64,000 nucleotides of DNA, taken from the NCBI RefSeq assembly GCF_022870865.1, contig NZ_CP091508.1, forward strand, positions 186,001-250,000, given 5' to 3'. A model generated the notes under the pieces. The model was not told the origin of the DNA. It searched no databases and worked only from the letters and a program-made list of their open reading frames with translations. The translations under genes and the position numbers were made by a program. Position 1 is the first letter of the stretch. Every line of letters starts with the position of its first letter. This DNA comes from Uruburuella testudinis (GTDB lineage: Bacteria > Pseudomonadota > Gammaproteobacteria > Burkholderiales > Neisseriaceae). Shown piece by piece: positions 1-64,000 of the stretch.

Positions 1-401
1 CTGAAGCCCGCACCCACCAGCGCCCGAATCACCACCGGCGTTTCGGCCTTGCCGCCGAACATATAGCGGAACTTGGCGGCCTGATTCAAAATCTGGTCGA
101 AACACACGCCGACAAAATCAATAAACATCAATTCGGCAATCGGGCGCATACCGCAAGTGGCCGCGCCGATGGCCGCGCCCACATAAGCGGCTTCAGAAAG
201 CGGCGCATCGAGCAGGCGGTCGCCATATTTGCCATACAGGCCTTTGGTGGCGCCGAGCACGCCGCCCCAGGCATCTTTTTCGCCGTCGGCACCGAAACCG
301 CCGACAATGTCTTCGCCGATCATAATCACGGTTTCATCGCGCGCCATTTCCAAATCGATGGCCTCATTGATGGCCTGTTTCAAGGTGATTCTTCGTTCCA
401 T
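1..401 (-). CDS. acoB: Acetoin dehydrogenase E1 component, beta subunit (partial, runs off the left edge)
   Basis: The first 133 codons are present; the 3' part lies outside the window. The protein starts MERRITLKQAINEAIDLEM and continues with the conserved IGEDI and GKYGDRLLDAPLSEAAYVG stretches of the TPP-dependent E1 beta family (AcoB, PdhB, BkdB type). The alpha and beta subunits together decarboxylate or cleave the substrate and pass a two-carbon unit to an E2 lipoyl protein, which would be encoded further left. An AAAGGAGC ribosome site precedes the ATG. The gene lies 39 bases after acoA and behind acoX, a context that points to acetoin rather than pyruvate as the substrate. Confidence 0.9.
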   Translation of the reverse strand, partial: MERRITLKQAINEAIDLEMARDETVIMIGEDIVGGFGADGEKDAWGGVLGATKGLYGKYGDRLLDAPLSEAAYVGAAIGAATCGMRPIAELMFIDFVGVCFDQILNQAAKFRYMFGGKAETPVVIRALVGAGF

Positions 402-440
402 GATATTGCTCCTTTGTTGGTTTTTTCAGACGGCCTGTAA

Positions 441-1418
441 TCAATAAGACACATACACATCGGTGAGCAGCTCTTCTACAGCCGGCTGCGGTGCGGCTTT
501 GGCTTCCTGCACCGAACGCTCGATTAATTCGGCCACCTCCTTATCGACATCATCCAGCTGGGCGCCGTCGAGCATGCCCGCTTCGGTGACCCGTTGGCGG
601 AAGATTTTCAGGCAGTCGTGGTGTTCGCGCAGATTGTTCACTTCGCCCTCGGGGCGGTAGGTTTGCGCGTCGCCCTCAAAGTGGCCGTAAAAGCGGTTGG
701 TTTTGCATTCGATTAAGGCCGGGCCGCCGCCGTTGCGGGCGCGGCGGATGATTTCGCCGGCAGCTTCGTATACGGCGAAAAAATCGTTGCCGTCAACGGT
801 AACGCCGGGCACGCCGAAGCCGATGCCGCGGTCGACATAGCTGCTGGAAGCGGTGGCGTAATCGCGGCCGGTAGATTCGGCATAGCCGTTGTTTTCAATC
901 ACAAAAATCACTGGCAGATTCCATACTGCCGCCAGATTGAGGCTTTCCAAAACCGTGCCTTGGTTGGCACCGCCGTCGCCGCAGAAGGTTACCGCCACAT
1001 CGCCGTTGCCGCGGTATTTGGCCGCCAGCGCCGCCCCGCAGACCAGCGGTGCGCCGGCGCCCAAAATACCGTTGGCGCCCATCATGCCTTTCGACAAATC
1101 GGCAATGTGCATCGAGCCGCCTTTGCCGTGGCACACGCCGTCGTAGCGGCCGTAAATCTCTTTCATCATGCCGACAACGTAGACACCTTTGGCAATACAA
1201 TGGCCGTGGCCGCGGTGGGTGCTGGCGATGCGGTCGTTGTCGGTGAGGTTCTGCATCACGCCCACAGCGGTGGCTTCTTCGCCGGCGTAAAGATGCACAA
1301 AGCCGGGAATATCGCCGCGTGAAAAGTCGATGTGCAGCCGTTCTTCAAATTCGCGGATGGTTTTCATCTTGCGGTATACCTCGAGCAGCTCGTTGTTGTT
1401 TAATGCGGTTTGGCTCAT
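441..1418 (-). CDS. acoA: Acetoin dehydrogenase E1 component, alpha subunit
   Basis: At 325 residues this is the usual length for an E1 alpha subunit. The thiamine-diphosphate motif is clear around residues 145-178: FCGDGGANQG, followed about 25 residues later by VIENN. The stretch HRGHGHCIAKG and the phosphorylation-loop-like region GHFEGDAQTYR also fit the family. With AcoB it forms the E1 heterotetramer that cleaves acetoin in the cytoplasm. Its ATG overlaps the acoX stop by four bases, so the two are translationally coupled, and acoB follows directly. The order acoX-acoA-acoB matches known acetoin operons. Expression is probably driven by the sigma-54 promoter at 2534-2549. Confidence 0.93.
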   Translation of the reverse strand: MSQTALNNNELLEVYRKMKTIREFEERLHIDFSRGDIPGFVHLYAGEEATAVGVMQNLTDNDRIASTHRGHGHCIAKGVYVVGMMKEIYGRYDGVCHGKGGSMHIADLSKGMMGANGILGAGAPLVCGAALAAKYRGNGDVAVTFCGDGGANQGTVLESLNLAAVWNLPVIFVIENNGYAESTGRDYATASSSYVDRGIGFGVPGVTVDGNDFFAVYEAAGEIIRRARNGGGPALIECKTNRFYGHFEGDAQTYRPEGEVNNLREHHDCLKIFRQRVTEAGMLDGAQLDDVDKEVAELIERSVQEAKAAPQPAVEELLTDVYVSY

Positions 1419-2494
1419 GATGTTTCTCCTTGTGAAACGGGGTGGGCGGTGAGGCGGTGCCGGGCGGCATAGTGCAGCGCGGCTGCCGTGTCTACCGTGT
1501 AGAAAGCGTTTTCCTGCAAACTGATTTCGATGCGCTCGTGTGTGCGAAAAGCGATTTCACGTTCGCCGTCGAGTGCAATCAGGCCGTTTTGGCCGCTTAA
1601 GGTATAAAGGCCGTCTGAAAACAAACGTGTGCAGGCTGCCACGGTAATGGTTTTGACCGTGCCCGGCGCCATTACCGCCTGCAATGCCACGGCGGCTTGG
1701 GCAGCGGCATGTTCGCCGGCGGGCGGGATCAGTTCGAGCACCAGGCCGCCCGCTTCATGGCGGTCGAGCGGGTGCAGCATAGCGGCAATGGCAGACAGGC
1801 CGACGGCTTCCACTGAAGCTTGGGTAACGACGATGGTGCGCAAGGTATCGGCATCGCCGATGGCTTTGGCACCGAGCATGCGTTCGTTGAGAATGGCGGC
1901 ATCAATCAGCGCCAAATCGTGTTGCAACAAAGTGTTGTCGGCACCGAAGCGGCGGATATGCAGGCATTTGTTGCGGCGGACGGCAGCTTCAGCAGGGATT
2001 TTGCCGGCGGCATAGAGGCCGGCGGCAAATGCGGTGACGGTGGCTTCGCGCATCGGCGGAAAAGCATTATTGGTGCCGGTGGAAATGCCGGCAATCGGTG
2101 TCTTGCCGCAGCCTTTGACCACCGCACGGTGGGTGCCGTCGCCGCCGAGCACCAGAATGGCAGACAGCCCGGCCTGATGCATGATTTCGGCAGCACGGGT
2201 GGAATCGGCGGTGTGCCCGCTCACCGGCATTTCTACCCACACGATTGCGGGCAGCGGGTCGGCACAATCGGCCGCCAATGCCGGCAGCATCCGCTCGAAA
2301 TGGGCGCGCAAGCCTTCGCCTTCGGGCATCAGCCACACTTCATCGGTTCCGCAGGCTGCCAGCGCCGCCACAATACGCAGCAGCATATTGGCGCGCTCGC
2401 CCAGCGGCAGGCCGGCGGCATGGGAAATCACGCGGCGGATATCGCGGGCGGAAACAGGGTTGGCAATAATGCCGACACGGACGGGGGCTGGCAT
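1415..2494 (-). CDS. acoX: AcoX, NAD-kinase-like protein of the acetoin operon
   Basis: The 359-residue protein has the diacylglycerol/NAD-kinase fold signature: VGIIANPVSARDIRR at the N terminus, then LVLGGDGTHRAVVKG (GGDGT nucleotide motif near residue 119) and GISTGTNNAFP. This is the pattern of AcoX proteins encoded beside acetoin dehydrogenase genes; their exact role is not settled. It is the first gene of the operon. AAGGAAG lies a few bases before the ATG, and the leader from the predicted sigma-54 start near 2524 is about 30 bases long. It overlaps acoA by four bases. A DUS at about 1610-1620 lies within the reading frame. Confidence 0.9.
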   Translation of the reverse strand: MPAPVRVGIIANPVSARDIRRVISHAAGLPLGERANMLLRIVAALAACGTDEVWLMPEGEGLRAHFERMLPALAADCADPLPAIVWVEMPVSGHTADSTRAAEIMHQAGLSAILVLGGDGTHRAVVKGCGKTPIAGISTGTNNAFPPMREATVTAFAAGLYAAGKIPAEAAVRRNKCLHIRRFGADNTLLQHDLALIDAAILNERMLGAKAIGDADTLRTIVVTQASVEAVGLSAIAAMLHPLDRHEAGGLVLELIPPAGEHAAAQAAVALQAVMAPGTVKTITVAACTRLFSDGLYTLSGQNGLIALDGEREIAFRTHERIEISLQENAFYTVDTAAALHYAARHRLTAHPVSQGETS

Positions 2495-2533
2495 GAGGCT
2501 TCCTTTTCGGATGGCAGGCTTTCCGAAAGACGA

Positions 2534-2549
2534 AGCAATGCCCGTGCCA
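2534..2549 (-). promoter_or_regulatory. Sigma-54 (-24/-12) promoter of the acoXAB operon
   Basis: On the minus strand the sequence reads TGGCACGGGCATTGCT. It carries both RpoN elements (TGGCAC and TTGCT) at the required spacing, with invariant GG and GC ten bases apart. Transcription should start near 2524, just before acoX. The site lies directly upstream of a target operon whose regulator, AcoR, is a sigma-54 activator encoded next door, so the assignment rests on both sequence and context. An AT-rich tract at about 2559-2600, with a near match to an IHF site, could help DNA looping. Confidence 0.88.
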
Positions 2550-2621
2550 AACAGGGTGTTTTAATTTTATTGATTGAAAACAAAGAAAAATATTTTCAGA
2601 CGGCCAGATGGGCGCAGCAGA

Positions 2622-2674
2622 TGTCACACGCTGTTACGATACATTGTGACAGTTGGCATGTGACAGTTGTGACA
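2622..2674 (-). promoter_or_regulatory. Candidate AcoR enhancer: four TGTGACA repeats
   Basis: The heptamer TGTGACA or its complement TGTCACA occurs at 2622-2628 (opposite orientation), 2645-2651, 2659-2665 and 2668-2674. The cluster lies roughly 100-150 bases upstream of the predicted sigma-54 start, the normal distance for an enhancer-binding activator. That AcoR binds it is an inference. Confidence 0.65.
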
Positions 2675-2732
2675 GGTATTATCCCCATTTAAAAAAGCAA
2701 GCCGGCGGTGTGGGCATTACGGACAAAGAAAT

Positions 2733-2763
2733 CGGGCCGTCTGAAAACTTTTCAGACGGCCCG
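2733..2763 (-). terminator. DUS-pair hairpin between acoR and the aco promoter
   Basis: CGGGCCGTCTGAAAA is followed after a short loop by its complement, giving a perfect stem made from two facing uptake sequences. It would end acoR transcripts before they reach the acoX control region. Confidence 0.65.
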
Positions 2764-2897
2764 GCAACGGCTTCAATCCAAACACTCCGGTGTGAATATT
2801 TTCATGCGCGATGGGCAAAACTGTGTCGGAGGCAGAAGCGGAACTTGGCAAATATCATATTTCCCGTTGAGTGAAAGCAAACGTTTCAGCCCGATAT

Positions 2898-4814
2898 TCA
2901 GACGGCCAAACCGTATTTTTTCAAATAACGGTAGACCGTCATGCGGCTGACGCCGAGGGCTTTGGCCAATGCCGATACGTTGCCCCGATAATTATCCAGC
3001 GCCGCTGTCAGCGTATCTGCGCCGGCCAATGCCGATTTATCCGGCACGGCTGCGGGCGTGTCTGCCGGGTCGTGGAAAAACGGCCGGGCGCCGGTTTTAA
3101 TGTAATCGGGCAGATCGTCGCTTTCGATGCGCACGCCGGCGGCGGTGAGCAGTGCCACTTCGAGCACGCTGGCCAGTTGGCGCAGGTTGCCCGGCCAGTG
3201 GTAGGCGCGCAAGGTGTCGAGGGCGCGGGCGGAAAGGGCTTTGAGCGGGCAGCCGGTTTTTTCGGCGGCACGTTGCAAAATGATGCGCATGATGTAGTCG
3301 AAATCATCGCGTTCGCGCACCGGCGGCAGCGTGAGCTGCATACCGTTGAGGCGGTAATACAAATCTTCGCGAAATTTGCCCGCGCCGATGCGGGCCTGCA
3401 AATCGGCATGGGTGGCGGAAATGATGCGCACGTCGACTTTCACGGCGCGGGTGCTGCCCACCGGCATCACTTCACGTTCGGACAATACGCGCAGCAGCCG
3501 CGATTGCAGATAAAGCGGCATATCGCCGATTTCGTCGAGAAACAGCGTACCGCCGTCGGCCGCCTGAATCAGGCCGGTTTTGCCGTTGCGGTCGGCGCCG
3601 GAAAAGCTGCCCGGTGCATAACCGTAGAGCTCGCTTTCAATCAGGTTTTCGGGAATGGCGGCACAGTTGACGGCGATAAACGGTTGGCCGGCGCGGCTGC
3701 CGGCCAGGTGGATGGCGCGGGCGAGAAATTCTTTGCCCGAACCGGTTTCGCCGTTAATCAATACCGGCACTTGGGTGTCGGCCAGCACGGCAATGCGTTG
3801 CAGGGTGCGGCGGTGGCGGCTTTGCGGGCCGTAGAGTTGCGAGAGCGCCGCGGGCAGCTCCGGCTCGTGCGCGGCGGCGGTGCGTTGGTCAGCCGGCGGC
3901 GACACACTGGCAAATAGGGCGGTATTGCCGAGGGTGAGGGTGGTGCGCTCGCCGGCGGTGCTGTAGACGGCAAGCAGGCTTTTGTCGGCCAGCCGGTCGA
4001 AAGGGCTGCCGATCAGGCTTTCAGACGGCATCGCCAGATGTTCGGCAGCCCAGCGGAAAAAAGCGTGGTTGGCGCCGCTGATTTGGCCGGCATCGTTGAC
4101 GGCAATCAGAAATTCGGGCGCCACGTTGAGAAATTCAGCAGCATAACCGAGACGCACTATCCAGTCGCGCCGGTGGGTTTGGATCAGCGCGGCAATTTCG
4201 ACCAATGCGGTAAAATGGCGCACCAGTTGCAACACCCAATATTGGCTCTGTTTGGCAGGCGGCGGCGTGAGCGCGGAAACATCAAGCACGGCGCGCAGGC
4301 GGTTTTGCGAATCGAATACCGGCGCGGCGGTGCAGGAAAGGCCGATATGGGTGGCATCGAAGTGGTCGGCACGGTGCACAATGGCTGCATTGCCGGTGGC
4401 CAGCACCATGGCCACGGCGCTGGTGCCGTTGGTGTTTTCACGCCAAAGCGCGCCTAAGTGCAGGCCTGCGCGGGTCAGCTCGCGCTGCTGCTGTTCGCAG
4501 CCGAACGATTCCACCACCACGCCTTGCGCATCGGCCAGCAGCACCACATAGCCCATGTCGCGGATTTGTTTCCACAATGCTTGCAGGCCGTGGCGGGCAA
4601 CGGCGGTGAGGCTGTCCATGGCATCTTGGTGTTCGACCAGATGGTGGTGCGGCAGAATCATGGCCTCGCGCAGGGTTTCGGGGTTGAGGCCGTGCTGGTG
4701 TACGCAGCGCTGCCATGAGGCGGCGATTTTCGGGTCGATGCTGCGGGTGTGGCGGGTATCGCCGTAGACCAGCGCCATTACGTCGCGGATGTGTCGGGTT
4801 TGTTTGGCCAACAT
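2898..4814 (-). CDS. acoR: AcoR, sigma-54-dependent activator of acetoin catabolism
   Basis: The protein has a GAF-type sensor region, an AAA+ domain and a C-terminal Fis helix-turn-helix. Visible AAA+ landmarks are Walker A GETGSGKE (about residue 355), the sigma-54 contact loop as GSFSGA (consensus GAFTGA), and Walker B GGTLFLDEIGDMP. The C terminus reads ALGVSRMTVYRYLKKYG. I start it at 4814 (MLAKQTRHIRD, 638 residues) because AAGGAGCG sits at the right distance there. The longer frame from 4883 takes 23 residues from an inserted A element. That element begins 27 bases upstream of the start, so acoR's original promoter may be displaced. Confidence 0.9.
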   Translation of the reverse strand: MLAKQTRHIRDVMALVYGDTRHTRSIDPKIAASWQRCVHQHGLNPETLREAMILPHHHLVEHQDAMDSLTAVARHGLQALWKQIRDMGYVVLLADAQGVVVESFGCEQQQRELTRAGLHLGALWRENTNGTSAVAMVLATGNAAIVHRADHFDATHIGLSCTAAPVFDSQNRLRAVLDVSALTPPPAKQSQYWVLQLVRHFTALVEIAALIQTHRRDWIVRLGYAAEFLNVAPEFLIAVNDAGQISGANHAFFRWAAEHLAMPSESLIGSPFDRLADKSLLAVYSTAGERTTLTLGNTALFASVSPPADQRTAAAHEPELPAALSQLYGPQSRHRRTLQRIAVLADTQVPVLINGETGSGKEFLARAIHLAGSRAGQPFIAVNCAAIPENLIESELYGYAPGSFSGADRNGKTGLIQAADGGTLFLDEIGDMPLYLQSRLLRVLSEREVMPVGSTRAVKVDVRIISATHADLQARIGAGKFREDLYYRLNGMQLTLPPVRERDDFDYIMRIILQRAAEKTGCPLKALSARALDTLRAYHWPGNLRQLASVLEVALLTAAGVRIESDDLPDYIKTGARPFFHDPADTPAAVPDKSALAGADTLTAALDNYRGNVSALAKALGVSRMTVYRYLKKYGLAV

Positions 4815-4840
4815 ATGGTATGCGCTCCTTAATGTCGGGT

Positions 4841-4936
4841 ATGCCCGTTCACAAAAATAATCTAACCGCGCGGGCGTACTCAAGCTGTATTGTCTCCGGC
4901 TCGCCGCCTTATTGGCTGACTTTTGTGAATGGGCAT
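4841..4936. mobile_element. A-type inverted-repeat element, short form
   Basis: This 96-base copy has GCCCGTTCACAAAAATAA at the left and its counterpart ending TGAATGGGC at the right. It sits directly upstream of acoR and abuts a B element on its other side. It has no coding capacity. Confidence 0.75.
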
Positions 4937-4938
4937 CA

Positions 4939-5098
4939 GGGTATCGTAACTATTTGATTGGCGGGTGCTTGTTGCCCCTGAAAACGCATCTGCTGCGTTA
5001 ACAATCCTTGCAAGATGCCCCGCGTGCTGCGTTTTTTGTCTGGAATCTGCACTTTTATCATAAAAAATCTGAATCATTCTAAAATGGTCAGGATACCC
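4939..5098. mobile_element. B-type inverted-repeat element
   Basis: The ends read GGGTATCG and GGATACCC, a diverged form of the B ends, and the right end is followed by TA. The interior has the family's CCTGAAAACGCATCTGCTGC segment. A right-half A element follows directly, the same arrangement as the nested pair at 54749-55040. Confidence 0.7.
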
Positions 5099-5100
5099 TA

Positions 5101-5160
5101 AAGCAGTCCTCTTCAAGCTCGGGCAAGCCAACGCGGTTAGGCTGTTTGTGTGAATGGGTA
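5101..5160. repeat. Right half of a long A element
   Basis: The segment from CAGTCCTCTTCAAGCTCGGG to TGAATGGGTA matches the right half of long A elements. Its left half is absent, apparently replaced by the B element before it. Confidence 0.65.
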
Positions 5161-5279
5161 TCACATGCGGCCGGTTGTGTTGCCGCAAATTGCGTGTGTG
5201 GGAAGGTGTTGTGGTGTTTATCTTAGAGGCAAAAGCCGGCAAGGTCTAGAGTATTAACTTGAAACCTATGCAAAGAATC

Positions 5280-5309
5280 AAGGCCGTCTGAAATATTTTC
5301 AGACGGCCT
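5280..5309. terminator. DUS-pair hairpin
   Basis: AGGCCGTCTGAAA and its inverted copy form a tight stem with A and T runs at the loop. It lies in the gap between the flavoprotein gene and acoR, next to a B element. Confidence 0.55.
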
Positions 5310-5310
5310 A

Positions 5311-5469
5311 AGGATGTTTTGATGTCGATTTAAGGGTGTATTTTGCCCCTGAAAACGCATCTGCTGCGTTAAAAAGCCTCGCAAGATGTCCAATCGTGCT
5401 GCGTTTTCTGCCTGGCATCTGCACTTTTATCACAAAAAATCTGAATAATTCTGAATTGTTATGACACCC
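5311..5469. mobile_element. B-type inverted-repeat element
   Basis: This copy of about 159 bases is flanked by TA on both sides (5309-5310 and 5470-5471). The left end is diverged (AGGATGTTTTGA) while the right end keeps ATGACACCC. The whole gap 4815-5544 is repeats, one DUS hairpin and about 120 bases without a recognisable feature. Confidence 0.75.
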
Positions 5470-5544
5470 TAGATTTAACGTTTAAAACATTTCGGTTTTT
5501 TTATCGGGCAAAATGGCGTTAATTTGCAGCTGTTGTGCAAGCGT

Positions 5545-6801
5545 TCAGCAACCGTCTGCCGCAACCGCTGCTGCCGCACACACGGCCGATGACCATGCCC
5601 ATTGGAAGTTGTAGCCGCCCAGCCAGCCGGTAATGTCCATCACTTCGCCGATAAAATACAGCCCGCTCTGCTGCTTGCTTTGCATGGTTTTCGGGTTGAT
5701 TTCTTTAACATTCACACCGCCGCGGGTGGCTTCGGCTTTTTTGTGGCCGTCTGAACCGCTGGGCAGCAGGGTCCAGCTGTTGAGGCTGTGGCCCAAATTC
5801 TGCAACACCGCATCAGGTATGTCGGCCCATTTTTGCGTGGCCGATGCTGTAAATTGCGGCTGGGCCAGCCAAAAATCCAGCAGCCGCTCGGGCAGCTGCG
5901 GGCATAATTGTTTCAGAGCGGTGTTGAGTTGGATTTTCTGGTTGCGCTTGCCGCCGCATAGCGCCGCCGCCACATCGGCAGCGGGGGCGAGGTTGATGTG
6001 TATCGGCGCGCCCGGCTGCCAATAGCTGGAAATCTGCAAAATCGCCGGGCCGCTCAAGCCTTTGTGGCGGAACAATAAATCTTCGTCAAACGAAACGGCC
6101 TGCTTGCCGCTGCCGCTGCTGATGCGCACGGGCATGGCGATGCCGGCCAGCGTGTCGTAGCCGTGTTGTGCCCAATGCTCGAAACGCAGCGGCACCAGCG
6201 CGGCGGCGGGGGAAATGATGCTGTGGCCGAACTGCTTGGCCAATTCGTAGCCGAACGGGGTGGCGCCGACAGCGGGCACGGCCAGACCGCCGGTAGCGAT
6301 AACCAGATGGCGGCAGCGGAACGTGGCTTGGTTGGTGTGTAATTCAAAACGCAGTGCAGAGGCCGTCTGAAACGGTGCGGCCGATTCAATCAGGCATTCG
6401 GTATGCCACACCACGCCGCCTTTGGCGCATTCGCGTTGCAATACATCGATAACATCTTGTGCGCTGTGGTCGCAAAAAAGCTGGCCTTTGTGCTTTTCAT
6501 GATAGGGCACGCCGTAGCCGTCGAGCAGGGCGGTGAAATCGGCGCTGTGGTAGCGCGACAGGGCATGGCGCACGAAACGCGGTTGTTGCGACACGAAATA
6601 TTGCGAACCGTCGTGGCCGTTGAGGTTGCGGTTGGTAAAGTTGCAGCGGCCGCCGCCGGAAATGCGGATTTTTTCGCCGATTTTGGCGCTATGGTCGAGC
6701 AGCGCCACGCTTTTACCGGCTTGGCCGATGCGGGCGGCGCACATCATGCCGGCGGCGCCGGCGCCGATAATCACGGTATCGAAAGTGTGGGCGGAATTCA
6801 T
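5545..6801 (-). CDS. FAD-dependent oxidoreductase of the BaiN/HI0933 family
   Basis: The 418-residue protein opens with the dinucleotide fold IIGAGAAGMMCAARIG and then IRISGGGRCNFTNRN, the signature of the HI0933/YhiN/BaiN family. It ends with GLYFIGEVMDITGWLGGYNFQWAWSSA, the second FAD contact of that family. The biochemical substrate of most members is unknown. It is presumably cytoplasmic. It stands alone on the minus strand, divergent from parB. A DUS lies inside the coding sequence near 5746. Confidence 0.85.
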   Translation of the reverse strand: MNSAHTFDTVIIGAGAAGMMCAARIGQAGKSVALLDHSAKIGEKIRISGGGRCNFTNRNLNGHDGSQYFVSQQPRFVRHALSRYHSADFTALLDGYGVPYHEKHKGQLFCDHSAQDVIDVLQRECAKGGVVWHTECLIESAAPFQTASALRFELHTNQATFRCRHLVIATGGLAVPAVGATPFGYELAKQFGHSIISPAAALVPLRFEHWAQHGYDTLAGIAMPVRISSGSGKQAVSFDEDLLFRHKGLSGPAILQISSYWQPGAPIHINLAPAADVAAALCGGKRNQKIQLNTALKQLCPQLPERLLDFWLAQPQFTASATQKWADIPDAVLQNLGHSLNSWTLLPSGSDGHKKAEATRGGVNVKEINPKTMQSKQQSGLYFIGEVMDITGWLGGYNFQWAWSSAVCAAAAVAADGC

Positions 6802-6901
6802 GGTCGGTATGTTCAGACGGCCTAAAACGGCTATTGTAATCGATTAGGCCCTCTGAAAGTGCGGCTTTGTCGGCAACATGAATTTTGTCTGCACAGCGTA
6901 T

Positions 6902-6930
6902 TTCACGAGTATGATGTTATTGGTTAGAAT
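6902..6930 (+). promoter_or_regulatory. Possible sigma-70 promoter of parB
   Basis: TTCACG and TAGAAT are separated by 17 bases, about 36 bases before the parB start. The -35 box is weak. An ATGCCGTCTGAA uptake sequence lies between this site and the ribosome site. Confidence 0.35.
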
Positions 6931-6966
6931 AGCGGCCATCGATATGCCGTCTGAAAAGGAACAAAC

Positions 6967-7827
6967 ATGGCAAAACCCAAAGGCGGCTTAGGTCGCGGTT
7001 TAGACTCTCTGATTTCCAACAGCATTGCCGGCGGTGAGAGCGATCGCCTGACCAGTGTGGCTGTCGGCGACATCCAGCCCGGCCGCTACCAGCCGCGTGT
7101 GCAGATAGACGACGAAGCCTTGCAGGAATTGGCCGAATCGATTAAAGCGCAAGGTGTGATTCAGCCGGTGATTGTGCGCGAGCGCGGGTTGTCGCAATAC
7201 GAGCTGATTGCCGGCGAGCGCCGTTGGCGTGCCAGCCAGCTGGCCGGTTTGACCGAAATTCCGGTAGTGATTAAAAGCATCAACGATGAAGCCGCGCTGG
7301 CGATGGGTTTGATTGAAAACCTGCAACGCGAAAACCTCAACCCCATCGAAGAAGCCCGCGGCCTCAAGCGCTTGGCCGATGAATTCAGCCTCACCCACGA
7401 AACCATCGCCAAAGCGGTGGGCAAAAGCCGCAGCGCCATTTCCAACAGCCTGCGCCTGCTCGCCCTGCCCGAGCCTGTGCAAGATATGCTCTATCAGCGC
7501 CGTTTGGAAATGGGCCATGCCCGTGCGCTGCTCACGCTGCCGGTGGTGGCGCAACTGACTTTGGCGCAAAAAGCAGTGAAAAACGGTTGGTCGGTGCGCG
7601 AAGTGGAACGGCGCAGCCAGATGGCGCAGCAAGGCAAAAGCGACAGTGTGCCCAAACCGGTGTCGCCCGATATCCGCCGACTGAATGAGGCGCTCACGGA
7701 AAAACTGGGCGTGAATGCCGAAATCCAAACCGGCAATCAGAAAAAAGGCAGAATCGTGCTGCATTTCGACAGTCCGGAAACGTTGGAAAACCTGCTGAAG
7801 CAGTTGGGCGTTGCAGGCGAATATTGA
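6967..7827 (+). CDS. parB: Chromosome-partitioning protein ParB
   Basis: The 286-residue protein has the ParB N-terminal start KGGLGRGLDSLI and the CTP-binding box GERRWRA at residues 83-89. The ENLQREN motif and a helix-turn-helix around AKAVGKSRSAISNSLRLL follow. The C-terminal dimerisation segment ends the protein. ParB loads at parS sites near the origin and organises segregation with ParA. AAAGGA precedes the ATG. It is followed by a DUS-pair hairpin and then the ATP synthase operon, an arrangement seen in other Neisseria. No parA is present in the window. Confidence 0.95.
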   Translation: MAKPKGGLGRGLDSLISNSIAGGESDRLTSVAVGDIQPGRYQPRVQIDDEALQELAESIKAQGVIQPVIVRERGLSQYELIAGERRWRASQLAGLTEIPVVIKSINDEAALAMGLIENLQRENLNPIEEARGLKRLADEFSLTHETIAKAVGKSRSAISNSLRLLALPEPVQDMLYQRRLEMGHARALLTLPVVAQLTLAQKAVKNGWSVREVERRSQMAQQGKSDSVPKPVSPDIRRLNEALTEKLGVNAEIQTGNQKKGRIVLHFDSPETLENLLKQLGVAGEY

Positions 7828-7850
7828 AGCCCGCCTGCTTTCGCAGCAAA

Positions 7851-7889
7851 GGCCGCCTGAAACGGCTGTTTTCAGACGGCCCGGGTTTT
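7851..7889 (+). terminator. DUS-pair hairpin after parB
   Basis: GGCCGCCTGAAA (one mismatch to the uptake sequence) pairs with TTTCAGACGGCC and is followed by a short T run. It separates parB from the atp operon. The rest of the gap to 8196 holds the atp promoter and otherwise nothing I recognise. Confidence 0.65.
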
Positions 7890-8132
7890 TGATATAAATC
7901 ATGCAAATTTATACAAAACGGAGCAGAATATAAACTTATCAGGCCATAATCTGCTGTTTAATTTTTTAAATTGTGTAGTAGTATGTAGTCCCAAAATAGC
8001 AAGACGGAATATGCGGCCGGCCGGGTGCTTAGCAGCTTTTTCGCTGCCGGTACAGGCGCCGGCAGATACAGCCAGTCTAAACCAGGCTCGGCGCAGGCAC
8101 ATTTCAGCATTCACAAAGATTAACAAATTGGC

Positions 8133-8161
8133 TTGACGTGTAAAAGCTTCTTCATTATAGT
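8133..8161 (+). promoter_or_regulatory. Sigma-70 promoter of the atp operon
   Basis: TTGACG and TATAGT are separated by exactly 17 bases and lie 36 bases before atpI. This is the best -35/-10 pair in the gap. Confidence 0.65.
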
Positions 8162-8196
8162 AGCCCCGCCTATATTGCCTTGTAGCTGCGTGTTGT

Positions 8197-9406
<1,210 letters not shown>

Positions 9407-9425
9407 GTTTTATGTAGTTTGGTAG

Positions 9426-9716
<291 letters not shown>

Positions 9717-9773
9717 GTCTAACCAAACGAAAAGTCGTTTGTTTGATTAACCCTAATACGAAGGTTAAGTAAA

Positions 9774-10244
9774 GTGAATTTAAATGCAACCCTATTTGCG
9801 CAGTTAATCGTCTTTTTCATTTTGGTGTGGTTCACCATGAAGTTTGTGTGGCCCCCGATTGCAAAAGCGCTTGACGAGCGCGCCGACAAAATCGCCGAAG
9901 GCTTGGCTGCGGCCGAGCGCGGTAAAAACGATTTTGAGCAGGCAGAAAAGCGTGTTGCAGAACTCTTAGCCGAAGGACGTAATCAGGTTACTGAAATGGT
10001 AGCCAATGCAGAGAAACGTGCAGCCCAAATCGTTGAAGATGCCAAAACACAGGCCTCCAGCGAAGCTGCCCGTATTACGGCGCAAGCCAAAGCCGACGTA
10101 GAACAAGAAGCCAATCGCGCCCGCGAAGCTTTGCGTGAACAAGTGGCTGCTTTGGCGGTAAAAGGTGCAGAGTCTATTTTGCGCAGCGAAGTCAATGCTG
10201 ATAAACACGCACAAATGCTCAGCGCCCTGAAACAGGAGCTGTAA
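9774..10244 (+). CDS. atpF: ATP synthase Fo subunit b
   Basis: This 156-residue protein has one N-terminal membrane helix ([20 protein letters not shown]) followed by a long charged coiled coil, the peripheral stalk. The start is GTG, preceded by AAGG. It lies between atpE and atpH with four bases to the next gene, the normal order. Confidence 0.96.
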
Positions 10245-10248
10245 TCTT

Positions 10249-10782
10249 ATGGCTGAGTTCGCAACCATTGCCAGACCTTATGCAAAAGCATTGTTCGGTC
10301 TGGCGCAAGAGAAAAACCAAATTGAGTCTTGGTTGGGCGGACTGAAACAACTGGCAGCAGCAGTGCAGCAACCGAAAGTGGCTACGCTGATCGAACAGCC
10401 TGAAACCACTTCTGCCCAAAAAGCCGGCTTATTGACTGAAATAGTCGGTGTGAGCGATGCAGAATTGCAAAATTTCGTATCGGTGTTGGCAGAGCAGAAG
10501 CGTTTGCAGGTTTTGCCTGAAATTTATGCACAATACCAAGACTTGACCCTGGCATTGAATCATACCCAGCGAGCCGTTATCCATAGCGCTTACGCGCTTA
10601 CAGAAGCGCAGCTGGCCGATTTGACGGCCGAGCTGCAACAGCGCTTCGGTACCAGCCTGGAGGTAACCACCCGTGTGGACTCTGAGCTGATAGGCGGTGT
10701 GAAAGTGGAGATTGGTGATCAGGTATTGGACTTGTCGTTGCAAGGCAAATTAAACGCCCTGTATGCGGCTATGACAAATTAG
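10249..10782 (+). CDS. atpH: ATP synthase F1 subunit delta
   Basis: The 177-residue protein starts [20 protein letters not shown], the conserved N terminus of the delta subunit. It ends with the segment [23 protein letters not shown], also characteristic. It links the F1 head to the b-subunit stalk. It lies directly after atpF and ten bases before atpA, with a GGAGAG site for atpA in that gap. Confidence 0.96.
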
Positions 10783-10792
10783 GAGAGTTTTC

Positions 10793-12340
10793 ATGCAGCT
10801 TAATCCTGCTGAAATTAGCGATTTGATTAAAGCCAAAATCGAGAACCTGTCGGTAGATGCCGAAGTCCGTACCCGTGGTACCGTGATTTCTGTAACCGAT
10901 GGCATTGTTCGCGTGCACGGCTTGTCAGACGTAATGCAAGGTGAAATGCTCGAATTCCCCGGCAACACATTCGGTTTGGCCATGAACTTGGAGCGAGACT
11001 CCGTTGGCGCCGTTGTGTTGGGTGAATACGAACACATTAAAGAAGGCGATACCGTTACATGTACCGGCCGCATTTTGGAAGTGCCGATCGGCCGTGAGCT
11101 GGTCGGCCGCGTGGTGGATGCGCTGGGGCGCCCGATTGACGGCAAAGGCCCGGTGAATACCGCGCTGACTGCGCCGATTGAAAAAATCGCTCCCGGTGTG
11201 ATTGCGCGTCAATCAGTAGACCAGCCGATGCAAACCGGTTTGAAAGCCATTGATTCGATGGTGCCGATCGGCCGCGGTCAGCGTGAGCTGATCATCGGTG
11301 ACCGCCAAACCGGTAAAACAGCAGTAGCATTGGATGCTATTGTGAATCAAAAAGACACCGGTGTGATTTGTATCTATGTGGCAGTGGGTCAGAAAGCGTC
11401 TTCTATCGCCAACGTAGTACGCAAGTTGGAAGAACACGGCGCAATGGCGCATACCATTGTGGTAGCCGCTACCGCCTCTGAAGCGGCGGCGCTGCAATTT
11501 ATCGCACCGTATGCAGGCTGCACCATGGGCGAATTCTTCCGCGACCGCGGCGAAGATGCCCTGATTGTCTATGACGATTTGTCTAAACAAGCCGTAGCCT
11601 ACCGTCAGATTTCCCTGTTGCTGCGCCGCCCGCCCGGTCGCGAAGCTTACCCCGGCGATGTGTTTTACCTGCACAGCCGCTTGCTGGAACGTGCTGCCCG
11701 CATCAATACCGATGAAGTGGAAAAACTGACCAACGGCGAAGTAAAAGGCAAAACCGGCTCATTAACCGCTTTGCCGATTATCGAAACCCAAGCAGGTGAC
11801 GTTTCCGCATTCGTGCCGACCAACGTGATTTCGATTACCGACGGCCAAATCTTCTTGGAAACCGACCTGTTCAACTCCGGTATCCGCCCCGCAATCAACG
11901 CCGGTATTTCCGTATCGCGCGTAGGTGGTGCGGCGCAAACCAAAGTGATTAAAAAGCTCGGCGGCGGTATCCGTTTGGCATTGGCTCAATATCGCGAATT
12001 GGCGGCGTTCTCACAATTTGCCTCCGATTTGGACGAAGCTACCCGCAAGCAGTTGCAACACGGTGAAGTGGTTACCGAATTGATGAAACAAAAACAATTC
12101 AGCACCCTCAACACCGCAGAAATGGCATTGACCCTGTGGGCCATCAATAATGGTTCTTACGAAGATGTGCCGGTTTCGAAAGCGCTGGCCTTTGAAGCTG
12201 AGTTTCTGAGCCATGTCCGCACCCAGCAGCCCGCTGTTTTGGATGCGATTAACGCCTCAGGTGCGATGTCTGACGAGAATGAGCAAGCGTTGGCCGAAGC
12301 CATGAAATCCTTTAAATCTTCTTACAGCTACCAAGCGTAA
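10793..12340 (+). CDS. atpA: ATP synthase F1 subunit alpha
   Basis: At 515 residues it is full length. The P-loop is GDRQTGKT at residues 169-176, exactly the usual position. The signature [17 protein letters not shown] is intact. It forms the non-catalytic nucleotide-binding sites of F1. It lies in the standard order between atpH and atpG. Confidence 0.98.
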
Positions 12341-12364
12341 GTATCTGGATAAAAGGAGTCTGAA

Positions 12365-13240
12365 ATGGCAGTAGGAAAAGAGATTCTCACCAAAATCCGC
12401 AGTGTTCAGAATACCCAAAAGATCACTAAAGCGATGCAGATGGTGTCAACCTCTAAGATGCGGAAGACTCAAGAGCGGATGCGCCTTGCGCGTCCGTATG
12501 CTGAAAAAGTGCGTTTGGTTATGAGCCATCTGGCTCAGACCCACTCCGACCACGGCATAAAACTGTTGGAGCCGCACCGCGGCATCCGACGCGCCGGCTT
12601 CATTCTGATTACCACCGATAAAGGTTTGTGCGGTGGCCTGAATGCCAATGTTTTGAAAAAATTCTTGGCGCAGGTTCAGGAATATCAAGATCAGGGTATT
12701 GAAGTGGAAGTGGTGTGTTTGGGCAGCAAAGGTTTGGCTGCCTGCCAGCGCATCGGTTTGAATGTGATTGCCAGTGTAACCAATTTGGGCGATACGCCCA
12801 GAATGGAATTGCTGCTGGGCGCATTGACCGAGATTTTCCAACGTTATGAAAAACACCAGTTGGATGCCATTCATATGGTTTACTCCGGCTTCGTCAATAC
12901 CATGCGCCAAGAGCCGCGCTTGGAAACTTTATTGCCGATTGGTGAAAATGCGTTGGAAGGCGTCAGCGAAAGCAGCGACTACAGTTGGGATTATCAATAT
13001 GAGCCCAGCCCCGCCGCTGTACTGGAATACTTAGTCCGCCGTTATTTAGAGTCTGTGGTTTATCAGGCCTTGAGCGACAATATGGCATCCGAACAAGCCG
13101 CGCGTATGGTAGCAATGAAAGCCGCTACCGATAACGCCGGCAATGCCATCAAAGAATTGCGCCTGGTCTACAACAAATCGCGTCAAGCCGCGATTACCAC
13201 AGAGTTGTCAGAAATTGTGGCAGGTGCGGCAGCCGTTTAA
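12365..13240 (+). CDS. atpG: ATP synthase F1 subunit gamma
   Basis: The 291-residue central-stalk subunit begins with the conserved KIRSVQNTQKITKAMQMVS segment. It ends with ATDNAGNAIKEL and RQAAITTELSEIVAGAAA, the conserved C-terminal helix. It rotates inside the alpha-beta hexamer. An AAAAGGAG site precedes its ATG. Confidence 0.98.
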   Translation: MAVGKEILTKIRSVQNTQKITKAMQMVSTSKMRKTQERMRLARPYAEKVRLVMSHLAQTHSDHGIKLLEPHRGIRRAGFILITTDKGLCGGLNANVLKKFLAQVQEYQDQGIEVEVVCLGSKGLAACQRIGLNVIASVTNLGDTPRMELLLGALTEIFQRYEKHQLDAIHMVYSGFVNTMRQEPRLETLLPIGENALEGVSESSDYSWDYQYEPSPAAVLEYLVRRYLESVVYQALSDNMASEQAARMVAMKAATDNAGNAIKELRLVYNKSRQAAITTELSEIVAGAAAV

Positions 13241-13267
13241 GGCTGCGGTTTCTGCACGTTAAAATAG

Positions 13268-14674
<1,407 letters not shown>

Positions 14675-14684
14675 GGAGGCCGGC

Positions 14685-15110
14685 ATGAGTGTCATGCAAG
14701 TTGAAGTGGTGAGTAACGAGCAAAACATCTATTCGGGTGAAGCCAGCTTTGTCGTGGTGCCGACCCAAAGCGGTGAGCTCGGTATTTACCCGCGACATGA
14801 GCCGATTATGAGTTTGGTGCGCCCGGGTGCATTGCGTTTGACCGTGCCGGGCGAAGCTGAAGAAATACTGGTAGCCGTTTCAGGCGGCCTCTTGGAAGTA
14901 CAGCCCGACAAGTTGACCGTGCTGGCCGATGTGGCCGTGCGCAGCAGCGAGATGGATGAGGCGCGTGCCGAAGAAGCCAAGAAAGCTGCCGAAGCCCGTA
15001 TTTCCCAAGCGCAAGACGACGAATCGCTGGCAAAAGCGCATGCCGCTTTGGCCGCAGCGATTGCCCAACTCAAAACGCTGGATTATATTCGCGGACAAAA
15101 AAACAAATAA
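14685..15110 (+). CDS. atpC: ATP synthase F1 subunit epsilon
   Basis: This 141-residue protein has the epsilon beta-sandwich (VEVVSNEQNIYSGEASFVVV, GELGIYPRHEPIMSLVRPG) and a two-helix C-terminal domain rich in alanine and glutamate. It regulates and couples F1. A TAAGGAGG site lies seven bases before the ATG. It is the last gene of the operon and is followed by a strong intrinsic terminator. Confidence 0.97.
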   Translation: MSVMQVEVVSNEQNIYSGEASFVVVPTQSGELGIYPRHEPIMSLVRPGALRLTVPGEAEEILVAVSGGLLEVQPDKLTVLADVAVRSSEMDEARAEEAKKAAEARISQAQDDESLAKAHAALAAAIAQLKTLDYIRGQKNK

Positions 15111-15132
15111 GGTATTTGCCTTACGATACGAA

Positions 15133-15158
15133 AGCACGGCGCAGGCCGTGCTTTTTTT
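15133..15158 (+). terminator. Intrinsic terminator of the atp operon
   Basis: AGCACGGC pairs with GCCGTGCT across a four-base loop and is followed by a run of seven T. It lies 22 bases after the atpC stop. Confidence 0.9.
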
Positions 15159-15162
15159 GAAT

Positions 15163-15202
15163 AGGCCGTCTGAAAACAAGCATCGCGCGTTTTCAGACGG
15201 CC
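15163..15202. terminator. DUS-pair hairpin at the root of the tandem array
   Basis: AGGCCGTCTGAAAAC and its inverted copy GTTTTCAGACGGCC flank an 11-base loop. The second arm is also the first unit of the tandem array that follows, so the array appears to have grown from this arm. Confidence 0.75.
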
Positions 15203-15949
15203 AAACCTTCAGACGGCCAAACCTTCAGACGGCCAAACCTTCAGACGGCCAAACCTTCAGACGGCCAAACCTTCAGACGGCCAAACCTTCAGACGGCCAA
15301 ACCTTCAGACGGCCAAACCTTCAGACGGCCAAACCTTCAGACGGCCAAACCTTCAGACGGCCAAACCTTCAGACGGCCAAACCTTCAGACGGCCAAACCT
15401 TCAGACGGCCAAACCTTCAGACGGCCAAACCTTCAGACGGCCAAACCTTCAGACGGCCAAACCTTCAGACGGCCAAACCTTCAGACGGCCAAACCTTCAG
15501 ACGGCCAAACCTTCAGACGGCCAAACCTTCAGACGGCCAAACCTTCAGACGGCCAAACCTTCAGACGGCCAAACCTTCAGACGGCCAAACCTTCAGACGG
15601 CCAAACCTTCAGACGGCCAAACCTTCAGACGGCCAAACCTTCAGACGGCCAAACCTTCAGACGGCCAAACCTTCAGACGGCCAAACCTTCAGACGGCCAA
15701 ACCTTCAGACGGCCAAACCTTCAGACGGCCAAACCTTCAGACGGCCAAACCTTCAGACGGCCAAACCTTCAGACGGCCAAACCTTCAGACGGCCAAACCT
15801 TCAGACGGCCAAACCTTCAGACGGCCAAACCTTCAGACGGCCAAACCTTCAGACGGCCAAACCTTCAGACGGCCAAACCTTCAGACGGCCAAACCTTCAG
15901 ACGGCCAAACCTTCAGACGGCCAAACCTTCAGACGGCCAAACCTTCAGA
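15192..15949. repeat. Tandem array of 47 perfect 16-bp units, each carrying one DNA uptake sequence
   Basis: The unit is TTCAGACGGCCAAACC. Forty-seven complete identical copies fill 15192-15943 (752 bases), followed by a six-base partial unit TTCAGA. Read on the minus strand, every unit contains the 10-base core GCCGTCTGAA, all in the same orientation. The two bases before the core give TGGCCGTCTGAA, not the AGGCCGTCTGAA form that dominates elsewhere. I saw no substitution in any copy. The unit has no stop codon in any of the three forward frames and no ATG, GTG or TTG. On the minus strand a TGA recurs in every frame, so long forward reading frames across it are a by-product. The rest of the gap to 16086 (15950-16086) is AT-richer single-copy DNA with the ribosome site of the next gene. 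Confidence 0.98.
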
Positions 15950-16086
15950 AATCGACAAATAAACTGGCATGTAAAATCATGTTAGGTTATGATATTTATT
16001 TTGTCGGCTAACAAAGTATGCTGCCGGGTTGGTGTGCCGGGTTGCCGGCGGCCGGAAACGGCAGCTGTTCAATTTTTGGAGACATT

Positions 16087-17433
16087 ATGAATGCAGTAGT
16101 CATCGCCGTGGTTGTGATGTTGGGTTTGTCGCTGGCGCGGGTGCATGTGGTGCTCAGTTTGCTGCTCGGCGCTTTGGCCGGCGGCCTGATGGGCGGTTTG
16201 GGTTTGGGTAAAACCATGGAAGTGTTTCAAACCGGTTTGGCCAACGGCGCACAAATCGCCTTGTCTTATGCCATGCTGGGCGCGTTTGCCGTGGCCATCG
16301 CCCATTCGGGCCTGCCGCAAACGCTGGCCAATGCGGTTATCCGCAAACTCGACAACCGCCATGTGCGCGATCAGGTGCCGGGCGGCGTTAATTGGGTGCG
16401 CTGGGGGCTGTTGCTGGCTTTGCTGGCCATGAGCATCATGAGCCAAAACCTGATTCCGATTCACATTGCTTTTATCCCGCTGATTATTCCGCCGCTGCTG
16501 CTGGTATTCAACCGCATGCAGATCGACCGCCGCCTGCTTGCCTGTGTGATGACTTTCGGTTTGGTGACCACTTATATGTGGCTGCCTTATGGTTTCGGCG
16601 AAATTTTTCTGAAGCAGATTTTGATCGGCAATATCAATAAATCCGGGCTCAATGTGGAAAACATCAATGTGATGAGCGCCATGACCATTCCGGCGCTGGG
16701 CATGGTGGCCGGGCTGCTGATTGCGGTATTTGTCAGCTACCGCGCCCCGCGGCTGTATCAAAATACCGCGGCAGACGAAGCGGCAAACCTGCATGCGGTC
16801 AAGCAGCCGAAAATCTCGGCCTACCGCAGCACGGTGGCGCTGTTGGCCATTGTGGTTTCATTTGCCGTGCAGCTGTGGGCCGATTCGCTGCTGTTGGGCG
16901 CGATGGTGGGGTTTGCCGTATTTATGGCGCTGGGCGTCGTGCGTTGGGGCGAAGCCGATGCCGTGTTTAACAATGGTGTCAAAATGATGGCGATGATCGG
17001 CTTTATCATGATTACCGCGCAGGGTTTTGCCGAAGTGATGAAAGCCACCGGCCAGATTGAGCCCTTGGTTACCGCGTCTGCCGAAATGTTTGCCGGCAGC
17101 AAAGGCATGGCGGCTTTGGTGATGTTGCTGGTGGGTTTGCTGGTCACAATGGGCATCGGTAGCTCTTTTTCAACCTTGCCGATTATTGCCGCGATTTATG
17201 TGCCGCTGTGTATCGGTATGGGGTTTTCACCCATGGCCACAGTAGCGATTATCGGCACGGCCGGGGCTTTGGGCGATGCCGGTTCGCCGGCCTCAGATTC
17301 TACTCTGGGCCCCACGGCCGGTTTGAATATCGACGGCCAGCACGATCATATGCGCGACACGGTGGTGCCGACGTTTCTGCATTACAATCTGCCGCTGATG
17401 GTGTCCGGCTGGATTGCGGCGATGGTGCTTTGA
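16087..17433 (+). CDS. Na+/H+ antiporter family membrane protein (COG2056/YuiF-like)
   Basis: I place the start at 16087 (MNAVVIAVVVMLG, 448 residues) because TTTTTGGAGAC lies just before that ATG; an in-frame ATG at 16018 has no such site. The protein has about eleven hydrophobic segments. The conserved C-terminal stretch GTAGALGDAGSPASDSTLGP, followed by DHMRDTVVPTFLHYNLPL, is typical of COG2056. Members are annotated as Na+/H+ antiporters or amino-acid permeases, and the substrate cannot be told from sequence. It is nearly contiguous with slyX. It is the first gene after the uptake-sequence array. Confidence 0.8.
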   Translation: MNAVVIAVVVMLGLSLARVHVVLSLLLGALAGGLMGGLGLGKTMEVFQTGLANGAQIALSYAMLGAFAVAIAHSGLPQTLANAVIRKLDNRHVRDQVPGGVNWVRWGLLLALLAMSIMSQNLIPIHIAFIPLIIPPLLLVFNRMQIDRRLLACVMTFGLVTTYMWLPYGFGEIFLKQILIGNINKSGLNVENINVMSAMTIPALGMVAGLLIAVFVSYRAPRLYQNTAADEAANLHAVKQPKISAYRSTVALLAIVVSFAVQLWADSLLLGAMVGFAVFMALGVVRWGEADAVFNNGVKMMAMIGFIMITAQGFAEVMKATGQIEPLVTASAEMFAGSKGMAALVMLLVGLLVTMGIGSSFSTLPIIAAIYVPLCIGMGFSPMATVAIIGTAGALGDAGSPASDSTLGPTAGLNIDGQHDHMRDTVVPTFLHYNLPLMVSGWIAAMVL

Positions 17434-17434
17434 T

Positions 17435-17653
17435 ATGGACGGCTTGGAAGCGCGTATTGTCGAGCTGGAAATTCAGACGGCCTTGCAGGAAGATTTAATC
17501 GGCAGTCTGAACGATACCGTCGCCAAAATGCAGCAAACACTTGATTTGCAGCAGGCGCAGCTGCGCTTGCTGTATCAGCGGATACAGGACCGCAGCCCGG
17601 GCGCGGAAGCCGGCGCTCATCAGCCGGCCGATGATGTGCCGCCGCATTATTAG
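17435..17653 (+). CDS. slyX: SlyX family protein
   Basis: The 72-residue protein MDGLEARIVELEIQTALQ... is almost entirely coiled coil and ends in the conserved proline-histidine tail DDVPPHY of SlyX proteins. Its function is unknown. The start is one base after the stop of the antiporter gene, suggesting coupled translation; a longer frame from 17414 would overlap the upstream gene. A DUS-like AATTCAGACGGCC is used as coding sequence. Confidence 0.85.
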   Translation: MDGLEARIVELEIQTALQEDLIGSLNDTVAKMQQTLDLQQAQLRLLYQRIQDRSPGAEAGAHQPADDVPPHY

Positions 17654-17720
17654 TTTTAGGGTGGATGAACAGCCCGAAAATCCGTTTGCACCGCCGACAG
17701 GTGCAGCATGATTTGTTTAA

Positions 17721-17822
17721 TACCCATTCACAAAAGTAAGCTAACAAGGCGGCGAGCCGAAGACAGTACAAATAGTACGGCAAGGCGAGCCAACGCTGTT
17801 AGGTTATTTTTGTGAATGGGTA
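17721..17822. mobile_element. A-type inverted-repeat element, short form with intact ends
   Basis: It runs from TACCCATTCACAAAAGTAAG to its inverted copy ending TGAATGGGTA, 102 bases including TA at both sides. It is one of the cleanest copies in the window. The right junction forms TATAAG. Confidence 0.85.
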
Positions 17823-17823
17823 T

Positions 17824-17848
17824 AAGCAGCCTTTCAGGCTGCTTTTTT
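17824..17848 (+). terminator. Intrinsic terminator downstream of slyX
   Basis: AGCAGCCT and AGGCTGCT form an eight-base stem with a three-base loop, followed by six T. It lies just beyond the inserted A element. Confidence 0.75.
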
Positions 17849-17852
17849 GTTG

Positions 17853-17972
17853 CTTTATCCTTTTCCGGCAGAGGTTTACGGCGAACGGGTGTTAAATAAA
17901 CGCTTGGCTGTCGAACGAAAAGGGCAAAGGGCACTCAAAACCGATATTGTGCGGGATTGGGGCGAGCTCTAG
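17853..17972 (+). pseudogene. Possible 3' remnant of a protein-coding gene cut by a B element
   Basis: A 39-codon frame without internal stops (LYPFPAEVYGERVLNKRL and onward to RDWGEL) ends at a TAG formed by the left end of the B element at 17970. Its charged, helical composition looks like real protein, but it has no start codon or ribosome site. I do not recognise the family. It may be chance. Confidence 0.25.
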
Positions 17973-18131
17973 GGTGTCCTGATGTGTCGATTTACGGGTG
18001 TATTTTGCCTCTGAAAATACATCGGTTGCGTTAAAAAACCTCGCAAGATGGCTCGATCTTGCTGCGTTTTTTGCCCGGCATGTGCTTTCATCACAAAAAA
18101 TCTGAAGAATGCTGAATGGTTAGGATGAGCC
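17972..18131. mobile_element. B-type inverted-repeat element, right end decayed
   Basis: The left end TAGGGTGTCCTGATGTGTCG is intact and the interior matches the family. The right end has drifted (TTAGGATGAGCC). Confidence 0.75.
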
Positions 18132-18133
18132 AG

Positions 18134-18401
18134 GTTGCTGAAGCGGTGAGATTGGCAATAAAAACAAACGCCGGCCAAAATTCGCAACGGCAAGAACAAC
18201 GGCAACCGACTTGCCTCTTCTGTGGGAGAAAGTTAGGGAGGGGCGCAAGCTGCGAGGCTTGAATAACGGTCAGGCCGTCTGAAACCTAAAAGTGATTTTT
18301 TGATGAGCGCCGGCTGTCTGAGCGGTGTGCGCACAGCGAAGATTGCCCGGCTTTGCATTTTCGGGAGCAAAAATCTCCCCGTTAACAACGTCAGAACACC
18401 C
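18134..18401. repeat. R3 repeat copy followed by the right end of a B element
   Basis: From 18134 to about 18345 the sequence is a diverged copy of the R3 repeat seen three times at 56136-56902 (GATTGGCAATAAAAACAAAC, the GTGGGAGA hairpin, a DUS). It then joins the right end of a B element ending AGAACACCC at 18401. The gap 17654-18566 holds only repeats, one terminator and a possible gene remnant. Confidence 0.65.
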
Positions 18402-18566
18402 TAGAAAACCACAGCGGAATGGATGTTGCCATCTATAAACACAGCAAACACGAAGCCATAAGCTGTTTTTTTTAAAATGGCAATACCGCCGGATGATTTT
18501 TTCAACATGGGGAGAGGTGGTGCCGCGATGCATCAGATAACCGATTGATAAGGATGAAGTGATCAA

Positions 18567-19661
18567 GTGAATACCGATAACAACCGTACTTATTATTATG
18601 GCCTCGACCAGCTCCGTTCGGTGTTGATGCTGATCGGGGTGCTGATTCACAGCGTGGCCGTTATCGGCCCTTACCCGTGGGCATACAACAGCAAGCTGTA
18701 TCAAAACGACGGGCTGTTTCAAGTGATTTATGTCACCCATTTTTTCCGCATGGAAGCCTTCTTTCTGATTGCCGGTTTTTTTTCCTGTCTGGTGCTTTAC
18801 CGCAAAGACCGGTCATATTTTATGCAAGGGCGCATCAGACGGGTGTTGGTGCCGCTGCTGGCTTCGGTTGCGCTGATCAATACGTTTGAAGTGTATTTTG
18901 TGGTCTCGCACGGCATCACGCCGTGGGCGGATATCGGCTTGGGCAATTTTATTGTGCATTCATGGTTTTTGCTGACCTTGATGCTGATTTCGCTGATGTG
19001 CCTGCTGCCCATCGATAAAATGATGGCTCGTTTTCTGGCTTGGAAATGGCCGCTGAAACTGGCTTTTTTTGTATTTTACGCGCTGCTGCCCTTTGGTTTG
19101 AAGTTTGTATTAAATCGCATCATCCCGATGGACGGCTACCCGCTGTTTTATGAGGTGTATGGCTATGTGGTTGAAAAAACGCTCTATTACAGCATTTATT
19201 TCTTTATCGGCTATTGGCTTTATGCCGATGAAAACGCGCGTGCGCGTGTGCAAAGCAAGCCTGTGATGATGGCAGCGGGGCTGGCTGCTGCTGCCGGTCT
19301 GGCTTATCTGACCGCGCGCATCGGCGTTGACCGGGAAAGCGCTTCGATGCTGGCGCGTGTCGGCAATGTGATGATTCAGCATATCACCGCCATTGCCGTG
19401 TCGTGTTTGTTGTTTGCTTTTTTTGTGAAAGCGCATTTCCGCTTTTCCAAAACCACGGCATTTCTGGTTAATTCGGCGATTGTGATTTACCTGTTCCACC
19501 ATCCGCTGGTGATTGTATTGGCCTATTATCTGGACGTGCCGGGGTTGAACAGCACGGTCTACTTTTTGCTGGTCAGCAGCATCACCTATATTTTGTCGTT
19601 CGGCATTTATCTGTTGGTGCGCAGCAATCGTGTGACCGCAAGAATGTTTGGATTGAAATAA
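18567..19661 (+). CDS. Acyltransferase-3 family integral membrane protein
   Basis: The 364-residue protein has about ten membrane helices. Near the N terminus it has LDQLRSVLMLIGVLIHSVAV, with the histidine in helix 1 typical of the acyltransferase-3 family, followed by FRMEAFFLIAGFFSCLV. Members transfer acetyl or succinyl groups to periplasmic or surface glycans (OpgC, OafA types); the acceptor here cannot be inferred. The start is GTG with AAGGATGAAG upstream. It stands alone between repeat-rich gaps. Confidence 0.75.
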   Translation: MNTDNNRTYYYGLDQLRSVLMLIGVLIHSVAVIGPYPWAYNSKLYQNDGLFQVIYVTHFFRMEAFFLIAGFFSCLVLYRKDRSYFMQGRIRRVLVPLLASVALINTFEVYFVVSHGITPWADIGLGNFIVHSWFLLTLMLISLMCLLPIDKMMARFLAWKWPLKLAFFVFYALLPFGLKFVLNRIIPMDGYPLFYEVYGYVVEKTLYYSIYFFIGYWLYADENARARVQSKPVMMAAGLAAAAGLAYLTARIGVDRESASMLARVGNVMIQHITAIAVSCLLFAFFVKAHFRFSKTTAFLVNSAIVIYLFHHPLVIVLAYYLDVPGLNSTVYFLLVSSITYILSFGIYLLVRSNRVTARMFGLK

Positions 19662-19817
19662 TCATTTCAACGGCGTAAAGCAAGGTTGGGCGGGCAGGGG
19701 CGGGGGAGTTTGTTAAGACCGTCGGGTTGTGTTATATTCAAAACCGTCTGCATCACGAGCTTCAGAATGCAGTGCAGAAATGAACTGTCCCATTAACCAC
19801 AAGAAGGAGAAGGACTT

Positions 19818-19976
19818 ATGTTACATTATGCAGTGGTATTTTTTGTTATAGCCATTATTGCCGCTATTTTCGGCTTTGGCGGTATTGCCGGCAGCGCTGC
19901 GGGCATTGCCAAAATCCTGTTTATCGGCTTTTTGATTTTGGCTGTGGTATCGATGATTTTCGGCCGCCGCCGTTAA
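19818..19976 (+). CDS. DUF1328 (YtjA-like) small membrane protein
   Basis: This 52-residue protein, [20 protein letters not shown] and on to [10 protein letters not shown], has two hydrophobic helices with the glycine-rich [15 protein letters not shown] between them. This is the DUF1328/YtjA family. The ribosome site AGGAGAAGG is strong. The function of the family is unknown; some members are stress-induced. A terminator follows 20 bases later, so it is its own transcription unit. Confidence 0.85.
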
Positions 19977-19996
19977 GGGATCGGAATAGGATAAAA

Positions 19997-20020
19997 AAAC
20001 CACCTGTCAGGGTGGTTTTA
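19997..20020 (+). terminator. Intrinsic terminator after the DUF1328 gene
   Basis: AAACCACC pairs with GGTGGTTT around a six-base loop, ending in a T run. Confidence 0.8.
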
Positions 20021-20070
20021 TTGTTGCTGTCAGACGGCCTGTGGCTTTTGCAAACCCGTTGCTTACCCTA

Positions 20071-20230
20071 GGGTGTCCGGACAATTTGTTTATGAGGGGA
20101 TTTTTGTTCCTGAAAATGTAGATGCCAGGCAAAAAACGCAGCAAGATTGGACATCTTGCGAGGCTTTTTAACGCAGCAGATGCGTTTTCAGGGGTAAAAA
20201 GCACCCATAAATCGAATTGTCCGGACACCC
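20071..20230. mobile_element. B-type inverted-repeat element, near-perfect ends
   Basis: GGGTGTCCGGACAATT at the left faces AATTGTCCGGACACCC at the right, and TA flanks both sides (20069-20070, 20231-20232). It lies six bases beyond the lysA stop, in inverse orientation relative to the copy at 54836. Confidence 0.85.
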
Positions 20231-20236
20231 TAGCAC

Positions 20237-21463
20237 CTACAGACAGGCCGATTCGTTGGCGAGTTGCTGCTCAATGGTTTCGCGCCGGCGTATCTGCTGC
20301 ACGCTGCTGCCGTTTACCAACACTTCGGCGGCGCGGTTGCGGGTGTTGTAGTTGCTGGCCATGCTGGCTGCGTAGGCGCCGGCGCTGCGGATGGCGAGCA
20401 GGTCGCCCGCTTCGCAGGTGAGAGTGCGGGCTTTGCCGAGAAAATCGCCGGTTTCGCAAATCGGGCCGACAATATCGGCGGTGAACGGGGGAATGGCTTT
20501 CGGCACCACGGCTTCGATATGATGATAGGCATCATATAAAGCCGGGCGCATCAAATCGTTCATGGCCGCATCGACAATCACAAAATTTTTCTCTTCGCCG
20601 TGTTTCACAAATTCGACTTTGGTGAGCAAGGTGCCGGCATTGCCCACCAGGCTGCGGCCGGGCTCCAGTATCAGTGTTTGCGGGCGGCCGGCAAATAGGC
20701 GCTGCACCGCTGCCGCGTAGCCGGCCAGATCGGGCTGGTTTTCGTTTTGATAAATAATGCCGACGCCGCCGCCCAGATCGATGTGTTGCAACACAATGCC
20801 TTCTGCCGCCAGCTGATCAACCAGCAGCAAAATGCGTTCGCAGGCTTCTTGCAGCGGGCTTAAATCAATCAGCTGCGAACCGATATGGCAATCAATGCCG
20901 ACAATGTTCAGACGGCCTAACGAAGCGGCATAGCGGTAGGCATCAAGCGCATCGGCATAAGCAATGCCGAATTTGTTGGCCTTAAGGCCGGTGGAAATAT
21001 AGGGATGGGTTTTGGCGTCGACATCGGGGTTGATGCGCAGCGAAACGGGTGCGGTTTTGCCCAGCCGCGCAGCCACAGCGTTGATGCGGTCGAGCTCCGG
21101 CAGCGATTCGACGTTGAAACACAACACGCCCGCCTCCAGCGCAAATTCGATTTCGGCTTCGCTCTTGCCCACGCCCGAAAAAATGGTTTTGCCGGCATCG
21201 CCACCCGCCGCCAGCACCCGTGCCAGCTCGCCGCCGGAAACAATGTCGAAGCCGCTGCCCAGCGCGGCAAAATGCTTGAGTATGCTCAGATTGCCGTTGG
21301 CTTTCACGGCGTAGCAGACCAGCGGCTGCTGCGCGGCAAAAGCGTCGGTGTAGGCGCTAAATGCTTTGGTGAGCGCATTTTGGCTGTAAACGTATAAAGG
21401 CGTGCCGAATTGCTCGGCCAAATCGGTCAGGGGCAGATTTTCGCAATGCAGGGGTCGGGTCAT
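20237..21463 (-). CDS. lysA: Diaminopimelate decarboxylase
   Basis: The 408-residue PLP enzyme makes lysine from meso-diaminopimelate in the cytoplasm. The PLP lysine is Lys54 in CYAVKAN. SGGELARVLAAG, HIGSQL, GGGVGI and the EPGRSLVGNAG loop are all present, as is the second-site CETGDF segment near the C terminus. Its ATG shares one base with the stop of lptM, so the two genes are coupled. The order lptM-lysA divergent from cyaY is conserved in many beta- and gamma-proteobacteria. A DUS near 20910 lies in frame. Confidence 0.97.
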   Translation of the reverse strand: MTRPLHCENLPLTDLAEQFGTPLYVYSQNALTKAFSAYTDAFAAQQPLVCYAVKANGNLSILKHFAALGSGFDIVSGGELARVLAAGGDAGKTIFSGVGKSEAEIEFALEAGVLCFNVESLPELDRINAVAARLGKTAPVSLRINPDVDAKTHPYISTGLKANKFGIAYADALDAYRYAASLGRLNIVGIDCHIGSQLIDLSPLQEACERILLLVDQLAAEGIVLQHIDLGGGVGIIYQNENQPDLAGYAAAVQRLFAGRPQTLILEPGRSLVGNAGTLLTKVEFVKHGEEKNFVIVDAAMNDLMRPALYDAYHHIEAVVPKAIPPFTADIVGPICETGDFLGKARTLTCEAGDLLAIRSAGAYAASMASNYNTRNRAAEVLVNGSSVQQIRRRETIEQQLANESACL

Positions 21464-21627
21464 TATTGTTCCGTTTGGTTGGTCGGTTCTTTCGGTTCGA
21501 ATTGCAGGCCGGTTTGGATGACGCCGAAACGGGCCTTGTCGTCTTCTTTGGGCAGATAAAGGTCGCCCTTGTAGCCGCAGCCGCTCAAAACCAGGGCGGC
21601 GGCCAGTAAAAATACAGTGGTTTTCAT
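21463..21627 (-). CDS. lptM: LptM (YifL-like) small lipoprotein
   Basis: This 54-residue protein is a lipoprotein: [20 protein letters not shown], with lipobox LSGC and acylated Cys17. It is followed by the family signature [10 protein letters not shown]. LptM helps LptD mature in the outer membrane. The stop codon overlaps the lysA start by one base. Adjacent lysA and divergent cyaY support the assignment. Confidence 0.9.
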
Positions 21628-21702
21628 GCTGATTCTTTCTTCAAGCGCAGGAATGTGGCAAGATTCGGTATCTTAAACAAAAATGCCCGGATACACAAAG
21701 CC

Positions 21703-22032
21703 ATGATGACCGAAAGCGAATTTTTACAACATTCCGATGCGCTGTTTGCCCATATTGAAGACCAAATCGACGAAGGCGGTTGGGATTTGGACTGCCAGCT
21801 TGCCGGCAACGTGCTCACCATCGAAGCGGATGACGGCACCCAGATTATCGTCAACCGCCACACCCCCAATCAGGAATTGTGGATTGCGGCCAAAAGCGGC
21901 GGCTATCATTTTGCCGAGCAAAACGGCCGCTGGCTGGCCACGCGCGACGGCAGCGAATTTTTTGCGGTGTTGAACGAGGCGCTGAGCGCGGCTTGCGGTG
22001 AAAAGGTGACCGTCGCCGGGTTTCCCGCCTGA
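21703..22032 (+). CDS. cyaY: Frataxin-like iron protein CyaY
   Basis: The 109-residue protein has an acidic first helix ([20 protein letters not shown]) and the beta-sheet signature [19 protein letters not shown], followed by [14 protein letters not shown]. CyaY binds iron and modulates Fe-S cluster assembly by IscS. I start at 21703 (MMTESEF), with 21706 as an equal alternative; the longer frame from 21655 would reach close to the lptM start. It is divergent from lptM-lysA with a 75-base gap. Confidence 0.92.
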
Positions 22033-22137
22033 TGCCGAACGCCGGTTGATTGCCATGCAAACACAAACACCGGTCGGGCTGGTTGAAGCCGCCGGTGTTT
22101 GTTTTTTTAGGGATACAAAGTATTCAGGCCGTCTGAA

Positions 22138-22237
22138 ACCCATTCACAAAAGTAAGCTAACCGAGCGGCGAGCTAAAGACCGTACATACGTACGGCAAGG
22201 TGAGCCAACGCCGTTGGGTTACTTTTGTGCATGGGCA
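22138..22237. mobile_element. A-type inverted-repeat element, short form, fused to a DUS
   Basis: The left end AACCCATTCACAAAAGTAAG directly follows GCCGTCTGA of an uptake sequence. The right end is CTTTTGTGCATGGGCA. It lies between cyaY and the acyl-CoA-binding protein gene. Confidence 0.8.
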
Positions 22238-22270
22238 TGAAAATTGTTTTTCAGACGGCCTTTATTAGGT

Positions 22271-22534
22271 TTATTCTTCGTTTAACAAACGCTCGACTTC
22301 ATCTACATAGCCCTGCATCGCTTCTTCGGCAGCCATGCCTTTTAAGCCGCTCCAAGCTTCGTATTTTTTCTTGGCCACAAGGTCGAACATGCCGGGTTTG
22401 TCGCCGCCGGCATCGCCATCGGTGGCTTGTTTGTAAAAAGCATACAGCTTCAGCAAGGTGGCGTTATCGGGGCGTTCGGCCAGGCTGACCACATCTTCTT
22501 GCGCCTGTGCGAAGCGTTGTTTCAAATCGCTCAT
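22271..22534 (-). CDS. Acyl-CoA-binding protein
   Basis: The 87-residue protein has the four-helix acyl-CoA-binding signature: LLKLYAFYKQATDGDAGG, then KPGMFDLVAKKKYEAWSGLKGM. The YxxYKQAT and KPG.FD...K..AW residues contact the CoA and acyl chain. It probably buffers or carries long-chain acyl-CoA in the cytoplasm. The start at 22534 has CAGGAG upstream; a longer frame has no such site. It lies 107 bases beyond ureD on the same strand, across a gap containing a DUS, so it may or may not belong to the urease transcript. Confidence 0.9.
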   Translation of the reverse strand: MSDLKQRFAQAQEDVVSLAERPDNATLLKLYAFYKQATDGDAGGDKPGMFDLVAKKKYEAWSGLKGMAAEEAMQGYVDEVERLLNEE

Positions 22535-22640
22535 TGGTTTCTCCTGCGGGTTATGGTTATTGGAGCTTATTTGTACCATGATTTCAGACGGCCTGCAAAG
22601 GCAGTATTGGAGTGATTGTTCGAAAGGCCGGAACAGGCGT

Positions 22641-23438
22641 TCAGACGGCCTGTGTCTGCAAACTGGCAGCAGCCTGTTGTAAAAGCTGTTGCAACAGCTC
22701 GGCGCGGCAGGCTAATGCACGCAGGCAGATGATGTTGTCGGCGGCCAGGCTGGCGCCCCAGAGCAGGCCGTCTGAAAACTGTTCGGACAAGCTGTGGTAA
22801 AGCCGGTCGAGCAGCGCTTTCAAAGGCCGGTCGGGGTTGGTGTCGGCATAAAACAAGGTGGCTTGGTGGGTGTAGCCTTCCATCTGCCCCAATACGGCCG
22901 GATGATGGAGCTCGGGCTGCCAGCAGATATTGTCGTGTACCAACAGGCGGCCGTGATGACGGATGTGCAACTGCGAGGAAAATCGTGCAAAAGCAAAGGT
23001 TTCGCCATTGAGCACGCGCCCGGCGGCAGTGATTTCGCCGTAAATCAAACGGCAGCGGTCGGCCAAATCAATGCGGGTGGTTTGCACCAGCGTGCTGCCG
23101 CCGTGCAGCACCAACGGGTGCGGCAGGTAGGTGAGGCAGCTGCCTTCGGCCTGGCTGATGATGTGGTGCTGCTCGGCCTGCTGCCCGGCGTGCATACTCA
23201 ATACACGCGTAAATGCCTGAGTGGAAAGATGCAGCGCACTGTCGGCGGCCAGCGTGATGCCGATATCGATGCGGTCGCCCGCCAGCAAGCCGGGTGAAGA
23301 AGACATTTGCATCGCGTGCAACACGCCGTCGCCGTGATGCGGCAGCGTGAGCAGCTTCAGCGGCGGGGTGGCGAAATAGTCGCCCAACACGGTGTTGCCG
23401 TCGCGTTTGTGGGTGGAAAGGGTGAGCCTGGATTGCAT
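22641..23438 (-). CDS. ureD: Urease accessory protein UreD
   Basis: The 265-residue protein has the UreD/UreH features: LHAMQMSSSPGLLAGDRIDI near residue 45, then STQAFTRVLSM and QAEGSCLTYLPHPLVLHGGS. UreD forms the scaffold that, with UreF and UreG, delivers nickel to apo-urease. It is the last urease accessory gene in this direction. A DUS-pair hairpin separates it from ureG, so it may be partly uncoupled. The protein ends LQTQAV within a DUS at the 3' end. Confidence 0.93.
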   Translation of the reverse strand: MQSRLTLSTHKRDGNTVLGDYFATPPLKLLTLPHHGDGVLHAMQMSSSPGLLAGDRIDIGITLAADSALHLSTQAFTRVLSMHAGQQAEQHHIISQAEGSCLTYLPHPLVLHGGSTLVQTTRIDLADRCRLIYGEITAAGRVLNGETFAFARFSSQLHIRHHGRLLVHDNICWQPELHHPAVLGQMEGYTHQATLFYADTNPDRPLKALLDRLYHSLSEQFSDGLLWGASLAADNIICLRALACRAELLQQLLQQAAASLQTQAV

Positions 23439-23454
23439 AAAAGCCTTATTGGAG

Positions 23455-23483
23455 AGGCCGTCTGAATCGTTTTCAGACGGCCT
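23455..23483 (-). terminator. DUS-pair hairpin between ureG and ureD
   Basis: AGGCCGTCTGAA and TTCAGACGGCCT face each other over a short loop. It could weaken read-through into ureD. Confidence 0.5.
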
Positions 23484-23492
23484 TTATCACGA

Positions 23493-24128
23493 TTAACGCA
23501 CTAATGCCGCCGGCTCTGCCGTATTTTCCAGCAGCGCGTATTTTTGAATCCAGCCGATAACCGCATCGAGGTTTTCGTCTTTCATCAGGTTGGTGAACAC
23601 AAACGGCTGGCCGCCGCGCATACGCCGGGCGTCGTGCTCCATCACTTCGAGGCTGGCGCCCACATGCGGGGCGAGGTCGGTTTTGTTAATCACCAAAAGG
23701 TCGGAACGGGTGATGCCGGGGCCGCCTTTACGCGGGATTTTCTCGCCTTGCGCCACATCGATCACAAAAATGGTGACATCGGCCAAGTCGGGGCTGAAGG
23801 TGGCCGATAAATTGTCGCCGCCCGATTCGATAAACACGATTTCCACATCGGGAAAACGTGCCGCCATTTCGTCTACCGCTTCCAGATTCATGCTGGCATC
23901 TTCACGAATCGCCGTATGCGGGCAGCCGCCGGTTTCCACGCCCATGATTCTTTCAGACGGCAACAGGCTGTTTTTAGTGAGAAATTCGGCATCTTCCTGA
24001 GTGTAAATATCGTTGGTAATCACCGCCACGCTGTATTGTGCGGCGATTTGGCGGGTGAGGCGTTCGATCAGGGCGGTTTTGCCCGAACCGACCGGGCCCG
24101 CCACGCCGATTTTGATGTAGTTGCGCAT
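23493..24128 (-). CDS. ureG: Urease accessory GTPase UreG
   Basis: At 211 residues it is the standard size. The P-loop is GPVGSGKT (residues 11-18), and the metal-binding CPH motif is in [34 protein letters not shown] and the base-recognition NKTD are intact. UreG couples GTP hydrolysis to nickel insertion into urease. AAGGAACC lies just before the ATG. The gene follows a chorismate mutase-like gene by nine bases. Confidence 0.97.
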
Positions 24129-24137
24129 GAGGGTTCC

Positions 24138-24419
24138 TTATTGTTGTTGGTTGACTTCGGTTTCAAAGCGGATAAACGCATCTGTTATGGCTTGCCATAC
24201 AGCTTGGGCAACATCGGGCGACAACCCGACAGCCTCAGCCTGTTGGCGGCGGGCGGCGATGATTTGGGCGACACGTTCGGGCGCAGCAACCGCCCCTGCG
24301 TCGTTTTGCGGTTTCAGACGGCCGGCAGCTTCCACCAACTGCTGCCGTTTGGCCAACAGCTCAAGCAGCCGGCGGTCAAGCGTATCAATTGCAGCCCGCA
24401 CTTCAGTTAGGGTTTCCAT
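24138..24419 (-). CDS. AroQ-class chorismate mutase, PchB-like, inside the urease cluster
   Basis: The 93-residue all-helical protein has EVRAAIDTLDRRLLELLAKR, then GRLK, APERVAQIIAARRQQAEAVG and a final amphipathic helix. This matches the AroQ fold, and the APERV block with the following spacing is closest to PchB (isochorismate-pyruvate lyase / chorismate mutase). Likely active-site residues Arg8, Arg25, Lys36 and Arg49 are present. Which reaction it performs cannot be told. The ATG is formed at the end of a DUS (GCCGTCTGAATG). It lies between ureJ and ureG on the same strand with short gaps, so it should be co-transcribed. Confidence 0.78.
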   Translation of the reverse strand: METLTEVRAAIDTLDRRLLELLAKRQQLVEAAGRLKPQNDAGAVAAPERVAQIIAARRQQAEAVGLSPDVAQAVWQAITDAFIRFETEVNQQQ

Positions 24420-24434
24420 TCAGACGGCCTTTCG

Positions 24435-24995
24435 TTAAGCAAACAGCAAACCCAAGCCCACCATGCCGATGGCGCTGCCGACGGCGCGGTTGAGCCACAC
24501 GTTTTTACCCAAAGCCGTACCGGCAAAAAAGCCGGCCGCATGCAGCAATGCGGTGGTGAGGATAAAGCCTGCGGCATAGGCTGCGGCGGAAGTGCCGTGC
24601 ATTTCTGCGCCGTGTGCCACGCCGTGAAACAGGGCAAACGCACCGACTACGGCGGCGGCAGCCGCAGCGGGAATGCGCCCCGCCCAAGCGGCGGCCAAAC
24701 CGATGACCAACACCGAAGCGGCAATGCCGGCTTCCAGCAGCGGCAGTTCAAAGCCTTGTGCGCCCAGTGCAAAGCCCAAAGTCATCACGGCCACGAAACT
24801 GGCGGGAATCGCCCAACGTGCTTTACCCGCAAACGAAGCCGCCCATAAGCCCACCGCCAGCATGGCGAGGATGTGGTCGAGGCCGCCGACGGGGTGCAGC
24901 GCACCGCTTAAAAAGCCGCTGTCGGCATGGCCGGGGTGGGCAAGTGCCAGTGCAGGGGCGGCGGCAAGGGCGATAGAGGTAAGCAGTTTTTTCAT
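24435..24995 (-). CDS. ureJ: HupE/UreJ family metal permease-like protein
   Basis: The 186-residue protein has a signal peptide (MKKLLTSIALAAAPALALA), then the metal-binding-type motif HPGHADSGFLSG and GGLDHILAMLAVG. Several membrane helices with GAFALFHGVAHGAEM follow. This is the HupE/UreJ family, implicated in nickel supply for urease and hydrogenase. In this cluster nickel for urease is the natural role. A strong AAAAGGAA site precedes it. It follows ureF and is followed by the chorismate mutase-like gene 15 bases later. Confidence 0.9.
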   Translation of the reverse strand: MKKLLTSIALAAAPALALAHPGHADSGFLSGALHPVGGLDHILAMLAVGLWAASFAGKARWAIPASFVAVMTLGFALGAQGFELPLLEAGIAASVLVIGLAAAWAGRIPAAAAAAVVGAFALFHGVAHGAEMHGTSAAAYAAGFILTTALLHAAGFFAGTALGKNVWLNRAVGSAIGMVGLGLLFA

Positions 24996-25154
24996 CAGGA
25001 TTTCCTTTTAGGGTTTAGGGTTGAGGGTGGATTGGGTTTCAGACGGCCTGTTTGATAGTAGCAGCCAATATCTCAAGCTGCGGTTTTATCGGTGATGTCA
25101 GGCCGTCTGAAACGGTTTATCCGGCCGGTGGGTCTTGCCGGCAGCTTAAATGGT

Positions 25155-25865
25155 CTAACTCATATACAGCCGTGTATACAGCCGCTCATGCTGCATGGCG
25201 CGGATGTCGGCGGCCAGGGTGGCGGCGCCTATCCATTCGGGGTCGGGTGTGAGGCTTGCGGCTACGGCATCGGCAATCGCTGTGCGCAGCTCGAACAATA
25301 TATCCTGCCCGGCCATTTGGCTCAAGGGTATCAGCTTCACGCCGTTGGTTACGGCACCGACGGCGGCATTATAGTAAAACGCATACAGTGTCTGCGCCTT
25401 ATCCAGCCCCATGCAGGCGGCCGTCAAGCCGAAAGCCAGCGGAAAATAACCTTTGGCCTGTTGCGCGGTTAAGGCCGTCTGAAAGCAGTGCAGAATGTCG
25501 GCGCGCTCGTGGCGGGCAAAAATTTTCAACAGCCGCACGCCGAGTTTGAAGCTGCCTTCGCGGATTTCACGCGCTGATTTGGCGGCGCCGATTTTTTCGT
25601 CGAGCGCCAATAATGCGGCCAAATCACGGTGTGCGGCGGCATCAAACGCCAGCGATACATAGGCGCCGTCGTTATATACCCAGTTTTGCGTGAGCTGAAC
25701 CTGCACATATTCTTTCAGACGGCCTGCATCTGCGATAACGCCTTGCTGCACAAAGGTTTCCAGCCCGCCCGAATGGTTGAAACCGCCGATGGGCAGCGTG
25801 GGGTCGACCAAATGCAGCAGCGCGCCCAAGCGCATCAGTGCGGCGTTATCCGTGATGGTGTTCAT
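25155..25865 (-). CDS. ureF: Urease accessory protein UreF
   Basis: The 236-residue helical protein has the UreF core: LVDPTLPIGGFNHSGGLET near the N terminus and a C-terminal part with AVTNGVKLIPLSQMAGQDIL. UreF joins UreD and activates the UreG step of nickel insertion. It overlaps the end of ureE by 20 bases, and the overlap falls in the histidine-rich tail of UreE. DUS copies near 25474 and 25716 lie in frame. Confidence 0.93.
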   Translation of the reverse strand: MNTITDNAALMRLGALLHLVDPTLPIGGFNHSGGLETFVQQGVIADAGRLKEYVQVQLTQNWVYNDGAYVSLAFDAAAHRDLAALLALDEKIGAAKSAREIREGSFKLGVRLLKIFARHERADILHCFQTALTAQQAKGYFPLAFGLTAACMGLDKAQTLYAFYYNAAVGAVTNGVKLIPLSQMAGQDILFELRTAIADAVAASLTPDPEWIGAATLAADIRAMQHERLYTRLYMS

Positions 25866-26364
25866 GGTGGTGGCCGTGGCTGTGGGGATGATGATGGTCG
25901 TGGCTGTGGCCGCCCGCGCCTTGGGCGGAATTGGCGCGCAATTGCTCGCTCAGGCGGCGGCGGTCGCGGCGGGGCGAAAAACCGGCGGCATCGAGCCAGG
26001 CAAACATCGGCGGCTCGTAAGGCATGATCAATTCATCGCCGTCGAGAAACAGCGGCGCATGTTTGTTGCCGATTTCGTAGCAGGCGCGCGCCATGTCGGG
26101 CAGGGTTTGCGGCGACAACACGGTTACTTCGCTCGGCTCGATTTCGATGCGGATAAGCAGTTTGCTGTCGGCATAAACCACATCGCCGTGGCGCAGGCGC
26201 TGGCCTTCTTTCAATAAACGGAAGGCGATATCGCGCCCGCCGGTGCTGGTTTTGCGCAAAATGCGGCGGTCGGCTTCAAACCATTGCAGGCGCACGGTAT
26301 CGCATTCGGCCTGCGGGCCGGCCGGGGTGTTGTGGTCAAGGATGTGTTGGATGATTAAATTCAT
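25846..26364 (-). CDS. ureE: Urease nickel metallochaperone UreE
   Basis: The 172-residue protein has the UreE peptide-binding and metal-binding domains (LQWFEADRRILRKTSTGGRD, CYEIGNKHAPLFLDGDELIMPYE). It ends in a histidine-rich tail, GGHSHDHHHPHSHGHHHEHH, that binds nickel. UreE hands nickel to UreG. The tail is encoded in the overlap with the start of ureF, so its repeats are constrained in two frames. Confidence 0.95.
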   Translation of the reverse strand: MNLIIQHILDHNTPAGPQAECDTVRLQWFEADRRILRKTSTGGRDIAFRLLKEGQRLRHGDVVYADSKLLIRIEIEPSEVTVLSPQTLPDMARACYEIGNKHAPLFLDGDELIMPYEPPMFAWLDAAGFSPRRDRRRLSEQLRANSAQGAGGHSHDHHHPHSHGHHHEHHHG

Positions 26365-26375
26365 AAGCTTTCCTG

Positions 26376-26404
26376 AGGCCGTCTGAAAAAAGGTTCAGAC
26401 GGCC
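26376..26404 (-). terminator. DUS-pair hairpin between the symporter gene and ureE
   Basis: AGGCCGTCTGAA and TTCAGACGGCCT flank a short A/G loop. Confidence 0.45.
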
Positions 26405-26449
26405 TGGTTGAGGTTGTTTCAGCGGCATGTTTATCACAAAAAATCCGCG

Positions 26450-27721
26450 TTATTCAGCATGGCTGGAATGCCCGAGCACTTTGCGTGCCTGTTCTTTATC
26501 AATATTGCCCTCCCAAGAGGCAATGGCCACGGCAGCCACACAGTTGCCGATCAGGTTGCCGAGTGCGCGGGCGATGCCCATAAACCAGTCGATCGACAAA
26601 ATCAAAATCAGCCCCACCGCCGGAATGGCCGGAATCGCATGCAGGGTGGCGGCCAAAATCACAATGGCCGAGCCGGGTACGCCGTGTGCGCCTTTTGAGG
26701 TAATCAGCGCCACCAGCAAAATAGTCAGCAAATCGGCCATCGAAACCGGGGTGTTGGTGGCTTGCGCGATAAATACCGCCGCCAAGGTAATGTAAATCGA
26801 AAAAGCATCGAGGTTAAACGAATAACCGGTGGGCACCACCAGCCCCACGGTGGAATCTTTAATACCCATATTTTTCAGCTTGGCCATGATTTGCGGCAAT
26901 ACGCTGTCGGATGATGTGGTGGCAAACACCACGGCCAGCTCTTCTTTCAGGTAGCGCAACAGCTTCCACAGGCTCAAACCCGACAGGCGCATGATGATGC
27001 CGAGCACGCCGAACACAAACACAGCCACGCAGCCGTAAAACAGCAACACCAACAGGCCGAGCTGTTTGAACGAATCGAGCCCGTATTTGCCCACGGTAAA
27101 GGCAATCGCACCGAGCACGCCCAAAGGTGCCAGCCGGATGATAAAGCCCATGATTTTAAACAATACGGCGGCAAGCTGGCCGATAAAATCGGTAACCGCT
27201 TTCACCTTGTCGCCCATGGCGGAAAGTGCGCAGCCGAACAATACCGCAATCAGCAATACCTGCAACACGTTGCCCTCGGCAAAGGCCGAGGTAACGGTTT
27301 TCGGAATCAAGGCCATCAAAAAGGCCGTAAAACCGCCCTGCATCAGCTTGTCGGCATTGCTGCTGTAGGTGTTGAGCGTTTCTTCATTCAAGGTGCCCAC
27401 GTCAACATTCATGCCGACACCGGGTTCAAACAGATAGGCCGCCGCCAAGCCCATCACCAACGCAATGCCGGTCACCACTTCAAAATAAACCAGTGCCTTA
27501 ATGCCCACACGGCCGACACTTTTCAAATCGCCCGCATCGGCAATGCCGTGTACCACCACGCAAAACACGATATACGGAATCAGCATTTTAATCAGCTGGA
27601 TAAAGCCGTCGCCCAGCGGTTTGAGCTGTTGGCCGAATTCGGGCGCAGCCAAACCGATAAACACGCCGAGTATCAGCGCCATTACCACTTGCCCGAAAAT
27701 CGAGCGGCAAAATGTCCACAT
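26450..27721 (-). CDS. Sodium/dicarboxylate (DAACS) family symporter inside the urease cluster
   Basis: The 423-residue membrane protein has about eight helices plus the two re-entrant loops of this family: ATTSSDSVLPQIMAKLKNMG (serine-rich loop), then GLVVPTGYSFNLDAFSIYITLA and a final GVPGSAIVILAATLHAIP. Members import C4-dicarboxylates or glutamate/aspartate with sodium or protons; the substrate is not resolved. I start at 27721 (MWTFCRSIFGQ), where TAAAGGAG lies upstream. The extra 57 codons in front are a B element that begins 20 bases before the start, so the original promoter has probably been displaced. Confidence 0.85.
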   Translation of the reverse strand: MWTFCRSIFGQVVMALILGVFIGLAAPEFGQQLKPLGDGFIQLIKMLIPYIVFCVVVHGIADAGDLKSVGRVGIKALVYFEVVTGIALVMGLAAAYLFEPGVGMNVDVGTLNEETLNTYSSNADKLMQGGFTAFLMALIPKTVTSAFAEGNVLQVLLIAVLFGCALSAMGDKVKAVTDFIGQLAAVLFKIMGFIIRLAPLGVLGAIAFTVGKYGLDSFKQLGLLVLLFYGCVAVFVFGVLGIIMRLSGLSLWKLLRYLKEELAVVFATTSSDSVLPQIMAKLKNMGIKDSTVGLVVPTGYSFNLDAFSIYITLAAVFIAQATNTPVSMADLLTILLVALITSKGAHGVPGSAIVILAATLHAIPAIPAVGLILILSIDWFMGIARALGNLIGNCVAAVAIASWEGNIDKEQARKVLGHSSHAE

Positions 27722-27740
27722 ATAAAACTCCTTTATTTTA

Positions 27741-27899
27741 GGGTGTTCTGATGTCGATTTACGGGTGTATTTTGCCCCTGAAAACGTAGCTGCTGCGTGA
27801 AAAAGCCTCGCAAGATGTCGAATCTTGCTGCATTTTTTGCCTGGCATCTGTATTTCCAGGAATAAAAATCCCCTCATCAATCGACACATCAAGACACGC
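27741..27899. mobile_element. B-type inverted-repeat element upstream of the symporter gene
   Basis: The left end is GGGTGTTCTGATGTCG, the interior is complete, and the right end AAGACACGC is slightly changed. TA flanks both ends (27739-27740, 27900-27901). Confidence 0.8.
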
Positions 27900-27908
27900 T
27901 AGGGTGGC

Positions 27909-28072
27909 TTTCAGACGGCCTGAAAGATGAAAGCGGCCGTCTGAAAAAGCTTGTGTTGAGGGCCGGAGCTGTGGGTTGATGAATGACGAAAATTCAGCTG
28001 TTCGGCGCTGTTGGGCCTTGCCGCTCGATTTTTGCCCCCACCCTAACCCGTTCCAACGGGGAGGGTGGGGGT
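27909..28072. other. Spacer after ureBC: DUS pair and a second large hairpin
   Basis: A DUS pair (27909-27947) is followed by an imperfect palindrome at about 28036-28072, where CCCCCACCCTAACCCGTT faces AACGGGGAGGGTGGGGG. The latter could terminate the ureBC transcript. No gene is visible in the gap 27722-28108. Confidence 0.5.
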
Positions 28073-28108
28073 AAAGCCGTTGGGCGCTGTTTGTTGCCTT
28101 TGAATCAG

Positions 28109-30160
28109 TTAAAACAAAAAATACCTTTGTGCCAACGGCAGCTGGTGTGCCGGTTCGCAGGTGATGTGTTCGCCGTTAACGCGTACTTCGTAGCGCTCGG
28201 GGTCGACTGTCATCTCGGGTGTGCCGTTGTTGTGGATTAAGTCTTTTTTGCCGATGTTGCGGCAGTTTTTCACCGCCAGCGTTTGCTTGGCAAGGCCGTA
28301 GCGGCTGCGGATGCCGGCATCGACGGCGGCTTGTGAAACAAACAACACGGCAGTTTCGGCAACGGCTTTGCCGTGGGCGCCGAACATGGGGCGGTATACC
28401 ACCGGCTGCGGGGTGGGGATGCTGGCGTTGGGGTCGCCCATGCGTGCGTAGCTGATGCTGCCGTTTTTAATGATGATTTCGGGTTTCACGCCGAAAAAGG
28501 CCGGTTTCCACAACACGATATCGGCCATTCTGCCCGGTTCGATAGAGCCGACATATTCGCTGATGCCGTGGGCAATGGCGGGGTTGACGGTGTATTTGGC
28601 GATGTAGCGCTTGATGCGGAAATTGTCGAGGCCGTCTGAATCTTCGGGCAGGCTGCCGCGCTGCTGTTTCATTTTGTCGGCGGTCTGCCAGGTGCGGATA
28701 ATCACTTCGCCCACGCGCCCCATGGCTTGCGAGTCGGAGCTCATGATGGAAAACACGCCCATGTCGTGCAGAATGTCTTCGGCAGCGATGGTTTCGGGGC
28801 GGATGCGCGAATCGGCAAAGGCCACGTCTTCGGGCACGCGTTTGTCGAGGTGGTGGCACACCATCAGCATATCGAGATGCTCGTCGATGGTGTTGACGGT
28901 AAACGGGCGCGTGGGGTTGGTGGAGGCGGGCAATACGTTGGGATACATGGCCGCTTTGATGATGTCGGGGGCATGGCCGCCGCCCGCGCCTTCGGTGTGG
29001 AAGGTGTGGATAACGCGCCCGGCAATCGCCTGCATGGTGTCTTCGAGAAAACCGCTTTCGTTGAGGGTGTCGGTGTGGATGGCAACTTGCACGTCCATCT
29101 CGTCGGCGATGCGCAAGGAGGCATCAATCACGGCCGGGGTGGCGCCCCAGTCTTCATGGATTTTCAAACCCAGTGCGCCGGCTTCGATTTGTTCGCGCAA
29201 TGGCTCGACACTGGCGCAATTGCCTTTGCCGAAAAAGCCGAGGTTGACCGGATAGGCTTCGGCGGCCTGCAACATGCGCCGGATGTTCCACGCGCCGGGG
29301 GTAACGGTGGTGGCGTTGGTGCCGTCTGCGGGGCCGGTGCCGCCGCCGATCATGGTGGTGATGCCGCTCTCAATCGCGTGTTCGATTTGCTGCGGGCAGA
29401 TGTAGTGGATGTGGGTGTCGATGCCGCCGGCGGTGGCAATCAGATGGGCGCCGTTGTGCACTTCGGTGGCCGCGCCAATCACCATGTTGGGGGTTACGCC
29501 GCTCATGGTGTCGGGGTTGCCTGCCTGGCCGATGCCGACGATTTTGCCGTCGCGGATGCCGATGTCGGCTTTGATGATGCCGCTGTGGTCGATGATGACG
29601 ACGTTGGTGATGGCGAAATCGAGCACGTTTTCATCGCTGCGGCAGGCGGATGCCGATTGCGCCATGCCGTCGCGCACCGATTTGCCGCCGCCGAATTTGC
29701 ATTCATCGCCATGGGTCAGTAAATCGCGCTCGATGGTGGCAAAGAGGTTGGTGTCGCCCAAGCGGATTTTGTCGCCCACGGTGGGGCCGTAAGTGGCGAG
29801 GTATTGCGCGCGCGGAATGGTGAGTGCGGCTTGCTCGGGCGCTTGCGGCTCAATGCTGACCGGGCCGTCGGTTTCATTGCGGAAGCCTTGCAGGATTTGG
29901 GCGCCGCCGAACGCCACCAACTCCACGGTTTTGCGCTCGCCCGGCTCGAAGCGCACGGCGTTGCCGCTGGGAATGTTGAGGCGGAAACCGCGCGCGGCTT
30001 CGCGGTCGAATTCGAGTGCGGGGTTGGTTTCGCAGAAATGATAGTGCGAACCTACCTGAATCGGGCGGTCGCCACGGTTGGCAACGGTGAGTGTGCGCGT
30101 TTCACGGCCGAGGTTGGCGGCGATATCGCCACCGGCAGACCGGTATTCTCCGGGGTTCAT
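28109..30160 (-). CDS. ureBC: Urease beta-alpha fusion (UreB joined to UreC)
   Basis: One uninterrupted 683-residue frame holds UreB (about residues 1-93: [40 protein letters not shown]), a roughly 18-residue linker, then full UreC from about residue 111 ([15 protein letters not shown]). All nickel-site residues are present at the Klebsiella positions plus 116: His250 and His252, carbamylated Lys333, His362, His388 and Asp476. The flap cysteine is Cys435 and the neighbouring catalytic histidine His436. The cytoplasmic enzyme hydrolyses urea to ammonia and carbamate. Urease usually has separate ureB and ureC genes; Helicobacter fuses gamma with beta instead. It lies downstream of a glutamine amidotransferase gene. 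Confidence 0.95.
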
Positions 30161-30274
30161 AGACAGGTTCCTTATGTGGTTTGGGGTTTCAGACGGCCTG
30201 GTCTTGATACTCAGGCAGCCGTCTGAAAACAGCAGTATGGTCGGAATGAAATATCATAGGCCGCCTGAAAGGGT

Positions 30275-30970
30275 TTACCGTGCTTGATCCAGCCATTCGC
30301 TTATGGTTTTTTCAGCGGCCTGTTGCAGGGCTTGGCCGTGGCGGGCGGCATCGTCGCGCAGTTGCTGCAAATCTATACCGGCCGCGGCCAATTCGCAGGC
30401 ATGGCCCACCAGCCAGTATTCGATTTTGGCCGGATCGGCTTCGAGGTGGAATTGTAAAGCCAAAATATGCGTGCCGACTGAAAATGCTTGATGGGGGCAG
30501 GCGGCGCTGGCGGCAAGGTGTGCCGCTTGGGGCGGAATTTCGAATTGGTCGCCGTGCCAGTGCAGCACGGGGGTGCCGGCCAAATGGCGCAACGGCGAGG
30601 CGGTGCCGGCTTCGGTGAGGGCAAGTGGGGAAAAGCCGATTTCTTTATTGCCCATCGGCGCTACGGCGGCGCCGAGAATACGGGCGATCAGTTGGGCGCC
30701 GAGGCAAATGCCGAGCGTGGGTTTTCCGGCTTCGATACGGGTGCGGATGCAGGCGGTTTCGGCGTTGAGAAAGGGGTAGCGGGCTTCGTCGAATGCGCCG
30801 ATGGGGGCGCCTAATATCACCAGTAAATCGGCGCTTTGCAGACGTGGGTCGGTAAAATCGGCAGCGGGGGCTTCAATATAGAAAAAGGTGTCGCCACGGC
30901 GGGTAAACAGGTTTTCGAGTATACCGAGGTTTTCGAAGGCGAGATGGCGGATAACGGCGATGGCGGCCAT
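30275..30970 (-). CDS. Class I glutamine amidotransferase between ureA and ureBC
   Basis: This 231-residue protein is a stand-alone GATase1 domain. The nucleophile elbow is GICLGAQL (Cys about residue 97) and the His-Glu pair is in LQFHLEAD. Such proteins release ammonia from glutamine or act on gamma-glutamyl compounds; its acceptor partner is unknown. It starts at 30970 (MAAIAVIRHL) with AAAGGAAA before it; a longer frame has no ribosome site. Its place inside the structural urease genes is unusual and suggests a link to nitrogen balance, which is an inference. Confidence 0.82.
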   Translation of the reverse strand: MAAIAVIRHLAFENLGILENLFTRRGDTFFYIEAPAADFTDPRLQSADLLVILGAPIGAFDEARYPFLNAETACIRTRIEAGKPTLGICLGAQLIARILGAAVAPMGNKEIGFSPLALTEAGTASPLRHLAGTPVLHWHGDQFEIPPQAAHLAASAACPHQAFSVGTHILALQFHLEADPAKIEYWLVGHACELAAAGIDLQQLRDDAARHGQALQQAAEKTISEWLDQAR

Positions 30971-31048
30971 TTTTGATTTCCTTTTTTCAATTGTGATAGA
31001 GGCCGTCTGAAAACGGAAGGGCTTCATATCAAGATAAAAGTCAGTTGT

Positions 31049-31120
31049 AGCCATCTTGATTGCGTTGCATCTGCATTTTCAGGAGCAAAAGCACCCATAA
31101 ATCGAATGGTCATGACACCC
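31049..31120. repeat. Right half of a B element abutting ureA
   Basis: TGCATCTGCATTTTCAGGAG through ATGGTCATGACACCC matches the right end of B elements, followed by TA at 31121-31122. The left half is missing. The stop codon of ureA (TAG on the minus strand, 31122-31120) is made of this TA plus the first base of the element. Confidence 0.75.
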
Positions 31121-31422
31121 TAGCGGATGGGCTGGTGCACGGTAACGAGTTTGGTGCCGTCGGGAAAGGTGGCTTCGATCTGCACTTCGTGAATCATGTC
31201 GGCCACGCCTTCCATCACATCTTCATGGGTGAGCAGGGTGGCGCCGTATTGCATCAGCCCGGCCACGCTCATGCCGTCGCGGGCGGCTTCTTGCAGATGG
31301 CTGGAAATATAGGCCACGGCTTCGGGGTAATTCAGCTTGAGGCCGCGCGCGCGGCGTTTGGCGGCCAATTCGCCGGCGAGAAACAGCATCAGTTTTTCTT
31401 GTTCGCGTGAGGTCAGGTGCAT
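31120..31422 (-). CDS. ureA: Urease gamma subunit UreA
   Basis: The 100-residue protein has [20 protein letters not shown] at the N terminus. [20 protein letters not shown] and [15 protein letters not shown] follow, and it closes with [13 protein letters not shown], all standard for UreA. It is the small structural subunit of urease. I start at 31422; an in-frame ATG at 31461 would add 13 unrelated residues. The last codon is followed directly by a stop that lies at the end of a B element. Upstream, at 31573-31584, is the same palindrome that occurs three times before urtA. Confidence 0.95.
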
Positions 31423-31533
31423 GGTGTTCGGCTTTCGGAAACGGGGGCGTTTTTCAATCATTCAGACGGCATGGCCGGATGGCGGCGGGCATGGGCGCCA
31501 TTCAAAATAATCAGCGGATGATGGTTGAAACGG

Positions 31534-31570
31534 TTTCAGACGGCCTGAACAGGCTTGAGGCCGTCTGAAA
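31534..31570. repeat. DUS pair in the ureA leader, without a T run
   Basis: TTTCAGACGGCCT and AGGCCGTCTGAAA flank a short loop. On the minus strand the stem is followed by AAACCG, so it is a poor terminator in the direction of ureA. Confidence 0.55.
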
Positions 31571-31572
31571 AT

Positions 31573-31584
31573 ATTGTTAACAAT
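31573..31584. promoter_or_regulatory. Palindromic operator upstream of ureA
   Basis: ATTGTTAACAAT is a perfect 12-base palindrome identical to two sites in front of urtA. It lies about 150 bases before ureA, in the region between urtE and ureA where a urease promoter would be expected. The binding protein is unknown. Confidence 0.65.
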
Positions 31585-31655
31585 TTAAATGCAAGCATAC
31601 CGCAAAAGAAAAGGCTTGTGAATGCTTGGCGGCTTGTTTCTGCCGTGTTAAAGGG

Positions 31656-32363
31656 TTATACGCTCAAATAGGTTTGAATCAGCTCGGGCGTCAGCTCATC
31701 GCCGCGCCCTTGCGCCACGCAGCGGCCGCGTTCGAGCAAGACGAAATGGTCGGCCAGGGTTTTGATGAGGTGCAGTTTCTGCTCCACTACCAATACGGTC
31801 AGGCCCCATTCCTGATTGAGGCGGCGGATGACTTTGGTGATGTCGTCGACGATGTTGGGCTGGATGCCTTCGGTGGGCTCGTCGAGTATCAGCAGGCTGG
31901 GGTTGGTGACCAGGGCGCGGCCGATGGCGAGCTGCTGCTGCTGGCCGCCGGAAAGGTCGCCGCCGCGGCGCTGCTTCATGTCGAACAGCACGGGAAACAG
32001 CTCGTAAATCAGTTCGGGCACTTGGCGGGTGGTTTCTTTGCTGCGTTTGTTGTGCACGGGCAGGCCGATTTTGAGGTTGTCTTCAACGCTGAGCAGCGGA
32101 AAAATCTGCCGCCCCTGCGGCACGTAGGCGATGCCGGCATAAGCGCGCTTTTCGGGCTTGATTTTCAGTAAGTCGGTGTCTTGGTAGTGTAGTTTGTCGG
32201 CTTTGGCGGCCACTTCGCCCATGATGGATTTGAGCAGGGTGGTTTTGCCGACGCCGTTGCGGCCGATGATGCAGGTGCACTCTTTTTCGGGCGCGGTAAA
32301 GCTGATGTCGTGCAGAATATGGCTTTGGCCGTAATATTGGTTGAGGTTTTCGATGCTGAGCAT
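31656..32363 (-). CDS. urtE: Urea ABC transporter ATPase UrtE
   Basis: The 235-residue ATPase has Walker A GRNGVGKT, signature DLSGGQQQQLAIGRAL and Walker B LLILDEPTEGIQPN, as in LivF-type proteins. The start MLSIENLNQYYGQSHILHDI is typical of UrtE. It energises urea uptake across the inner membrane together with UrtD. It follows urtD after 248 bases that contain a DUS-pair hairpin, and it precedes ureA. Confidence 0.93.
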   Translation of the reverse strand: MLSIENLNQYYGQSHILHDISFTAPEKECTCIIGRNGVGKTTLLKSIMGEVAAKADKLHYQDTDLLKIKPEKRAYAGIAYVPQGRQIFPLLSVEDNLKIGLPVHNKRSKETTRQVPELIYELFPVLFDMKQRRGGDLSGGQQQQLAIGRALVTNPSLLILDEPTEGIQPNIVDDITKVIRRLNQEWGLTVLVVEQKLHLIKTLADHFVLLERGRCVAQGRGDELTPELIQTYLSV

Positions 32364-32573
32364 GGTTTTTCCTTTGGGTGGCCGTCTGAAAGGGATGGGT
32401 TTCAGGCGGGTGTTTGTTTGGGGCGGTGTTTGAACTCCGGCGGCTTGCTGCTGCCGTTATCGGTTTCGGCACGCTATAGAAACGGCCATTAAATCGCTGA
32501 ATTTTTAAATCAATCTGATTGTTTTAAAAAGAAGTTAATAAAATATTTTTAGCATTAAAATGGCCGCATCTAC

Positions 32574-32602
32574 AGGCCGTCTGAATGGTTTTCAGACGGC
32601 CT
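32574..32602 (-). terminator. DUS-pair hairpin between urtD and urtE
   Basis: AGGCCGTCTGAA and TTCAGACGGCCT face each other over a five-base loop. The AT-rich gap 32364-32611 holds nothing else I recognise. Confidence 0.45.
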
Positions 32603-32611
32603 CAACTTAAT

Positions 32612-33409
32612 TTAATGGCCGCCGCCGAGATACACCTCGATCACTTGCCGGTCGGCCTGCACTTGCGCCAGCGTACCTTCGGCCAACACGCTGCCTTGGT
32701 GCAGCACGGTGACTTGGCGGGCGATTTTGCGCACGAATTCCATATCGTGCTCCACCACCACCACGGCCTGTTGCCCGGCCAGGCCGGTGAGCAGCTCGGC
32801 GGTGCGTTCGATTTCGCCGTGGGTCATGCCGGCTACCGGTTCGTCTACCAGCAAAAGCTGCGGTTTCTGCATCAGCAGCATGCCGATTTCCAGCCATTGT
32901 TTTTGGCCGTGCGACAAAAATCCGGCCATGCGTGCGCGGGTGTGGGTGAGGCCGATGGTGTCGAGCACGCTGTCGAGAAAGTCGTCTTGCTCGCCCGTCA
33001 GCTTGCGCCATTTGCCGAAATAGGCGCCGAACACGCTTTTGCTGCCGGCAATCGCCAGCGAAAGGTTGTCATACACGCTGAGTGATTCAAACACGGTCGG
33101 TTTTTGGAATTTGCGGCCGATGCCGGCGCGGGCGATTTCGGCTTCGCTCATTTGCAGCAGGTTGTGGTCGCGCCCCAAAAATACCGTGCCTTCGTCGGGG
33201 CGGGTTTTGCCGGTGATGATGTCCATCATGGTCGATTTGCCCGCGCCGTTGGGGCCGATGATGCAGCGTAATTCGCCGCGGTCGATGTAGAGGTTGAGCT
33301 TGTTGATGGCTTTGAAGCCGTCGAAGCTCACCGATACGTCTTCCATATAAAGGATGATGTTGTTGTCGATGTGCAGGTTGTCGAAACGGGTTTGTGCGGC
33401 AGTGTTCAT
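32612..33409 (-). CDS. urtD: Urea ABC transporter ATPase UrtD
   Basis: The 265-residue ATPase has Walker A GPNGAGKS and Walker B LLLVDEPVAGMTHGE. Its signature is LSHGQKQWLEIG; this LSHGQ variant is characteristic of UrtD rather than generic LivG. IGRKFQKPTVFESLSV is also typical. It overlaps the end of urtC by four bases. Confidence 0.94.
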   Translation of the reverse strand: MNTAAQTRFDNLHIDNNIILYMEDVSVSFDGFKAINKLNLYIDRGELRCIIGPNGAGKSTMMDIITGKTRPDEGTVFLGRDHNLLQMSEAEIARAGIGRKFQKPTVFESLSVYDNLSLAIAGSKSVFGAYFGKWRKLTGEQDDFLDSVLDTIGLTHTRARMAGFLSHGQKQWLEIGMLLMQKPQLLLVDEPVAGMTHGEIERTAELLTGLAGQQAVVVVEHDMEFVRKIARQVTVLHQGSVLAEGTLAQVQADRQVIEVYLGGGH

Positions 33410-34563
33410 GCGGCGGCCTCCTGCTGTTTGGCGGAATCGGTTTCAGACGGCGTGTCGTCATCGTTGCGCGGTGCCCGGCGTGATTTAACCAGCCCGGCAA
33501 TGCCTTCTTTCAAAAAGATGGTCACCAGCACAAACAGCGCACCGAGGAAAAACAGCCAGGCATCGGGAAAGGCGGCGGTGAGCCAGGTTTTGGCATAGTT
33601 CACCACAAAGGCGCCGATAATCGCGCCATAGAGCGTGGCGCGGCCGCCGAGCGCCACCCAGATGATGATTTCAATCGAGGCCAGCGGGGCGAATTCGCTC
33701 GGGTTGATAATGCCCACCTGCGGCACATACAGCGCGCCGGCCAGCCCGGCAATCATGGCGGAGAGCACGAAAACCAGCAGCTTGATGTGCTCCACGCGAA
33801 AGCCCACAAAACGGGTGCGCATTTCGGCATCGCGCACGGCAACGATCAGCTTGCCCAAGCGCGAATGCATGATGCTGCGCAAAAAGGCATACACGGCCAG
33901 CACGGTGATGCCCGACACCGCAAACAAGGCCACGCGGGTGTGGTCGGATTGCAGTGAAAAGCCGAGGATGTCTTTAAAGTCGGTGAGGCCGTTGTTGCCG
34001 CCGAAGCCCATTTCATTGCGGTAAAACGCCAGCATCAGTGCATAAGTCATGGCTTGGGTGATGATGGAAAGATACACGCCCGACACGCGCGAGCGGAAAC
34101 ACAGCCAGCCGAGAATGAAAGCCAGTAAACCGGGCACAAACAGCATCATCAAGAGCGCCCATGCAAAGTATTCGCTGCCCGCCCAAAACCAGGGCAGCTC
34201 GGTCCAGCCTAAAAACACCATAAAGTCAGGCAGATTGGCGTTGGCATAAGCGCCGCGGTCGCCGATTTCGCGCATCAGATACATGCCCATCGCGTAGCCG
34301 CCGAGGGCGAAAAATGCACCGTGGCCGAGGCTCAAAATACCCAGATAGCCCCAGGCCAAATCCAGCGCCAGCGCCAGCAGCGCATAGGTGAGGTATTTGC
34401 CCAGCAGGGTAACGGTGTAGGTGGAAATGTGCAGCGCGCTGCCTGCGGGAATCAAAAGGTTGCCCACCGGCACGACAACCAGCAGCGCCAACAGCAGCGC
34501 CACGGTGATTTTGCCCAGCAGCGGCTCGCGTTGTAATAAAGTGAATAAAGGTGAACGGCTCAT
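33406..34563 (-). CDS. urtC: Urea ABC transporter permease UrtC
   Basis: The 385-residue inner-membrane permease has about ten helices and the LivM-type segments LDLAWGYLGILSLGHGAFFALGG (split here by context) and SPAVVAWEMSG-equivalents around RTRFVGFRVEHIK. The start at 34563 (MSRSPLFTLLQRE) makes an ATGA overlap with urtB; an earlier in-frame ATG would lie deep in urtB. It pairs with UrtB to form the urea channel. A DUS near 33440 is in frame near the C terminus. Confidence 0.92.
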   Translation of the reverse strand: MSRSPLFTLLQREPLLGKITVALLLALLVVVPVGNLLIPAGSALHISTYTVTLLGKYLTYALLALALDLAWGYLGILSLGHGAFFALGGYAMGMYLMREIGDRGAYANANLPDFMVFLGWTELPWFWAGSEYFAWALLMMLFVPGLLAFILGWLCFRSRVSGVYLSIITQAMTYALMLAFYRNEMGFGGNNGLTDFKDILGFSLQSDHTRVALFAVSGITVLAVYAFLRSIMHSRLGKLIVAVRDAEMRTRFVGFRVEHIKLLVFVLSAMIAGLAGALYVPQVGIINPSEFAPLASIEIIIWVALGGRATLYGAIIGAFVVNYAKTWLTAAFPDAWLFFLGALFVLVTIFLKEGIAGLVKSRRAPRNDDDTPSETDSAKQQEAAA

Positions 34564-36224
34564 TCGACGGCCCGTCCTTTCTGCGGAAACAGCCCGCGCG
34601 GGAATTTTTGGATAAACAGAATAATCAGCACCAGCACAATGGCTTTGGCGAGCACCGCGCCCAGCCAAGGTTCCATAAATTTATTCAGCAGGCCGAGGCC
34701 GAGGCCGGAAACCAGCGTGCCCCACAAATTGCCGACCCCGCCGACCACCACCACCATAAACGAATCAACAATGTATTGCTGGCCGAGGTTGGGGCCGACA
34801 TTGGTAAGTTGCGACAAGGCCACGCCCGCCACACCGGCCACGCCGGAGCCCAGGCCGAAGGTCATCATGTCGACTTTGCGGTCGTTGATGCCCATGGCGC
34901 GCGCCATATGGCGGTTTTGCGACACCGCGCGCACTTCCAGCCCCAGACGGGTGCGCTTCATCACCGCCAAGAGCGCAAAGAAGCAGAGCAGGCAGAAAAT
35001 GAAGATGTATACGCGGTTCCAGGTAACCGACAAGCCCGGCATAATCTGCCAGGCACCGCTCATCCATTCGGGCGTTTGCACCATGCGGTTGAGCGGGGAA
35101 AACACGCTGCGCACCAATTGCTGCAAAATCAGGCTGATGCCGAAGGTGGCCAGCAGCGTTTCCAGCGGGCGGCCATACAGGTAGCGCACCACAAACCGCT
35201 CGATCAACACCCCCACGAAGCCGCTGACGGCAAACGCCACCGGAATCGCCACGGCAATCGACCAGCCGATGTGGTTCGGCATCAAAAGCTGCACCACATA
35301 GGCGCAATACGCGCCGATCATCATCAGTTCGCCGTGCGCCATATTAATCACGCCCATCACGCCGAAAGTAATCGCCAAACCGATGGCGGTCAGCACCAGA
35401 ATCGAGCCGAGGCTCAGGCCGAAACTCACGTTTTCTGCGCCTTTCATCAGTGTTTGTTTGGTTTCGATAGAGGAAATAGCTTTTTCGGCCTGCGCTTTCA
35501 ATTCGGGTGTTGAGGCCGTCTGAACATAGTTTTGCAGCAGGCTGAGGTTTTCCGGCAGCGCGTTTTTACCCAATACGGCAATCGCCGCCGCATGACGGCT
35601 GTGGTCGCCACCCTGCAAATCGGCGCGGGCGATATAGGTTTGCATCAGCTCGCGCACGCTTTGGTTGTTTTCTTTGGGCAAGGCGGCCTGCACTTGCGCC
35701 AGCGCCGAGGCATCGTTTTTTTGCAGCATCTGCGTCATGGCGGCTTTGCGGGCTTCGGCATCGTTGCTCAGCAGCGCGTTTTCGGCCACATACGTGCGGA
35801 TCCACAAGCGGATTTTGTTGTTGGTGGTGATGCGTTTGGCGGCGGCCGGTTTGTCGGCGGCGGCATCGGGCGCATCAATGGGCGCGAATTGCTCGCTGTC
35901 GGCGGCTTTGATGTAAAACGTTGGACCCTCGGCAAACAGCCGCCCGTCGGCCAGCGCGGCGAGGGTATCCAGCGCTTGCGCATGGCCGGATGCGGCAATG
36001 GCTTCTACTGCGGCTTGCTTGGTGTTGAAGTTGTTGGATGCCAAACCTTGCAAGGCCGTCTGAAAACCAACAGGGGCGGCGCTTGCGGTGTCGGCGGCGG
36101 AAGCAGCGGCCACAGGCGCGGATGCGGTTTCGTCGGCCAGCGCCGGCGGCGACAGCGATAAGGCCAGCGCCAGCGCTAAAGCGCCGAGGCCGGGCAGCTT
36201 GTTGAGGCGGAACAGGGACTTCAT
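34560..36224 (-). CDS. urtB: Urea ABC transporter permease UrtB
   Basis: The 554-residue protein has a signal peptide (PGLGALALALALSLSPPALA) and a periplasmic N-terminal domain of about 240 residues, the hallmark that separates UrtB from LivH. It then has LivH-type helices with GVMGVINMAHGELMMIGAY and LATFGISLILQQLVR. The start at 36224 has AAGGAC upstream; the longer frame does not. Two uptake sequences (near 35517 and 36056) are used as coding sequence. An A element lies between urtA and urtB, so a separate promoter may be needed. Confidence 0.94.
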   Translation of the reverse strand: MKSLFRLNKLPGLGALALALALSLSPPALADETASAPVAAASAADTASAAPVGFQTALQGLASNNFNTKQAAVEAIAASGHAQALDTLAALADGRLFAEGPTFYIKAADSEQFAPIDAPDAAADKPAAAKRITTNNKIRLWIRTYVAENALLSNDAEARKAAMTQMLQKNDASALAQVQAALPKENNQSVRELMQTYIARADLQGGDHSRHAAAIAVLGKNALPENLSLLQNYVQTASTPELKAQAEKAISSIETKQTLMKGAENVSFGLSLGSILVLTAIGLAITFGVMGVINMAHGELMMIGAYCAYVVQLLMPNHIGWSIAVAIPVAFAVSGFVGVLIERFVVRYLYGRPLETLLATFGISLILQQLVRSVFSPLNRMVQTPEWMSGAWQIMPGLSVTWNRVYIFIFCLLCFFALLAVMKRTRLGLEVRAVSQNRHMARAMGINDRKVDMMTFGLGSGVAGVAGVALSQLTNVGPNLGQQYIVDSFMVVVVGGVGNLWGTLVSGLGLGLLNKFMEPWLGAVLAKAIVLVLIILFIQKFPRGLFPQKGRAVE

Positions 36225-36423
36225 ATGCGGTCCTTTGTGTGGGTTGGGAGGCAGCCTTGATAGGTTGACGGCAATGCCGATGCTCAAAATTTCTGATGAA
36301 TGGCTTGGTTGAAACCATCGGATCGGTTGAAAAAATGCCATGGTTCGATTGCGGTTTCTATCGGGCGGCAGCGGTCGGATTTGAGTTTCTTAAGTTAGGC
36401 GGATAACAGCACAGGCCGTCTGA

Positions 36424-36582
36424 TACCCATTCACAAAAATAACCTAACGGCGTTGGCTCGCCTGAGCTCGAAGAGGACTGGTTTCGCTAAGGCGCTGAAG
36501 CGCCAAGTCAACCAAACCAGCCCCGTACTATCTGTACTGTCTTCAGCTCGCCGCCTTGTTAGCTTACTTTTTTGAATGGGTA
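36424..36582. mobile_element. A-type inverted-repeat element, long form, between urtA and urtB
   Basis: This 159-base copy runs from TACCCATTCACAAAAATAAC to CTTTTTTGAATGGGTA, with TA at both edges. The interior has the long-form hairpin GGCGCTGAAGCGCC. It directly follows GCCGTCTGA of a DUS. The gap 36225-36637 contains only this, the DUS and the urtB leader. Confidence 0.88.
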
Positions 36583-36637
36583 TGAAACTATGCGGCAATA
36601 TTCTGCCCGGCGTGTTTCAGACGGCCTGTTTCCGCTT

Positions 36638-37978
36638 TTACTGCGTACCTGCGGTGCATTTTTGAGTGGTTTTGTCGTATGCGCCGCAATTCACGCCGGC
36701 GCTCCAGTCGGCAATCAGATTGGCCGATTCGGGCAGCAGCGGCGACCAAGCCTGACCGTCGACTTCGCCTTCGGTGCGCCATACCACGTCAAACTGGCCG
36801 TTGTCTTGAATCTCGCCGATGAATACCGGTTTGGTAATCATGTGGTTGGCCAGCATTTTGGCGGTGCCGCCGGTGAGGTTGGGTACTTCCACGCCGATCA
36901 GCGCCTGCTGTACGGCATCCGAATCGGTGGTGCCGGCTTTTTCTACCGCTTTCACCCACATATTGAAGCCGATATAAGTGGCTTCCATCGGGTCGTTGGT
37001 AACGGCGTTGTTGTCTTTCTTGAAGTCTTTCCAAGATTTGATAAAGGCTTCGTTGGCGGGGGTGTCGATGCTTTCAAAATAGTTCCACGCCGCCAGATGG
37101 CCGACCAGCGGCTTGGTGTCGATGCCCGAAAGCTCTTGTTCGCCCACCGAGAAGGCAATCACCGGAATCTGCTCGGGCGACACGCTCTGGTTGGCCAGCT
37201 CTTTGTAGAAAGGCACGTTGGCATCGCCGTTGATGGTAGAGACCACCGCCGCATTGCCGCCGGCACCGAATTTTTTCACATCGGCCACAATCGACTGCCA
37301 GTCGGAATGACCGAAGGGGGTGTAGTTGACCATGATGTCGCTCTCGGGAATGCCTTTCGATTTCAGATAGGCTTCGAGAATTTTGTTGGTGGTGCGCGGA
37401 TACACATAATCGGTGCCGAGCAGGGCAAAGCGGGTAACGCCTTGGTCAAGCAGATAATCTACGGCGGGGATGGCCTGCTGGTTGGGCGTGGCGCCGGTGT
37501 AGAAAATATTTTTGCTGCTTTCCTGGCCTTCCCACTGCACCGGGTAAAACAAAATGCCGTTGAGCTCTTCAAATACCGGCAACACCGATTTGCGCGACAC
37601 CGACGTCCAGTTGCCGAAGGTGGCGACTACTTTGTCTTTGGCCAGCAGCTCGCGGGCTTTTTCGGCAAACAGCGGCCAGTTGGAAGCAGGGTCGACCACC
37701 ACCGGCTCGATTTTGCGGCCCAACACGCCGCCTTTGGCGTTTTGCTCGTCAATCAGCATCAGCACCGTGTCTTTCAACGCCGATTCAGAAATCGCCATGG
37801 TGCCGCTCAAAGAATGTAATACACCTACTTTAATCGGGTTGGAATCATCGGCAACGGCAGCGGCAGATGCGCCCGATGCAGTGCTTTGAGCGGCTTGTTC
37901 GCCCGATTTCTGGCCGCAGCCGAACAAGAGCAGCGTCGAGCATACGGCTGTGAGCAGGAATTTTCGTTTGGTCATCAT
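36638..37978 (-). CDS. urtA: Urea ABC transporter substrate-binding lipoprotein UrtA
   Basis: The 446-residue protein has a lipoprotein signal with lipobox LFGC (Cys21), so it is anchored in the membrane. The mature part has VGVLHSLSGTMAISESALKD, NWTSVSRKSVLPVFEELNG and YPVQWEGQESSKNIFYTGA, the UrtA/FmdD signature. It binds urea in the periplasm. I start at 37978 because GGAGAC lies eight bases upstream; an ATG three bases later is possible. It is the first gene of the urea importer and has a promoter at 38083-38112 overlapped by palindromic operators. Confidence 0.94.
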   Translation of the reverse strand: MMTKRKFLLTAVCSTLLLFGCGQKSGEQAAQSTASGASAAAVADDSNPIKVGVLHSLSGTMAISESALKDTVLMLIDEQNAKGGVLGRKIEPVVVDPASNWPLFAEKARELLAKDKVVATFGNWTSVSRKSVLPVFEELNGILFYPVQWEGQESSKNIFYTGATPNQQAIPAVDYLLDQGVTRFALLGTDYVYPRTTNKILEAYLKSKGIPESDIMVNYTPFGHSDWQSIVADVKKFGAGGNAAVVSTINGDANVPFYKELANQSVSPEQIPVIAFSVGEQELSGIDTKPLVGHLAAWNYFESIDTPANEAFIKSWKDFKKDNNAVTNDPMEATYIGFNMWVKAVEKAGTTDSDAVQQALIGVEVPNLTGGTAKMLANHMITKPVFIGEIQDNGQFDVVWRTEGEVDGQAWSPLLPESANLIADWSAGVNCGAYDKTTQKCTAGTQ

Positions 37979-38061
37979 GGTGGTGTCTCCGAGGCTGGTA
38001 AGGTGTTGAATCACTAATGAAGCATGGAAAATCAAGCAATCTTGATGTCAGGATTGTTGAA

Positions 38062-38149
38062 ATTGTTAACAATCTTTCGTAAAGATTAGCAAAGCACCGA
38101 ATAAATTGTCAACAATATTTTTAATTAAAAGCAGAATATTGTTAACAAT
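38062..38149. promoter_or_regulatory. Three palindromic operators upstream of urtA
   Basis: ATTGTTAACAAT occurs at 38062-38073 and 38138-38149, and ATTGTCAACAAT (one mismatch) at 38105-38116. The middle copy overlaps the -35 box and the nearest copy lies at or just after the predicted start of transcription, a layout typical of repression. The same sequence lies upstream of ureA. The form ATTGT-NN-ACAAT resembles sites of GntR/FCD-type regulators, but no such gene is in the window. Confidence 0.72.
38083..38112 (-). promoter_or_regulatory. Sigma-70 promoter of urtA
   Basis: On the minus strand TTGACA (38112-38107) and TAATCT (38088-38083) are separated by 18 bases. Transcription would begin near 38076, about 100 bases before urtA. 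Confidence 0.6.
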
Positions 38150-38340
38150 GCGAGTTTGGCGGCAGTATTCGGGCGGTTTGAAAGAAAATATCGGAATGAT
38201 GTTTTATTGATGGGCTTATTTGTATCAAAACTACAGATAAGGCCGTCTGAAACACCGCCGCCGCAAAAAACGCCGGCTGCTGATTTACGTGCCGGCGCAA
38301 ACCGATTATGCTTTCAGCGTGATACTTTCAGAGAGCCCCT

Positions 38341-39384
38341 ATGTCTTACCGCTACCGCCAAACCCTGCCCGCAACCGCCCTCGACATCATCGGCGATGTG
38401 CACGGCGAATTTGCCGCCCTGCAAGCCTTGCTGCATCATTTGGGCTACCGCGACAACGGCAGCCACCCGCAGGGGCGGCGGCTGGTGTTTGTGGGCGATT
38501 TGTGCGACCGCGGCCCCGACAGCCCTGCCGTGCTGGCCTGGTTTAAAGCCGCGCACGATGCCGGTTATGCCTTTACTGTGCTTGGCAACCACGAATTAAA
38601 CGCCTTGATGGGTGAGCCGAAAGACGGCTCCGGCTGGTATTTTCGCTGCCGCGCCGAAAAAGACGGCCAATACGCGCCGTGGAACATTCTGCCCGAAGCT
38701 GCCAAACCGGCGCTGAATGCCTGGCTGGCCGAGCAGCCGCTGGTGTTGGTGCGCGACGATATCCGCATTGTGCACGCAGCCTGGCTGCCCGAGAGCCTGG
38801 CCGTCATCGAAGCGGCGGCGGGCGAGCCGTTGGCAGCGCAATACCGCCGCTATGATGAAGCCCTAACCCGGCAGCTTCAGACGGCCGCCTGGTATGAGGA
38901 TTACCTGCGCGAACAGCAGGTGTATGCCGAAGCGATGGAAAACCCCGCCGCGCCGCCGCCGATGCCCGCCACCGCCGCATATGAGCTGGCACGCAGCCGT
39001 TTGCACCCCATCCGCGCCCTCACCAGCGGCGCCGAAACCACCGCCGCCGCGCCTTTTTACGCCGGCGGACGTTGGCGCTACACCGCCCGCAGCGCCTGGT
39101 GGAACGATTACACCGAAGCCGTGCCGGTGGTTATCGGTCATTATTGGCGCCACTGGTATCCGCGCGAAGCCGACCCGCACCGCGAAAACCTGATGCCGCC
39201 GCAAAACAACGCCTGGCACGGTGCTGCGCATAATGTTTACTGCATCGATTATTCCGTCGGTGCCCGCTGGCGCGACCGCCGCGACCAGATATTGCCGGCC
39301 CGTTCGACTTTCCGCCTGGCCGCCATGCGCTGGCCGGAGCAGGTGTTGGTGTTTGATGACGGCGAAACCGTGGCTACGGTGTAA
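38341..39384 (+). CDS. Calcineurin-like metallophosphoesterase
   Basis: The 347-residue protein has the metal-binding series of this family: DIIGDVHGE (residues 15-23), FVGDLCDRGPDS and VLGNHELNA, with later histidines in VHAAW and VIGHYW. It probably hydrolyses a phosphoester; the substrate is not known. It is divergent from urtA, with 362 bases between them that hold the urtA operators. A DUS near 38876 lies in frame. GAGAGCC precedes the ATG. Confidence 0.85.
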   Translation: MSYRYRQTLPATALDIIGDVHGEFAALQALLHHLGYRDNGSHPQGRRLVFVGDLCDRGPDSPAVLAWFKAAHDAGYAFTVLGNHELNALMGEPKDGSGWYFRCRAEKDGQYAPWNILPEAAKPALNAWLAEQPLVLVRDDIRIVHAAWLPESLAVIEAAAGEPLAAQYRRYDEALTRQLQTAAWYEDYLREQQVYAEAMENPAAPPPMPATAAYELARSRLHPIRALTSGAETTAAAPFYAGGRWRYTARSAWWNDYTEAVPVVIGHYWRHWYPREADPHRENLMPPQNNAWHGAAHNVYCIDYSVGARWRDRRDQILPARSTFRLAAMRWPEQVLVFDDGETVATV

Positions 39385-39410
39385 GAAAAAGATGAATAAA
39401 AACTTAGGGA

Positions 39411-39581
39411 ATGCTGGCCATTCGATTGACGGGTGCGTTTACTCCTAAAACGCAACAAGATTGGGCATCTTGCGAGGCTTTTTAACGCAGCAGATGCGTT
39501 TTCAGAAACAAAAATCTTCTCATAAACGACACATCAGAACCCCAGGCCGTCTGAAAGGCAAATGCTTTCAGACGGCCTTTT
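39411..39581. repeat. Decayed B element joined to a DUS-pair hairpin
   Basis: The segment GCGAGGCTTTTTAACGCAGC and surroundings match the B interior, but both ends have drifted. The right end AGAACCCC runs straight into AGGCCGTCTGAAAG, the first arm of a DUS hairpin (39544-39581) that could terminate the phosphoesterase gene. Confidence 0.65.
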
Positions 39582-39732
39582 GTCAATCTGACAACGCATG
39601 GGTATTTATTCAGGCGGCTGAGTCTGCCGAAGCCCGTGCCGTCATTGCAGCGAGCGTTCTGCCCATAAAAACACACACGCAGACCAAGCGGTGTTCGCGG
39701 GCTGAAGCCACGCCAACCCGGCCATCTAAACC

Positions 39733-39770
39733 AGGCCGTCTGAAACAGGGTAAGCCTTTCAGACGGCCTT
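39733..39770 (+). terminator. Second DUS-pair hairpin before the GMC gene
   Basis: AGGCCGTCTGAAAC and its inverted partner flank an 11-base loop. The rest of the gap 39385-39912 shows no gene. Confidence 0.5.
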
Positions 39771-39912
39771 GCCGTGCAGCGTATTCCTGCAAGCTTCAAG
39801 AATGTGATATAAAGCGGACAGCGGCGCACTGTAAAGGCCGTCTGAAACTGATCAAACCAACCGCCGCCGCAGCGTTGCGGCGGTTGCAAAACAACAAGAA
39901 AAAGAGGAAAAC

Positions 39913-41520
39913 ATGCCGGCTTTCGACACCGATTATCTGATTGTCGGTTCCGGGTTTGGCGGCAGCGTGTCGGCTTTGCGTTTGGCGGAAAAAGGCTACC
40001 GGGTCACGGTGGTCGAGCAAGGCCGGCGGTTCACGCCGCAAAACATGCCCGAAACCACTTGGAATCTGCGCCGCTTTCTGTGGCTGCCCGCATTGGCCTG
40101 CCGCGGTTTTTTTTCGCTGCGGCTGTTCCGGCATATGCTGGTGTTGCACGGCAATGCTGTCGGCGGCGGCTCGATTACCTATGCCAACACGCTGTTGGTG
40201 CCGCCCGATGAAGTGTGGCGTAACGGCACTTGGGCGGGGCTGTGTGACTGGGAAAAGCTGATGCCCGCCCACTACCGCACCGCCGAGCGTATGCTGGGCG
40301 TGACCACCAACCCACTATTGGCCGATGCCGATTACCGTTTGCAAAGCCTGGCGGCCGAAGCCGGCGTGGGCGGTAGTTTTTACCGCACCCGTGTGGGCAT
40401 TTATTTCGGCCATGATGACGAACAGGTGCAAACGCCGGTAAACGGCGATCCTTATTTTCAGGGCAAAGGCCCGACACGTTCGCCCTGCATCGGCTGCGGC
40501 GGTTGCATGGTCGGCTGCCGTTACCGCGCCAAAAATTCACTCGATTACAACTATCTTTATCTGGCTGAAAAAGCCGGTGCCGAGCTGTTGCCCGAAAGCC
40601 GCGTTACCCGCATCGAGCCTTTGGGCGAAGCGGGCGACGGCAGCGAGGGCTATCGGGTAACGGTGAAGCCTTTCAGACGGCCTGAACAGCACTACACCGC
40701 GCAAAATGTGATTGTGTCGGCCGGCAGCCTCGGCACGCAGAAGCTCTTGTTTGCTATGCGCGAACAAGGCCTGCTGCCGCGCATTTCGCCGGCGTTGGGG
40801 CGCAATGTGTTTACCAATGCCGAATCGCTGATCGGCATCCGTTTTCCCGGCGGCCATGAAGATTTTTCACGCGGCATTGCCATCGGCTCGGGCATCCATC
40901 TGGCCGACGGCACCCACATCGAAGCCACCCGTTTCCCCGCCGGCTCCGATATCGTCAGCCTGTTGGGCACGCTGATGAACCACAGCCGTTCGGGCCGTTT
41001 GAATCTGCGCCAATGGTTGGCCGCTTTTCTGAAAGGCTGGTTCACCCGCCCTAAAAGCATGTGGCAGGCGCTGCGGCCGAAAAACATGGCGCGCGAATCG
41101 CTGATTTTTTTATGTATGCAAACCGCGCCGCAGCCTTTAAATATGGTTTGGCGCAACACTTGGTGGCGGCCGTGGCGGCGGCAGCTGGCCACCGAGGGCG
41201 CCGCCATTCCCGCTTATATTCCCGCCGCCAGCGATTTTGCTTTTCAGGCCGCGCAAACGCATGGAGCCAGCGCGTTTACCTGTGTGGCCGATGTGTTTTT
41301 AAACATTCCCGCCACTGCGCATTGCATGGGCGGGGCGGCTTTGGCGGCTTCGCCTGAAGAGGGGGTGTGTGATGTGCAACACCGCGTATTCGGCTATCAC
41401 AATCTGTATGTGATTGACGGTGCCAATATTTCTGCCAATCTGGGTGTCAACCCCAGCCTCACCATTACCGCATTGGCCGAAGCCGCCATCAGCCGGATTG
41501 CCCCCAAGGAGCCGTTATGA
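39913..41520 (+). CDS. GMC-family FAD oxidoreductase (cholesterol-oxidase-like)
   Basis: The 535-residue protein has the FAD fold DYLIVGSGFGGSVSALRLAE and VGGGSITYANTLL. A cysteine cluster CIGCGGCMVGCRYRAKNSLD follows, and the C terminus is VIDGANISANLGVNPSLTITALAE. This is the cholesterol-oxidase-like branch of the GMC family, whose members oxidise alcohols; the cysteine cluster suggests an extra cofactor or structural metal. The natural substrate is unknown. It overlaps the following aldehyde dehydrogenase gene by four bases, so the pair probably turns an alcohol into an acid. Confidence 0.82.
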   Translation: MPAFDTDYLIVGSGFGGSVSALRLAEKGYRVTVVEQGRRFTPQNMPETTWNLRRFLWLPALACRGFFSLRLFRHMLVLHGNAVGGGSITYANTLLVPPDEVWRNGTWAGLCDWEKLMPAHYRTAERMLGVTTNPLLADADYRLQSLAAEAGVGGSFYRTRVGIYFGHDDEQVQTPVNGDPYFQGKGPTRSPCIGCGGCMVGCRYRAKNSLDYNYLYLAEKAGAELLPESRVTRIEPLGEAGDGSEGYRVTVKPFRRPEQHYTAQNVIVSAGSLGTQKLLFAMREQGLLPRISPALGRNVFTNAESLIGIRFPGGHEDFSRGIAIGSGIHLADGTHIEATRFPAGSDIVSLLGTLMNHSRSGRLNLRQWLAAFLKGWFTRPKSMWQALRPKNMARESLIFLCMQTAPQPLNMVWRNTWWRPWRRQLATEGAAIPAYIPAASDFAFQAAQTHGASAFTCVADVFLNIPATAHCMGGAALAASPEEGVCDVQHRVFGYHNLYVIDGANISANLGVNPSLTITALAEAAISRIAPKEPL

Positions 41521-42917
41521 ATCCGACCGTTTTGCCCGACCACTTCCGCCGGCTGCACGATGCCTCGCGACAACACACCGAAGTGCCGTGGCCGCAGCGG
41601 CAGCAACGTTTGCAGCAATTGGCACGCATGGTACGCGAACACCGTTCTGCAATTCAGACGGCCATCAGTGCAGATTTCGGCAACCGCAGCGGCCATGAAA
41701 CCGATTTGCTGGAAATTTTCCCCACGGTAGCCGGTATCCGCCATGCGCTCAAACACGGCAAAAAGTGGATGCGGCCGCGCAAAGTCGCCACCGACTGGTG
41801 GTTTTGGCCGGCCAAAAGCCGTATCGTGCCGCAGCCTTTAGGCGTGGTGGGCATTGTGGCACCGTGGAATTACCCGCTTTTTCTCACCACCGGCCCGCTT
41901 ATCGGCGCTTTTGCCGCCGGCAATAGGGCGATGGTCAAAACTTCGGAGCATGCACCTGCATTCAGCCGCTGGCTGGCCGACACCGTGCCGCAGTATTTTG
42001 ATGATGACGAATTGGCGGTGATAGAAGGCGGTGCCGACATCGCCGCTGCGTTTACCGCATTGCCGTTCGACCATCTGCTGTTTACCGGCTCCACCGCGGT
42101 AGGGCGCAAGGTGATGCAGGCCGCCACCGCCAATCTGACCCCGGTAACGTTGGAATTAGGCGGCAAATCGCCGACGCTGATTTTGGAAGATGCCGACTTG
42201 GATCGTGCTGTTGCACGGGTGATGGGCGGCAAACTGCTCAATGCCGGGCAAACCTGTATTGCCCCTGATTATGTGTTGCTGCCCGAAGCTTTTCAGACGG
42301 CCTTTATCGAAAAAGCCCGTGCCTGGGTAAACACACATTATCCTGATACGGCCGACAACCCCGACTACAGCCACATCATCAATTCCCGCCAGCACCGGCG
42401 TTTGCAGGATTATCTGCAAACAGCACAAGAAAACGGCGCCACTGTGTGGCCATTAGACAGCGGGCAACAGCGCCCGAACGGCACCTGGCTGGCCCCGCAC
42501 CTGATTATCGGTGCACCCGACGATACGCCGCTGATGCAGGAAGAAATCTTCGGCCCGCTGCTGCCGCTGGTGCCTTACCGCACGTTGGAAGAGGCCATCG
42601 CCTATATCCGCGGGCGGGAGCGGCCGCTGGCACTTTATGTGTTCGGTAAATCGCCTGCGCAGATTGATGCTGTGTTGCAGCGCACGGTATCCGGCGGCGT
42701 GAGCGTAAACGAAACCCTGCTGCATGTGGCACAGGAAAACCTGCCGTTCGGCGGCATCGGTGCCTCGGGCATGGGCGCCTACCACGGCCAAACCGGCTTC
42801 GATACTTTTTCGCACCTCAAGCCGGTGTTTGTTCAGAGCCGCCTCAACAGCATGGGGTTGCTGGCACCGCCTTACGGCAAGGTGTTTGAATGGATGTTGA
42901 AAGTGTTGCTGAGATAG
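41517..42917 (+). CDS. Aldehyde dehydrogenase (coniferyl-aldehyde-dehydrogenase-like)
   Basis: This 466-residue NAD(P)-dependent enzyme has catalytic Glu213 (TLELGGKSP) and Cys247 (NAGQTCIAPDY), and APWNYPLFLTTGPLIGAFAAGN for cofactor binding. It is closer to the shorter, partly membrane-associated ALDH group (coniferyl-type, class 3) than to the 500-residue enzymes. Its ATG overlaps the GMC oxidoreductase stop by four bases. The substrate is unknown. A DUS near 42292 lies in frame. Confidence 0.88.
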   Translation: MNPTVLPDHFRRLHDASRQHTEVPWPQRQQRLQQLARMVREHRSAIQTAISADFGNRSGHETDLLEIFPTVAGIRHALKHGKKWMRPRKVATDWWFWPAKSRIVPQPLGVVGIVAPWNYPLFLTTGPLIGAFAAGNRAMVKTSEHAPAFSRWLADTVPQYFDDDELAVIEGGADIAAAFTALPFDHLLFTGSTAVGRKVMQAATANLTPVTLELGGKSPTLILEDADLDRAVARVMGGKLLNAGQTCIAPDYVLLPEAFQTAFIEKARAWVNTHYPDTADNPDYSHIINSRQHRRLQDYLQTAQENGATVWPLDSGQQRPNGTWLAPHLIIGAPDDTPLMQEEIFGPLLPLVPYRTLEEAIAYIRGRERPLALYVFGKSPAQIDAVLQRTVSGGVSVNETLLHVAQENLPFGGIGASGMGAYHGQTGFDTFSHLKPVFVQSRLNSMGLLAPPYGKVFEWMLKVLLR

Positions 42918-42987
42918 GCTTCGAGCCATGGCCGTTCGGCAAGCAAGCCATTGCCGGTTGCTTGCCGAGCGGGCATGCAACCGCTTT

Positions 42988-44235
42988 TCAGACGGCCTTT
43001 TTCAAGGCGGCAATCCGTGCGCGGGCGCCGGGGTGCGAGGCGTAAAAGCGTTCGTACCATTTATCGGCCACCAGGCTGGCGGCGTTGCTGCGGTAAAGCT
43101 TAGTGAGTGCGGTGATCAGATTTTGCGCCGAAGCGGTTTGAGCGGCGAAACGGTCGGCTTCAAATTCATTTTTGCGCGACATCAGGCCGGAGAGCGGCGA
43201 AAACGGGAAAGTAAACAGCGGCAACACCAGCAAAAACAGCAGCAAAGCCATGGCGTGGCTGGGATAGGCCACGCCCAAACCCTGATAAAACGCCGCCTGC
43301 GGCATCAGCCGGCCGAGGATAAACAACACCAGCAGCGCCAAGATAAAGGTAATTATCATCTGCTTGATGATGTGTTTGTGTTTGAAATGCCCCAATTCGT
43401 GCGCCAAGACCGCTTCCACTTCTTCCGGCTGCATGTCTTTGAGCAGGGTGTCGTAAAACACGATGCGTTTGTTGGCGCCCATTCCGGTGAAATAAGCATT
43501 GCCGTGGCCGGAGCGCTTGCTGCCGTCCATCACAAAAATACCGTTGCTTTTAAAGCCGGTGCGCGCCAGCAGATTTTCGATTTGGGTTTTCAGACGGCCT
43601 TCAGGCAACGGCTCGAAGGTGTTGAACAGCGGCGCAATCCATTTCGGAAACGCCCACAGCATCAGCAGCGAAAAAACCAGCCACAACACCCAAACCCACA
43701 GCCACCACAACGCGCCGCTCGCCCCCATCAGATAAATCACCGCATACAGCAGCGGAATGCCGATGAGCGCGCCCAACAGCAAACCTTTGCCGCGGTCGGC
43801 GATAAAAGTGGCCGGGGTGCTGCGGTTGAAACCGAAACGGCCCTCGAGCCTGAAGGTGGCATACACGTCAAATGGCAGGCTCAGCAACGTGCTTGCCAGC
43901 ACAAACAAAGCAATCAGCCATACTCCCTGTGTGATGGGGCCGTCTGAAAACTTGGCGCCTAAAGCGGCCAGGGCATTCAAGCCGCCGCCGAGGGTAAACA
44001 CCAGCAGCAACAGCGCATCCCACAGAATACGCCAACGCGCCAGCCGCTGCTTGGCCAGCGTGTAATCGGCAGCCTTCTGATGCTCGGCCAGCGTAACCGT
44101 GGCGCTGAAATCATGGGGTACGGCGCTGCGGTGGCGCAACACGGCACGGCTTTGGCGCACCGACAGATAAAGCTGTAAAGCGGTGGAAGCGGCGAAGAAA
44201 AACAGAAAAATTTTATAAACAGAATCAGCAGTCAT
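42988..44235 (-). CDS. Ste24-type M48 family membrane metalloprotease
   Basis: The 415-residue protein has seven or so membrane helices and the zinc motif HELGHFKHKH, with the third ligand in KNEFEADRFAA. The architecture, with a long N-terminal membrane part before HExxH and VMDGSKRSGHGNAYFTGMG, matches the Ste24/CAAX-protease-1 family (M48A), not HtpX. In bacteria such proteins probably act in membrane-protein quality control. The ATG at 44235 follows an in-frame GTG by one codon; neither has a good ribosome site. Confidence 0.85.
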   Translation of the reverse strand: MTADSVYKIFLFFFAASTALQLYLSVRQSRAVLRHRSAVPHDFSATVTLAEHQKAADYTLAKQRLARWRILWDALLLLVFTLGGGLNALAALGAKFSDGPITQGVWLIALFVLASTLLSLPFDVYATFRLEGRFGFNRSTPATFIADRGKGLLLGALIGIPLLYAVIYLMGASGALWWLWVWVLWLVFSLLMLWAFPKWIAPLFNTFEPLPEGRLKTQIENLLARTGFKSNGIFVMDGSKRSGHGNAYFTGMGANKRIVFYDTLLKDMQPEEVEAVLAHELGHFKHKHIIKQMIITFILALLVLFILGRLMPQAAFYQGLGVAYPSHAMALLLFLLVLPLFTFPFSPLSGLMSRKNEFEADRFAAQTASAQNLITALTKLYRSNAASLVADKWYERFYASHPGARARIAALKKAV

Positions 44236-44338
44236 CACAACAAATCAAAGGGAAATCACAGAAGCGGCCATTGTAGCGTAATCCCCACAAACCCGCCCGA
44301 ATTTGCGCCCGCCGCTGGTATTTGCCCGCACAAGCGGC

Positions 44339-44429
44339 TACAATAGCTTTCAGCAACTTTTCATTGTTTTTCCTAACAAATAGGAAGTGATGAACTTCTG
44401 CCCTTGTTAAAGCAAGGGCTTTTTTTTTT
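44339..44429 (+). ncRNA. Candidate small RNA ending in a strong terminator
   Basis: A -10-like TACAAT (44339-44344) is followed by about 55 bases and then GCCCTTG paired with CAAGGGC (44400-44419) and ten T. The T run lies on the plus strand, but there is no plus-strand gene upstream, because the Ste24 gene runs the other way. A short untranslated transcript of roughly 75 bases is the simplest reading. The -35 box is not recognisable. Confidence 0.35.
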
Positions 44430-44439
44430 GGCCGTCTGA

Positions 44440-44587
44440 AACCCATTCACAAAAGTCACCTAACAGCGTTGGCTCGCCTGAGCTCAAAGAGGACACCCTA
44501 AGGCGCTGAAGCGCCAAGCCAACCAGCCCCGTAGGTGTGTATTGTATTCGGCTTGCCGCCTGGTTCGCTTACTTTTGTGAATGGATA
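44440..44587. mobile_element. A-type inverted-repeat element, long form, upstream of truC
   Basis: This 148-base copy starts AACCCATTCACAAAAGTCAC right after GCCGTCTGA of a DUS and ends TTTTGTGAATGGATA. The last base is 13 bases before the truC ATG. Confidence 0.85.
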
Positions 44588-44600
44588 TGAAACCTACTTG

Positions 44601-45326
44601 ATGCTCGAAATCCTCTATCACGATGCCGACTGCACCGCCGTCAACAAGCCGGCGGGCATGCTGGTGCACCGCAGCTGGCTCGACCGGCGCGAAACACTTT
44701 TTGTGATGCAGACGCTGCGCGATCAGCTCGGACAGCATGTCTACCCCGTGCACCGGCTCGACCGCCCGACTTCCGGGGTGTTGCTGTTTGCCTTAAGCAG
44801 CGAAGCGGCGCATGCGCTCTCGCAGCAGTTTGCGCAAAAAAGCGTGGAAAAAAATTATTGGGCGGTGGTGCGCGGCCATTTGCACGGCGCCGGCTGTATA
44901 GATTACGCCTTGAAAGAAGTGCACGATAAAATCGCCGATGCTTTTGCCGATGCCGACAAACCCGCGCAGAGCGCCGTAACCGGGTGGCGCTGCCTGGCGC
45001 AAACCGAACAGCCGTTTGCCTCGGCCGCCCGTTATGCCACCTCGCGCTATTCCTGGCTCGAGCTCACGCCGCGCACCGGCCGCAAACACCAATTGCGCCG
45101 CCACATGAAGCATATTTTCCACCCGATTGTCGGCGACACCACGTATGGCGACAATGCCCAAAACCGCGCCGTTGCCGCCCATACCGGCAGCACACGGCTG
45201 ATGCTGCATGCCCGCAGCCTCAGCTTCAACCGCCTTTCAGACGGCCTGCGGATTAATGTGGCGGCCGGCGCGGATGAGGCCTGGCAGGGTGTAGCGCAAG
45301 CGTTTGGTTGGGCAGAGGCCGTTTGA
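44601..45326 (+). CDS. truC: tRNA pseudouridine(65) synthase TruC
   Basis: The 241-residue protein has LEILYHDADCTAVNKPAGML and the catalytic-aspartate motif VHRLDRPTSGVLLF, then KLGRKHQLRRH-type RTGRKHQLRRHMKH. The tight match along its length (LVHRSWLDR, DKIADAFADADKP) points to TruC rather than RluA-type synthases. It modifies U65 of certain tRNAs. I start at 44601; the frame can be extended to 44535 only through an A element. No clear ribosome site remains in the 13 bases between element and ATG. Confidence 0.9.
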   Translation: MLEILYHDADCTAVNKPAGMLVHRSWLDRRETLFVMQTLRDQLGQHVYPVHRLDRPTSGVLLFALSSEAAHALSQQFAQKSVEKNYWAVVRGHLHGAGCIDYALKEVHDKIADAFADADKPAQSAVTGWRCLAQTEQPFASAARYATSRYSWLELTPRTGRKHQLRRHMKHIFHPIVGDTTYGDNAQNRAVAAHTGSTRLMLHARSLSFNRLSDGLRINVAAGADEAWQGVAQAFGWAEAV

Positions 45327-45328
45327 AA

Positions 45329-45384
45329 TACCCGCTCACAAACATCATCAACAGCATTGCCCCGCCGCCTTTTGTGAATGGGTA
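45329..45384. repeat. Internally deleted A element remnant
   Basis: Both ends persist (TACCCGCTCACAAACATCA and TTTTGTGAATGGGTA) but only about 20 bases remain between them. Confidence 0.65.
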
Positions 45385-45420
45385 AAGACTGCCCGTTTGC
45401 TTTTCGGTATCGCATCGGAT

Positions 45421-46044
45421 TTACCCGGGCGCGATGAACGTGCGGAAGGTCAGATTGATGCGCGGTTCGCTGATGCGGCTGCTTTTCATCAGGGCATGCA
45501 GCCAGTATTGCTGGGTGTCGCCGCGCATGACCAGCAGTTGGCCGTGTTGCAACATGATTTCCCGCTTGTCGCCGCGTGTTTTGTGTTTGAACGCGAATTT
45601 GCGTGCGGCACCGAAGCTGAGCGAAGCAATCACGGTTTGGCGGCCGAGTGCGGCTTCGTTGTCGCTGTGCCAGGCCATGCCTTCGCGGCCGTTGCGGTAG
45701 AGGTTGAGCAGGCAGGAATTAAATGCGGTATCGCCGATTTGCGCTTCTACCAATGCTTTGAGCCGCAACAATAACGGTTGCTGCTGCCAGGGCAAGGCTT
45801 CATGCACCACGCCCGAGTAGGCATAACGAAAGCCGGCCTGCCCATACCACGCCACCTGCCGGGCAGTGGTGATGCGCCGGCCCGCCACCACCACTTCATC
45901 ATGCTGCCATGCAATATCGTGCAACAGGCTGTGCAGGCAGGCATCGGCTTCGGCGGACGGCATTAATAGACCATAATCGTTTACCGTGCCGTCAAACGGC
46001 AGCAGGTTTTCGTCAGGCTGTCTGAATAAATCAAATCCGTTCAT
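45421..46044 (-). CDS. AlkB-like 2-oxoglutarate/Fe(II) dioxygenase
   Basis: The 207-residue protein has the iron ligands HSD in GMAWHSDNEAALG and the distal histidine in YWLHALMKS. The 2-oxoglutarate arginines are in RISEPRINLTFR. Overall it resembles ALKBH2/3-type DNA repair enzymes that reverse N-alkyl base damage. I start at 46044, with GGGAG six bases upstream; the frame can be extended into an A element that begins 29 bases upstream. It stands alone, convergent with truC. Confidence 0.88.
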   Translation of the reverse strand: MNGFDLFRQPDENLLPFDGTVNDYGLLMPSAEADACLHSLLHDIAWQHDEVVVAGRRITTARQVAWYGQAGFRYAYSGVVHEALPWQQQPLLLRLKALVEAQIGDTAFNSCLLNLYRNGREGMAWHSDNEAALGRQTVIASLSFGAARKFAFKHKTRGDKREIMLQHGQLLVMRGDTQQYWLHALMKSSRISEPRINLTFRTFIAPG

Positions 46045-46072
46045 CATCCGCTCCCAATTGGCGCGCCGGTCA

Positions 46073-46224
46073 TACCCATTCATAAAAGTAAGCTAACCAG
46101 GCGGCGCGCCGAAGACAATACACACCTACGGGGCTGGTTGACTTGGCGCTTCAGCACCCTAGCGAAACCAGTCCTCTTCGAGCTCAGGCGGGCCAATGCT
46201 GTTAGCCTATTTTGTGAATGGGTA
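46073..46224. mobile_element. A-type inverted-repeat element, long form, upstream of the AlkB-like gene
   Basis: This 152-base copy has TACCCATTCATAAAAGTAAG at one end and TATTTTGTGAATGGGTA at the other, with TA on both sides. The interior contains CTTCAGCACCCTAGCGAAAC, the site at which B elements are inserted in other A copies. The rest of the gap 46225-46490 holds one DUS and the leader of the next gene. Confidence 0.88.
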
Positions 46225-46490
46225 TAAGGCCATTTTGCGGCCGCGTTGCCGGCGGTAGCCGCCGATGATGGCGGCCGCAGCGATAGGTGCAAATTGGCGG
46301 TTGCCGGCAGGGTTCATCACAGTGGCTCGCCCATCAATCGTAAACAGCCACAGTATAGCGGCAGCAGTGGCGGCGCGGCGACCCGATTCTTGTGTTGTTG
46401 CCGGATATTTTTCAGACGGCCTGAGCATCCTGACGTTATCCGCTTGCGGAATCTGTTAAAATCAAGTTCGAGCTTATTTATTGAAATTTT

Positions 46491-48368
46491 ATGAACATTT
46501 TTTACGAAGAATCCGGCCAGTTCAAAGTGGCCGCCATCGTTCAGAAAAACGATGCCACCTATCAAGTCGACACCCAGCACGGCAAGCGCACCAAAGTGAA
46601 AGCCAACAATGTATTTGTTGAATTTTCACAGCCGATGGCCGAATTTTTGCAGCAGGCGCAAGACGAAGCCGCCGAAATCGACACCGACTTGCTGTGGGAG
46701 GTGTGTGGGGAAGCCGAATTTTCGGCCGCCGCCATCGCCGAAGAATATTTCGGCCACGCGCCCGGCCAAATCGAGCTGGCGGCCACGCTGATAGCACTGT
46801 ATGCCGCGCCGATGTATTTTTATAAAAAAGCCAAAGGCATTTTCAAGGCAGCGCCCGAAGAAACCCTCAAGCAGGCTCTGGCCGCCATCGAGCGCAAAAA
46901 ACAGCAGGATGCGCAAATCGAAGCGTGGGCGGACGAGCTGCAACAGGGCGGTTTGCCGTCTGAAATCGCCGCCGACCTGAAAACCATTCTGCACGCGCCC
47001 GACAAACAAGCACTTACCTACAAAGCCTTTATCAAAGCCGCCGATGCCATGAAGCTCTCGCCGTTGGCCTTGGCGCAGCAAAGCGGCGGCGTGGCTTCGA
47101 TTCCGCAATACTTGCGCGACGGCTTCGAGATGAAATATTTTCCGCAGGGCATTGCTTTTGCCGATTTGCCCGTGCCCGCCGCCGATGGGATGGATTTGCC
47201 GCGCGCCGCTGTGCAAGCGTTTTCGATTGACGATGAAACCACCACCGAAGTAGACGATGCCCTCAGCCTCACCGATTTGGGCAACGGCAGCAAGCGGGTG
47301 GGCATTCATATTGCCGCGCCTTCATTGGCGGTGGCGCCCGGCAGCGAGATTGAAAAAACCATTGCCGCACGCCAAAGCACGGTATATTTTCCCGGCGACA
47401 AAATCACCATGCTGCCCGACAACTGGATTGCCGCTTTCAGCCTCGATGCCGGTGATTACCGCCCCGCCGTCAGCATCTATTTTGATGTCGACAGCGAATT
47501 CAATGTGGGTGCGCCCGAGTGTAAAATCGAAGCCGTGCATATCGTTGAAAACCTGCGCATTCAGGCCATCGAGCCGCATTTCAACGCCGAAAGCGGGCTG
47601 GATGCGGCGGGTGAAGCCCTGTTTGCCCACCATCACGATTTGATTTGGCTTTATCAGTTTGCGGTTGCCCGCCAAAAAGCGCGCGGCAAATACGACCCCG
47701 AGCGCGCACCGCAATACGATTACAGCATCGAGCTGGCCGACGACGGCACGGTGACCGTTGCCCGCCGCGAGCGCGGTTCGCCGATTGATACGCTGGTGAG
47801 CGAAATGATGATTCTGGCCAACAGCAGCTGGGCGCAAATGCTTGATGAAGCCGGCCTGCCCGGGCTGTTTCGTGTGCAGCCCGCCGGCAAAGTGCGCATG
47901 AGCACCCAATCCGAACCGCACATCGGCATGGGCGTGCAGCATTACGGCTGGTTTACCTCGCCCCTGCGCCGCGCCGCCGACTACATCAATCAAAAGCAGC
48001 TCATCAGCCTGATGGATGCCGAAGCCGCGCCGCTGTATCAGAAAAACGATGCCGATCTGTTTGCCGCGCTGCGTGATTTCGACACCGCCTATTCGGCTTA
48101 TGCCGATTTTCAGCGCCAGATGGAGGCCTATTGGAGCCTGGTGTATCTGCAACAGCAAAATATTAAAGAGCTGACCGCCACCTTGTTGAAAGAAGACTTG
48201 GTGCGCATCGACGGCCTGCCCATGGTCGCCCGCGCCACCGGTATTCCGTTTGACGCATTACCGCGCTCGCAAATGAAAGTGGCCGTGGCCGAAGTGGATG
48301 CCGACAAACAGTTTATCGCTTTGAATTATCTGAAAGCAGTGGCGCCGCTTGCGTTTGCGGCATCTTAA
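46491..48368 (+). CDS. RNase II family (RNB domain) 3'-5' exoribonuclease
   Basis: The 625-residue protein has the RNB catalytic aspartates in AFSIDDETTTEVDDALSLTD and the later motif FTSPLRRAADYINQKQL. A long N-terminal region without a clear cold-shock pair precedes the catalytic domain, and the C-terminal S1 domain looks short or diverged. It would degrade RNA processively from the 3' end. Whether it replaces RNase II or has a special substrate is not clear. ATG at 46491 follows an AT-rich leader with a TTAAAAT element near 46456. Confidence 0.85.
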   Translation: MNIFYEESGQFKVAAIVQKNDATYQVDTQHGKRTKVKANNVFVEFSQPMAEFLQQAQDEAAEIDTDLLWEVCGEAEFSAAAIAEEYFGHAPGQIELAATLIALYAAPMYFYKKAKGIFKAAPEETLKQALAAIERKKQQDAQIEAWADELQQGGLPSEIAADLKTILHAPDKQALTYKAFIKAADAMKLSPLALAQQSGGVASIPQYLRDGFEMKYFPQGIAFADLPVPAADGMDLPRAAVQAFSIDDETTTEVDDALSLTDLGNGSKRVGIHIAAPSLAVAPGSEIEKTIAARQSTVYFPGDKITMLPDNWIAAFSLDAGDYRPAVSIYFDVDSEFNVGAPECKIEAVHIVENLRIQAIEPHFNAESGLDAAGEALFAHHHDLIWLYQFAVARQKARGKYDPERAPQYDYSIELADDGTVTVARRERGSPIDTLVSEMMILANSSWAQMLDEAGLPGLFRVQPAGKVRMSTQSEPHIGMGVQHYGWFTSPLRRAADYINQKQLISLMDAEAAPLYQKNDADLFAALRDFDTAYSAYADFQRQMEAYWSLVYLQQQNIKELTATLLKEDLVRIDGLPMVARATGIPFDALPRSQMKVAVAEVDADKQFIALNYLKAVAPLAFAAS

Positions 48369-48478
48369 CGATCGGGCAAGTGGCGTTGGTTGGGCAGTTT
48401 GCTTCATTGAATTCAAGTGATTGAAAAGGGAACAGGCCGTCTGAAACTTGATTTGAACCCGCTTAAAAGGAGGCAGGT

Positions 48479-49180
48479 ATGGCTTACGATTTTTGGTATT
48501 GGGACGGTATCCCCGGCCGCGGCGAGTTTGTCCGGCTGGCGTTGGAAGCCGGTGCGGTTCCCTATCGCGAATGCGCGCGCAGCAGCGCCAATGCACTGCC
48601 CGACGACATGCAGTCGGCGCGCAAACACCCGCCGTTCGCACCGCCCTATCTGATCAGCGGCGAAATGGTGATTGCCCAAACCGCCAATATTTTAATGTTT
48701 CTGGGCGAAAAACACGGCCTGGCGCCCGCTTCATACGAAGGCCGCTTGTGGGTGAACCAATTGCAACTGACCATTGCCGATATGGTGGCCGAAGTGCACG
48801 ACACCCACCATCCGGTTTCCGCTGATGCCTATTATGAAGACCAGCAAGCCGAAGCCGTTGTTAAAGCACACAGTTTCCGCAAAACGCGTCTGCCCAAATA
48901 TCTGGCTTATTTTGAAAGCCTGCTTGCCATGCCCGACAGCTGGCTGGCCGACGGGCAATGGAGTTATGCCGATCTTTCGCTGTTCCAACTGATCGACGGC
49001 CTGCTGTATGCCTTCCCCCGCCGCATGCACACACTGACGCCCGACTACCCCAATATCATGAGCCTGCACCGCCGCGTGGCCGCCCTGCCGCAGCTGCAAG
49101 CCTATTTTCAAAGCAGCCGCCGTCTGCCTTATAATGAAAACGGCATTTTCCGCCACTACCCCCAGCTGGACGGCGAATAA
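48479..49180 (+). CDS. Glutathione S-transferase family protein
   Basis: The 233-residue protein has a thioredoxin-like N-terminal domain (YDFWYWDGIPGRGEFVRLALEAG, then PPYLISGEMVIAQTANILMFLG) and an all-helical C-terminal domain (NQLQLTIADMVAEVHDTHHP). The Y-x-x-x-x-x-GRGE pattern is closest to sigma/alpha-type enzymes. Cytoplasmic conjugation or glutathione-peroxidase-like activity is likely; the substrate is unknown. An AAAAGGAGG site precedes it. An A element begins directly after the stop codon. Confidence 0.85.
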   Translation: MAYDFWYWDGIPGRGEFVRLALEAGAVPYRECARSSANALPDDMQSARKHPPFAPPYLISGEMVIAQTANILMFLGEKHGLAPASYEGRLWVNQLQLTIADMVAEVHDTHHPVSADAYYEDQQAEAVVKAHSFRKTRLPKYLAYFESLLAMPDSWLADGQWSYADLSLFQLIDGLLYAFPRRMHTLTPDYPNIMSLHRRVAALPQLQAYFQSSRRLPYNENGIFRHYPQLDGE

Positions 49181-49332
49181 TACCCATCTATAAAAGTAAA
49201 CTAACCGGGCGGCGAGCCGAAGCGAATATAAGGAATAGGGAGCCGGTTGACTTGGCGCTTCAGTGCTTTAGCGAAACCGGCCTGCTTCGAGTTCAGGCGC
49301 GCCAGCCGTTCGGTTGTTTTTGTAAATGATAT
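49181..49332. mobile_element. A-type inverted-repeat element, long form, diverged
   Basis: TACCCATCTATAAAAGTAAA at the left and a decayed TGTAAATGATAT at the right bound a typical long interior (GGTTGACTTGGCGCTTCAGT). The left TA directly follows the TAA stop of the glutathione transferase gene. Confidence 0.75.
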
Positions 49333-49363
49333 AAACCACCGCCACACTGCCCAAGCACACACC

Positions 49364-50152
49364 ATGACCACATCCGACCGCTGGCAAATCCACCGCCACC
49401 TTGCAACCGACAGCAACGAGCGCCTCACCATTGTGCGCCACATACCGCAGCACATCAGCCTGATCGGTGCCGATGCCGATATCAGCCGCAGCCTGCTGGC
49501 CGCGCGTTACCCCAAGGCTGCTTTTACCGAATACGACCCGCGCGCCGACTTTCTCGATGCGGCCGCGGCGGTGCGCCAAAGCGGCTTTTGGCAGAAGCTT
49601 ACCGGTAAAAATGTACCGCAGCACCGGCAAGCGCTCATCGAGCCCCTGCCTGAAGCCGCCGCCGATATGCTGTGGGCCAACCTGAGCCTGATTACCGCTG
49701 CCGACCTGCCCGCAGTGTTCGACAACTGGGCCCGCCATCTCAAAACTGACAGTTTGCTGTTTTTCACCCATTTCGGCATCGACAGCCTGCAAGAAATATC
49801 AGGCCGTCTGAACGCATGCGGCATCAGCTGTGCCATGCCCACTTTAATCGACATGCACGACCTCGGCGATATGCTGTTCCACCACGGCTTTTACGACCCG
49901 GTGATGGACACCGCCAAGCTCACGCTCAGCTACCGCCGCGCCGACACCTTTTGGCAGGATATGGACACATTGGGCATTTGGCAGGCATTGCAGTTTGACA
50001 ACGAAACCGCCGCCCGCGCCGCCGTTGATGCTATGTGGCAAAGCGGCGAACCTGTCGACATCACGCTGGAAACGGTTTACGGCCATGCGGTGAAAAAGCT
50101 GCTGCTGCCCGAAGGCGAAAGCGCGGTGCAGTTTTTTCCCAAGCGAAAATAA
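49364..50152 (+). CDS. BioC-like SAM-dependent methyltransferase
   Basis: The 262-residue protein lacks a sharp glycine motif but has the BioC-type C-terminal part: FFTHFGIDSLQEISGRLNAC, then IDMHDLGDMLFHHGFYDPVM and KLTLSYRRADTFWQDMDTLG. BioC methylates malonyl-ACP to start pimelate synthesis for biotin, and its partner esterase bioH is at 57115 in this window. The diverged N terminus (LIGADADISRSLLAARYPKA) makes the exact role uncertain. I start at 49364; the longer frame comes from an A element. Confidence 0.68.
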   Translation: MTTSDRWQIHRHLATDSNERLTIVRHIPQHISLIGADADISRSLLAARYPKAAFTEYDPRADFLDAAAAVRQSGFWQKLTGKNVPQHRQALIEPLPEAAADMLWANLSLITAADLPAVFDNWARHLKTDSLLFFTHFGIDSLQEISGRLNACGISCAMPTLIDMHDLGDMLFHHGFYDPVMDTAKLTLSYRRADTFWQDMDTLGIWQALQFDNETAARAAVDAMWQSGEPVDITLETVYGHAVKKLLLPEGESAVQFFPKRK

Positions 50153-50162
50153 GCTGATACCG

Positions 50163-50354
50163 GGGTATGGTGACTATGCAGAATGATGCCGATTTTGGTG
50201 ATGAAACATAGGTGCAAGGCAAAAATTCAGCACACTCAGGCATGGATACAAAGGCATTTCAAATACCGCAGATTCGTTTTCAGGGGCAAAATATCTCTGT
50301 AAATTGAATGGGCAGAACACCCAAGGCCGTCTGAACACTTTTTCAGACGGCCTT
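50163..50354. repeat. Decayed B element joined to a DUS-pair terminator
   Basis: GGGTATGGTGACTATG and GGGCAGAACACCC are the drifted ends of a B element. The right end runs into AAGGCCGTCTGAA, which with TTTTTCAGACGGCCTT forms a terminator hairpin (50323-50354). Confidence 0.65.
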
Positions 50355-50423
50355 GATGTTTCTTAAAAGGCAGGCACGTTATAATTGCGCTTTAAAATCA
50401 ACATGCCGTCTGAAAGCCTGTTT

Positions 50424-51314
50424 ATGAACACCCGCCACACCCGCCGCGCCGCGCTGTTTACCGCTGCCGCGCTGCTGCTCAGCGCCTGCGGCGCCACCCG
50501 AGCCCCCGCCCCGCCGCCTGCCGCCCCGCCCAAAGCCGTGGTCGGCCTGGCGCTCGGCGGCGGCGCATCTAAAGGGTTTGCCCACATCGGCGTGATAAAA
50601 GTTTTGCGCCAAAACAACATCCCCGTCGACATCGTTACCGGCACCAGCGCCGGCGCAGTGGTCGGCAGCCTCTACGCCTCGGGCATGAGCCCCGACCGGC
50701 TGGAGCTGGAAGCGGAAATTCTCGAAAAAGCCGATGTGGTAGATTTAACCCTTTCCACCACCGGCTTCATCAAAGGCCAAAAACTGCAAGACTACATCAA
50801 CCGCAAAGTGGGCAACCGCCCGATTCAAAGCCTGCCGAAAAAATTTGCCGCCGTGGCCACCGACTTTGCCAACGGCCGCATGGTTGCCTTCAACCGCGGC
50901 AACACCGGCCAGGCTGTGCGCGCTTCGGTGAGTATTCCCAACGTTTTTCAACCTACCGTTATCGGCGGGCGCAAATACGTTGACGGCGGCCTCTCCGCCC
51001 CTGTGCCGGTAACCGCCGCCCGCAATTTGGGCGCCAACGTGGTGATTGCCGTCGACATTTCCGCCCGCCCGGCCAAGCTTTCCGATGCAGGCTTTTTTTC
51101 CTATCTCGACCAAAGCCTCAACATCATGAGCGTGTCGGCGCTGAATCAAGAATTGAGCAAGGCCACGGTGGTGATCAAGCCCAAAGTGCAGCAGCTCGGC
51201 GCAGTCGGCGGCTTCGACCAAAAACAGCAGGCCATCAAGCTGGGCGAACAGGCCGCACGCGAAGCCCTGCCGCAAATCAAAGCCGCATTGGCACGCTACC
51301 GGTTGCAACAGTAA
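50424..51314 (+). CDS. Patatin-like phospholipase, lipoprotein
   Basis: The 296-residue protein is a predicted lipoprotein with lipobox LSAC (Cys22). The patatin domain has the oxyanion loop LALGGGASKGFAHIG, nucleophile Ser75 in GTSAG, and the catalytic aspartate in YVDGGLSAP. Bacterial relatives (RssA-like) hydrolyse lipids. It would be held in the periplasm. An earlier ATG at 50403 is itself the start of an ATGCCGTCTGAA uptake sequence; I prefer 50424 because it gives a standard signal peptide. Confidence 0.85.
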   Translation: MNTRHTRRAALFTAAALLLSACGATRAPAPPPAAPPKAVVGLALGGGASKGFAHIGVIKVLRQNNIPVDIVTGTSAGAVVGSLYASGMSPDRLELEAEILEKADVVDLTLSTTGFIKGQKLQDYINRKVGNRPIQSLPKKFAAVATDFANGRMVAFNRGNTGQAVRASVSIPNVFQPTVIGGRKYVDGGLSAPVPVTAARNLGANVVIAVDISARPAKLSDAGFFSYLDQSLNIMSVSALNQELSKATVVIKPKVQQLGAVGGFDQKQQAIKLGEQAAREALPQIKAALARYRLQQ

Positions 51315-51434
51315 AGCGCCTTGCAAACAATACATCAGAACACCCCAGGCCGTCTGAAACAGACCGACTGCACGCCCCAAAGCAGCAAAAATCCAGTACA
51401 ATACACGGCTAAAATCGATAGCGAAAAGAACATT

Positions 51435-52538
51435 ATGGAAGCAGAAATCATCAACCAGCTCAACAACACCCTTGCCGATCTCGAGCAGCGCAGCGCCGAC
51501 ATCCGCGGGTATCTCGACTACGACGGCAAAAAAGAGCGCCTCGAAGAAGTAGTCGGCCTGAGCGAAGACCCCGAATTGTGGAGCGACCCCAAAAAAGCCC
51601 AAGAAATCGGCAAAGAGCGTAAAGTGCTCGAAGGCATCGTGCTCACGCTCGACAACATCGCCGGCGGCATCGAAGACAACCGCATGTTGATTGAAATGGC
51701 CGTCGAAGAAGGCGACGAAGCCGGCTTTGCCGCCGTGCAGGCCGATATCGGCGCCTTGGAAGCGCAAATGGCCGATTTGGAATTCAAACGCATGTTCGAC
51801 CAGCCCGCCGACGTCAACAACTGCTTTATCGACATTACCGCCGGCGCCGGCGGCACCGAAGCCGAAGACTGGGCGGGCATGCTCTACCGCATGTATCTGC
51901 GCTATGCCGAACGCAAAGGCTTCAAAGTGGAAGTGCTCGAAGAAGACGAAGGCGAAATTGCCGGCGTTAACCGCGCCACCATCAAGCTCGACGGCGAATA
52001 CGCCTACGGCCTGCTGCGCACCGAAACCGGCATCCACCGCCTGGTGCGCTATTCGCCGTTTGATTCCAACAACAAACGCCATACCTCGTTTGCCTCGGTA
52101 TTCGTTTACCCCGAGGTGGACGACAGCTTTGAAGTGGAAATCAACCCCGCCGACCTGCGTGTCGACACCTACCGCGCCAGCGGCGCCGGCGGCCAGCACA
52201 TCAACAAAACCGATTCGGCCGTGCGCATCACCCACAACCCCACCGGCATCGTGGTGCAATGCCAAAACGACCGCTCGCAACACCGCAACCGCGAAGAAGC
52301 CATGAATATGCTCAAAGCCAAACTGTTTGAGCTGGAAATGCGCAAACGCAACGAAGAAAAACAATCGCTGGAAGACAGCAAGGCCGATGTCGGCTGGGGG
52401 CACCAAATCCGCTCGTATGTGCTTGATTCTTCACGAATCAAAGACTTGCGCACCGGCTACGAAATGGGCAACACCAAAGCCGTGCTCGACGGTGATCTCG
52501 ACGGCTTTATCGAAGCCAGCCTGAAACAGGGCGTGTAA
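51435..52538 (+). CDS. prfB: Peptide chain release factor 2
   Basis: The 367-residue RF2 has the stop-codon-reading tripeptide SPF at 207-209 and GGQ at 252-254, the peptidyl-hydrolase loop. It ends translation at UGA and UAA. Most prfB genes carry a programmed +1 frameshift (CTT TGA C) after codon 26 or so. Here the site reads TATCTCGACTAC (codons 26-29) with no TGA, so the gene is read straight through. The ATG is at 51435; a longer frame to 51321 has no support. A small B-element remnant (51325-51343) and a DUS lie upstream. Confidence 0.97.
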
Positions 52539-52565
52539 ACCATCAAGGCCGTCTGAAAAAAATAC

Positions 52566-52605
52566 AGGCCGTTTGAAACTTTTCAAGTTTCAGACGGCCT
52601 TTTTA
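52566..52605 (+). terminator. DUS-type hairpin after prfB
   Basis: AGGCCGTTTGAAACTT (one change from the uptake sequence) pairs with AAGTTTCAGACGGCCT, followed by TTTTT. A second forward DUS lies just before it at 52546. Confidence 0.75.
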
Positions 52606-52636
52606 TTATCTTTTAAATATGACATTCGAGGCAAAA

Positions 52637-53179
52637 ATGGCAGATTTAGGTACAGCAGGCGAATGGGTAAACGCCGTGATTGCGGCTGCGGCTTTATTTT
52701 TCGCTTGGGCGGCCGGCAGACAGGCCAAACAGCTCTATCAAGACGGTAGAGAAAAAGAACAAAAGCTGGAACAACTGCGGCGGCGCAGCGAACCGGCCAA
52801 ACTATCAGTATGGTTTGCCGCCGACAAACAGAATACGGCCGCTTGGGGCTTGGTGTTGAACAACGTGGGCGAACGCCCTTTCTACAATTTACACATTCGC
52901 GGCCGATACCGCACCCAAGTATCCGATACCGAATTTACCTACCAATATGCCGTTGTTGTTCCGCCCGGCAAATTTTTCGTGCCGTATCAAACCATCCCAA
53001 ACTCACCTTATCCCTTCCAACACCCCAGAGAATACGATGAAGCCGCACTCACACCGCTGCTCACCACCAAAAAGCACATCATCGGTAAAATAAGCTTTAC
53101 CGACAGCGATAATTTTCAGTGGGAAAGCGACGGCTTGGGCAATTTGCAGGAAGCAACCAACCCCGCAATACCATCCTGA
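52637..53179 (+). CDS. Hypothetical protein with one membrane segment
   Basis: The 180-residue protein has a single hydrophobic helix near the N terminus (WVNAVIAAAALFFAWAAG), a short charged coiled coil (KEQKLEQLRRR) and a soluble C-terminal domain of about 130 residues. I do not recognise the family. The ATG at 52637 has GAGG five bases upstream, while one at 52619 has no such site. It sits between two DUS hairpins, as an independent unit. Confidence 0.6.
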   Translation: MADLGTAGEWVNAVIAAAALFFAWAAGRQAKQLYQDGREKEQKLEQLRRRSEPAKLSVWFAADKQNTAAWGLVLNNVGERPFYNLHIRGRYRTQVSDTEFTYQYAVVVPPGKFFVPYQTIPNSPYPFQHPREYDEAALTPLLTTKKHIIGKISFTDSDNFQWESDGLGNLQEATNPAIPS

Positions 53180-53192
53180 ATACCCATACATC

Positions 53193-54697
<1,505 letters not shown>

Positions 54698-54712
54698 GTT
54701 ATATTGGCAAAC

Positions 54713-54743
54713 AAAGGCCGTCTGAACGTTCAGACGGCCTTTT
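54713..54743 (+). terminator. DUS-pair terminator after purB
   Basis: AAAGGCCGTCTGAACG and CGTTCAGACGGCCTTTT form an almost loop-free perfect palindrome ending in T. Confidence 0.8.
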
Positions 54744-54748
54744 GATAA

Positions 54749-55040
54749 TAGCTATTCACAAAAGTGAGCAAACCGGGCGGCGAGCTGAAAACAGTGCACA
54801 CGCACAGGCTGGTTGACTTGGTGCTTCGCACCTTAGGGTGTCCTGATGTGTCGATTTACGGGTGTATTTTGCCCCTGAAAACGCATCTGCTGCGTTAAAA
54901 AGCCTCGCAAGATGTCCAATCTTGCTGCGTTTTTTGCCTTGCCTTGCATCTGCATTTTCAGGAACAAAAATCCCTCTATAAACGAATGGTCATGACACCC
55001 TAGCGAAACCAGTCCTCTTCAAGCCCAGGCGAACCAAAAC
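54749..55040. mobile_element. A element interrupted by a B element (nested insertion)
   Basis: The left arm of an A element (54749-54835) is followed by a complete B element (54836-55000) and then the right part of the same A element (from 55001, TAGCGAAACCAGTCCTC). Uninterrupted A copies read CCTTAGCGAAACC at this point; here the B element is flanked by TA at 54834-54835 and 55001-55002. This shows a two-base TA target duplication. The A element's right terminal repeat is decayed. The gap 54698-55168 holds nothing else but a short leader with a DUS. Confidence 0.88.
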
Positions 55041-55168
55041 TTTTCTTTTCCGCCCTACATATAAGCGTTTACAATAACACTTTCATTCCTGAGGCCGTCT
55101 GAAACCCAGCCGACAAACACCGACAGTTTATTGCTTGCATGGGCATCAGCACCAACCCGACAACCACC

Positions 55169-56065
55169 ATGAACCACATTACCATTATCGACGGCGGCAT
55201 GGGCCGCGAACTGCACCGCCGCGGCGCACCTTTCCGGCAACCGGAATGGTCGGCGCTGGCATTAACCGAAGCCCCCGCCGTGGTGCGCGAAACGCATTTG
55301 GATTTTATCCGCGCCGGTGCCGAAGTCATCATCACCAACAGCTATGCCGTGGTGCCTTTCCACATCGGCGCACGCTTTGCTGCCGAAGGCGAAGCTCTTG
55401 CGGCGACAGCAGGCCGGCTGGCGCACGAAGCCGTGGCAGAAAGCGGCCAAGCCGTGCGGGTGGCCGCCTCGATTCCGCCGCTGTTCGGCTCTTACCGCCC
55501 CGATTTGTTTGATGCTGCCCGCGCCGCCGAAATCGCCTTGCCGCTGATTCACAGCCAAGCGCCGTATGCCGATATCTGGCTGGCGGAAACCCAAAGCAGC
55601 ATCGCCGAGCCGGCCACCGTCAAAAAACTGCTGCCGCACGACGGCAAGCCTTATTGGACGGCGTTTACGCTGGAAGACCAAATGCCGCACCGCGAGCCGC
55701 TGCTGCGCTCCGGCGAACGGGTGGCCGATGCCGTGGCCGCCATGCTGGATTTGGGCGTGGATGCGGTGTTGTTCAACTGTAGCCAGCCCGAAGTGATGGA
55801 AGCCGCCGTTACCACCGCGCGCAAAGTATTAGATGATAGCCGCAGCCGCGCACATCTGGGCGTGTATGCCAACGCCTTCGAACCGCATGCCGGCGAAGCG
55901 CTGGCCGCCAACGACGGCCTCGATACCATCCGCCGAGATACCACCCCGCCGCACTATCTGGCTTGGGCGCAGCGCTGGTGCAATGCAGGCGCCGATATGG
56001 TCGGCGGCTGCTGCGGCATCGGGCCGGAGCATATTGATGTTTTGGCCAAAGGGTTGAATCCGTAA
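55169..56065 (+). CDS. mmuM: Homocysteine S-methyltransferase
   Basis: The 298-residue protein is a zinc-dependent methyltransferase: IIDGGMGRELHRRG at the N terminus, the first zinc cysteine in VLFNCSQPEV and the paired cysteines in GGCCGIGPEHI. It transfers a methyl group from S-methylmethionine or a similar donor to homocysteine, giving methionine. I start at 55169 (MNHITIIDGG); a longer frame to 55139 adds ten residues without a ribosome site. Confidence 0.85.
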   Translation: MNHITIIDGGMGRELHRRGAPFRQPEWSALALTEAPAVVRETHLDFIRAGAEVIITNSYAVVPFHIGARFAAEGEALAATAGRLAHEAVAESGQAVRVAASIPPLFGSYRPDLFDAARAAEIALPLIHSQAPYADIWLAETQSSIAEPATVKKLLPHDGKPYWTAFTLEDQMPHREPLLRSGERVADAVAAMLDLGVDAVLFNCSQPEVMEAAVTTARKVLDDSRSRAHLGVYANAFEPHAGEALAANDGLDTIRRDTTPPHYLAWAQRWCNAGADMVGGCCGIGPEHIDVLAKGLNP

Positions 56066-56067
56066 TA

Positions 56068-56135
56068 GCCATTCACACAGACCACCTAACGGCGTTGGTT
56101 TGTGTGAGCTCGAAGAGGAATGGTCAGGACACCCT
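56068..56135. repeat. Truncated A element joined to the right end of a B element
   Basis: CATTCACACAGACCACCTAACGG up to GAGCTCGAAGAGGA is the left part of an A element in reverse form. It is cut off and followed by ATGGTCAGGACACCCTA, the end of a B element. Confidence 0.6.
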
Positions 56136-56902
56136 AGAGTGTCCTGACCCTTTGATTGGTAAGATTGGCGATAAAAACAAAACGTCGGTTAAAACGCGTA
56201 ACGGCAAAAAAAAAGCAACCGAGTTCCCTCTCCCGTGGGAGAGGGTTAGGGAGAGGGCGCAAAGCGGTGGGGCTTGAATAAAGGTCAGGCCGTGGTGCTA
56301 GAGTGTCCTAACCATTTATTGGTAAGATTGGCGATAAAAACAAACGTCGGTTAAAACGCGTAACGGCAAAAACAACAGCAACCGAGTTCCCTCTCCCGTG
56401 GGAGAGGGTTAGGGAGAGGGCGCAAGCGGTGGGGCTTGAATAAAGGTTAGGCCGTCTGAAATCCAAAAATGATTTTTTGATGAGTACCGGCTATCTGAGC
56501 GATGAGCACAGCAAAGATTACCCGGTGTATGCCGAGATGCTAGGGTGTCCTGACAATTCGATTTACGGGTGTATTTTGTCCCTGAAAACGCATCTGCTGC
56601 GTTAAAAAGCCTCGCAGGATGTCCAATCTTGCTGCGTTTTTTGCCCGGCATCTGCATTTTCAGGAACAAAAATCCCCTCATAAACGAATTGTCAGGACAC
56701 CCTAGAGTGTCCTAACCATTTATTGGTAAGATTGGCGATAAAAACAAAACGTCGGTTAAAACGCGTAACGGCAAAACAACAGCAACCGAGTTCCCTCTCC
56801 CGTGGGAGAGGGTTAGGGAGAGGGCGCAAGCGGTGGGGCTTGAATAAAGGTCAGGCCGTCTGAAATCCAAAAATGATTTTTTGATGAGTACCGGCTATCT
56901 GA
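56136..56902. repeat. Cluster of three R3 repeats with a B element inserted between two of them
   Basis: R3 copies lie at about 56136-56300 (shortened), 56301-56540 and 56705-56902. Each starts GAGTGTCCTAACC or close to it, includes TTGGTAAGATTGGCGATAAA, the palindrome CCCTCTCCCGTGGGAGAGGG, a DUS and ATGATTTTTTGATGAGTACC. Copies two and three are nearly identical. Nothing here looks coding. The gap 56066-57114 is entirely repeats apart from the short 3' flank of bioH. Confidence 0.8.
56543..56702. mobile_element. B-type inverted-repeat element with perfect 18-base ends
   Basis: GGGTGTCCTGACAATTCG at the left is matched exactly by CGAATTGTCAGGACACCC at the right, and TA flanks both (56541-56542 and 56703-56704). 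This is the best-preserved B copy, 160 bases long. The interior holds the smaller hairpins GCAGGATGTCCAATCTTGC and ACGCATCTGCTGCGT. Confidence 0.92.
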
Positions 56903-57053
56903 TACCCATTCACAAAAGTAAGCTAACAAGGCGGCGAGCAGGAGACAGTACAGTGAGTATGAGGCTGGTACTGGGTGCTTAGCGCCTTAGCGAAACCAGC
57001 CCTCTTCGAGCTCAGGCGAGCCAACGCTGTCAGCTTGTTTTTTTGAATGGGTA
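56903..57053. mobile_element. A-type inverted-repeat element, long form, inserted in R3
   Basis: This 151-base copy, flanked by TA, cuts the third R3 copy after CGGCTATCTGA; intact R3 continues GCGATGAGC. It ends 62 bases before the bioH stop. Confidence 0.85.
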
Positions 57054-57114
57054 TTACGCCTGATGCGGCAACACCGACACCAGAAGTCTTGAACCCACTC
57101 CGAATGTGTATCGA

Positions 57115-57858
57115 TCAACAACGGTTAAAAAAACTGCCCAGCTGCTCTGCAAACTGCGCGGCGTGGGTGAGGAAGGGGGCGTGTGCGGCTTTATCGATGA
57201 TGCAGAGCTCGCTGTGCGGCAGGTGCCGGTGCAGGTATTCGCCCATGCGCGGCGGGGTGATGCTGTCTTTGCCGCCGAAAACCAGCAGCACAGGCGCGTT
57301 GATGTGAGGCAGAAAGCTGCGTGCATCGGCGGCGGCCACGGCATCGAGTGCGGCTTGCAGAGCCGAGGGCGCACCGTGTTTCACAATGTCGGGCAGGATT
57401 TTTTCTAAAATCGGCTGCTGCTCTTTGGCATAGAGAAATTGCAGTTGCAGAAACTGTTTCATGTATTTATGGTAATCTTGGCCGAACAAAGCCACCATTT
57501 TGGCCAGCGCGGGGTTGCTCAGGCCTTCGGGGTAATCCGGGGCGGCCTGAAATTTGGCAAAGCTGGCGGTGAGGCAGAGCGCACGCACTTTTTCGGGATG
57601 GCGGGCGGCCAGATAGAGCGCCACTTGGCCGCCCAGCGACCAGCCGAGAATACAGGCCGGTTCGTGAATTCGGGCGGCAAGGGCATCGGCGGTGGCGGCG
57701 ACATCAAAGCGGCCGTCAAATGCGGCGGCACCATGGCCGGGCAAATCGGGGGTGCAGATTTGCCAATGGGCGGGCAGGCGCGGCACCAAATCGTCGAAAA
57801 TATGGTGGTTGGCCGCCCAACCGTGGATTAGGTAAACGTTTTTGGCAGGATTTTGCAT
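57115..57858 (-). CDS. bioH: Pimeloyl-ACP methyl ester esterase BioH
   Basis: The 247-residue alpha/beta hydrolase has nucleophile Ser74 in GWSLGGQ, the acid in [12 protein letters not shown] and the histidine in [12 protein letters not shown]. The sequence [21 protein letters not shown] is BioH-like. It would free pimeloyl-ACP from its methyl ester for biotin synthesis. I start at 57858 ([10 protein letters not shown]), one base from the comF ATG on the other strand, so the two start codons share the bases CATG. A BioC-like gene lies at 49364. Confidence 0.85.
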
Positions 57859-58576
57859 GGGGATGCTTTCTTGGTGGCAACAATTCGCCGGCGCTAAACG
57901 GTGTGTATTATGCCACGGTTTGGCCGGGGCAGGCGGCATGTGCAGCCGTTGTGCAGCCGATTTGCGGGGGCTGTATACCGATGCGGCCCACCTCTGCCCC
58001 TTGTGCGCACAGACCAGCACCGGCGCGGCAGTCTGCGGGCGCTGCCAGCAGAAACCGCCGCCGTTTGAGCGCTTATGGGCTTCGGTGTATTATGAGCCGC
58101 CCGTGAGCAGCATGATTCATGCGTTGAAGCACACAGCTGATTTGAGTATGGTGCCGCCGTTGGCGCAAGTGATGATGACACATGCGCCGCCCTGGCTGGA
58201 GGGCACGGAGATTGATGCGGTTTTGGCGATGCCGTTGAGCAAGGCGCGGCGGCTGTATCGGGGTTTTAACCAGGGAGACGAGCTGGTGCGGCGGCTGGCG
58301 CGGCATTACGGTTGGGCGGTGTTGCCGCGCGATACGGTGTTCAGACGGCATCATGCGCCGCAAAGCACGCTCACGGGCGAGCAGCGCCGGAAAAATGTAA
58401 AAAATGCTTTTTCCGTATCGGAAGCGGTGCGGGTTAAAAACCGTAAGTTGTTGTTAATCGATGATGTTGTGACCACCGGCGCAACATTGGCGGAATTGGC
58501 GCGAACGCTAAAAAGGGCGGGCGCTGCCGATGTGTTTTGTTGGGCGCTGGCGCGTTCGCAAATGAAAAAATTTTGA
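57857..58576 (+). CDS. comF: ComF family phosphoribosyltransferase-like competence protein
   Basis: The 239-residue protein has an N-terminal zinc ribbon with paired cysteines ([24 protein letters not shown]) and a C-terminal phosphoribosyltransferase fold ending [18 protein letters not shown]. ComF helps natural transformation, probably at the step of single-stranded DNA entry. This fits the uptake-sequence-rich genome. The ATG at 57857 has AGGA six bases upstream. It is divergent from bioH with overlapping start codons. Confidence 0.88.
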
Positions 58577-58627
58577 CGCACCCGCCCGCTTCGGGCATAG
58601 TGCCGTTTGATTAAGTGACTGATTTAT

Positions 58628-59092
58628 ATGTTTACTGTGGTTTTGTATCAGCCGGAAATTCCGCCGAACACGGGCAATATCATCCGACTCTGCGCCAATA
58701 CCGGCGCCGATTTGCATTTGGTGAAGCCGCTCGGTTTCCCGCTCGATTCGAGTAAAATGAAACGGGCGGGGTTGGATTACCATGAGTTTGCCAAACTCAC
58801 GGTGCACGAAAATTTCAACGATTGTATGGCTGCGCTGGCGGGCAGGCGCATCTTTGCGCTGACCACCAAAGGCCGCACCCGCCCCGACAAGGCGGCGTTT
58901 TTGCCGGACGATGTGTTTTTGTTCGGCCCGGAAACACGCGGGCTGCCGGCTGAAATTCTCGACACGCTGCCCGAGACGCACAAATTGCGCCTGCCGATGA
59001 AAGCCGGCAGCAGAAGTATGAATCTGTCGAACACTGTGGCTGTGATGCTGTTTGAAGCATGGCGGCAACATGATTTTTCAGACGGCCTGTAA
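58628..59092 (+). CDS. trmL: tRNA (cytidine/uridine-34 2'-O)-methyltransferase TrmL
   Basis: The 154-residue SPOUT protein has FTVVLYQPEIPPNTGNIIRLCANTGA and the knot region FGPETRGLP, then LRLPMKAGSRSMNLSNTVAV. It methylates the wobble position of leucine tRNAs. The last five codons (FSDGL) and part of the stop are written by a reverse DUS, so the uptake sequence is embedded in the 3' end of the gene. Confidence 0.95.
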   Translation: MFTVVLYQPEIPPNTGNIIRLCANTGADLHLVKPLGFPLDSSKMKRAGLDYHEFAKLTVHENFNDCMAALAGRRIFALTTKGRTRPDKAAFLPDDVFLFGPETRGLPAEILDTLPETHKLRLPMKAGSRSMNLSNTVAVMLFEAWRQHDFSDGL

Positions 59093-59172
59093 ACGGGCTG
59101 TCTGTTGTGTTTCGAACAAGAATAACAACATCCGAAACCAATGCGTTATTAATTCAAGAATCGGAACCTGTT

Positions 59173-59958
59173 TTGAGTAAAGCCAAAAATACTTTCTTTA
59201 TCGGTGCATTCACCGCCATTGCCTTGGGCTCTGCCCTGATGGGCACCGCCTCTGCCGAATCGGGCAGCGGCCTCACGTCTGCCGTCGGCCACAGCCGGCA
59301 GAAAGCCGATATTGCGATGCTGCCCGATGCCGCTGTGAAAGCGGAAAAGCTGCACCGTTCGGCCAATATGAGCTATAAAGTGGCAGGCAAGCGTTATTAT
59401 CCGATCAGAAAGGTGGCCGAATTCAGCCAAACCGGCAAAGCCTCGTGGTATGGCAGCCAGTTTCACGGGCGTAAGACATCAAGCGGCGAGCGTTATGATA
59501 TGAATATGATGACTGCCGCCCACAAAACCCTGCCGATCCCCAGCTACGCCCGGGTGACCAATCTGTCTAACGGCAAAAGTGTGGTGGTGCGCATCAACGA
59601 CCGCGGCCCTTTCCACAGCAGCCGTGTGCTGGATGTGTCTAAAGCGGCGGCACAAAAGTTGGGCTTTATCCGCCAGGGCACCGCTAATGTGCGGGTTGAG
59701 CAGATTGTGCCGGGTGCCGGCGGTTTGGCTGCTGCGCCCAAAAGCGGCAACAATATTTATGTGAACCTGCAAAGCTTTGCCAGCGAAGCCGAGGCTAAAA
59801 GCTATCTGGCACGCACCAGCGGCCATCTGAAAGCGGCGGCCGGCAGCCAAAAAGTGATTATGGTCAAACAAAACAACCAATATGTTGTGCGCATGGGGCC
59901 GTTTGCCCGGCAAGAGCATGCCGAAAATATGAAGCGCCAAGTGCAAACCGCGATTTAA
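59173..59958 (+). CDS. rlpA: RlpA family septal protein with SPOR domain
   Basis: The protein has a signal peptide (FFIGAFTAIALGSALMGTASA), a double-psi beta-barrel with GKASWYGSQFHGRKTSSGE and VVVRINDRGPFHSSRVLDVS, and a C-terminal SPOR domain that binds denuded peptidoglycan. RlpA cleaves or remodels septal wall. Unlike Escherichia coli RlpA there is no lipobox cysteine, so it is probably soluble in the periplasm. I start at TTG 59173 (261 residues) because it places the signal peptide correctly; a GTG at 59107 is in frame but would put 22 polar residues first. Confidence 0.83.
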   Translation: MSKAKNTFFIGAFTAIALGSALMGTASAESGSGLTSAVGHSRQKADIAMLPDAAVKAEKLHRSANMSYKVAGKRYYPIRKVAEFSQTGKASWYGSQFHGRKTSSGERYDMNMMTAAHKTLPIPSYARVTNLSNGKSVVVRINDRGPFHSSRVLDVSKAAAQKLGFIRQGTANVRVEQIVPGAGGLAAAPKSGNNIYVNLQSFASEAEAKSYLARTSGHLKAAAGSQKVIMVKQNNQYVVRMGPFARQEHAENMKRQVQTAI

Positions 59959-59971
59959 ACACGCGTGTTTT

Positions 59972-60006
59972 TTCAGACGGCCTGTGTGATACGCAGGCCG
60001 TCTGAA
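59972..60006 (+). repeat. DUS pair after rlpA
   Basis: TTCAGACGGCCT and AGGCCGTCTGAA face each other over an 11-base spacer. No T run follows. Confidence 0.5.
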
Positions 60007-60139
60007 TGTTTTATAGCTATTTATCAAGGCCATCTAAATGTGTTCCGCTTCGGCCCGCCGCCCGGCATGATATTAAGTTTGACAGCTGGAGCGGCAGGCT
60101 GCGTTATAATAGCGTTTTCCAAAGAGACGGATACCAACC

Positions 60140-60721
60140 ATGATCAGCAAACTCACCGGCAGGCTGGTGGAAAAACAGCCGCCGCAAATCGTGATCGATG
60201 TGGCCGGTGTCGGCTATGAAGTTGATGTGTCGATGCAAACTTTTTATAATCTGCCGCCGCTGAATGAAAGCGTGCAGCTCTACACTCAATTGGTGGTGCG
60301 CGAAGATGCGCATCTGCTGTTCGGTTTCGGCAGCCAAAGCGAGCGTGCGACTTTCCGTCAGTTGGTCAAAGTAAGCGGCATCGGTGCCAAAACGGCGTTG
60401 GGCATTTTGAGTGTGATGAATGCCGACGAGCTGGCACAGGCGGTGGCGCAGGAAGACATCAAACGTTTGTCGTCGGTGCCCGGCATCGGTAAAAAAACTG
60501 CCGAACGCATGGTGTTGGAATTGCGCGGCAAACTGGTGGCGGAGCAAAGCAGCGGTTTGTTTGCGCCGGCGCCGGTGGTGGATGAAACCGACGATATCGT
60601 CAGCACACTGCTGGCTTTGGGTTATAACGAGCGTGAAGCGCGGGCGGCGGTTAAAGGGCTGCCGGCCGGCACCGATGTCAGCGAAGGGGTGCGGCTGGCA
60701 TTGAAAAACCTGCTCAAATAG
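60140..60721 (+). CDS. ruvA: Holliday junction helicase subunit RuvA
   Basis: The 193-residue protein has the RuvA OB fold ([36 protein letters not shown]), two helix-hairpin-helix motifs ([29 protein letters not shown]) and the C-terminal three-helix domain. It binds Holliday junctions for RuvB. A TATAAT at 60105-60110 lies 30 bases upstream; the only TTGACA nearby is 20 bases away, too far for a standard pair. Confidence 0.97.
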
Positions 60722-60750
60722 TGTCGCGGCAGATTCGGTTGAGCCGTTGC

Positions 60751-60792
60751 GTTTCAGACGGCCTGATACAGCTTTATCAGGCCGTCTGAAAC
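60751..60792. terminator. Extended DUS-pair hairpin after ruvA
   Basis: GTTTCAGACGGCCTGATA faces TATCAGGCCGTCTGAAAC (one unpaired base), an 18-base stem. No T run follows on the plus strand. Confidence 0.55.
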
Positions 60793-60809
60793 GCGGCAAA
60801 GTTAAGTAA

Positions 60810-60962
60810 CATCCATTCACAAAAATAACCTAACAGCGTTGGCTCGGCTGAGCTCGAAGAGGACTGCTTTCGCTAGGGTGCTGAAGCGCCAAGTCAACCA
60901 GCCCCATAGGCGTGTACTGTCTTCGGCTCGCCGCCTGGTTAGCTTACTTTTGTGAATGGGTA
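60810..60962. mobile_element. A-type inverted-repeat element, long form, upstream of the ABC exporter
   Basis: The 153-base copy reads CATCCATTCACAAAAATAAC at the left and CTTTTGTGAATGGGTA at the right. The junction on the right forms TATAAC, 53 bases before the next start codon. Confidence 0.85.
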
Positions 60963-61015
60963 TAACAAGCATCCTATTTCAGACGGCCTCTGCCGTTTTG
61001 CAAACGAAAGCCTGT

Positions 61016-62863
61016 ATGTTTAAAAAGATTTTTGATTGGTTTGAATCACGCATTGATCCTTATCCAGATGATGTGCCGCAAACCCCCGCCGGCAAAAATG
61101 TGGTGTCGTTTATCTGGTCCAACCTCAACGGCCTTTACGGCTGGCTGCTGGGACTGACCATTTTGTCGACCGGTTTGGGCATTTTATCGGCGGTGCTGTT
61201 TCAATTTATGGGCAAGCTGGTGGATTGGTTGGGCATGTATACGCCGTCTGAATTGTGGGCGGAAAAAGGCGGCATGCTCACATTGATGGCGGCAGTGATG
61301 CTGTTGAGCATCTTTTGGGCGTTTGCAGCCTCTAATGTGCGCCTGCAAACGCTGCAAGGCGTGTTTCCGATGCGCCTGCGCTGGAATTTCCACCGGTTGA
61401 TGCTCAATCAGAGCCTGGGTTTTTACCAAGACGAATTTGCCGGCCGGGTGTCGGCCAAAGTGATGCAGACGGCCTTGGCGGTGCGCGATACCGTGATGAC
61501 TTGCGCCGATATGCTGGTGTATGTGTTGGTGTATCTGATTACTTCCGGTGTGATTCTGGCCGCGCTTGACGGCTGGCTGCTGCTGCCGTTTGCCTTGTGG
61601 ATAGTGCTGTTTGTGGCGATGATGTGGGCGATGATTCCGCGTTTGGCCAAAACCGCACAGCGCCAGGCCGATGCACGCAGTTTGATGACCGGCCGCATCA
61701 CCGATGCGTATTCCAACATTACCACCGTCAAGCTGTTTTCGCACGGCTCGCGCGAAGCCGCCTATGCCAAAGCCTCGATGCACGAATTTATGCAGACCGT
61801 GCATGCGCAAATGCGTTTGGCCACCGGGCTGGATTCTATCAGCTATATTTTGAATGTGTCGCTCACCGTCGGCACTGCTGCGCTGGGCTTGTGGTTGTGG
61901 CAGCAGGGCGCGGTCGGCGTGGGTGCGGTGGCCACCGCAACGGCCATGGCGTTGCGGCTCAACAGCATGTCGCAATGGATTATGTGGGAATCGGCGCGTT
62001 TGTTTGAAAACCTCGGCACGGTGCAAGACGGCATGAATACCTTGTCCAAGCCGCATACGATTGTCGATCTGCCTGCCGCCAAGCCGCTGCTGGTCAATCA
62101 TGGCGAAATCCGTTTTGATCACGTTGATTTTTCATATGAGCCGGGCAAGCCGCTGCTTAACGGTTTTAACCTCACCATTAAAGCCGGCGAAAAAGTCGGC
62201 CTGATCGGGCGCTCGGGTGCCGGCAAATCCACCATCGTCAACCTGTTGCTGCGCTTTTATGAAACCAACAGCGGCAGTATCTGCATCGACGGCCAAAACA
62301 TACGTGGCGTTACCCAAGAAAGCCTGCGCAGCCAAATCGGCCTGGTTACGCAAGACACTTCGCTGCTGCACCGTTCCGTGCGCGACAATATTCTCTATGG
62401 CCGCCCCGATGCGGGAGATGAAGATATGTATCGCGCGGCAGAGCAGGCGGAAGCGGCTGATTTTATTCCGCACTTGAGCGATGCCAAAGGCCGCCGCGGC
62501 TATGATGCCCATGTGGGCGAACGCGGTGTGAAACTCTCCGGCGGCCAGCGGCAGCGTATCGCCATTGCCCGCGTGATGCTGAAAGATGCCCCGATTCTGC
62601 TGTTGGACGAAGCCACCAGCGCACTTGATTCGGAAGTGGAAGCGGCCATTCAGGAAAGCCTAGATAAGCTGATGGAAAACAAAACCGTGATTGCCATTGC
62701 CCACCGCCTGTCGACCATCGCCGCCATGGACCGGCTGATTGTGTTGGATAAGGGTCGGATTGTGGAGCAGGGAAGCCATAGCGAATTGCTGGCGAAAAAC
62801 GGCCTTTATGCCAAATTATGGGCGCATCAGAGCGGCGGTTTTTTAAACGGGCATTCCGACTGA
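61016..62863 (+). CDS. ABC exporter, fused membrane and ATPase domains
   Basis: The 615-residue protein has a six-helix membrane domain (about residues 35-330) followed by an ATPase with Walker A LIGRSGAGKST, signature VKLSGGQRQRIAIA, Walker B ILLLDEAT and the histidine of the H-loop AIAHRLST. It is a type IV half-transporter of the multidrug/lipid-export class that would work as a homodimer. Substrate unknown. I start at 61016 (MFKKIFDWFES); the longer frame begins in the A element upstream. Confidence 0.88.
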   Translation: MFKKIFDWFESRIDPYPDDVPQTPAGKNVVSFIWSNLNGLYGWLLGLTILSTGLGILSAVLFQFMGKLVDWLGMYTPSELWAEKGGMLTLMAAVMLLSIFWAFAASNVRLQTLQGVFPMRLRWNFHRLMLNQSLGFYQDEFAGRVSAKVMQTALAVRDTVMTCADMLVYVLVYLITSGVILAALDGWLLLPFALWIVLFVAMMWAMIPRLAKTAQRQADARSLMTGRITDAYSNITTVKLFSHGSREAAYAKASMHEFMQTVHAQMRLATGLDSISYILNVSLTVGTAALGLWLWQQGAVGVGAVATATAMALRLNSMSQWIMWESARLFENLGTVQDGMNTLSKPHTIVDLPAAKPLLVNHGEIRFDHVDFSYEPGKPLLNGFNLTIKAGEKVGLIGRSGAGKSTIVNLLLRFYETNSGSICIDGQNIRGVTQESLRSQIGLVTQDTSLLHRSVRDNILYGRPDAGDEDMYRAAEQAEAADFIPHLSDAKGRRGYDAHVGERGVKLSGGQRQRIAIARVMLKDAPILLLDEATSALDSEVEAAIQESLDKLMENKTVIAIAHRLSTIAAMDRLIVLDKGRIVEQGSHSELLAKNGLYAKLWAHQSGGFLNGHSD

Positions 62864-62874
62864 GGCTGTGCACA

Positions 62875-62921
62875 ATATAAAGGCCGTCTGAAAACCGAGT
62901 GTTTCAGACGGCCTTTATATT
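62875..62921 (+). terminator. DUS-pair terminator after the ABC exporter
   Basis: ATATAAAGGCCGTCTGAAA and TTTCAGACGGCCTTTATAT form a 19-base perfect stem over a short loop. Confidence 0.8.
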
Positions 62922-63159
62922 GCGCCACGCGGTTATCCGCCGATAAAACGGTAGCGAGATGGCGGCAGTAACGGTTTTTAGGCCAGAAAAGACTACTTTT
63001 GATTACATTGCCATTAAATGCCGAAAAACGCGAAATTTGCAGCAGAAATACCAAAAGATTAAGAATGGTTAATTATTTTTAATTAGATTAAAAACTATCG
63101 AAAAAATAAAAGCGATTAATAAACCATAAAGTACAAGGTGTGGCGGATAATAAAATCAA

Positions 63160-63178
63160 ACTAATGATAATCGTTATC
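63160..63178. promoter_or_regulatory. Fur-box-like site upstream of nuoA
   Basis: ACTAATGATAATCGTTATC matches the 19-base Fur consensus GATAATGATAATCATTATC at 16 positions. It lies about 85 bases upstream of a likely nuoA -10 box (TACAAT at 63253-63258) that has no clear -35 box, a position that favours activation over simple repression. The AT-rich gap 62922-63307 contains no gene. Confidence 0.6.
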
Positions 63179-63307
63179 ACAAAATGATTGAAATTATTGG
63201 GCTTTTCAGCAAATTTTTGGTGCTTTAACTTTTAAACAACCTTGAAATTAGCTACAATAACAAAGCATTTCAGCGGCATTTTTGCGTTAACACTTTAGGT
63301 ACAAACC

Positions 63308-63664
63308 ATGTTGGCTAATTATTTTCCCGTATTGGTCTTTATCCTCATCGGCCTGATTGCCGGTGTGGCGTTTATCGCGCTGGGTACGATACTCGGCCCG
63401 AAAAGGCATACCGCCGCCAAAGACACCCCGTTCGAATGCGGTTTTGAGGCATTTGAAAACGCGCGCATGAAATTCGACGTGCGTTATTATTTGGTGGCGA
63501 TTTTGTTTATTTTGTTTGATTTGGAAGTGGCGTTTATGTTTCCGTGGGCCGTGGTGTTCAAGGATTTGGGCGCATTCGGCTTCTGGTCGATGTTTGTGTT
63601 TATCGTCATCCTGACGGTAGGCTTTGTTTATGAATGGAAGAAAGGCGCTTTGGAATGGGAATAG
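63308..63664 (+). CDS. nuoA: NADH-quinone oxidoreductase subunit A
   Basis: The 118-residue membrane protein has three helices and the conserved loop [25 protein letters not shown] broken around the family's ECG motif, followed by [15 protein letters not shown]. It is the first gene of the complex I operon. Its last ten bases overlap nuoB. No strong ribosome site is seen before the ATG. Confidence 0.96.
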
Positions 63665-64000
63665 AAGGCGTTTTGAATAAAGGGTTCGTGACCGCCAGCG
63701 CGGATACGGTTTTGAACTATGTACGTACCGGCTCATTGTGGCCGGTTACGTTCGGTTTGGCCTGTTGCGCGGTAGAAATGATGCATGCCGGTATGGCACG
63801 CTACGACCTTGACCGCTTCGGCATTATTTTCCGCCCGTCGCCGCGTCAGTCAGATCTGATGATTGTGGCCGGCACCCTGTGCAATAAAATGGCGCCGGCT
63901 TTGCGCCGAGTATATGATCAAATGGCGGAGCCGCGTTGGGTGTTGTCGATGGGTTCGTGCGCCAACGGCGGTGGCTATTATCACTATTCTTATTCGGTAG
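63655..64000 (+). CDS. nuoB: NADH-quinone oxidoreductase subunit B (partial, runs off the right edge)
   Basis: The first 115 codons are present. The frame starts [20 protein letters not shown] and includes the cluster-N2 cysteines in [11 protein letters not shown] and [17 protein letters not shown]. This subunit carries the last Fe-S cluster before quinone. It overlaps nuoA by ten bases, so the two are translated together. The remaining nuo genes should follow outside the window. Confidence 0.95.

What the first reader, a model, noticed from the sequence alone, without database searches (positions are those of the whole stretch)
15192..15949. Tandem array of 47 identical DNA uptake sequences
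The unit TTCAGACGGCCAAACC is repeated 47 times without any substitution I can see, plus a six-base partial. Each unit carries one GCCGTCTGAA in the same orientation, so a single locus holds 47 uptake sequences in 752 bases. Uptake sequences are normally scattered singles or inverted pairs. The array appears to grow out of the second arm of an ordinary DUS hairpin (15163-15202) next to atpC. Perfect identity suggests recent expansion or active homogenisation. Possible roles: an uptake magnet that favours transfer of this locus, a binding platform or sink for the ComP pilin, or a selfish expansion favoured by transformation itself. Artefactual expansion is also possible.
Basis: partly seen in the sequence, partly recalled or inferred. 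Interest (0 to 1): 0.95.

Follow-up and report, generated by a model that had tools for sequence, protein, structure and literature searches.

The report
Satellite arrays of DNA uptake signals
A Neisseria chromosome carries 47 identical head-to-tail copies of the short signal that its DNA-import machinery is thought to recognise, one of at least five such arrays in this genome; they likely grew by repeat-copying errors from ordinary signals beside gene ends, and would show uptake signals behaving as satellite DNA.

Summary
In detail: 15192-15949 holds 47 identical 16-bp units plus six bases, each unit with one 10-base DNA uptake sequence (DUS), starting in the right arm of a DUS hairpin after atpC. 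It is not unique. The same chromosome has at least four more arrays (90, 37, 21 and 13 DUS) with other spacers. Genomes G021 and G041 of the genus have five and at least four arrays; G063, of another genus and dialect, has three. In sister genome G035 the ftsZ site shows the same 18-bp period with another spacer, and the contig stops inside it. An assembly artefact is therefore unlikely. No non-DUS array of ten or more clean copies appeared in 2.4 Mb of sampled sequence, so the DUS seems specifically amplified. Best reading: DUS minisatellites, likely grown by slippage or unequal recombination; a part for transformation is untested. The 'uptake magnet' has little support: a published construct with DUS 5 nt apart transformed no better than one DUS, and the two largest arrays here lack the usual AG/AT extension. 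Ten literature searches showed no report of tandem DUS arrays.

The parts
14685..15110 (+). atpC, ATP synthase epsilon chain, upstream gene
   Evidence: Pfam PF02823 6.2e-27 and PF00401 2.2e-9
15138..15152 (+). intrinsic-terminator-like stem-loop with T tail after atpC (core of a longer stem in the fold)
   Evidence: RNA fold
15163..15202 (.). inverted DUS pair (GCCGTCTGAA 15165-15174, TTCAGACGGC 15192-15201) that folds as a hairpin; its right arm is the first array unit
   Evidence: the same pair in G035 up to its contig end, eight bases into the second DUS
15192..15949 (-). array of 47 identical 16-bp units (GCCGTCTGAA plus spacer GGTTTG on the minus strand) and a 6-base partial unit
15957..15997 (+). 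conserved leader element just downstream of the array, upstream of the antiporter gene; holds a promoter-like match 15964-15993
   Evidence: 41 of 41 bases identical in G041, about 87-88% in G002, G003, G008, G028; promoter-like site
16087..17433 (+). Na+/H+ antiporter gene, downstream
   Evidence: Pfam PF03553 5.8e-77 and PF13726 1.6e-31

Best explanation
The array is a DUS minisatellite, one of at least five in this chromosome, that likely grew by slippage or unequal recombination from a single DUS in a terminator hairpin. Shown: tandem arrays, each with its own spacer, of period 14-19 bp in the 16 Neisseria arrays of five or more units examined, with one complete DUS per unit in one orientation. 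Shown: 13 of the 15 whose flanks I read stand beside a terminator-like stem or an inverted DUS or near-DUS. Shown: three relatives have an ordinary inverted DUS pair at the ftsZ site where this genome has 90 DUS, and the sister genome has an 18-bp array there with another spacer. Shown for sampled sequence: the arrays of ten or more clean copies are DUS arrays. Inferred: DUS is so dense that DUS-spacer-DUS direct pairs 12-18 bp apart occur (13 seen in 1.22 Mb); the two DUS copies then act as the homology for slippage or out-of-register RecA recombination, which multiplies DUS plus spacer and homogenises the array. Inferred and weakest: transformation, which imports DUS-bearing fragments and recombines them by homology, supplies part of the unequal exchange and of the bias that keeps the DUS intact. 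No benefit to the cell is needed in this model.
For: Five located arrays in G000 with distinct spacers: 47 DUS at atpC, 90 after ftsZ, 21 after a ketoacyl-synthase gene, 37 at 2343614, 13 at 2361172. Genus: 8 of 46 genomes have three exact DUS with gaps up to 30 bases, none with the reversed control. G063, with a king-like dialect, has three arrays of its own DUS types. Non-DUS arrays of at least 10 copies, at least 85% match and period 10-60: 0 in 1.16 Mb of G000 outside the window, 0 in 0.38 Mb of G041, 0 in 0.48 Mb of G021, 0 in 0.40 Mb of G011. The evenly spaced G041 stretches held two DUS arrays, with 12 and 11 exact DUS. A random non-coding unit would hold a DUS about 7-9% of the time. 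ftsZ site: G011, G021 and G045 have one inverted DUS pair; G035 has TTCAGACGGC CTTACACA TTCAGACGGC and its contig ends. G035 contig starts: 2 of 16 readable ones (20 taken, 4 masked) begin inside tandem DUS of period 19. Direct DUS neighbours in the G000 sample: 13 at spacing 12-18, none at 19-29, 25 at 30-60. Distinct changes within 16 arrays: DUS 13, spacer 26, expected DUS share 0.57, p 0.002; without the end units 7 and 18, p 0.003.
Against: G003 has a 16-unit array of GCAGTCTGAA, one base off its own dialect, so a perfect DUS is not required. In the three G063 arrays changes are as frequent in the DUS as in the spacer (17 and 15 distinct changes, p 0.66). Array discovery used exact DUS, which favours arrays with intact DUS. 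38 of 46 genus genomes have no match to the exact triple pattern, so dense DUS alone is not sufficient (G011, with 1.19 DUS per kb, had none). Only 6 of 16 arrays have both ends within 4 bases of a DUS edge, so the seed model is only partly borne out. The 13 close direct pairs are no more than DUS placed at random at the non-coding density would give (about 17 by my own rough estimate); only the gap at 19-29 is unexpected. G021 and G011 samples have one pair each at 12-18. One 28-copy non-DUS array at 77% match lies just outside my cut-off (G041, L172). The 16-unit array of G021 (L071) lies within an open frame of 662 aa, so it may be coding. No two isolates of one species could be compared, so copy-number change was not observed.
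Confidence: 0.6

Rival explanations
1. Uptake magnet: the array is selected, or spreads, because DNA carrying many DUS is imported more often, so the atpC region transfers preferentially.
For: A linear relation between number of DUS and competitive inhibition of uptake, and an additive DUS effect on transformation, are cited in PMC3630211 (passages) and PMC3388099 (passages). Changes are rarer in the DUS than in the spacer in 16 arrays. G000 carries ComP_DUS-domain genes.
Against: PMC3388099 (passages) cites that DUS 5 nt apart did not raise transformation over one DUS, and found a plateau at two or three dispersed DUS. The two largest arrays of this genome have TG, not AG or AT, before the 10-mer. 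38 of 46 genus genomes lack even three close exact DUS.
Confidence: 0.15
2. Transformation-driven selfish satellite: import and out-of-register recombination of DUS-bearing fragments itself makes the arrays grow, so DUS arrays spread without benefit to the cell.
For: Only DUS arrays reach high copy number at high identity in the sampled stretches. Same locus and same period with different spacers in sister genomes. Arrays in two dialect groups.
Against: Slippage needs no uptake. The G003 array has a mismatched DUS. G063 arrays do not protect the DUS.
Confidence: 0.25
3. Regulatory repeat: copy number upstream of the antiporter promoter tunes its expression, a contingency locus.
For: The array ends 7 bp before a leader conserved in several species that holds a promoter-like match.
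Against: Other arrays lie beside terminators at gene 3' ends, for example after ftsZ, though I did not classify all of them. The array is not inside a recognised gene, so unit changes cannot shift a frame.
Confidence: 0.08
4. Assembly artefact: copy number or even the array was inflated by the assembler.
For: Perfect identity over 752 bp cannot be checked without reads. Consensus polishing could hide unit differences.
Against: Different-spacer arrays in several independent genomes. A short array inside a draft contig (G010, 7.7 units). Draft contigs that stop inside arrays.
Confidence: 0.04

Closest known systems
DNA uptake sequences of Neisseriaceae (10- and 12-mer DUS, dialects)
   Same: Each unit holds the exact canonical 10-mer, and the genome is DUS-dense (1.38 per kb in the sample) with mostly AG-DUS.
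   Different: In the passages read, DUS are described as dispersed or as inverted pairs in terminators (PMC3630211; PMC2397512). Here they are head-to-tail in tens.
Bacterial minisatellites / VNTR loci
   Same: Head-to-tail short units of near-perfect identity; in several of the arrays the edge units are the diverged ones.
   Different: The unit is the cell's own uptake signal, and the same signal is amplified at several loci with different spacers.
Inverted DUS pairs in intrinsic terminators
   Same: The array starts at the right arm of such a pair, and three relatives have only the pair at the ftsZ site.
   Different: Units are direct, not inverted.
Correia elements and other neisserial interspersed repeats (recalled)
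   Same: Abundant, recombinogenic repeats of neisserial genomes.
   Different: Each array has its own spacer and is not a dispersed copy of one element; terminal inverted repeats of that kind were not seen at the array edges printed (by eye).

Membership tests
Canonical Neisseria DUS | exact GCCGTCTGAA in every unit | tested here: met
   47 of 47 units
Canonical Neisseria DUS | extended 12-mer AT or AG before the 10-mer | tested here: not met
   units read TG-GCCGTCTGAA; AG is commonest in this genome's sample, 909 of 1175 (array included)
Canonical Neisseria DUS | functions in uptake through ComP | not testable with these tools
   only the presence of ComP_DUS-domain genes was shown
Minisatellite / VNTR | head-to-tail units of 10-60 bp | tested here: met
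   period 16, 47.4 copies, 100%
Minisatellite / VNTR | copy number varies between isolates | not tested
   one genome per species held; between species the ftsZ site ranges from a single inverted DUS pair to 90 tandem DUS
CRISPR array | variable spacers between repeats | tested here: not met
   all spacers identical within the array
Phase-variable contingency locus | repeat inside or at the promoter of a switchable gene, with frame or spacing effect | tested here: inconclusive
   array abuts a conserved leader with a promoter-like site; no expression data

The most novel reading that the evidence does not exclude
DUS arrays are satellite DNA driven by natural transformation: the long, clean satellites seen in these genomes are built on the uptake signal because imported DUS-bearing fragments recombine out of register with DUS clusters. 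Arrays are thus born, lengthened and re-spaced at the ends of core genes while the signal itself is kept, a selfish consequence of bacterial sex that short-read assemblies have hidden.
Probability: 0.27. Interest if true: 0.82.

Novelty: new variant of a known kind. Interest (0 to 1): 0.64.

Why it matters
Whether uptake sequences spread by selection for sex or by molecular drive is a long-standing question. Arrays that amplify the signal locally, with spacers as an internal control, make it testable: compare decay of DUS and spacer within arrays, and compare array growth with and without competence. They also suggest that short-read assemblies of some Neisseriaceae lose DUS at these places, since three contigs of the draft G035 stop inside tandem DUS.

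Tried and rejected
Exact two-unit search of all genome contigs: no hit. Search of 369 genomes of the class for tandem USS (AAGTGCGGT, motif recalled): one triple in one genome of 75% completeness; families were sampled thinly and unnamed, so this is inconclusive. Viral contigs: one hit, a short run of GCCGTCTGAACC in what looks like a coding repeat, judged unrelated. The 360-aa frame through the array (14929-16011) was rejected as a gene: it starts inside atpC in another frame, and other arrays also give long frames. The idea that all arrays are bounded by complete DUS at both ends was not borne out (6 of 16). The idea that the atpC gap of G035 proves an array there was softened: its downstream contig begins with what I take, from recall, for a Correia-like repeat end. 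The dialect-generic pattern is not specific: its reversed control also matched in 3 of 83 genomes (G057, G060, G062), so I used it only to find G003 and G063 and then read those arrays. Papers: PMC3388099, PMC3630211, PMC7371117, PMC2397512 and PMC2267715 were seen as passages; all others only as search listings. Ten paper searches showed no report of tandem DUS arrays; most subscription journals are not held, and supplements were not searched.

Full report
Observation. The array is real in the sequence given: 47 identical 16-bp units and a six-base partial at 15192-15949, 47 DUS in one orientation. It begins in the right arm of an inverted DUS pair just after a terminator-like stem behind atpC. 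It ends 7 bp before a 41-bp leader that is identical in G041 and about 87-88% identical in several other genomes, upstream of a Na+/H+ antiporter gene.

It is not alone. The genome (G000, one contig, 2,949,123 bases) has further DUS arrays with other spacers: 90 DUS of period 18 after ftsZ (L064), 21 of period 17 after a ketoacyl-synthase gene (L139), 37 of period 14 at 2343614 (L140), and 13 of period 16 at 2361172 (L065). With the 47 here that makes 208 DUS in five arrays. Of 193 forward triples counted, these arrays account for 179 by my arithmetic.

In the genus, 8 of 46 genomes have at least three exact DUS with gaps up to 30 bases, and the reversed control has none. G021 has five arrays of 5 to 16 exact DUS. 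G041 has at least four arrays of 11 or more exact DUS, one after a phosphoribosyltransferase-domain gene. G004 and G010 have 5 and 7 DUS in a row. G003 has 16 units of a one-base variant although its own dialect is AG-GCCGTCTGAA. G063 (another genus, commonest words AGGCAGCCTGAA, AGGCTGCCTGAA and AGGCAACCTGAA) has three true arrays of about 11, 17 and 26 units.

Sister genome. G035 is the closest (89% over the 496-base atpC query) but is a draft of about 110 contigs. Its atpC contig stops eight bases into the second DUS of the same hairpin, and its antiporter contig starts in what I take from recall for a Correia-like repeat end, followed by the same leader. Its ftsZ contig stops inside an array: TTCAGACGGC CTTACACA TTCAGACGGC CTTAC, the same 18-bp period as in G000 but with 6 of 8 spacer bases different. 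G011, G021 and G045 have one inverted DUS pair there; G041, the fifth genome fetched, shows one DUS in the stretch. Of 20 further contig starts of G035, 4 were masked, and 2 of the 16 readable ones begin inside tandem DUS of period 19. This argues against an artefact and suggests that drafts hide such arrays.

Is the DUS special? I ran TRF over stretches spread along the genomes: G000 1.16 Mb plus the window, G041 0.38 Mb, G021 0.48 Mb, G011 0.40 Mb. The stretches were roughly evenly spaced, except four ad hoc ones of G021; the G000 stretches were chosen after the arrays were known, and none of the four other located arrays lies in them. No non-DUS array had at least 10 copies at 85% match or better; one 28-copy array at 77% match in G041 (L172) falls below that line. 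The G041 stretches held two DUS arrays with 12 and 11 exact DUS; for the first, one search kept the row of period 35 with 5.9 copies, which is the same array as the row of period 18 with 11.8 copies. A random non-coding unit would hold a DUS about 7-9% of the time. Five DUS arrays in G000 would then imply nearly sixty non-DUS ones, more than twenty of them in the sample (my arithmetic); none was seen. Small non-DUS arrays of 3.5 to 6 copies do exist: two in G000, one each in G041 and G021, two in G011.

Anatomy and mechanism. The 16 AG-type arrays have periods of 14-19 bp; shorter runs of three units in G005 and G028 have periods of 29 and 22. By eye, 13 of the 15 whose flanks were printed (all but the G041 array after the phosphoribosyltransferase-domain gene) stand beside a terminator-like stem or an inverted DUS or near-DUS; L069 and L139 do not. 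One (L071) lies in a 662-aa open frame and may be coding. Direct DUS neighbours in the G000 sample number 13 at spacings 12-18, none at 19-29 and 25 at 30-60. The printed pairs share little beyond the DUS and the base or two next to it. Thirteen is not more than random placement at the non-coding density would give by my rough estimate. I infer that such DUS-spacer-DUS pairs are the seeds, and that slippage or unequal recombination between the DUS copies multiplies them. Array ends fit this only partly: both ends lie within 4 bases of a DUS edge in 6 of 16. Changes within the arrays fall less often in the DUS than in the spacer: 15 of 3774 against 45 of 2653 positions, or 13 against 26 distinct changes where 57% would be expected in the DUS (p 0.002; 7 against 18 without end units, p 0.003). 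In G063 there is no such difference (17 against 15). Ascertainment by exact DUS weakens this test.

Function. Published data speak against a strong gain from close DUS: PMC3388099 (passages) cites no gain for DUS 5 nt apart and reports a plateau at two or three dispersed DUS. PMC3630211 (passages) cites a linear competitive effect of DUS number, so binding avidity stays open. The units of the two largest arrays of this genome carry TG before the 10-mer, whereas AG is the common form in this genome. Periods are not multiples of a helical turn. I therefore hold the arrays to be minisatellites seeded by DUS. Transformation as a driver is possible and untested, and a regulatory effect on the antiporter is possible but would not explain arrays at 3' ends such as that after ftsZ.

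Identity of the organism. 

Noticed in passing
window 56134-56455: Two tandem copies of a 163-bp segment, 95% alike.
   Followed up: no
G000:C1:2164724 and 2165220 (L199); likewise G003, G021, G035: Two ComP_DUS-domain hits stand about 500 bp apart in four of the seven genomes searched, each with a weaker third hit elsewhere. Whether genomes without arrays also have the pair was not tested.
   Followed up: no
G004, for example C1:575831-575897, 926243-926334, 2286038-2286125: Clusters of same-strand DUS of different dialects (TTCAGACGGC, TTCAGGCTGC, TTCAGGTAGC) at short spacing.
   Followed up: no
L207 993-1268 (G003:C1 near 1653192-1653467): 16-unit perfect array of GCAGTCTGAA, one base off the dialect of that genome, beside a terminator-like stem.
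   Followed up: partly
G058:C12 end and C13 start; G061:C160, C220: 20-bp units with an overlapping inverted pair of king-like DUS; in G058 they run into the end of C12 and the start of C13.
   Followed up: partly
G000, unlocated: 14 forward DUS triples remain after the five located arrays, so a further array of roughly 16 units or several small ones probably exists.
   Followed up: partly
L129 3994-4168 (G000:C1 near 1174000) and L250 3042-3207 (G021): Non-DUS tandem arrays with 30- and 40-bp units that share the motif AGTTTCTGC.AAGCT in two genomes.
   Followed up: no
L172 2950-3373 (G041): 28 copies of a 15-bp unit at 77% match, possibly a coding repeat.
   Followed up: no
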